DNA of 21,604 nt from a bacterium (GTDB taxonomy: Bacteria > Patescibacteria > Paceibacteria > UBA9973): positions 1 through 21,604 of the forward strand of contig JAKALG010000003.1 of the NCBI GenBank assembly GCA_021813235.1. Reading direction: 5' to 3'. The notes under the pieces are model-generated. The model was not told where the DNA came from and did not search any database. It saw nothing but the letters and a program-made list of their open reading frames with translations. The translations under genes were made by a program, and so were the position numbers. Shown here in pieces: positions 1-21,604 of the stretch (positions within the stretch are counted from its first letter, which is position 1; every line of letters begins with the position of its first letter).

Positions 1-144
1 ATGACCCGATTTAACTCGGATCGTAGATATTCTTGTCGCTCAATTTGTCTCTATGATGCTATGACTTAATCAAAACTCACAATGAAAACTTAAAAGCTCT
101 ACGAGAAACTACTCCGTAAGTATAGTACATCTACCCCAAAAATG
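1..144. other. Left-edge stretch with no supported gene
   Basis: No frame here has a credible start and continues far. One frame on each strand stays open for a short way but lacks a start codon or is soon stopped. On the minus strand, positions 3-22 can fold into a 7-bp hairpin with one G-U pair, and around 97-118 there is a weak bulged hairpin. The stretch could be the end of an RNA gene or of an element cut by the window edge. I recognise nothing specific. Confidence 0.3.
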
Positions 145-173
145 CAAAAATGGAGCGAATTAAATCGCTCCAT
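145..173 (-). terminator. Intrinsic terminator of the 76-aa gene
   Basis: On the minus strand a perfect 9-bp stem (ATGGAGCGA with TCGCTCCAT, 150-158 and 165-173) has a 6-nt loop and is followed by a T run. It lies 14 bases past the stop codon of the 76-aa gene, so it most likely ends that transcript. Confidence 0.8.
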
Positions 174-186
174 CATAAAACCACCA

Positions 187-417
187 TTAAATTTTTACAA
201 AAGTACATTCTTGAGAATCACCAGAAGATTCTCCAACAAAGAGCACTTTTACAAATCCATTATAAAATGTGCGTTCTGACTCTGTTTCATATTCTATATG
301 ATCCCCAAGTTTTAAATTCCAAACACCGGGGATAAGACCTCCTATCGTCTTTTTATTTTCAAGTTTTTGAAGAAGGTCAAAAGGAATATTAAGAATTAAT
401 TCTTTTCTAAAAGCCAT
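187..417 (-). CDS. Small hypothetical protein, 76 aa
   Basis: I do not recognise this protein. It is soluble with no signal peptide or membrane segment. The middle (about residues 28-45) has a glycine-rich turn followed by a Leu-x-x-Gly-Asp pattern, then a segment predicted to be beta-rich. That vaguely recalls small PUA/ASCH-like beta barrels, but this is only an impression. The start is well supported: AGGAGG sits 4 bases before the ATG. A promoter (TATAGT, 16-bp spacer, TTGATT) lies upstream and a clear hairpin terminator downstream, so it is a self-contained single-gene unit. It follows prfA on the same strand but is separated from it by a structured intergenic region. Existence as a gene is likely; function unknown. 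Confidence 0.75.
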   Translation of the reverse strand: MAFRKELILNIPFDLLQKLENKKTIGGLIPGVWNLKLGDHIEYETESERTFYNGFVKVLFVGESSGDSQECTFVKI

Positions 418-450
418 ACCACCTCCTGTTTATTTAACAAAATTTTATTA

Positions 451-478
451 ACTATACTAAGATTATAGAAAAAATCAA
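451..478 (-). promoter_or_regulatory. Promoter of the 76-aa gene
   Basis: On the minus strand, TTGATT (473-478) and TATAGT (451-456) are separated by 16 bases. The predicted mRNA has a leader of about 25-30 nt containing the SD AGGAGG at 422-427. Confidence 0.5.
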
Positions 479-484
479 GAGCAA

Positions 485-551
485 ACACATTTACGCTATC
501 ACTGAGATGTGTAATCTATACTCAAACCTAGCGATAGCAGAATTTGAGTAT
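485..551 (-). other. Two hairpins with complementary loops, possible kissing pair
   Basis: Just after the prfA stop (minus strand) a perfect 9-bp stem (518-526 with 543-551) closes a 16-nt loop containing GCTATC. A second 6-bp stem (485-490 with 507-512) closes a 16-nt loop containing GATAGC. The two 6-mers (495-500 and 533-538) are exact complements, so the loops could pair. Neither hairpin has a T run, so this is not an ordinary intrinsic terminator. It could be a structured 3' end for prfA or a leader-proximal element for the next gene. Confidence 0.4.
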
Positions 552-564
552 CGTAAAATTTTTA

Positions 565-1533
565 TTACTCTTCCTCATCCCCTGTCTCGCCAGACTGCAG
601 AGCAGAGATTATTTCTTCTATATAGCCCGTCATTATTTTTGGCAGATTATGCCAAGATTTTTTAATACGATGGTCGGTCACACGGTCTTGTGAATAGTTG
701 TAAGTGCGGATTTTTTCAGAACGGTCGCCAGTACCAATTTGTTCTTTACGCACACCAGAATATTTTTTTGCTTCCTCTTCTTCTTTCAATTGCTGAAGCT
801 TAGCTGTCAAAATCATTAATGCCTTTTCTCTATTTGCGAGCTGACTTCGCTCATTAGTAGAACGCACATCTATACCCGTAGGCTTATGGATGAGTCGGAC
901 AGCCGTCTCAACTTTGTTCACATTTTGTCCGCCTTTTCCTCCTGAACGAGAATATTCCATTTCTAAATCAGCTGGATTAATTACAAAATTAACTTTTTTT
1001 CTAATAGGAAGTACAGCCACAGAAGCAGTAGATGTATGAACTCTACCATTTTTTTCTGTAGCGGGAATTCTTTGTACTCTATGCACCCCTGTCTCATAAC
1101 GTAATTGACTGTAAATATCTTTCCCTTTTATTTCAAAACTCGCTTCTTTGTATCCACCAAGTTCATTTTTTGATTCATAATTTGTTTTCCATTGCCAACC
1201 TTTCATGTCAGCAAATAATTCATACATATGAGCAAGCTCCCATGCAAAAAGGGACGCTTCATCTCCTCCAGCTCCAGCTCGTACTTCTAGCACAACTTCA
1301 TTTGCCATTTCTTCCTCTTCTTTATCTTTGTCTAAAATATTTTGAATCTGTTTTTCTGTCTCTTCTCTTTGTTCTTGAATAGATTTAAGTTCGGCTGCTG
1401 CCATTTCATGTAAATCATCATCACCTCCCATCATCTCGCGAACTTGTATTTCTTCACGATTGAGGCGCTCCAAAATACCAGCTAAATAGCTCGTATTGTG
1501 ATTCTTCTTCAGTTCGTCTAAATCAAAAGTCAT
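565..1533 (-). CDS. prfA: Peptide chain release factor 1
   Basis: Recognises UAA and UAG in the ribosomal A site and triggers peptidyl-tRNA hydrolysis. The hydrolysis motif GGQ is near residue 200 in the context [17 protein letters not shown]. The codon-reading PxT tripeptide is present as PAT in [13 protein letters not shown], the RF1 rather than RF2 type. The N-terminal helical domain (residues 1 to about 75) is rich in charged residues. At 322 aa the protein is shorter than the roughly 360 aa of E. coli RF1, with the deficit mainly in this domain. The ATG at 1533 is supported by an extended -10 seven bases upstream and no SD, so it is probably leaderless. It lies downstream of rpmE, separated by repeat A1. 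Confidence 0.96.
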
Positions 1534-1540
1534 AGAATTA

Positions 1541-1549
1541 AGTATAGCA
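1541..1549 (-). promoter_or_regulatory. Extended -10 of prfA
   Basis: TGC followed by TATACT (1541-1546) ends 7 bases before the prfA ATG, with no SD in between. This predicts a transcript starting at or next to the start codon. A direct repeat of TAGGCTTTA lies just upstream (about 1553-1573). Confidence 0.55.
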
Positions 1550-1582
1550 GATTAGGCTTTAGGCGCTAGGCTTTAGCCAAAT

Positions 1583-1681
1583 AAAAATTCCAGAAACAAA
1601 AATTTTAAGAGTCGTGTCGGTCCCCTGTCCTTATGACCCCGAGGGCGAAGACTCAGAAATTTTTCGGTTTCTGGAATTTTT
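1583..1681. repeat. Structured repeat family A, copy 1
   Basis: About 99 bp between rpmE and prfA. A locus-specific perfect 15-bp inverted repeat (AAAAATTCCAGAAAC at 1583-1597, complement at 1667-1681) flanks a conserved part. That part begins AAAAATTTTAAGAGTC, ends GACTCAGAAATTTTT, and also pairs as inner arms. The core between them carries GTGTCGGTCCCC and CCGAGGGCGAAG. The same conserved part recurs at 4037-4104 (reversed) and 10273-10340, each time with different outer arms. Not a gene. On the minus strand the 3' outer arm is followed by a short T-rich run, so it could also act as a terminator. Confidence 0.85.
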
Positions 1682-1684
1682 TAC

Positions 1685-1909
1685 TTATTTTTTAGTCTTT
1701 ACTTTAGCAGATGCAGCTCTACGTTTATTGAATCTTTCTACGCGTCCAGCAGTATCCATTATCTTTTCATTTCCAGTATAAAAAGGATGGCAATGACTAC
1801 AGATTTCCATTTTTATTTCTGGCATTGTTGAACCAACTTCAAAAACCGCTCCGCAAGCGCAGGTGGCTTTGGTTTTTATATCAAATTTTGGGTGTATATC
1901 TTTTTTCAT
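1685..1909 (-). CDS. rpmE: Ribosomal protein bL31
   Basis: Large-subunit protein bL31, which bridges the subunits near the central protuberance. The 74-aa sequence has the standard N-terminus (MKKDIHPKF) and the zinc-binding cysteines of the C+ type: Cys17 and Cys19, then Cys37 and Cys40 in the segment ICSHCHPFYTG. The C-terminal tail is basic (RFNKRRAASAKVKTKK). The gene follows the lytic transglycosylase by 23 bases. An AGGA just before the ATG is a modest SD, and a weak TATTCT lies 9 bases upstream. Repeat A1 separates it from prfA. Having rpmE next to prfA is a common bacterial arrangement. Confidence 0.97.
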   Translation of the reverse strand: MKKDIHPKFDIKTKATCACGAVFEVGSTMPEIKMEICSHCHPFYTGNEKIMDTAGRVERFNKRRAASAKVKTKK

Positions 1910-1932
1910 CGTCCTAGCAGAATATCACAGTT

Positions 1933-3288
1933 TTAATTCGAAAGCAAATCTATGTTAGCTTGAATTTTAGATTTTAATTTTTGAACACTCCTACTATATG
2001 AACAAGAAGAACCTCCAGAACCATAATATCTGCAAGCTGCTTTATTTTGAGCGCTAGCGCTAGTACCGACGGCTCCTAAATCACTCAAATATATTCCTGA
2101 AGCCATAAATGAATCCCGAGGAGACCAAGGATTTGCAAAATGACCTAAAATTTCTTGCAAACGGTCTTCAAAGAGTTTCCAAGTAGAAGGAATAAATTGT
2201 GCTGGGCCCATAGCTCCTCCCCATCCAGCCACTCCTGCAATAGGACAAGAAACAGCAGTCTGGAAGGCATTGAAGCTAAGCGCATTTGTAATTTCTAAAA
2301 ATGGAGCTACGTCGCGTGTCGGTTTCATAACATTAGGAAATACTTTTCCATTAACTTTTCCTACTCCTGCACCCGTATCTGGATTGGTCAAATAACATTG
2401 CCCGACATTGGCACCTAAACTACTTTCTTGAGTGAGTATTGCTAGCAAAAACGCAGGATCAACTCCTAATTTACTTTTTACTTCATTAGCGTAAGTGAGA
2501 GCTGTGCCGAAATCAATCTTTTGAGAGATACCAGCAAGGTTGAATAAAGCACTGCGGATTTTATCTGCTTGGGCTTTCTTTTGAGCAGCGAGTTTTTGAT
2601 ACTCGCTTTCTTTTTGTTTAGAAATAGCTAGCAATTGTTTTTTATCGGCCTCGGACTTTGCCACTTGTTTCTGAGTACTTTCTAGTTCTGCTTTAGCGTC
2701 AGTTTCTGCATTTCGTTGTTTTTCTAAACCGCTTTTAGCAACTTCAGTCTGTGTCTTTACTCCATTGATAATATCAACAGAATTTTTTATTGCTTGTTTG
2801 ATGGAATTGTAAGATTCAAGATCGCTATAAAAAGAAGAAAGGGTCTGATCAGAAAAAATTAAATAAATAAAATCTTGATTGTCAAAATCATTTGTATTAC
2901 GTAACAGCTGGGCCAGAGATTCGTGCTCACGGTCTATCTTTTGAGACAGGGTGTTGATTTGTGTAACTTTGTCATTTATATCAACTTTAAGCTGTGCAAT
3001 TTTTAGAGCTCTAGCCTTAATTTTTGCTTTTAGAGCATTGATCTGGCTAGTCAAATAATCCACGTCGCCTTTCAAAGTACCCGTCTGTTTTTGTTGTTCT
3101 TTCTGCTTATTTAACAAATCGGCTAGTTGAGCCTCTATCTGATTAAGCTCATTCTGACAAAAAGCCCTATCTGCTTGAGAAGATGAATTATTAATAGAAA
3201 GACAGTCAAAAGCTGCATTTGCTTTATGCACTCCCAAAATCGGTATAAAAAGTATAAAAATAAAAACTATGGCAATCTTCTTGACCAT
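1933..3288 (-). CDS. Secreted coiled-coil lytic transglycosylase
   Basis: Predicted murein-cleaving enzyme outside the membrane. Residues 1-25 form a signal peptide ending near ANAAF. Residues of about 35-250 are a long, Lys/Glu/Gln-rich coiled coil interrupted near residues 130-160, like the N-terminal part of CwlO- or EnvC-type proteins. The C-terminal domain (about 260-451) is of the MltB/SLT type. The candidate catalytic glutamate is Glu288 in AILTQESSLG, and GWGGAMGPAQFIPSTW is the hallmark motif. Four domain cysteines may form disulfides. The start is supported by an extended -10 (TGT-TAAAAT) seven bases before the ATG. It is followed closely by rpmE. The fusion resembles a self-regulated septal or elongation hydrolase, which is inference. 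Confidence 0.88.
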   Translation of the reverse strand: MVKKIAIVFIFILFIPILGVHKANAAFDCLSINNSSSQADRAFCQNELNQIEAQLADLLNKQKEQQKQTGTLKGDVDYLTSQINALKAKIKARALKIAQLKVDINDKVTQINTLSQKIDREHESLAQLLRNTNDFDNQDFIYLIFSDQTLSSFYSDLESYNSIKQAIKNSVDIINGVKTQTEVAKSGLEKQRNAETDAKAELESTQKQVAKSEADKKQLLAISKQKESEYQKLAAQKKAQADKIRSALFNLAGISQKIDFGTALTYANEVKSKLGVDPAFLLAILTQESSLGANVGQCYLTNPDTGAGVGKVNGKVFPNVMKPTRDVAPFLEITNALSFNAFQTAVSCPIAGVAGWGGAMGPAQFIPSTWKLFEDRLQEILGHFANPWSPRDSFMASGIYLSDLGAVGTSASAQNKAACRYYGSGGSSCSYSRSVQKLKSKIQANIDLLSN

Positions 3289-3295
3289 AGTTTTT

Positions 3296-3304
3296 ATTTT
3301 AACA
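3296..3304 (-). promoter_or_regulatory. Extended -10 of the lytic transglycosylase gene
   Basis: TGT followed by TAAAAT (3296-3301, minus strand) ends 7 bases before the ATG with no SD, which predicts a leaderless or nearly leaderless mRNA. Confidence 0.5.
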
Positions 3305-3315
3305 TATTTTTAAAA

Positions 3316-3981
3316 TTATTTCTTTTCTGCTTCTGCTTCTCCCTCTACTGCTTCTCCTCCTTCTTCTTCTTTCTTGCCTTTCTTTTCAACTTCGATTGCA
3401 GATAAGTCTACTGGCGCTGCGACTTCTTCTTTCTCTTCTACTTGAAGAACAATAGAAGCTACGACATCGTGTGGATTTGCTATAACAACGACTCCGGCTG
3501 GCAGAGCAATATCAGAAACAAAAATCTGACTGTCTACCGTTTCAAGTTTAGAAATATCTACAGGAAGGTTGTGTGGAAGATCTTTTGGCAAAGCTTCGAC
3601 TTCTACTTCATGAAGCACTTTGACAAGGTTGCCCAAGCCATTCTTGACTGCATTTGAGATACCGACATATTCAAGAGGAACATTAACTTTGATTTTCTTA
3701 TTCATATCAACAACTAGGAAGTCTACGTGTATAGGCTCTTCAGTCACTGGATGTACTTGCACTTCATGAATAAGAGCGTCGACACTAGCAGTGCCTACGT
3801 TTATCTTTACTGTGGAAGATTCTCCAGCTTCTCGCCAAATCTTTTTGAATTCAACGAGTGAAATAGAAATAGGAGTAGTGATACTACCTGCTCCATAAAA
3901 AACAGCAGGGATTTCCCCTTCTTTCTTTAAAGCATCTATTTTAATGCTCTCATCTCTCTTTTTAGCTTTAATTACAAACAT
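3316..3981 (-). CDS. rplY: Ribosomal protein bL25, CTC type
   Basis: Binds 5S rRNA in the large subunit. The N-terminal 5S-binding domain (about 1-90) includes KKEGEIPAVFYG and HEVQVHPVTEEPIHVDF, both typical of the family. A second beta domain follows (about 95-185), as in the longer CTC/TL5 form. The last 35 residues are a low-complexity Lys/Glu tail. I chose the ATG at 3981, giving 221 aa, rather than the in-frame one at 4029. The bL25 family starts at this point, and TATACT lies 7 bases upstream. The upstream ATG falls in the arm of repeat A2 and would add a hydrophobic stretch not found in the family. Confidence 0.94.
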   Translation of the reverse strand: MFVIKAKKRDESIKIDALKKEGEIPAVFYGAGSITTPISISLVEFKKIWREAGESSTVKINVGTASVDALIHEVQVHPVTEEPIHVDFLVVDMNKKIKVNVPLEYVGISNAVKNGLGNLVKVLHEVEVEALPKDLPHNLPVDISKLETVDSQIFVSDIALPAGVVVIANPHDVVASIVLQVEEKEEVAAPVDLSAIEVEKKGKKEEEGGEAVEGEAEAEKK

Positions 3982-3988
3982 GAGAGAC

Positions 3989-3994
3989 AGTATA
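3989..3994 (-). promoter_or_regulatory. -10 of rplY
   Basis: TATACT on the minus strand ends 7 bases before the chosen rplY ATG. It supports that start and suggests a leaderless mRNA. Confidence 0.5.
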
Positions 3995-4020
3995 ACCGAA
4001 TCTTTATTAAAAGTCAAAAA

Positions 4021-4120
4021 TATTTGCATGCCTGAGCAAAAATTTCTGAGCCTTCGCCCTCGGAGTCATAAGTCCAGGGGACCAACACGACTCTTGAAAT
4101 TTTTCTCAGGCACGCAAATA
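4021..4120. repeat. Structured repeat family A, copy 2 (opposite orientation)
   Basis: About 100 bp between the FAD oxidase and rplY. The outer arms TATTTGCATGCCTGAG (4021-4036) and its near-complement (4105-4120, 15 of 16 paired) are unrelated to the arms of copies 1 and 3. The inner conserved part lies on the opposite strand to the other copies. Relative to them the core shows TTGG for TCGG and GGAC for GTCC, and the CCGAGGGCGAAGGCTC block is unchanged. On the minus strand the arm is followed by T-rich sequence, so some termination activity after the FAD oxidase gene is possible. Confidence 0.85.
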
Positions 4121-4126
4121 CTTATA

Positions 4127-5986
4127 TTAGACTTTGTGTATGATGCTGTGTTCCCTAGCAATATGTTTGGCCATATATTCTTTTGTGCCTCCCCCATCTT
4201 CTGAAACTATTTTTTTTCCTGGATTAAAAATATTTTTTGGGTCAAATATTTTCTTAATTTCTGTAAAAATTGAAATTATATGTTTGCCATACATTTTTTC
4301 TAAGTAAGGAGTACGAACGAGGCCATCATTGTGCTCTGCCGTAATAGAGCCGTGATATTTCAAAACTAAATCATAAACCAGTCCCCCTAGCTCCATTATT
4401 ATTTTGGCAGTGTCCTCACGCGAAAAATCCATCAGAGGAATGATGTGAAAATTACCATCTCCCACATGCCCAGCTATAGTATAAGTCAAATCATACTTTG
4501 AAAAAATTTGATTAAGCTCTGGAATAAATTTCGGTAAAAATTCTGGACGAACAATGATGTCGTCTATAAAAGGCGCAGTGTGAAGACCTTTGACATGTTT
4601 GCGTAAGAGTGAAAAACTCTCTCTTCTAATATCCCAATACTTTTCTGATTCAGTTTCAGATTTTGTAATGTGGACATTGAGTTTGAAATTTTTTATCTTC
4701 TCTTTAAGACTCAAACACTGCTTATTTATTTCTTCTTCATTTTCACCTGCAAATTCGGCAAGAATAATTAATTTCGGAAAACCACTAGTGATCATCATCC
4801 AAAGTTCTGGTAAGAAGCTCCACATAAATTTTATCATCCCTACGAGCCCTTTGTTTTTAAGAAAATCCGGGAAGAATTTGACGGCTAATTTCATCGTTTT
4901 ATCATCATAAGTTTCCAAAGTTTCTGGATTAGTCTTCAAAATCTCATCTACCAGACGGCCTAATGGCTCTAAATTATTCATAAAGATGACCACCAATTTA
5001 GAATGTTTGGGATTTTTCACAAGCTTGAAAGTGATTTCTGTCGCTATGCCTAATGTGCCCTGCGAACCAACAAGAAGCTTGTTTAAATTGAAAAAACCAA
5101 AATCTGAAGAATTTTGAATGGTCTGGCCGGGGTTCGGGGCCCCGGGGATCCGAGGACCTGAAAAATTTTTTAGATTTTGGTTTTTGTTTTCTAGGACGTT
5201 CCATATATAATAGCCGGCAGAATTTTTACTAACGTTGGGCTTTGCAAGTTTTATTTCCTCTTTATTTTTATTTATCAAATCATAAATATTTTTATAAATT
5301 TCACTTTCAAAATTTGTCTGTGTAATTTTTTTAGTCAATTCATTTTGGGAGAGAGCTTTGACGACATATTCATTGCCGTCAGAAAAAACAACCTTAGCTT
5401 CTAAAACATAATCTTCTGTCTTTCCATATTTAAGAGTTCGTTCTCCGGCAGAATTGTTACCAAACATTCCACCCATAGCATTTAAACTTTTTGATGCAGT
5501 ATAACAAGGTAAAATAAGCCCTTTTTCTAAGGTTATTTTCTCGAAATCTCTATAAAACATACCGGGCTGCACAGTGATGGAATAATCACCACCCCCTGCC
5601 CCCTCCTCACCAAGGAGGGGAGGAAAACCCTCTCCTCCTTTTGAAGGAGGAGTGCCCAAAGGGCGAGGTGGTTGTATTAACTTACTCATATGCCTCGTGA
5701 AATCCAAAACCAAAGATTCACTAATGGCTCCGCCAGACATATCTGTGCCAGCACACCTCGCAGTGATGGAAAGATTTTTCCAATCTTTATTTTTCTCTGG
5801 GTCAGAATATTTATTTTTATTCTCTGAAACCCATTTGACTAAATTTTGAACGTCTTTTGAATCCAAAGGAAAAAGCACGAGCTTTGGCCTCAATTCAAAA
5901 ATACTCGCATCACGAGAATATTTCGAAAGTGTTTCTTCACTATCTTCCATCTCTCCCCTAAAAAATTTTTGTATTTCTTCTTTCAT
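4127..5986 (-). CDS. FAD-binding oxidase, GlcD / D-lactate dehydrogenase-like
   Basis: Predicted flavoprotein oxidising a 2-hydroxy acid such as D-lactate or glycolate. The N-terminal FAD_binding_4 (PCMH) domain has ARCAGTDMSGGA, VQPGMFYRDFE and GGMFGNNSAGERTLKYGKTEDYV, and later LLVGSQGTLGIATEI. The C-terminal FAD-oxidase domain has the metal/substrate motif AGHVGDGNFH and ends with IFDPKNIFNPGK. At 619 aa it is longer than the usual 450-550 aa. Two in-frame GC-rich insertions account for part of this: residues about 105-133 (PPRPLGTPPSKGGEG...) and about 275-290 (GPRIPGAPNPGQ). Both lie in loop positions between conserved blocks. It starts 5 bases after the Nudix gene, so the two are probably co-transcribed. 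No iron-sulphur domain is fused. The physiological substrate is unknown. Confidence 0.88.
   Translation of the reverse strand: MKEEIQKFFRGEMEDSEETLSKYSRDASIFELRPKLVLFPLDSKDVQNLVKWVSENKNKYSDPEKNKDWKNLSITARCAGTDMSGGAISESLVLDFTRHMSKLIQPPRPLGTPPSKGGEGFPPLLGEEGAGGGDYSITVQPGMFYRDFEKITLEKGLILPCYTASKSLNAMGGMFGNNSAGERTLKYGKTEDYVLEAKVVFSDGNEYVVKALSQNELTKKITQTNFESEIYKNIYDLINKNKEEIKLAKPNVSKNSAGYYIWNVLENKNQNLKNFSGPRIPGAPNPGQTIQNSSDFGFFNLNKLLVGSQGTLGIATEITFKLVKNPKHSKLVVIFMNNLEPLGRLVDEILKTNPETLETYDDKTMKLAVKFFPDFLKNKGLVGMIKFMWSFLPELWMMITSGFPKLIILAEFAGENEEEINKQCLSLKEKIKNFKLNVHITKSETESEKYWDIRRESFSLLRKHVKGLHTAPFIDDIIVRPEFLPKFIPELNQIFSKYDLTYTIAGHVGDGNFHIIPLMDFSREDTAKIIMELGGLVYDLVLKYHGSITAEHNDGLVRTPYLEKMYGKHIISIFTEIKKIFDPKNIFNPGKKIVSEDGGGTKEYMAKHIAREHSIIHKV
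5091..5187. repeat. GC-rich palindromic insertion inside the FAD oxidase gene, with flanking inverted arms
   Basis: A GC-rich core (5121-5158) with CCGGGG and CGGGGCCCCG palindromes is framed by GGTC and GGACC. It sits inside AT-rich arms: AAAAACCAAAATCT (from 5092) has its exact complement at about 5172-5185, and weaker pairing continues inward. It is translated in frame as SGPRIPGAPNPGQTIQ plus flanks, in the linker between the conserved NSAGYYIWNV and NKLLVGSQGTLG blocks. Its composition is unlike the surrounding gene. Confidence 0.75.
5588..5672. repeat. Cloverleaf-like GC-rich insertion inside the FAD oxidase gene
   Basis: About 85 bp bounded by ACCACC (5588-5593) and GGTGGT (5667-5672). 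It encloses three successive hairpins: CCTCCT/AGGAGG, CTCCTCC/GGAGGAG and GCCC/GGGC. It is read in frame as PPRPLGTPPSKGGEG...PPLLGEEGAGGG, placed between DFTRHMSKLIQ and YSITVQPG. The peptide and DNA resemble a widespread bacterial repeat with the signature PPSKGGEG, recalled from memory and not searched here. Confidence 0.75.
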
Positions 5987-5991
5987 TTTTG

Positions 5992-6480
5992 TTATTTACC
6001 TAAAAAATATTTCATGTCAGAACCAAAGGTAGGAATAAAAAAATCTGGATTTTCTTTATATAATTTTAGAATTTCATCTTTAGTAAACCATTTTATTTGT
6101 TCTACTTCCGTGTCTTGTTTTACAAAAGGATACTTGCTATCTACAACGACACTAAACCACTGTCCGAAATATTCATGGCTTGTTGATCTGCGATTTTTGC
6201 ACTCAATTTTTGGTTTTATATTTTTAAGTCTTATTTCTTCTTCTGCTTCTTTTATGATATTTTGTTCATAGGTTTCTCCCTCTTCCACTGTTCCAGCTAC
6301 TGCAGGACCCCATTTACCTGGATCTCTTATCTTATTAAAATTTCTTTGAGCAAGTAGAACTTCTCCTTTTTCATTAGTAACCCAAAGACCAGCGACACGA
6401 CCTATGTCTCCTTTTTGTCTTTCGTTTGCATCAATATGTTTTATTATCTCGTCTTGTTCGTTTACAATTGGTATTCTCAT
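5992..6480 (-). CDS. Nudix hydrolase, IPP isomerase-like subfamily
   Basis: Hydrolyses or isomerises a nucleoside diphosphate-X or prenyl diphosphate-type substrate. The 162-aa protein begins with a short strand segment (VNEQDEIIKHIDANERQ) and then RVAGLWVTNEKGEVLLAQRN, like the YfcD / isopentenyl-diphosphate isomerase branch. The Nudix box is GTVEEGETYEQNIIKEAEEEI. The glycine and the E-E-x-E acidic set are present, but the conserved Arg of REUxEE is Lys, and the following Gly is Arg. A C-terminal EVEQIKWFTKDEI segment is typical of the fold. No SD or clear -10 precedes the ATG. It is the first gene of a pair with the FAD oxidase. The substrate cannot be deduced. Confidence 0.85.
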   Translation of the reverse strand: MRIPIVNEQDEIIKHIDANERQKGDIGRVAGLWVTNEKGEVLLAQRNFNKIRDPGKWGPAVAGTVEEGETYEQNIIKEAEEEIRLKNIKPKIECKNRRSTSHEYFGQWFSVVVDSKYPFVKQDTEVEQIKWFTKDEILKLYKENPDFFIPTFGSDMKYFLGK

Positions 6481-6559
6481 GATTTTTTTAATCGAAAAAG
6501 ATTTGAATTAAGTGCAAAAAATTTCTAACTATTTCTAAGAATTGAAAATACATCTTCGT

Positions 6560-7432
6560 TTATTTTATATTATTGAAAAGTTTCAATCGTGCTTCAACGA
6601 CTTTACTTATAGCCTCGACGGCAGGTTGTAATATTTTATACGGTGCGACTTCGTTTGGATTTTCTTTCAAATATTTTTCTAAGGCTTCTTTGTAAGCAAC
6701 GCGGATTTCAGTATTTATATGAATGACAGATATGCCTGCTTTGATTGCATTTACAAAATCTTCATCAGCTATTCCAGAGCCACCATGCAAAACCAAAGGC
6801 ACACCAGCAGACTCTCTTATTTCTTTTATTCTCTCTATATCAAGCCTTGGATTCCCTCCTTTAACCATCCCATGCACATTACCGACAGATGGAGCGAGAA
6901 GGTTGATACCCGTTTTCTCTACAAAATATTTCGCATCTTCAGGCTTGGTCATCGTTTCTTTAGAAACTCCTTCTGGCATTTTGTCTAAAACTTTTGAAGA
7001 AGTGCCGATGAAACCGAGTTCTGCTTCAACTAAAATATTTCTTTTCATTTTTTCTCCTACTTCTTTCGCATAGTCCACACATTTTTTAGTAAGAGCGATA
7101 TTTTCTTCAAAAGGCAATTTCACAGCATCTATGATTACTGAATCAAAAAGAGCGTCCACGCAAGCTTTCACTTTTTCAAAACTATAATGATGGTCCGCAT
7201 TTAAAAATATTGGATAATTATCTCTTTCTTTGATCGTGCGAATGAGAGCCACGGCTTCCTCCCTATCCATAAAATCTTCTTCTCCTTCTGAGAGTCCAAT
7301 GATGATGGGCAAGTCTAATTTCCTAGCTGCATTATAAATACCGTGCAAAGCTTCTAAATTTGAAATATTAAAATGGCCAATAGCCACTCCTTTTTCTTCT
7401 GCCTCTTTTATGTATTCGTATAAAGTTTTCAT
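6560..7432 (-). CDS. Class II fructose-bisphosphate aldolase family protein
   Basis: Zinc-dependent aldolase, probably interconverting fructose 1,6-bisphosphate and the triose phosphates in glycolysis. The 290-aa TIM barrel shows GHFNISNLEAL near the start, then the zinc/catalytic region FLNADHHYSFEK. That corresponds to LDHG in other family members, with His retained and Gly replaced by His. It continues with VEAELGFIG, SVGNVHGMVKGGNPRLD (zinc His and phosphate loop), LVLHGGSGI and HINTEIR. A tagatose-bisphosphate or 2-deoxy sugar aldolase of the same fold (GatY/KbaY) cannot be excluded. It follows gatB by 78 bases, in which a -10 and a foldable leader occur. Confidence 0.9.
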   Translation of the reverse strand: MKTLYEYIKEAEEKGVAIGHFNISNLEALHGIYNAARKLDLPIIIGLSEGEEDFMDREEAVALIRTIKERDNYPIFLNADHHYSFEKVKACVDALFDSVIIDAVKLPFEENIALTKKCVDYAKEVGEKMKRNILVEAELGFIGTSSKVLDKMPEGVSKETMTKPEDAKYFVEKTGINLLAPSVGNVHGMVKGGNPRLDIERIKEIRESAGVPLVLHGGSGIADEDFVNAIKAGISVIHINTEIRVAYKEALEKYLKENPNEVAPYKILQPAVEAISKVVEARLKLFNNIK

Positions 7433-7499
7433 CCCATTAGAAATTTTAAATTAATAAAACTATACCTTATGACATGTCCGTTGAATTTCTAACGGGACA
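7433..7499 (-). promoter_or_regulatory. Aldolase leader with two mutually exclusive pairings
   Basis: On the minus strand 7484-7496 can pair with 7433-7445 (13 pairs including one G-U), which covers the bases directly before the ATG. Alternatively 7491-7499 can pair with 7475-7482 (8 pairs, one bulge), freeing the start region. The two structures share 7491-7496, so they cannot coexist. The layout is that of a translational switch; no known riboswitch core is recognised. Confidence 0.4.
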
Positions 7500-7509
7500 G
7501 GTTACCTTA

Positions 7510-7515
7510 ATTATA
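7510..7515 (-). promoter_or_regulatory. Candidate -10 for the aldolase gene at the gatB stop
   Basis: A perfect TATAAT on the minus strand overlaps the gatB stop codon. TTATCA lies 18 bases upstream as a weak -35. A transcript from here would begin near 7503, just before the switch-like leader. Confidence 0.45.
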
Positions 7516-8938
7516 GCAATTCTTTCAACATTTTGATAACGATTTGTGGATTGGCACTGCCATTACTTTCTTTTATGACCTTCCCAACTAGAGACATTAT
7601 GGCATTTTCTTTCCCAGCCTTATAAGTAGCCACAACTTCAGGATTTTCTGATATTGCCTTTTGTACTAGGATTTTCACTTCCCCTTCGTCATTTTTCTGC
7701 AACAAGCTTTTTTCTGTCGCAATTTGAAGCGGGGATTCGTCTTTCAAAACAATCATCGCTAGCATATCTTTCGCTACGCGTGAAGAAATCTTATTATCTG
7801 CCACTAAATTTATGAGTTCTGCAAAATTCTCTGCAGACGGAAGCCTTGCTTCCGTCTGTGTTTTTTTGATTCCTAAATAATCAGAAGTTATGTAGTTTGA
7901 AGCAAGTTTAATCTTTTCGGGAACAGAAAGAATTTTTGCAACTTCTTCAAAATAAGAACCGAGTTCTTTATCGTTAATATAGCTTTCTATGTCTTCATCT
8001 TTAATTTCAAAATCATTTTTATATCTTGCTCGTTTTTCTGCAGGAAGTTCTGGCAATTCCTTTTTCATTTTTTCTAAGTCAAAAGCTTCGTGCAATTTCA
8101 TTTTTGGCAAATCTGGCTCTGGAAAATATCTGTAATCATGACTAGACTCCTTTTTTCTCTGAGAGAATGTTTTCTGTTTGCCTTCATCCCAGCCCCGAGT
8201 TTCCTGTACTATTTCTTCTCCTTTTCCACCCTCATGAAGTTCTATCATTCTATCTAGTTCAAACTTGATTGCCTTTTCAACACTCTTAAAAGAGTTTAAA
8301 TTTTTCACTTCCACTTTTGTCCCCAATTTATTTTTATCCTCCGAAACAGAAATATTTGCTTCCACTCGCATTTCACCTTTTTCCATATTCGCTTCTGAAA
8401 CTCCTAGATACCAAAGTATGAGCTGAAGTTCTTTCGCAAATGAAGAGGCACTCTTTGCAGCTTTTTCGGCATCTTCAAAAGTCACTGGCTCTGTCACGAG
8501 CTCCATCAAAGGCACACCAGCACGATTGAAATCCACCAAAGAGAAATCTCCTCTGTCGTGTTTATTATTTGCCGTATCTTCTTCTAAATGCACACGAGTG
8601 ACGTCAAAGTCTGCGAGACGTCCTCCAGAAACTATCGGATATTTATATTGAGAAATCTGATAACCCTTCGGTATGTCTGGGTAAAAATAATTTTTTCTAT
8701 CAAATTCTGTAAAGTCTGCAATTGCGCCACCTATAGCCAAGCCAACTTTAATGACATTTTCAATTGCTTTTTTATTTATTACAGGCAAAGTTCCTGGATG
8801 TGCCATACAAACAGGGCAAATATTTATATTTGGATTTTCTTCGTCTGGGTCATTCTTGCAACCACAAAACATCTTAGTTAAAGTTTTTAACTCAGCGTGA
8901 ATTTCTAAACCAATTGTAGGATAATATTTTTTCTCCAT
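7511..8938 (-). CDS. gatB: Asp-tRNA(Asn)/Glu-tRNA(Gln) amidotransferase subunit B
   Basis: The subunit of GatCAB that binds the mischarged tRNA and makes Gln-tRNA(Gln) or Asn-tRNA(Asn). Start-region hallmarks are PTIGLEIHAEL, CPVCMAHPGTLP, ADFTEFDRKNYFYPDIPKGYQISQ and DFNRAGVPLMELVTEP. The kinase-like catalytic domain is followed by a C-terminal helical YqeY-type tail (about 325-475). Cysteines CGCK and CPVC could bind zinc. I chose the ATG at 8938, giving 475 aa: the family starts at MEKKYYPTIG, and TATAAT lies 6 bases upstream. Starting at 8965 would add nine unconserved residues that overlap the promoter. A perfect 10-bp palindrome is embedded in the coding sequence at 7834-7858. Confidence 0.96.
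   Translation of the reverse strand: MEKKYYPTIGLEIHAELKTLTKMFCGCKNDPDEENPNINICPVCMAHPGTLPVINKKAIENVIKVGLAIGGAIADFTEFDRKNYFYPDIPKGYQISQYKYPIVSGGRLADFDVTRVHLEEDTANNKHDRGDFSLVDFNRAGVPLMELVTEPVTFEDAEKAAKSASSFAKELQLILWYLGVSEANMEKGEMRVEANISVSEDKNKLGTKVEVKNLNSFKSVEKAIKFELDRMIELHEGGKGEEIVQETRGWDEGKQKTFSQRKKESSHDYRYFPEPDLPKMKLHEAFDLEKMKKELPELPAEKRARYKNDFEIKDEDIESYINDKELGSYFEEVAKILSVPEKIKLASNYITSDYLGIKKTQTEARLPSAENFAELINLVADNKISSRVAKDMLAMIVLKDESPLQIATEKSLLQKNDEGEVKILVQKAISENPEVVATYKAGKENAIMSLVGKVIKESNGSANPQIVIKMLKELL
7834..7867 (+). other. Terminator-shaped palindrome antisense within gatB
   Basis: CAGACGGAAG (7834-7843) and its perfect complement (7849-7858) enclose a 5-nt loop and are followed on the plus strand by TG and seven T residues. 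This is the shape of an intrinsic terminator, but it lies inside gatB in the antisense direction. In gatB it codes for QTEARLPS in a variable linker before the C-terminal domain. It may be a small palindromic insertion or an antisense terminator. Confidence 0.45.
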
Positions 8939-8944
8939 GTATTT

Positions 8945-8950
8945 ATTATA
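8945..8950 (-). promoter_or_regulatory. -10 of gatB
   Basis: A consensus TATAAT on the minus strand ends 6 bases before the gatB ATG with no SD between, indicating a leaderless mRNA. No good -35 is visible. Confidence 0.55.
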
Positions 8951-8975
8951 CAAAATAAACCTCATTACTCATAGG

Positions 8976-9003
8976 TTGACTAAATAAATAAAAGTAGTAT
9001 GGT
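8976..9003 (+). promoter_or_regulatory. Promoter of the 41-aa microprotein gene
   Basis: TTGACT (8976-8981), 16-bp spacer, TATGGT (8998-9003). It is divergent from the gatB promoter and would give a leader of about 45 nt ending in a strong SD. Confidence 0.55.
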
Positions 9004-9053
9004 AAATATTGAATAGATCCATATCATTAATCAATTAAATTATAGGAGGCTTT

Positions 9054-9179
9054 GTGAATCCGTTCAAAAATGTCTCCCTAAAAAAAGAGACAATAAGAAA
9101 GAAAATTCTTAAGGGGTTAATCCTCTTAGTAGCAGAAGGAATATTAATATATTTATTTCTTCTGGAAATTAATCTTTAA
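9054..9179 (+). CDS. Single-TM microprotein, 41 aa
   Basis: Unrecognised. The start is a GTG with a strong SD (AGGAGG, 4 bases before it). The N-terminal half is basic (SLKKETIRKKILK). Residues 21-37 (GLILLVAEGILIYLFLL) form one hydrophobic helix containing a glutamate, so it is probably a small inner-membrane protein with the N-terminus in the cytoplasm. It has its own promoter upstream and a hairpin terminator 20 bases downstream, making a complete monocistronic unit between divergent gatB and convergent obg. Support is the SD, the promoter and the terminator; the function is unknown. Confidence 0.7.
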   Translation: MNPFKNVSLKKETIRKKILKGLILLVAEGILIYLFLLEINL

Positions 9180-9199
9180 TTAAGCACTTTTAAAAAACA

Positions 9200-9227
9200 C
9201 GGAGGCGTTTATCGCCTCCGCTTTTTA
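9200..9227. terminator. Bidirectional intrinsic terminator
   Basis: The perfect 8-bp stem CGGAGGCG/CGCCTCCG (9200-9207 and 9213-9220) has a 5-nt loop. It is followed by CTTTTT on the plus strand and TGTTTTTT on the minus strand. It serves the 41-aa gene and obg, whose stop codon is just beyond. Confidence 0.9.
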
Positions 9228-10256
9228 TTTTTTCTTTAAAATTTTCATCAATTCATCTCTGAAAGTTTTTACTGACTTATCATCATAGAGAGAAAGCACA
9301 AAAACTTTTTTAGACCCGCCAGAGGAACGGGCAGGAATCTTTTCAAAATCTGCAACTTTCTTTTTTATAATTTTTTCATCCTCTATCACATCTGATTTAG
9401 TCAGAACAATTATTTCATCTTTTTTTGACAATCCATCCTCCCCTAATCCTAAATTCTTATCATATTTTTCCAATTCTTTTCTTATTTCTTTATAAACTTT
9501 CATCATGCCTGCCGTCCCCTTTGAGAGATTTTCGAACGAAACAAGGTGCGCAATCATTTTCGTGCGTCTAATATGTTTCAAAAATTTTACTCCGAGACCT
9601 TTGCCTGTATTTGCCCCTTCTATAAGCCCTGGAATGTCTGCAATAGTGTATCCGTAAAAATCCCCTAGGTTTGGATCTAAGGTCGTAAACTCATAATCAC
9701 CCACTTTCGCATCTGCATTCGTTAGGGCGTTTAATAGCGATGATTTACCGGCATTAGGGAGCCCAACGAGCCCGATGTCGGCAAATAGTTCGAGCTCTAT
9801 ATGGAAATCTGCATGTTCGCCCACTTCTCCAGGACGCCATTCTTTCGGAGTGGTGTTTGTAGAACTTTTAAAATGTTCATTCCCAAATCCTCCATAGCCA
9901 CCTTTTAAGAGCAAAACTTTTTGTCCTTCTTCTAGAAGTTGCCAAGTTTCTTCTGTATTTAAATTTGTAATGATGCTTCCTATCGGTAAATCTAAAATAA
10001 AATCTTCTCCTTTTTTGCCATGCAAGCTTTTGTTGCCACCATCTTCACCTTTTTCTGCATAGAAACTTTTTTTTGCTTTATATTTTGAAAGTATATGCAC
10101 ATCTCGCACAGCTCGCGCATAAAAATCCCCACCACGTCCACCGTCACCCCCTGCAGGACCTCCTTTAGGCACAAATTTCTCCTGACGCCAACGCACAACG
10201 CCGTTGCCACCAGTCCCCGCCTCTCCATATATTTTTATTTCATCTATAAAAGGCAT
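9225..10256 (-). CDS. obgE: GTPase Obg
   Basis: Ribosome-associated GTPase involved in 50S assembly. The N-terminal Obg fold (1 to about 157) is glycine-rich (GGNGVVRW, KGGPAGGDGGRGGD, GGYGGFGNEHF). The G domain shows G1 GLPNAGKSS near residue 163, the switch I sequence TTLDPNLG, G3 DIPGLIEGA and G4 TKSD (the usual first base-contact residue Asn is Thr). No C-terminal OCT domain is present. At 343 aa the length is normal. A short Pro-Ala-Arg-Ser-Ser-Gly-Gly segment near residues 307-314 is encoded by a GC-rich palindrome. The start codon lies in the outer arm of repeat A3 and has no SD. Confidence 0.96.
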   Translation of the reverse strand: MPFIDEIKIYGEAGTGGNGVVRWRQEKFVPKGGPAGGDGGRGGDFYARAVRDVHILSKYKAKKSFYAEKGEDGGNKSLHGKKGEDFILDLPIGSIITNLNTEETWQLLEEGQKVLLLKGGYGGFGNEHFKSSTNTTPKEWRPGEVGEHADFHIELELFADIGLVGLPNAGKSSLLNALTNADAKVGDYEFTTLDPNLGDFYGYTIADIPGLIEGANTGKGLGVKFLKHIRRTKMIAHLVSFENLSKGTAGMMKVYKEIRKELEKYDKNLGLGEDGLSKKDEIIVLTKSDVIEDEKIIKKKVADFEKIPARSSGGSKKVFVLSLYDDKSVKTFRDELMKILKKK

Positions 10257-10357
10257 ATAAAATTAAGAAAATAAAAATTTTAAGAGTCGTGTCGGTCCCC
10301 TGTCCTTATGACTCCGAGGGCGAAGGCTCAGAAATTTTTGATTTTCTTAATTTTATA
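10256..10357. repeat. Structured repeat family A, copy 3
   Basis: About 102 bp between obg and the MYG1-family gene. The outer arms are a perfect 17-bp inverted repeat (TATAAAATTAAGAAAAT at 10256-10272, complement at 10341-10357), unlike those of copies 1 and 2. The conserved part (10273-10340) has the same orientation as copy 1 and differs from it at only a few bases, such as GGCTC for GACTC. One arm ends at the obg ATG, whose first base is at 10256. The other arm contains the stop codon of the upstream gene. Confidence 0.87.
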
Positions 10358-11252
10358 CTAAAAGTGCTAATTTTGCTAATTTGAGAGCCCCCTCTTTAGA
10401 TTTTGCAACAGCTAAGAAAAGTGCTTTGTGACAAAATACGGCATCAGATACTCCCGTTACTTTTTGTATTTCTTCATCTCGAAGTCCTGCCCAAGTTTTA
10501 GGAAAATCTTTTCTATTTTTGAAAGTTGTTTTATTTTTTCTGGCAGCTCGTATCCCCCAAAGGTTGTCGTTGTTCCTAGGATAGATAATGAAAAGGAGTT
10601 CTGGAAGGTCATCTAAAATATCTTGATAAGGGTAATCTTCATCCAAAACAATTATCCTTTTATCTTTCGCATTTTGATAAAAAGATACTACTTTTTCTTC
10701 AGCTAGCATGGAATCTTTCGCTTGAATAATTTCTCTGGTTAAAGCCAATTTTGCAATTTCTATACATTTTAAAAATACTTCGTCATTGGTTATGTTGTTC
10801 TCACGCCAAGTAGGACGCATGGAAGAAAAGAAATGCTGAATAGAGTAAGGTAAGGCGTCGTATTTACTTTCAACTAAATCAAAACCATTATCCGACGCAT
10901 CTATAGGAACAGCGATATGCCTATCTATCAATTCAACTATTTTATCTGAATCTGCTAATTCCTTGCCAAATCTTTTCCAAACAAGTCCAAAAGAAGCATA
11001 TTCTATACCATTTTCACGTTTTCCAGCTCCACCTTGTTGATGATGGTCAAATCTATTTATACTTTCATCATATATACCACCCACATCAAAAACATAATCA
11101 CCTTTTTCTATTATATCTTTGTCACGAGTGCGAAATATTTCAAAACTTTCTCCCTTTTTTTCTAATAAAAGAGCAAGAGTGGCTGCTGCGAAAACATCAT
11201 CCGCATGAAAAGATCCGTTGTGTGTAATTAATTTTATTTTATTTGTGTCCAT
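10353..11252 (-). CDS. MYG1 family (UPF0160) DHH-type phosphoesterase
   Basis: Predicted metal-dependent nuclease or phosphoesterase of the MYG1 family. Seen in sequence: ITHNGSFHADDVFAAATLALL (metal-binding His and Asp residues), DVGGIYDESINRFDHHQQGG (the DHH-like motif), and later PLGW-like RNNDNLWGIRAARK and FCHKALFLAVAKSKEGAL. I chose the ATG at 11252, giving 299 aa, because the family begins directly before KIKLITHNGSFHADD. Several further in-frame ATGs lie upstream in a tandem AATGGM repeat shared with the DedA-like gene, so the start is ambiguous by 2-6 residues or more. It overlaps the DedA-like gene end by 14 bases, implying translational coupling. Confidence 0.9.
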   Translation of the reverse strand: MDTNKIKLITHNGSFHADDVFAAATLALLLEKKGESFEIFRTRDKDIIEKGDYVFDVGGIYDESINRFDHHQQGGAGKRENGIEYASFGLVWKRFGKELADSDKIVELIDRHIAVPIDASDNGFDLVESKYDALPYSIQHFFSSMRPTWRENNITNDEVFLKCIEIAKLALTREIIQAKDSMLAEEKVVSFYQNAKDKRIIVLDEDYPYQDILDDLPELLFIIYPRNNDNLWGIRAARKNKTTFKNRKDFPKTWAGLRDEEIQKVTGVSDAVFCHKALFLAVAKSKEGALKLAKLALLV

Positions 11253-11877
11253 TGCCATTGCCATTTCCATTTCCGTTAATTCCATTTTTAAAATATTCAT
11301 AAAAAGTATAAAGAGAAGCCACAATTTTATCAAAAAGAAGGAAAACAACTATTAAACCAGAAATAACCATAGAAAACTTCCCTATTTCTTTACTGAAAGA
11401 TATTGCTGTTTGACTGAAGAAATATCCCAATGAAAGAAGAGCCGGCGCCCAAATAATAGTGGAGATGATTTCTGCTTTCAGAAAAGTCTTTAAACTGATT
11501 TTGTTGTATCCCGAAAATAAAATGACTAAATAATTCGTTCCCATAATAAATTTTGAAAGAAAAATAGACCAAAAAGGTCTCTGTTTAAATCTAGGCATAA
11601 AAAATAGTACTCTTTTTTCAATATACTGAAAAAATTTACTGTAACTAAATTTGTCATTTATCACTTCCCCTATGTAATACAAAGAGAAAGTTTTCACAAA
11701 ACTACCTGCAAACATAAGGACAAGGGAAAGTTCAAAATCTAATGCCCCGAGAGAACACAATATGCCTGTAGTAATGACCACTACTTCTCCTTCAAAAATC
11801 AGCCCTAAAAAAATAAAAGCATAAGCTAATATTTGATGATGCTCCACAAGAGTAGTTAAAAATTTGACTGTATACAT
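11239..11877 (-). CDS. DedA/VTT-like membrane protein
   Basis: Multi-spanning inner-membrane protein related to the DedA (SNARE-associated) family, some members of which act in lipid scrambling or envelope homeostasis. About four to five hydrophobic segments are visible (around residues 15-35, 42-65, 115-130, 140-160, 170-195), with the family-typical FEGEVVVITTG early on. The later conserved stretch FLSKFIMGTNYLVILFSG aligns with the DedA motif but lacks the arginines (R-x-x-P-x-x-R) seen in well-studied members. The C-terminus is an Asn-Gly repeat (NGNGNGNGNG) from a hexanucleotide tandem repeat overlapping the next gene. It starts 3 bases after yqeY, so the two are co-transcribed. Confidence 0.8.
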   Translation of the reverse strand: MYTVKFLTTLVEHHQILAYAFIFLGLIFEGEVVVITTGILCSLGALDFELSLVLMFAGSFVKTFSLYYIGEVINDKFSYSKFFQYIEKRVLFFMPRFKQRPFWSIFLSKFIMGTNYLVILFSGYNKISLKTFLKAEIISTIIWAPALLSLGYFFSQTAISFSKEIGKFSMVISGLIVVFLLFDKIVASLYTFYEYFKNGINGNGNGNGNGHK

Positions 11878-11880
11878 AAA

Positions 11881-12330
11881 TTAAAATAATGCATCCACAA
11901 CTTCTTTTACCATTCCGCCATCGGCTTTACCTTTTAAATCTTTCATGAGCATCTGCATTAAAAGTCCTTTCTTTGTCGCATCCGTAATGTCGAGCTCTTC
12001 TTTTTTATTTTTTGCTATTTTTTCTATTTCGCTTTTTTCCATCAACTTCGGTAAATAAGTCTCTAAAATAGCAAGTTGGGCTTCCTCTACTTTCACTAAA
12101 TCTTCACGATTCCCTTTTTTAAACTGTTCTATTGAATCTTTTCTCTGTTTAGAAAGACGAGTAATGACAGTCAAAACTTCTTCATCTGTCAGCATCTCGT
12201 TCGGCTTTTTATTTTTGGAAACAAGTTCATTTGTAAAAGCTGCCACCATGGAACGCAAAGTTTCCAACAAAACTGCATTCTTTGCTAACATTGCTTCTTT
12301 TATACTGTTTTTTATTTGTTCGTGTAACAT
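11881..12330 (-). CDS. yqeY: YqeY / GatB-tail domain protein
   Basis: A 149-aa all-helical protein homologous to the C-terminal tail of GatB, the tRNA-binding helical domain. Typical features are MLHEQIKNSIKEAM at the start, LETLRSMVAAF, TDEEVLTVITRLSKQRKDSIEQFKKGNREDL, and LPKLMEKSEIE followed by a C-terminal GGMVKEVV. The exact role of free YqeY is not settled; it is thought to be linked to tRNA or amidotransferase function. gatB itself is about 3 kb away on the same strand. TATAAT lies 11 bases upstream of the ATG with no SD. It is the first gene of the yqeY-DedA-MYG1 group and is divergent from the exonuclease gene, with repeat B1 between. Confidence 0.93.
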   Translation of the reverse strand: MLHEQIKNSIKEAMLAKNAVLLETLRSMVAAFTNELVSKNKKPNEMLTDEEVLTVITRLSKQRKDSIEQFKKGNREDLVKVEEAQLAILETYLPKLMEKSEIEKIAKNKKEELDITDATKKGLLMQMLMKDLKGKADGGMVKEVVDALF

Positions 12331-12349
12331 ATCAAAAAAATATTATATT

Positions 12350-12495
12350 AAAAAGAAATGGTGTTTTTAGAAAGCCTTGCGCAGAAGCTTAGAAAATAAA
12401 GACGGTAGTCCGTCTATTATTTTCTTGAGCGACGAGCAGAACGCTCCCAAAGCTTCGCCAGATAGATTGCTTTATAAAAATAACATTTCTTTTTA
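12350..12495. repeat. Structured repeat family B, copy 1
   Basis: About 146 bp between divergent yqeY and the exonuclease gene. Outer arms: AAAAAGAAATG (12350-12360) with its complement near 12484-12494, extending imperfectly to AAAGC/GCTTT. Inside come TTGCGCAG, then AGAAAATAA paired with TTATTTTCT. That stem carries a terminal hairpin GACGG-TAGT-CCGTC (12401-12414). After it come TTGAGCGACGAGCA and a variable part around AAGCTT. The same order of blocks is found at 16194-16320. Confidence 0.8.
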
Positions 12496-12512
12496 TATTG
12501 TAACAAAAATAT

Positions 12513-12521
12513 GTTAAAATA
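12513..12521 (+). promoter_or_regulatory. Extended -10 of the exonuclease gene
   Basis: TGT plus TAAAAT ends 6 bases before the ATG at 12527, with no SD. It lies about 17 bases beyond the 3' arm of repeat B1. Confidence 0.5.
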
Positions 12522-12526
12522 GCACT

Positions 12527-13243
12527 ATGCAAAAGATTATATTTTTTGATACGGAAACGACTGGCAATACAGAAAAGGATTTCCTCTGCCAAATTGCTTA
12601 TAAAAGTGGCAATGACACTTTCGCCAGCCTCTATAAACCACCAATGAAGGTTCCCCCCGAAGCTTCAGCAGTGCATCATATCTCAAATAAAATGTTGGAA
12701 GGCAAACCAAGTTTTGCTGAAAGTGGTGATTTAGCAAAAATAAAAAAACTTTTTGAAGACAAAGATTCTGTCGTCGTTGCTCACAATGCACCTTTTGATT
12801 TGATGATTATAAAAAAGGAAGGAATAGTCCCTGCCAATTTCATTTGTACTTTGAGACTCGTGCGACATCTAGATCCAGATGAGAAAATAGAAAAATATAA
12901 TCTACAATATTTACGATACTTTCTAGATATTGAAGTAGACGCTACAGCTCATGATGCATTGGGTGATGTCCTAGTATTAGAAAAGCTTTTTGAAAGATTA
13001 AAGAAAAAGGTCATGGAGAAAGAGAATTTGACCGAAGAAGAAGCTATAAAAAAAATGATAGAAATATCTTCACATCCTTCTATTTTCAAAACTATAAAAT
13101 TCGGGAAACACAATGGCAAGAATATAGAAGAAATTTTGAAAGTTGACCGTGGGTATCTAGAATGGCTCCTTGCTCAAAAAATCGAAGGCGACCAAATAGA
13201 TGAGGACTGGATTTATACACTAAAACATTATTTGAATAAATAA
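12527..13243 (+). CDS. ExoX-like DEDD 3'-5' exonuclease
   Basis: DnaQ-fold exonuclease of 238 aa. Exo I is FFDTETTG (Asp8 and Glu10). Exo II is around VVAHNAPFDLMII, and exo III is AHDALGDVLVLEKLF, giving the DEDDh-type set with His before the last Asp. The C-terminal 70 residues form a separate small domain with IKFGKHNGKNIEEILKVDRGYLEWLL. This is the signature of the ExoX-like C-terminal domain found on several exonucleases. It probably acts in DNA repair or nucleotide salvage as a free enzyme rather than as the polymerase III epsilon subunit. It is preceded by an extended -10 and converges on the PaaX-like gene. Confidence 0.9.
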   Translation: MQKIIFFDTETTGNTEKDFLCQIAYKSGNDTFASLYKPPMKVPPEASAVHHISNKMLEGKPSFAESGDLAKIKKLFEDKDSVVVAHNAPFDLMIIKKEGIVPANFICTLRLVRHLDPDEKIEKYNLQYLRYFLDIEVDATAHDALGDVLVLEKLFERLKKKVMEKENLTEEEAIKKMIEISSHPSIFKTIKFGKHNGKNIEEILKVDRGYLEWLLAQKIEGDQIDEDWIYTLKHYLNK

Positions 13244-13264
13244 TATGGAAATAAAATAATTCAA

Positions 13265-13302
13265 TGTATACACTTTTGACGGCCATATAAAACTGTATAC
13301 AT
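13265..13302. promoter_or_regulatory. Palindromic site 1 next to the PaaX-like gene
   Basis: A 38-bp imperfect palindrome: TGTATACA at one end, then CACTTTTGACGGCC (13271-13284), a 9-bp divergent spacer, and TGTATACAT (13294-13302). The same two blocks with the same 9-bp spacing recur at 13816-13853. This copy lies between the convergent ends of the exonuclease and PaaX-like genes, where a simple promoter operator is not expected. Confidence 0.7.
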
Positions 13303-13316
13303 AAAAAGATATCAAA

Positions 13317-13808
13317 TTAATTATTTTTTTTACGTACTGTAAAAATTTTTACATTTTTTCTTATATCCAAATCAGTAAGTCTTTTCAAAAAATCCGCAGG
13401 CAATGGGCCATAGCCAAGCCACAAACTTTGCTGTAACATTTTATATCCAAAAATTTTGATTTGATTTCGCAACCAATTTCGTTTTATTCTATCAGCCTCA
13501 GTAATATCAAAAGAAATAATTGTGTTAGGTTGTTGATTTTTATTAAAAGGAGAAGGAATATAAGAAAATAAAAGATTTTTATTATTATATACCTTCCCTT
13601 TTTTGGTTAAAGACCAATTGCCTTTTTTATTATTTAAATAACCTCTTTTATTCAAACGAGAAAGGGCTACTCGTACACTTCTTTCTTTGTATCGCGCAAA
13701 TTCACGTTCACGAAGAATTTTATAAAAACTAGCCGAACTTCTATGGCTCGTAATTGTGGCAACAAGGAGGTCCCCGATACTTGGCGAAAAATTTTGTTTG
13801 TATGGCAT
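13317..13808 (-). CDS. PaaX-like winged-helix regulator with Cas2-like domain
   Basis: Predicted transcriptional repressor, 163 aa. Residues of about 8-75 form a winged helix (SIGDLLVATI, then SVRVALSRLNKRGYL as recognition region, and KKGNWSLTKKGK as wing). Residues of about 95-160 (ISFDITEADRIKRNWLRNQI, FGYKMLQQSLWLGYGPLP, VKIFTV) match the ferredoxin-like central domain of PaaX, which shares its fold with Cas2. The longer C-terminal region of classical PaaX is absent. No cas genes or CRISPR array occur here, so a CRISPR role is not supported. A palindromic site covers its own promoter and a second copy lies just past its stop, suggesting autoregulation or a site-bounded cassette. No SD; TAACAT ends 6 bases before the ATG. 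Confidence 0.8.
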   Translation of the reverse strand: MPYKQNFSPSIGDLLVATITSHRSSASFYKILREREFARYKERSVRVALSRLNKRGYLNNKKGNWSLTKKGKVYNNKNLLFSYIPSPFNKNQQPNTIISFDITEADRIKRNWLRNQIKIFGYKMLQQSLWLGYGPLPADFLKRLTDLDIRKNVKIFTVRKKNN

Positions 13809-13815
13809 AGTTATA

Positions 13816-13853
13816 TGTTATCACTTTTGACGGCCGTTTCAAAGTGTATACAT
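13816..13853 (-). promoter_or_regulatory. Palindromic site 2 overlapping the PaaX-like gene promoter
   Basis: The second 38-bp site has CACTTTTGACGGCC (13822-13835), a 9-bp spacer and TGTATACAT (13845-13853). On the minus strand it contains TTGAAA (13837-13842), a 16-bp spacer and TGA-TAACAT (-10 at 13815-13820), followed by the ATG after 6 bases. The palindrome thus covers almost the whole promoter, as expected for an autorepression operator. Confidence 0.7.
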
Positions 13854-13876
13854 GTTTTTAAATAGAAAATATAATT

Positions 13877-14926
13877 TTAGTAGATAGGTCTCCAAGCATA
13901 AGCATCAGTAGCGTCCTTGGCACAAACTTCTACTGTGTCTTTTACTCCAGTTCCACCTTGTACTGACCAAAATGTGCCACGAACAGTAGAATCACAAGTC
14001 GGTTTTGCTGTAGTAGTGTTTAAGCGAATTCCACCATTTATTTCTAATTTCTGTCCAGGCGAAGTAGTTCCGATACCGACAGAACCATTCGTTATTAAAA
14101 CATTTCCCGTACCATTCGGGATAAAAGTAAGATTACCATTATCAGTAGTATATATGGTTTTAGAATTATTTAATTCCAAATTTCCACCCGAATCAAATCT
14201 AGCAGCTTGATTACTATTTAAGTAAAAAACGATAGAATTAGATGATGTAGTTTTCAGATTTAAATTGTTCGCACTTTGGGCAATTAAATTTGTTACACCA
14301 TTAATTGACGTTGAACCTACATTTAAACCATTAGAATTATAAGTCATAAGTTGATTAGGCTGAGAATATCCACCAGTAGTATCTTTATTATTCATAATTC
14401 CAAATGTCAACGAACTATCAACTGAATTTGAAGTAATATCATCTATTGTACTAGCCATATAAGCTATTGTATTTCTGTTCCCGATATCATTTTTTGTAAT
14501 ATACGCATAATGTCCTACTAATGCACCGTTTGAAATGGAGGGACCATTATTATAAAGAGCTAATATGCTTCCCACGCCAGTATAATCATAAATATTTACT
14601 CTCCCTGATGCAACTTCAAAAGTATTATTACCATCCAGATTCTGTTGAACTAAACCATAATCTAAATTTGTGTTAGTTGTTGTTTTGATTGTTAATTGAT
14701 TTCCTGGTCCAGTCGTCCCAATCCCAACATTGCTGTTAAAAATGGCATTTACGCCATTTTTTGCAATATTAACACTAGTAGCAGAAGAAGTACCTAAATT
14801 TAATATTCCACTAGAATCAACAGTCAAATCACTAAGTGTAAGAGATGCATTAGTAACACTAGCTCCTGGCCCTATTACGAGAGAGAGAGAGAGTAAAAAT
14901 ACTAAATATTTGAGTTTCTTAGACAT
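13877..14926 (-). CDS. Secreted surface protein with GIGTT repeats
   Basis: A 349-aa protein with a signal peptide (about 1-28, hydrophobic FLLSLSLVIGP). The body is Asn/Ser/Thr/Gly-rich and predicted beta-structured, as in phage tail-fibre-like or adhesin surface proteins. Two similar motifs, NVGIGTTGPGNQLTI (about residue 66) and SVGIGTTSPGQKLEI (about 281), mark repeated units. The last 44 residues (from TAKPTCDSTV to AWRPIY) contain two cysteines, possibly a disulfide-bonded cap. No anchor or sorting signal is seen. A (GA)7 dinucleotide tract lies in the signal-peptide codons. It is divergent from rmuC. Exact function unknown; exposure on the cell surface is inferred. Confidence 0.75.
   Translation of the reverse strand: MSKKLKYLVFLLSLSLVIGPGASVTNASLTLSDLTVDSSGILNLGTSSATSVNIAKNGVNAIFNSNVGIGTTGPGNQLTIKTTTNTNLDYGLVQQNLDGNNTFEVASGRVNIYDYTGVGSILALYNNGPSISNGALVGHYAYITKNDIGNRNTIAYMASTIDDITSNSVDSSLTFGIMNNKDTTGGYSQPNQLMTYNSNGLNVGSTSINGVTNLIAQSANNLNLKTTSSNSIVFYLNSNQAARFDSGGNLELNNSKTIYTTDNGNLTFIPNGTGNVLITNGSVGIGTTSPGQKLEINGGIRLNTTTAKPTCDSTVRGTFWSVQGGTGVKDTVEVCAKDATDAYAWRPIY
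14879..14893. repeat. GA dinucleotide tract in a signal-peptide coding region
   Basis: Fifteen bases of uninterrupted GA repeat (CT on the coding strand) encode Leu-Ser-Leu-Ser-Leu, residues 12-16 of the surface protein. A two-base slip would shift the frame near the N-terminus. Confidence 0.8.
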
Positions 14927-14975
14927 ATTATTGTTTTTATTAAAAAGATAATAACTTAATTATTATACTATATTG

Positions 14976-14984
14976 TGATAAAAT
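14976..14984 (+). promoter_or_regulatory. Extended -10 of rmuC
   Basis: TGA plus TAAAAT (14979-14984) ends 6 bases before the ATG at 14991, with no SD. A TATAAT on the opposite strand nearby (14962-14967) could start the divergent surface-protein transcript. Confidence 0.5.
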
Positions 14985-14990
14985 ATAGCA

Positions 14991-16040
14991 ATGGAAATCA
15001 CTTCAATTTTAATAATAATCATTGCAGTTTTAGTAGGAGGAATACTCGCCTATTTCATATTTGGAAAGAAAGAAAAAAAACCAGAAAATGACACAGGGCT
15101 TAATCTTATACTTACTCAATTAAATGAGCTTTCCCGAACAGTAGACAACAAGCTCGGCGAATCACATAAACAAGTGCAAGAAAGTTTAAAATTTCATTCT
15201 TCTCAATCAAATGAAATAATTCGCGATGTGACAGAAAGACTCACGAGACTTGATGAGACAAATAAACAAGTCATTTCTTTTGCCGACCAACTCCAGAGCT
15301 TGCAAGATGTTTTGAAAAATCCAAAGCAAAGGGGAATCTTGGGCGAATATTATTTAGAAACAGTTTTGAAAAATGTCTTACCTCCCGGCAGCTACCAGAT
15401 GCAATATCCTTTTCCAGACGGCACCATCGTAGACGCCGTGGTATTTGTCAAAGATAAAATCATTCCTGTAGATTCCAAATTTTCTCTTGAGAATTACAAC
15501 AAGATGGTTGAAGAACAAAATGTAGCTGAAAAGAAAAAATTGGAAACGATTTTTGTGAATGATTTAAAAAATAGAATTACTGAAACTGCCAAATATATTC
15601 AGCCTGGCAAAGGCACGACGGACTTTGCTTTTATGTTCATTCCCCATGAAGCTATTTATTATGACTTGCTCACAAACAAAGTCGGTGGATTGGAAGATGG
15701 AGAGAATTTAATTCAGAGAGCTGCAGGAAAATATAAAGTCATCATCACTTCACCTACTTCTTTTTTGGCATATTTGCAAACTGTCTTGCAAGGCCTCAAA
15801 GCTCTCAAAATAGAAGAATCCGCTAAAGAGATAATCAAAAAAGTGGAAGACTTGGGCAAGCATCTAAAATCTTTTGATGAATATCATGACAAGCTCGGCA
15901 ATGCGCTCGGTACTGTCGTGAACCATTACAACGCCTCAAACAAAGAACTCAAAAAAATAGATAAAGATGTCCTTCGCATCACTGGTACTTCACCTGAGCT
16001 CTCTACCCTTTCTATTGAAAAACCGAAATTAGAAGATTAA
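14991..16040 (+). CDS. rmuC: RmuC family DNA recombination protein
   Basis: RmuC-family protein, thought to limit recombination at inverted repeats; the core has a restriction-endonuclease-like fold. Residues 5-24 form one N-terminal membrane anchor (ILIIIIAVLVGGILAYFIFG). Residues of about 35-115 are a coiled coil. The RmuC core follows with QRGILGEYYLETVL, QYPFPDGTIVDAVVF and PVDSKFSLENYNKM, which supplies the nuclease-like acidic residues and lysine. It ends with FMFIPHEAIYYDLL and VIITSPTSFLAYLQTVLQGL. At 349 aa it is somewhat shorter than E. coli RmuC. The family link to inverted repeats is notable, because this window is rich in long palindromes and two structured elements lie immediately downstream. 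No partner gene is adjacent. Confidence 0.93.
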   Translation: MEITSILIIIIAVLVGGILAYFIFGKKEKKPENDTGLNLILTQLNELSRTVDNKLGESHKQVQESLKFHSSQSNEIIRDVTERLTRLDETNKQVISFADQLQSLQDVLKNPKQRGILGEYYLETVLKNVLPPGSYQMQYPFPDGTIVDAVVFVKDKIIPVDSKFSLENYNKMVEEQNVAEKKKLETIFVNDLKNRITETAKYIQPGKGTTDFAFMFIPHEAIYYDLLTNKVGGLEDGENLIQRAAGKYKVIITSPTSFLAYLQTVLQGLKALKIEESAKEIIKKVEDLGKHLKSFDEYHDKLGNALGTVVNHYNASNKELKKIDKDVLRITGTSPELSTLSIEKPKLED

Positions 16041-16172
16041 AACAAAGAAAACTCTTCATCGGTGTATCTTTTTCTAGGGTACGAATTTTTCGAAGCTTGA
16101 AAAATTCTGAAGTTTTCGCGCCGTCGCGCTCAAAACCCCCTAAAAAAGTTACACCTCAACAAGTTTTCTTTT
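16039..16172. repeat. Structured element C, single copy after rmuC
   Basis: A long imperfect inverted repeat. AAAGAAAACT ... GGTGTA ... CTTTTT ... TAGGG (16044-16079) is complementary to 16135-16170, with several mismatches and gaps. It encloses two further hairpins: GAATTTTTC/GAAAAATTC (16083-16091 and 16099-16107, loop GAAGCTT), and GTTTT-CGCG with CGCG...AAAAC (16112-16136). The overall shape is cloverleaf-like. It begins at the rmuC stop codon and sits directly next to repeat B2. Confidence 0.7.
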
Positions 16173-16189
16173 TTATAAAAACTCGTCGA

Positions 16190-16325
16190 GAGCACACTTT
16201 TTAGAAAACATTGCGCAGGAGTTTAGAAAATAAAAGAAGTACTCTTCTTATTATTTTCTTGAACGACGAGCATAGCAATTTGCAAGCTTGCAAATATGCG
16301 TGTTTTATAAAAAGTTGTGCTAAGA
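16190..16325. repeat. Structured repeat family B, copy 2
   Basis: Outer arms AGCACACTTTTTAGAAAACA (16191-16210) and the matching TGTTTTATAAAAAG with TTGTGCT (16302-16322) pair with few mismatches and differ in sequence from copy 1. Inside are TTGCGCAGGAG, AGAAAATAA/TTATTTTCT and the terminal hairpin AGAAG-TACT-CTTCT, then TTGAACGACGAGCA. Instead of the copy-1 3' region there is a perfect 18-bp palindrome, ATTTGCAAGCTTGCAAAT. Together with element C it fills the 310-bp gap between rmuC and the next gene. Confidence 0.8.
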
Positions 16326-16335
16326 AAGAGTTTTT

Positions 16336-16344
16336 TGTTATACT
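16336..16344 (+). promoter_or_regulatory. Extended -10 of the two-TM gene
   Basis: TGT plus TATACT (16339-16344) ends 6 bases before the ATG at 16351, with no SD. It is about 14 bases past the 3' arm of repeat B2. Confidence 0.55.
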
Positions 16345-16350
16345 AATCGG

Positions 16351-16854
16351 ATGGAACCAAATGATATAGACAATTTGTTGTTTACTAGAAATAACGACAA
16401 AATTAAGGAAACTAAAGATCCTTACGTCGATTATTGTTTGGAACAATATCGTATCTATCTACATGTCTTTAACAGCACAAATGAGAGACGCCAAAAATCT
16501 AATGAATTCTTTTTAGGATTGAATGCTGCTATCATCGGTATCTTGGGTTATGTGGAAACGAAAAGTATACCTAATGCAAATATCATTTTTCTTTTAGTGC
16601 CATTCGTAGGAATAAGTATCGGTTATTGCTGGTATAAAATTATTAAATCATACAGCCAGCTAAACAAAGCAAAGTTTCAAGTGATACATACTGTGGAACA
16701 AAAACTTCCAATCGCACTTTTTCAGACAGAGTGGCATGTCTTGGGTAAAGGAAAAGATCATAAAAAATATCGTCCGCTTTCAGATACTGAAAGATTTATC
16801 CCAATCACTTTCATCGCGCTTTACATTGTGATACTCCTCGTTAGCCTTTTCTAA
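16351..16854 (+). CDS. Two-TM membrane protein, RipA/SLATT-like
   Basis: A 167-aa protein with a hydrophilic N-terminus. It has the pattern VDYCLEQYRIYLHVFNSTNERRQKSNEFFLGLNAAIIGILGYVE, a transmembrane region at about residues 55-70, and a second at about 78-95 (IIFLLVPFVGISIGYCWYKII). A cytoplasmic part with LNKAKFQVIHTVEQKLPIALFQTEW follows. Residues 150-167 form a third hydrophobic segment at the very C-terminus. This pattern fits small bacterial membrane proteins annotated as RipA-family octameric or SLATT-like, seen from memory only. SLATT proteins often accompany nucleotide-signalling defence systems, but no effector gene is beside this one, so a defence role is not claimed. Confidence 0.65.
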   Translation: MEPNDIDNLLFTRNNDKIKETKDPYVDYCLEQYRIYLHVFNSTNERRQKSNEFFLGLNAAIIGILGYVETKSIPNANIIFLLVPFVGISIGYCWYKIIKSYSQLNKAKFQVIHTVEQKLPIALFQTEWHVLGKGKDHKKYRPLSDTERFIPITFIALYIVILLVSLF

Positions 16855-16892
16855 TATTAAAATAGCTTCATTCTAATTTCATAGACATCTAG

Positions 16893-16901
16893 TTATCCAC
16901 A
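16893..16901 (+). promoter_or_regulatory. Perfect DnaA-box match
   Basis: TTATCCACA matches the classical DnaA box exactly. It lies 5 bases before the -35 of the microprotein operon. It stands alone, with no AT-rich unwinding element or further boxes nearby, so it is not evidence for an origin. It could tie this promoter to DnaA, or be chance. Confidence 0.35.
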
Positions 16902-16906
16902 GCCCC

Positions 16907-16936
16907 TTGACTTTATTACGCAAAATAAGGTATAAT
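16907..16936 (+). promoter_or_regulatory. Promoter of the microprotein operon
   Basis: TTGACT (16907-16912), 18-bp spacer, TATAAT (16931-16936). It would give a leader of roughly 65-70 nt before the SD at about 16999-17002. Confidence 0.7.
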
Positions 16937-17010
16937 ATTGACGGATTCAAAATTTCGTTGTTCTTTGAGTTCAAATAACTAATTTCTTTTTTTATTAAAG
17001 GAGTTTTTTT

Positions 17011-17211
17011 ATGAGAAGAGTACAACAAAACAAACATTTGCCTACTGAAAAGAAGGCGAGTAAAGTATCTGTACAAAAGGCTCATGGCACTGGTGCTCCA
17101 GCTACTGTTGCAAAGAAGATCAGTCTGGAAGCAAGAAAGATTTTAGATGGCTCTAACCATATTCGACCCATCTTTCACACTTCTCATGTCAATCGTTTTC
17201 CCCGGGCTTAA
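17011..17211 (+). CDS. Basic small protein, 66 aa
   Basis: Unrecognised, strongly basic (many Lys, Arg and His, very few acidic residues), with no membrane segment. The middle contains GTGAPATVAKKISLEARKIL, probably one amphipathic helix; the C-terminus is HTSHVNRFPRA. The charge suggests nucleic-acid or ribosome binding, which is only an inference. The start is supported by AAAGGAG with a run of seven T before the ATG, and by a good promoter upstream. It forms a two-gene unit with the 38-aa gene 47 bases downstream, which has the same SD-plus-T-run leader, and the unit ends at a clear terminator. Confidence 0.75.
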   Translation: MRRVQQNKHLPTEKKASKVSVQKAHGTGAPATVAKKISLEARKILDGSNHIRPIFHTSHVNRFPRA

Positions 17212-17258
17212 AGAACAAAAAAAACAATTCTTTTTAAAACTTTTTAAGGAATTTTTTT

Positions 17259-17375
17259 ATGTCAGAAGCATATCTCAGAAAACAAATCGCTAAAAGAGTT
17301 GAGAGAGAAAAAAAATTACTAGCAAAAGAAGCTGCTTCTAAAACAAATACAACAGCTCCTCCACAAAAAGAATGA
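17259..17375 (+). CDS. Basic microprotein, 38 aa
   Basis: Unrecognised. The sequence starts MSEAYLRKQIAKRVEREKKL, a highly charged amphipathic helix, and ends in a Thr/Pro-rich tail. The ATG is preceded by AAGGA and seven T residues, almost copying the leader of the 66-aa gene upstream. A hairpin terminator begins 26 bases after the stop (TGA). It looks like the second gene of a small operon. It may be a small RNA- or ribosome-associated peptide, but nothing in the sequence proves this. Confidence 0.65.
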   Translation: MSEAYLRKQIAKRVEREKKLLAKEAASKTNTTAPPQKE

Positions 17376-17401
17376 GAAAAATTTAAAATATTAATCTTAG
17401 A

Positions 17402-17432
17402 ACAGCGTACCTATGGTACGCTGTGTTTTTTT
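17402..17432 (+). terminator. Intrinsic terminator of the microprotein operon
   Basis: Stem ACAGCGTACC/GGTACGCTGT (17402-17411 and 17415-17424) with a 3-nt loop, then G and a run of seven T. It abuts the 3' end of the tRNA gene on the other strand. Confidence 0.92.
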
Positions 17433-17433
17433 G

Positions 17434-17505
17434 TGACCCTACAGAGAATCGGACTCTGATTTTATCCTTGAGAAGGATACGTCCTAGCCGTTAGACGATA
17501 GGGCC
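17434..17505 (-). tRNA. tRNA-Glu, anticodon CUC
   Basis: A 72-nt cloverleaf on the minus strand. The acceptor is GGCCCTA/TAGGGTC with one G-U pair and discriminator A. The D arm GTCTAACGGCTAGGAC is typical of glutamate tRNAs. The anticodon stem TATCC/GGATA has loop TTCTCAA, so the anticodon is CUC, reading GAG. A 4-nt variable loop follows. The T arm is CAGAG-TCCGATT-CTCTG. CCA is not encoded. The T loop has C where U55 is nearly universal. Its own extended -10 (TGT-TATATT) lies 8 bases upstream. Confidence 0.95.
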
Positions 17506-17513
17506 ATTTAGAG

Positions 17514-17522
17514 AATATAACA
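17514..17522 (-). promoter_or_regulatory. Extended -10 of tRNA-Glu
   Basis: TGT followed by TATATT on the minus strand ends 8 bases before G1 of the tRNA, placing the transcript start at or very near the mature 5' end. No good -35. Confidence 0.5.
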
Positions 17523-17565
17523 TTTTTTAATAAAAAAGAGAAAAAGTTCATTTTCTTACAATTTT

Positions 17566-17574
17566 TGATATAAT
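17566..17574 (+). promoter_or_regulatory. Extended -10 of the 149-aa gene
   Basis: TGA plus a consensus TATAAT (17569-17574) ends 6 bases before the ATG at 17581, with no SD: one of the cleanest leaderless layouts here. Confidence 0.6.
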
Positions 17575-17580
17575 TAAACT

Positions 17581-18030
17581 ATGGAGAATCTTTTTCGTAT
17601 AAATCCTGAATATAAAGGAGAACCAAAACCTAAAAAAGAAGAGGAAGACCTCGTATTAGAATTTAAGGAACCAGAAAAAAATGAATCCCCTGCCGATTCT
17701 AAAAAATTTGTTCATTATGAAAGCCCAGAAGATTTGTTAGAAAAACAAGCACAGGAAGCATATAGTGAATATAGTAAGAATAAATCCGAAGACTCTCTTT
17801 CTGAAAAAAGTTATAAAAGACTATGGAAATCTAAAAGAAAACTAGAGTTACTGAAGTTAAATTCTGACAAGAGTATTCATCTAATTCCACATCCAGAGTT
17901 AAAAGGTAGAACAAAAGAAGGGCTGGAAGAAATTTTAAGCAGGCATTCAGATAAGGGATATTACTCTTCCCCGTCTTTAATGAATGAATTCGTACATATT
18001 TTCGAGGAAGAATTTGGAGAAAAATTCTAG
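17581..18030 (+). CDS. Hydrophilic hypothetical protein, 149 aa
   Basis: Unrecognised. The first 50 residues are a very acidic and basic low-complexity, probably disordered region (KPKKEEEDLVLEFKEPEKNE). Residues of about 48-95 look helical (ESPEDLLEKQAQEAYSEYSK, KRLWKSKRKLELLKL). The C-terminal part (HLIPHPELKGRTKEGLEEIL, then EFVHIFEEEFGEKF) may form a compact fold. No signal peptide or membrane segment. The start is supported by a consensus extended -10 six bases upstream. The 3' end converges on the PAS gene with only 9 bases between stop codons and no obvious terminator. Confidence 0.7.
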   Translation: MENLFRINPEYKGEPKPKKEEEDLVLEFKEPEKNESPADSKKFVHYESPEDLLEKQAQEAYSEYSKNKSEDSLSEKSYKRLWKSKRKLELLKLNSDKSIHLIPHPELKGRTKEGLEEILSRHSDKGYYSSPSLMNEFVHIFEEEFGEKF

Positions 18031-18039
18031 ATAGATTTT

Positions 18040-18621
18040 TTATTTCTTATGCATCTTTTTTAAGACATCAAGCTCCTTTTTTAATTTTGAAATATGAGCT
18101 TCTAATTTCCCTGTATGTTCTATCAATCTAGCTTCCACATTGTTCGCATGAGTAGCGAGGGTCTCAGCCACAAGCATTATTTCTGTGACATCTTCCATAG
18201 CAAGAAGAATGATAGGAGGAAATGTCTCAAGAGTGGTATCTTCTTTAAAATGAATCTGACGAGCGTTTAGAATCATCACTTTTCGGCCTATAAAAGGAAA
18301 CTCGTGTATCACCTCAAACCCTTTAAAAAAGGTATTTTTAGGTAAAATATCTTCCAAAAGTTTTTTTAAGGCTGGAATGTCCCATTGACCATTACCAAGC
18401 TCATAGATAACTTTATCTTCTGTGTCCTTTTTTTCAACTTGAAAAATTCTATAAAAAGAATCATTCGCCGTCATCACGCGAAGATCTTTATCAAGTATTA
18501 AAATAGGTTCACGGACTACATCTACAACTGTTTTAATATATGCCCAACTTTTTTCCCACAAATGTTCTACTAATTTTGCTCCTACTGGCTGCACATTTTC
18601 TTCTTTTTTATTTGTTTGCAT
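18040..18621 (-). CDS. Stand-alone PAS domain protein
   Basis: A 193-aa cytoplasmic sensor-type protein. The PAS domain spans about residues 30-155: VREPILILDKDLRVMTANDSFYRIF, the conserved YELGNGQWDIPALKKLLEDILP, EHEFP-like VIHEFPFIGRKVMILNARQI, and ILLAMEDVTEI. This is the PAS subtype usually found fused to histidine kinases or CheR-type proteins. Here the C-terminus is only a coiled coil (residues 158-193), with no kinase or output domain, so it probably acts by binding a partner. No SD is visible. It is divergent from the ECF sigma factor gene with 233 bases between, which makes a sensor-regulator pair conceivable but unproven. Confidence 0.82.
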   Translation of the reverse strand: MQTNKKEENVQPVGAKLVEHLWEKSWAYIKTVVDVVREPILILDKDLRVMTANDSFYRIFQVEKKDTEDKVIYELGNGQWDIPALKKLLEDILPKNTFFKGFEVIHEFPFIGRKVMILNARQIHFKEDTTLETFPPIILLAMEDVTEIMLVAETLATHANNVEARLIEHTGKLEAHISKLKKELDVLKKMHKK

Positions 18622-18854
18622 GCCAATATTGACGAAAGAACATAAAAACTATTACAGCTCGCTATTTGAAACAGAAAATGCTATAATGTGTGTTACAACA
18701 ACTCCCTCTTCTGCACTGAATTTTAGAAATTCTAGTGTAATAAATAAAAAAACTCCGATACTGTTTTACGCTCTAATATATAGCTAAAAATCTCTTTTAA
18801 AAATTAATATGTAATTTTTATGTAACATAATATCAGCCTAAACGGCTTAATTAT
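18622..18854. promoter_or_regulatory. Divergent intergenic region, PAS gene and sigma factor gene
   Basis: 233 bases without a supported gene. An extended -10 on the plus strand (TGC-TATAAT, -10 at 18682-18687) lies about 170 bases before the sigma factor ATG, so that mRNA may have a long leader. The leader has a small GAATTT/AAATTC hairpin (about 18719-18733). Close to the ATG is an AGCC/GGCT hairpin (18833-18845), which may affect translation. No SD is present. Confidence 0.4.
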
Positions 18855-19373
18855 ATGACCCCCAAGGATATATTGAAAAACAAGGCCTTGCTAACTACAG
18901 CCCATGACGACTTTAATAAAGGGCTAAACGCCCGTGCATTCTTCAAGGTGGGCAACCACCAGACAGGACAAGACTTGGTACAAGACACTTTCGTCAAAAC
19001 TTGGACTTATCTAGCAAAAGGAGGAAAAATCGACATAATGAAAGCTTTTCTTTACCATGTTTTAAACAATTTGATAATAGATCAATACAGGAAACACAAA
19101 ACACTTTCACTCGACACAATGATGGAAAAAGGTTTCGAACCTAAAATCCAAGAGACATCAAAGATTTTTAATGTCTTAGATGGAAAAGCTGCTCTGTTGC
19201 TCATTCAACGTATCCCAGAAAAATATAGAAAAGTTATGCGCATGCGTTATGTACAAGATTTGTCACTAAAAGAAATATCTTTGATAACAGGACAAACAAA
19301 AAATGCTATCGCTGTTCAACTACACAGAGGATTGGAAAAATTAAAATTACTTTACAATCCCCCTTCTTTATAG
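18855..19373 (+). CDS. ECF-type RNA polymerase sigma factor
   Basis: A 172-aa sigma-70 family protein with only regions 2 and 4. Region 2 spans about 25-82: FFKVGNHQTGQDLVQDTFVKTW, then FLYHVLNNLIIDQYRKHK, which contacts core polymerase and the -10. Region 4 spans about 112-165: IPEKYRKVMRMRYVQDLSLKEI followed by the helix-turn-helix ITGQTKNAIAVQLHRGLEKL. There is no region 1.1 or 3, so it is of the extracytoplasmic-function type. No anti-sigma gene is adjacent; the neighbour is a divergent PAS protein. Downstream is a shared hairpin terminator. The ATG lacks an SD and lies just after a small hairpin. Confidence 0.92.
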   Translation: MTPKDILKNKALLTTAHDDFNKGLNARAFFKVGNHQTGQDLVQDTFVKTWTYLAKGGKIDIMKAFLYHVLNNLIIDQYRKHKTLSLDTMMEKGFEPKIQETSKIFNVLDGKAALLLIQRIPEKYRKVMRMRYVQDLSLKEISLITGQTKNAIAVQLHRGLEKLKLLYNPPSL

Positions 19374-19381
19374 AAATCAAA

Positions 19382-19407
19382 AAAAACCGCCTAGAGGAGC
19401 GGTTTTT
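19382..19407. terminator. Bidirectional intrinsic terminator
   Basis: AAAAACCGC/GCGGTTTTT (19382-19390 and 19399-19407) is flanked by A and T runs, between the convergent sigma factor and PG-binding protein genes. It can work in both directions. Confidence 0.85.
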
Positions 19408-19430
19408 CTTTCGGGGTTTTATTCTGTTTT

Positions 19431-20108
19431 TTATTGACCTGTTCTAACTACTTTTGGCCAAACAACTGAAGTATTGCCACTCTGGTCTGTCGCAGTCACT
19501 ACATAATTGTAGTTTGTATTTGCAGAGAGATTACTCAAAGTAAGTTGTTTATTTAAGCTAAAAGAATCGTCTACTTTTGAGGCCCCTGAAATATTTGGGG
19601 TAGAAAGTGTGATAGCCGCATCGTCCCAATTACTCCAGTTTATAGCATTAGTGTCATAGAAGACAGCTGTTTTTACTGGCTCGTTGCTACTGAAAGAAAC
19701 ATTGACATTGTTGCCAGATACTGAAGCAACAGACAAATTGTTTATTGCTGGAGCAAAAAGATCCATACCTAAACCAGAAGCTATAATAGAATTTGCTTTT
19801 CCTTTTGTATTCGGACCTGCAATACCATCGGCATTGAGATTATAAGAAAGCTGAAATTGTATTACTGCAGCCTTCGTCAAAGGACCGAAATATCCTGTGA
19901 CTGAACCTGCTGGATAAATGTCGCTATTTGATGCTAGAAATTGTTGCAAAGCTGTTACGCTTGTTCCTCTAGAACCATACTTCAAAGTAGCACCACCAAT
20001 CTGTGAATAAGTATCTGCCTTTGCAAAAGTAGGCGCTATTGTAAAAGACAGAACTAAAACAAAGATTCCTATTATTCCTAAAAACGTGAATTTATTATTT
20101 TTTAACAT
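19431..20108 (-). CDS. Secreted peptidoglycan-binding protein with FN3-like domain
   Basis: A 225-aa exported protein. The signal peptide spans about 1-31 (FLGIIGIFVLVLSFTIAPTFAKA). A PG_binding_1 domain occupies about 40-110, with LKYGSRGTSVTALQQFL, the GYFGPLTKAAVIQFQ signature and ADGIAGPNTKGKA; it binds the cell wall non-catalytically. Residues of about 117-225 form an FN3-like beta sandwich (INNLSVASVSGNNVNVSFSSNEPVK, LSANTNYNYVVTATDQSGN). No catalytic domain or membrane anchor is seen, so it is probably a wall-attached structural or adhesive protein. This two-domain architecture is frequent in Parcubacteria (general knowledge). It ends at a bidirectional terminator shared with the sigma factor gene. 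Confidence 0.87.
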   Translation of the reverse strand: MLKNNKFTFLGIIGIFVLVLSFTIAPTFAKADTYSQIGGATLKYGSRGTSVTALQQFLASNSDIYPAGSVTGYFGPLTKAAVIQFQLSYNLNADGIAGPNTKGKANSIIASGLGMDLFAPAINNLSVASVSGNNVNVSFSSNEPVKTAVFYDTNAINWSNWDDAAITLSTPNISGASKVDDSFSLNKQLTLSNLSANTNYNYVVTATDQSGNTSVVWPKVVRTGQ

Positions 20109-20204
20109 AGATTTTATTTAATAATTACTAATAATGATCTGAGCTCGAACACTCATACTTAAGATGACGGACTTAGAGAGAATAGATTACATAACAAAAA
20201 AGTA

Positions 20205-20233
20205 TAGACAAATTACATTGTCAGTGGTATTCT
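20205..20233 (+). promoter_or_regulatory. Promoter of the 54-aa microprotein gene
   Basis: TAGACA (20205-20210), 17-bp spacer, TATTCT (20228-20233) with a TG extension. ACAA...TTGT (20207-20220) forms a short inverted repeat in the spacer. The SD AAAGGAG follows at about 20247-20253. Confidence 0.6.
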
Positions 20234-20261
20234 TTAAAAAACAACAAAAGGAGTTCTTCTT

Positions 20262-20426
20262 ATGCCAACATTCATAGAAGTGTCTTCATTCCTAGTTATA
20301 GGAATAGTAATATCCTTTTTTCTCTATGTTTTTAAGCATAGAGGAGATATAACTTCTGAGGATAAAAACGATTTTAGGACTTTCTTAAGGGGTTGGGGGT
20401 TCCCTCTCAATGACCTTGACAAATAG
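20262..20426 (+). CDS. Single-TM microprotein, 54 aa
   Basis: Unrecognised. Residues 5-23 (IEVSSFLVIGIVISFFLYVF) form one transmembrane helix, followed by a charged tail KHRGDITSEDKNDFRTFL and RGWGFPLNDLDK. The tail is probably cytoplasmic by the positive-inside rule. The ATG has a strong SD (AAAGGAG, 8 bases spacing) and a promoter upstream. The stop codon lies inside the promoter of the next small gene: its -35 TTGACA overlaps the last codons. Divergent from the PG-binding protein gene. Function unknown. Confidence 0.68.
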   Translation: MPTFIEVSSFLVIGIVISFFLYVFKHRGDITSEDKNDFRTFLRGWGFPLNDLDK

Positions 20427-20444
20427 TTTGTATTGTGCTATACT
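20416..20444 (+). promoter_or_regulatory. Consensus promoter of the 56-aa microprotein gene
   Basis: A perfect TTGACA (20416-20421), 17-bp spacer, TATACT (20439-20444) with TG extension: the strongest promoter in the window. The -35 is embedded in the last codons of the preceding 54-aa gene. Confidence 0.85.
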
Positions 20445-20472
20445 GTACAGATAATAGTTCAATGGAGTAAAT

Positions 20473-20643
20473 ATGACTACTGATGATGGAATAACCGCTA
20501 TCATAGTTCTAGTAGTGTTCGTAATACTTCCTCTGGCTGTTGCGCATCGGCTAGAGAAAAAAAATAATAAAATTAGCTCTTTCAAAAAAAATTTTCAAAA
20601 AATCGAAACCAGATTTGAAAATTTTTCAAAAAGAATTAATTAA
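20473..20643 (+). CDS. Single-TM microprotein, 56 aa
   Basis: Unrecognised. A short acidic start (MTTDDG) is followed by a transmembrane helix (ITAIIVLVVFVILPLAVA, residues 7-24). Next comes a basic Lys/Asn/Phe-rich tail that looks like an amphipathic helix (KKNFQKIETRFENFSKRIN), reminiscent of small accessory subunits. The SD GGAG lies 5 bases before the ATG. It has its own consensus promoter and a strong bidirectional terminator 25 bases downstream, so it can be expressed at a high level and independently of the 54-aa gene. The alternative minus-strand frame over this region has no support. Confidence 0.7.
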   Translation: MTTDDGITAIIVLVVFVILPLAVAHRLEKKNNKISSFKKNFQKIETRFENFSKRIN

Positions 20644-20667
20644 TTTTAGACCACGACTTTAAAAACT

Positions 20668-20697
20668 GGGCAGAAGATTTATCTTCTGCCCTTTTGC
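20668..20697. terminator. Bidirectional intrinsic terminator
   Basis: The perfect 10-bp stem GGGCAGAAGA/TCTTCTGCCC (20668-20677 and 20682-20691) has a 4-nt loop. T-rich runs follow on both strands (TTTTGCTTTT on plus, AGTTTTTAAAG on minus). It ends both the 56-aa gene and murF. Confidence 0.92.
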
Positions 20698-20699
20698 TT

Positions 20700-21604
20700 T
20701 TATCTCTTCTTTTTCCATTCTTCATCCTGACGAACGAGGAGATTAGATTTATTTTTTTTATCTGAAAGTATTGCTTCCACTACCCTTTCCATACGCATCC
20801 CTTGTGAACCTTTAACGAGCGTAAAATCATTCACTTGCACAAATGTTTTCAAAAACTTCCCTGCCTCTTTAGAATCCAAAAATTCAAAAATATGCTCTGG
20901 ATTCATCCCTGCCTCAATTGCTCCTTCTTTTGTTTTAGTTGATCTAGGACCGACAGTAACAAGAAATTCTACATTTTCTTTGGCTATCTTACCTATATTT
21001 TTATGAGATTCTTCTGTGTGTTTTCCAAGTTCCAACATATCGCCCAAAACAGCAATTTTTCTGCCAGCAGTTTTTATTTCTCCCAAAGTTTTAAGAGCAG
21101 ATTCACAAGCAAAAGGAGAAGAATTATGAGTATCATCAATTATAAAAGAATTGTATATCCCCTTCAAAAGACGCATGCGTCCAGGCGGAACTTCATAATT
21201 TTTTAATTTTTGAACTGCATCAAGCATATTAAATTTTAAACCAGCCGAAAGAGCGAGTGCTCCTAAAGATGCATAGACATGGTTTCTCCCAAAAACTCCT
21301 TCGATAACCACAGGAAAACTATTTCCTCCTTCATCTATCCTAAAAATTAGTCCATCTGGAATCCCTCCGTCAGTGTAAAAAATACTTTCACCAGAACCTT
21401 TTATATTTGAATCTTCTTTAAAACCAAAAGTCAAAACAAGATTTTTTGTTTTTGATTTCATTTCCATGACTGCGTCATCGTCATTATTTAAAATCAAAAG
21501 ACCATCTTTTTTTAAGGTTTTTATAAGTAAACTTTTTTCTTCTACTAAATGTTTTCGTGAATCAAAAAATTCAATATGAGCAGGAGTTTCTCCTATGGCT
21601 GTGA
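20700..21604 (-). CDS. murF: UDP-MurNAc-tripeptide--D-Ala-D-Ala ligase, 3' part
   Basis: Adds D-Ala-D-Ala to the peptidoglycan precursor in the cytoplasm. The gene runs off the right edge, so the N-terminal domain and the ATP P-loop are missing. The frame is open to the window end and reads TAIGETPAHIEFFDSRKHLV at the edge, matching the Mur-ligase central domain. Next comes GLLILNNDDDAV, then the linker and C-terminal domain with GVFGRNHVYASLGALALSAGL, PPGRMRLLKGIYNSFIIDDTHNSSP (the Mur ligase DD-YNANP-like region), KIAVLGDMLELG and TLVKGSQGMRMERVV. PGRMR with the VKGS loop fits MurF rather than MurC, MurD or MurE. The visible part is about 300 residues, consistent with a normal length. Confidence 0.93.
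   Translation of the reverse strand, partial: TAIGETPAHIEFFDSRKHLVEEKSLLIKTLKKDGLLILNNDDDAVMEMKSKTKNLVLTFGFKEDSNIKGSGESIFYTDGGIPDGLIFRIDEGGNSFPVVIEGVFGRNHVYASLGALALSAGLKFNMLDAVQKLKNYEVPPGRMRLLKGIYNSFIIDDTHNSSPFACESALKTLGEIKTAGRKIAVLGDMLELGKHTEESHKNIGKIAKENVEFLVTVGPRSTKTKEGAIEAGMNPEHIFEFLDSKEAGKFLKTFVQVNDFTLVKGSQGMRMERVVEAILSDKKNKSNLLVRQDEEWKKKR

Follow-up and report, generated by a model that had tools for sequence, protein, structure and literature searches.

A small mobile hairpin of one Nomurabacteria genus and the possible origin of its paired arms by template switching

How does one repeat come to lie, at site after site, between outer arms that vary with the site and still pair with each other? 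Three intergenic places in the window, by which we mean the whole 21,604-nt stretch of DNA analysed here, from an uncultivated bacterium, raise this question, as each carries a copy of a repeat, family A, with a core of ~67 nt inside paired arms (Table 1). The initial annotation had located the three copies correctly, and direct reading bore out the arm pairing that it gave for each of them. Its statement that the arms differ completely between copies was too strong: the arms of copies 1 and 3 are ~60% alike (9/14 left and 9/15 right arm positions agree in an ungapped alignment counted by eye), and copy 2 is unrelated to both. The matter bears on two open questions, namely how small palindromic elements spread without a known transposase and how long perfect stems originate.

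Table 1. Positions of family A arms and cores and of two further palindromic inserts in the window
Feature	Position	Strand	Remark
Copy 1 left arm, AAAAATTCCAGAAAC	1583..1597	+	15/15 paired with 1667-1681
Copy 1 family A core, 67 nt	1598..1664	+	97% to query core
Copy 1 right arm	1667..1681	+	Pairing; equivalent copy in genome G001 (L021; L131)
Copy 2 arm, TATTTGCATGCCTGAG, 3' of the + core	4021..4036	+	15/16 paired with 4105-4120
Copy 2 family A core	4038..4104	-	Opposite orientation to copies 1 and 3
Copy 2 arm, CTCAGGCACGCAAATA	4105..4120	+	Pairing with 4021..4036
Copy 3 left arm	10256..10272	+	17/17 paired with 10341-10357; one-base overlap with obgE start codon
Copy 3 family A core	10273..10339	+	Source of query sequence
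Copy 3 right arm	10341..10357	+	Holds stop codon of upstream MYG1-like gene
Family C (named here), other core, long arms	5092..5185	-	Palindromic, in frame within FAD oxidase gene
Family B (named here), third core, own arms	12349..12495	+	Palindromic; second repeat copy 16198-16289

Distribution of the core and pairing of its arms

Within the window's genus (Candidatus Nomurabacteria) the family A core is present in 18 of 36 genomes, at no fewer than 98 places in total, a lower bound since 15 of 22 candidates were scored in genome G034, and sampling across the phylum found it in 1 of 313 genera. The stretches that were fetched hold 82 of the 98 places; the remaining 16 are weak matches. The 144 hits in all loci were reduced to 106 distinct copies, each flanked by 60 nt at either end. 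Complementary arms, noted at first in the window, were a property of the other genomic copies as well: the arm score was 6 or higher in 101 of the 106, versus 19% of 11,130 control pairings in which the left flank of one copy was set against the right flank of another. The five low scorers were L072, L079, L080, L073 and L095. In the first three, a nested palindrome of ~22 bp shifted the core boundary and thereby lowered the score, and their arms pair when read by eye, those of L080 imperfectly; L073 is armless and L095 weak.

The outer arms vary from site to site, and the inner arm bases are partly common to the copies. In paralogue-like pairs with a core identity of at least 0.97 (n = 32) mean arm identity was 0.54, compared with 0.35-0.38 where core identity was below 0.8, indicating that near-identical cores have more alike arms and therefore that some arm sequence travels with the core. 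Both the core stem pairs and the arms covary in the 101-copy alignment. The initial annotation had also seen pairing maintained between a TCGG/TTGG change and CCGA; this was unsupported, as the dinucleotide falls in a gap column of the 101-copy consensus, whose structure does not pair it with CCGA. Folding predicts a single long hairpin for each of the three window copies (z = -4.3, -7.8 and -6.3), and 0 of 200 shuffles folded as well. No Rfam covariance model matched any of the three (E <= 1). At the FAD oxidase site where the window carries family C, G001 has a family A variant.

In-frame copies and the two arms of coding sites

Many family A copies interrupt conserved genes, including some for essential proteins, without breaking the reading frame, which is open across the core in mnmA, the CCA enzyme gene, ligA, an RlmI-like methyltransferase gene, rsmH, leuS and the FAD oxidase gene. 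The host codons at many orthologous protein loops provide a ruler for telling the old arm from the new one, which makes inverted copying of a flank directly testable against insertion into a hairpin. Comparison with uninterrupted relatives revealed that the gene-5' arm was closer to them in register than the 3' arm in 12 of 14 coding family A inserts, which come from five genes and are partly orthologous and hence not independent. L257 and L169 were the exceptions, and the difference in rsmH was small. Outside the 14 are ligA L090, the CCA copies, some more copies of the FAD region and the second site in mnmA. These sites suggest which arm is old, the gene-5' arm appearing host-like.

The cleanest case was L092 in the methyltransferase gene. 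The anchors are separated by 16 codons in 14 of the 28 loci parsed and by 47 in L092; the core and two arms of L092 make 102 nt for a net gain of 93 nt, and therefore ~9 nt of the 5' arm would be old host sequence. These ~9 nt are the codons EAN, comparable to IKEAG/IKEAK in relatives, and their inverse sits in the 3' arm. In leuS, L098 with its arms spans ~94 nt for a net gain of 75-78 nt, so that 16-19 nt, about one arm, would be of host length. The same codon accounting left L096 ambiguous, with ~1 nt of arm as host length, and three CCA-enzyme copies were ambiguous by reading. Unparsed loci numbered 3/33 for the CCA enzyme, 4/32 for the methyltransferase, 10/31 for leuS and 19/31 for rsmH; a wider pattern allowed 25 rsmH loci to be parsed.

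At mnmA, we scored 47 filled loci of several element families on a 5'-flank profile with 11 uninterrupted loci in the comparison. The reverse complement of the 3' arm scored 1.82, exceeding all 2000 shuffles (null 0.25, sd 0.39), and the converse gave no signal. Ten of 72 mnmA loci were unparsed, and six interrupted places (in G002, G006, G016, G023, G069 and G089) were unfetched. A test of whether mnmA arms go with the site instead of the element family, and so are alike for all families there, gave no support for this (1.46 vs 1.13, p = 0.55). MnmA is an example of the core enzymes in which small genomes put up with in-frame hairpin insertion time and again.

Template switching and rival explanations

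Family A is dispersed across loci, inserts in frame, carries mostly locus-dependent paired arms and has a covarying stem, and we judge it to be a variant of palindromic mobile elements. The initial annotation had offered two readings, an insertion process that copies a flank in inverted form or selection that maintains a long hairpin. Where coding sites can be compared with uninterrupted relatives, they favour the former, with template switching during replication at the hairpin as the probable mechanism. The reading we prefer, to which we give a probability of about one half, is that such switching makes the arms of family A, a small, mobile, non-coding hairpin of one Nomurabacteria genus. 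What moves would be the core together with its inner stem (AAATTT.../...AAATTT) and a small number of adjoining bases. Either during insertion or later, the nascent strand would fold back on the core hairpin, and the fold-back would be copied for ~8-20 nt before replication resumes on the normal template, leaving an inverted complement of one flank at the opposite end of the core. Because it is the flank that would be written in inverted form, the outer arms would match the site and not the element, and later similar slips may keep them paired by homogenisation. According to published work, template switching can create and repair perfect stems (PMC8794818) and can homogenise arms and invert spacers (PMC8604942). 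We infer both template switching as the maker of the arms and the route of the core to new sites. Points against inverted copying are L257, L169, the small difference in rsmH, L096, the CCA-enzyme copies, copy 2 and its G001 site, the G004 and L157 loci described below, the mnmA site test and the sharing of arms among paralogues.

Alternatively, the core may have entered the loop of hairpins that were there before it, terminator-like or older palindromic inserts, in which case both arms are target and cores may swap within a lasting hairpin. We regard this as a minor possibility. It fits L216 and L234 in mnmA, which have common outer arms around different inner hairpins, and the GC-rich arms of the CCA-enzyme copies and of L169 in the FAD oxidase gene, which are unlike the AT-rich host codons; in some species REPs, too, are enclosed by longer palindromes, but these keep a conserved consensus (PMC3733652). 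Against it stand the 14 methyltransferase loci without an insert, with best loop stem scores of just 4-9, as does the G001 site that lacks copy 2 entirely: only GCAAA from one arm (4105..4120) is present there, and no hairpin was seen by reading. An empty site holding both arms, which the initial annotation had named as a refuting outcome, was found once, upstream of obgE in G004, and speaks for a pre-existing hairpin if taken at face value. In the obgE tree, however, G004 joins the window (81/41) within a group of four (88/85) whose other two members, G029 and G083, carry the element. Since G004 thus groups with filled genomes, its locus is best read as core loss between AAAATTTT repeats, with weak to moderate tree support; possibly it is a pre-insertion hairpin. 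The filled and unfilled labels of this tree were set by a short motif, which labelled L116 (a spacer without core) filled and L120 and L278 (core present) unfilled, and the core of L109 lies just outside the stretch scanned; given these mislabels we used no group counts, only the grouping of G004, the window, G029 and G083.

Comparing filled with empty intergenic sites by alignment score told us little in most cases, given the AT-richness of arms and spacers, and we draw on individual cases only. The inverted core of L110 at obgE could reflect spacer inversion or, as its arms differ from those of the other species, a separate insertion, and we drew no conclusion from it. L157, at first sight a one-arm empty site, was set aside: its AAAAGATTT resembles the end of the core and is perhaps what a deletion left behind.

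A further reading, in which a long RNA or DNA hairpin is favoured by selection for stability, regulation or protection and compensatory mutation keeps the fast-evolving arms paired, appears rather unlikely. The covariation described above and the somewhat similar arms that go with similar cores agree with it, and among obgE orthologues some arm positions show concerted changes while others do not; templated correction of the arms would, however, yield the same covariation. Moreover, copies lie where tolerated inserts would be expected, at the start codon of obgE and, in frame, within enzymes, and the asymmetry between the arms is unpredicted by selection. A terminator scan listed none of the three window copies, although a scan restricted to loops of 3-8 may be unable to list them in the first place.

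It seems improbable that family A is a conventional non-autonomous transposon (REP or MITE type) whose mover is a Y1 (RAYT-like) transposase or an arm-making reverse transcriptase. Matches to Y1_Tnp and RVT_1 do occur in 55 and 43, respectively, of 80 genomes of the genus. Yet none of 20 Y1_Tnp regions (~1 kb either side, from five family-A-bearing genomes; a subset of the genus's Y1 genes, 2 of the 20 cut by contig ends) holds the core. By hand tally, Y1_Tnp is present in 15/18 genomes with family A vs 13/18 without it and RVT_1 in 9/18 vs 10/18, and G023 has 10 copies and zero matches to either. As movers, these two enzyme families therefore showed no association with family A. Going beyond template switching as arm maker, family A could belong to an enzyme-free class of mobile hairpins that spread and anchor solely by template switching, the inverted target copy serving as their own terminal repeat, with other hairpin families repeatedly inserted in the same protein loops genus-wide; this we consider unlikely.

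Comparison with known elements

Among the literature matches listed, nothing relevant was found on such elements in Nomurabacteria or Parcubacteria. Small dispersed repeats are known from Nostoc, and REP elements associated with RAYT are tagged with GTAG or CGTC at the foot of their stem. Family A is longer than REPs (~100 nt vs 20-40), has locus-specific outer arms and was beside no Y1_Tnp gene checked. It resembles them in being a hairpin repeat in a genus with Y1 transposases, REPs being extragenic and at times intragenic (PMC3733652). Like MITEs, which come with target-site duplications, family A is short and non-coding with terminal inverted repeats, but these are not common to all copies. 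Intrinsic terminators combine a GC-rich stem with a T run behind it; by reading, T runs lie at the ends of copy 1, and those at copies 2 and 3 are weaker.

Quasipalindrome template-switch mutations copy one arm from the other in inverted form, homogenise arms and invert spacers, much as is proposed for family A, but the published cases considered here alter existing repeats or make single stems (PMC8604942, PMC8794818), whereas in family A the process would go with a dispersed repeat family. Rickettsia palindromic elements are palindromic, 105-146 bp long, both intergenic and in frame within conserved proteins, and end in a 12-bp terminal inverted repeat (PMC2229807). Compared by description, family A is likewise palindromic, intergenic and in frame in conserved genes, and differs in outer arms that vary by site. 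Hairpin elements of sponge mitochondria form several unrelated families per lineage in spacers and variable protein regions, with no frameshift (PMC2800124), a situation similar to the several hairpin families seen here; the stems of the types compared there are conserved between copies, in contrast to the variable arms of family A.

Family A copies, their arms and their distribution

The initial annotation had described three copies of family A with complementary arms; all three are present in the window, and folding predicts a single continuous hairpin for each. Copy 3 is tightly packed, one arm sharing 1 base with the obgE start codon and the other containing the stop codon of the preceding MYG1-like gene. 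The rpmE gene beside copy 1 was identified by translation; prfA-rpmE spacers of other species carry sequences resembling family B. The table lists these and further features, including families B and C, palindromic elements with other cores, and comparisons with G001, the closest genome to the window among those compared.

Features of the window
Feature	Position	Strand	Description
Family A copy 1 core	1598-1664	+	67 nt inside complementary arms; spacer prfA/rpmE
Family A copy 2 core	4038-4104	-	67 nt inside complementary arms; spacer L25 gene/FAD-oxidase gene
Family A copy 3 core	10273-10339	+	67 nt inside complementary arms; spacer obgE/MYG1-like gene
Family C insert	5092-5185	-	GC-rich palindrome, long AT-rich arms, in frame in FAD oxidase
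NUDIX-like gene	5988-6484		~1.8 kb of other sequence in its place in G001 (vs locus L276)
obgE insert	9315-9335		21 nt, GC-rich, palindrome-like, in frame; no insert in G001
Family B element	12349-12495	+	palindromic, third core, 27-nt arms of its own
Family B second copy	16198-16289		76% identical to first over 92 nt
Imperfect direct repeats	13256-13302, 13807-13853		47 nt, 79%; flank 163-aa ORF (13317-13808, -)

As the initial annotation had proposed, the core was searched in relatives, and arm complementarity and covariation were tabulated. Of 60 relatives, 18 contained the core, at a minimum of 98 places; these were 18/36 genomes of the window's genus (mostly titled Candidatus Nomurabacteria) and 0/24 of other genera. 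A phylum-wide sample of 379 genomes (Patescibacteria) gave matches in 2, both of this genus, one of 313 genera. Literature on small elements in Nomurabacteria/Parcubacteria included no paper on family A among the matches listed, which does not in itself show that none exists.

Arms were scored by counting pairing outward from the core, with a cut-off of 6, in 106 distinct copies drawn from the fetched loci with 60 nt on either side. The score was at least 6 in 101 copies (mean over all 106, 12.0), compared with 19% of 11,130 pairings of left and right flanks from different copies. In three of the five low scorers a CCTGCC...GGCAGG palindrome nested in the core had shifted the boundary call; of the others, L073 lacks arms and L095 is weak. 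In these three copies, L072, L079 and L080 of genome G022, the nested palindrome spans ~22 bp and occupies the identical core position. In the consensus fold of the 101 copies arms and core form a single stem, the inner columns of which covary (A-U/C-G at 29-72, G-C/A-U at 30-71), and each of the outer arm columns 8-16 contains five or six pair types with 71-92% paired, percentages that are no independent test because these copies were selected for paired arms; the unpaired share perhaps reflects register shifts. The arms vary, as initially noted, but do not differ completely between copies: among paralogue-like pairs mean arm identity rose from 0.35-0.38 at core identity below 0.8 to 0.54 at core identity of 0.97 or more (32 pairs). 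Some bases outside the core therefore move together with it, and arm sequence is partly tied to the core, not wholly independent.

In-frame inserts and the putative ancestral arm

Many copies are read through in frame, in genes which, save those with separate support, we take from their translated motifs to be mnmA, CCA-adding enzyme, ligA, RlmI-like methyltransferase, rsmH, leuS and FAD oxidase. The same protein loop carries different palindromic families (grouped by eye) in different species: the FAD oxidase loop GYYIWNV...FDLNKLLVGS holds family C in the window, a family A variant in G001, and other inserts or none in further relatives. Among 62 parsed mnmA loci the loop is a plain 8 codons in 11 and 12 codons in 3; in 44 of the other 48 the best stem score between insert ends was at least 8, a score for which no null was computed.

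Uninterrupted loci suggest which arm is ancestral. In the methyltransferase 16 codons separate FPEQASHW from LNLFGYTG in 14 of 28 parsed loci and 47 in locus L092, where the element plus its arms is 102 nt long against a net gain of 93 nt; ~9 nt of arm are therefore host codons. Its 5'-side EAN matches relatives (IKEAG, IKEAK) and its 3' side does not. In leuS the gain was 75-78 nt vs ~94 nt for the element with arms. Five genes supplied 14 family A inserts, partly orthologous so that the tally is no independent count; in 12 of them the 5' arm was on average, in register, nearer to uninterrupted relatives. In rsmH the arms differed little in this likeness. In mnmA (47 loci, several families) the 3' arm, reverse-complemented, scored 1.82 against the uninterrupted 5'-flank profile (null 0.25, sd 0.39), exceeding all 2000 shuffles, and the converse comparison of the 5' arm with the inverted 3' flank gave no fit. 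Given this arm length accounting, 5'-arm likeness and mnmA profile, we favour copying of one flank, inverted, to the opposite side of the core, one of the two explanations initially offered, the other being hairpin selection, although L257 and L169 show the opposite likeness and L096, at the same methyltransferase site, is ambiguous (~1 nt of arm as host length). Also contrary to inverted copying, arms in mnmA, taken over all other families, were not more host-flank-like than family A arms elsewhere (1.46, n=42, vs 1.13, n=99; p = 0.55).

Sites without the core

A site with both arms and no core, close to an outcome named initially as a refutation, was seen at obgE in genome G004, which has the arms and AAAATTTTTG with the core missing, and the hairpin there may be older than the insertion. 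However, the obgE tree pairs G004 with the window (81/41) within a group (88/85) to which the filled genomes G029 and G083 also belong, and the core is bordered on either side by AAAATTTT-like runs, so that core loss by slippage is the simpler reading. At the copy 2 site of G001 the element is absent and no hairpin is visible; of one arm only GCAAA is seen. It lies upstream relative to the genes, matching the coding sites, yet 5' of the + core, a placement that most coding sites do not share; polarity may follow either the gene or the element. Identity to G001 (loci L161/L276) falls here (~3994-4120) from 98.8% on the L25 side to 88% on the other, and the element may lie at a recombination boundary.

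Possible mechanism and known systems

The most economical account of the arms has replication switch template at the hairpin, a process described in PMC8794818 and PMC8604942. The nascent strand would fold back on the core hairpin, be copied for 8-20 nt and return to the normal template, and the core may reach a new site by microhomology with its A/T-rich ends. Template switching would thus yield site-specific perfect arms in a single event, plus later homogenisation. A Y1 transposase or reverse transcriptase tracking family A was rejected, since by hand tally both are about equally present in genomes of the genus with and without it (15/18 vs 13/18 and 9/18 vs 10/18, respectively). Of the first 8 Y1 regions scanned, 5 (L352, L353, L354, L355, L358) have perfect short palindromes, e.g. 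TACATAGGAATTTCCTATGTA, near the transposase gene; as similar palindromes are also mnmA inserts (L205, L210, L256), a RAYT link is possible for some of the other hairpin families.

We file family A with the small palindromic mobile elements, from the known ones of which it differs. REPs are linked to a RAYT gene, whereas the family A core lay beside none of 20 Y1 genes checked. The Rickettsia palindromic element is like family A in its in-frame insertion but, unlike family A, has a terminal repeat common to its copies.
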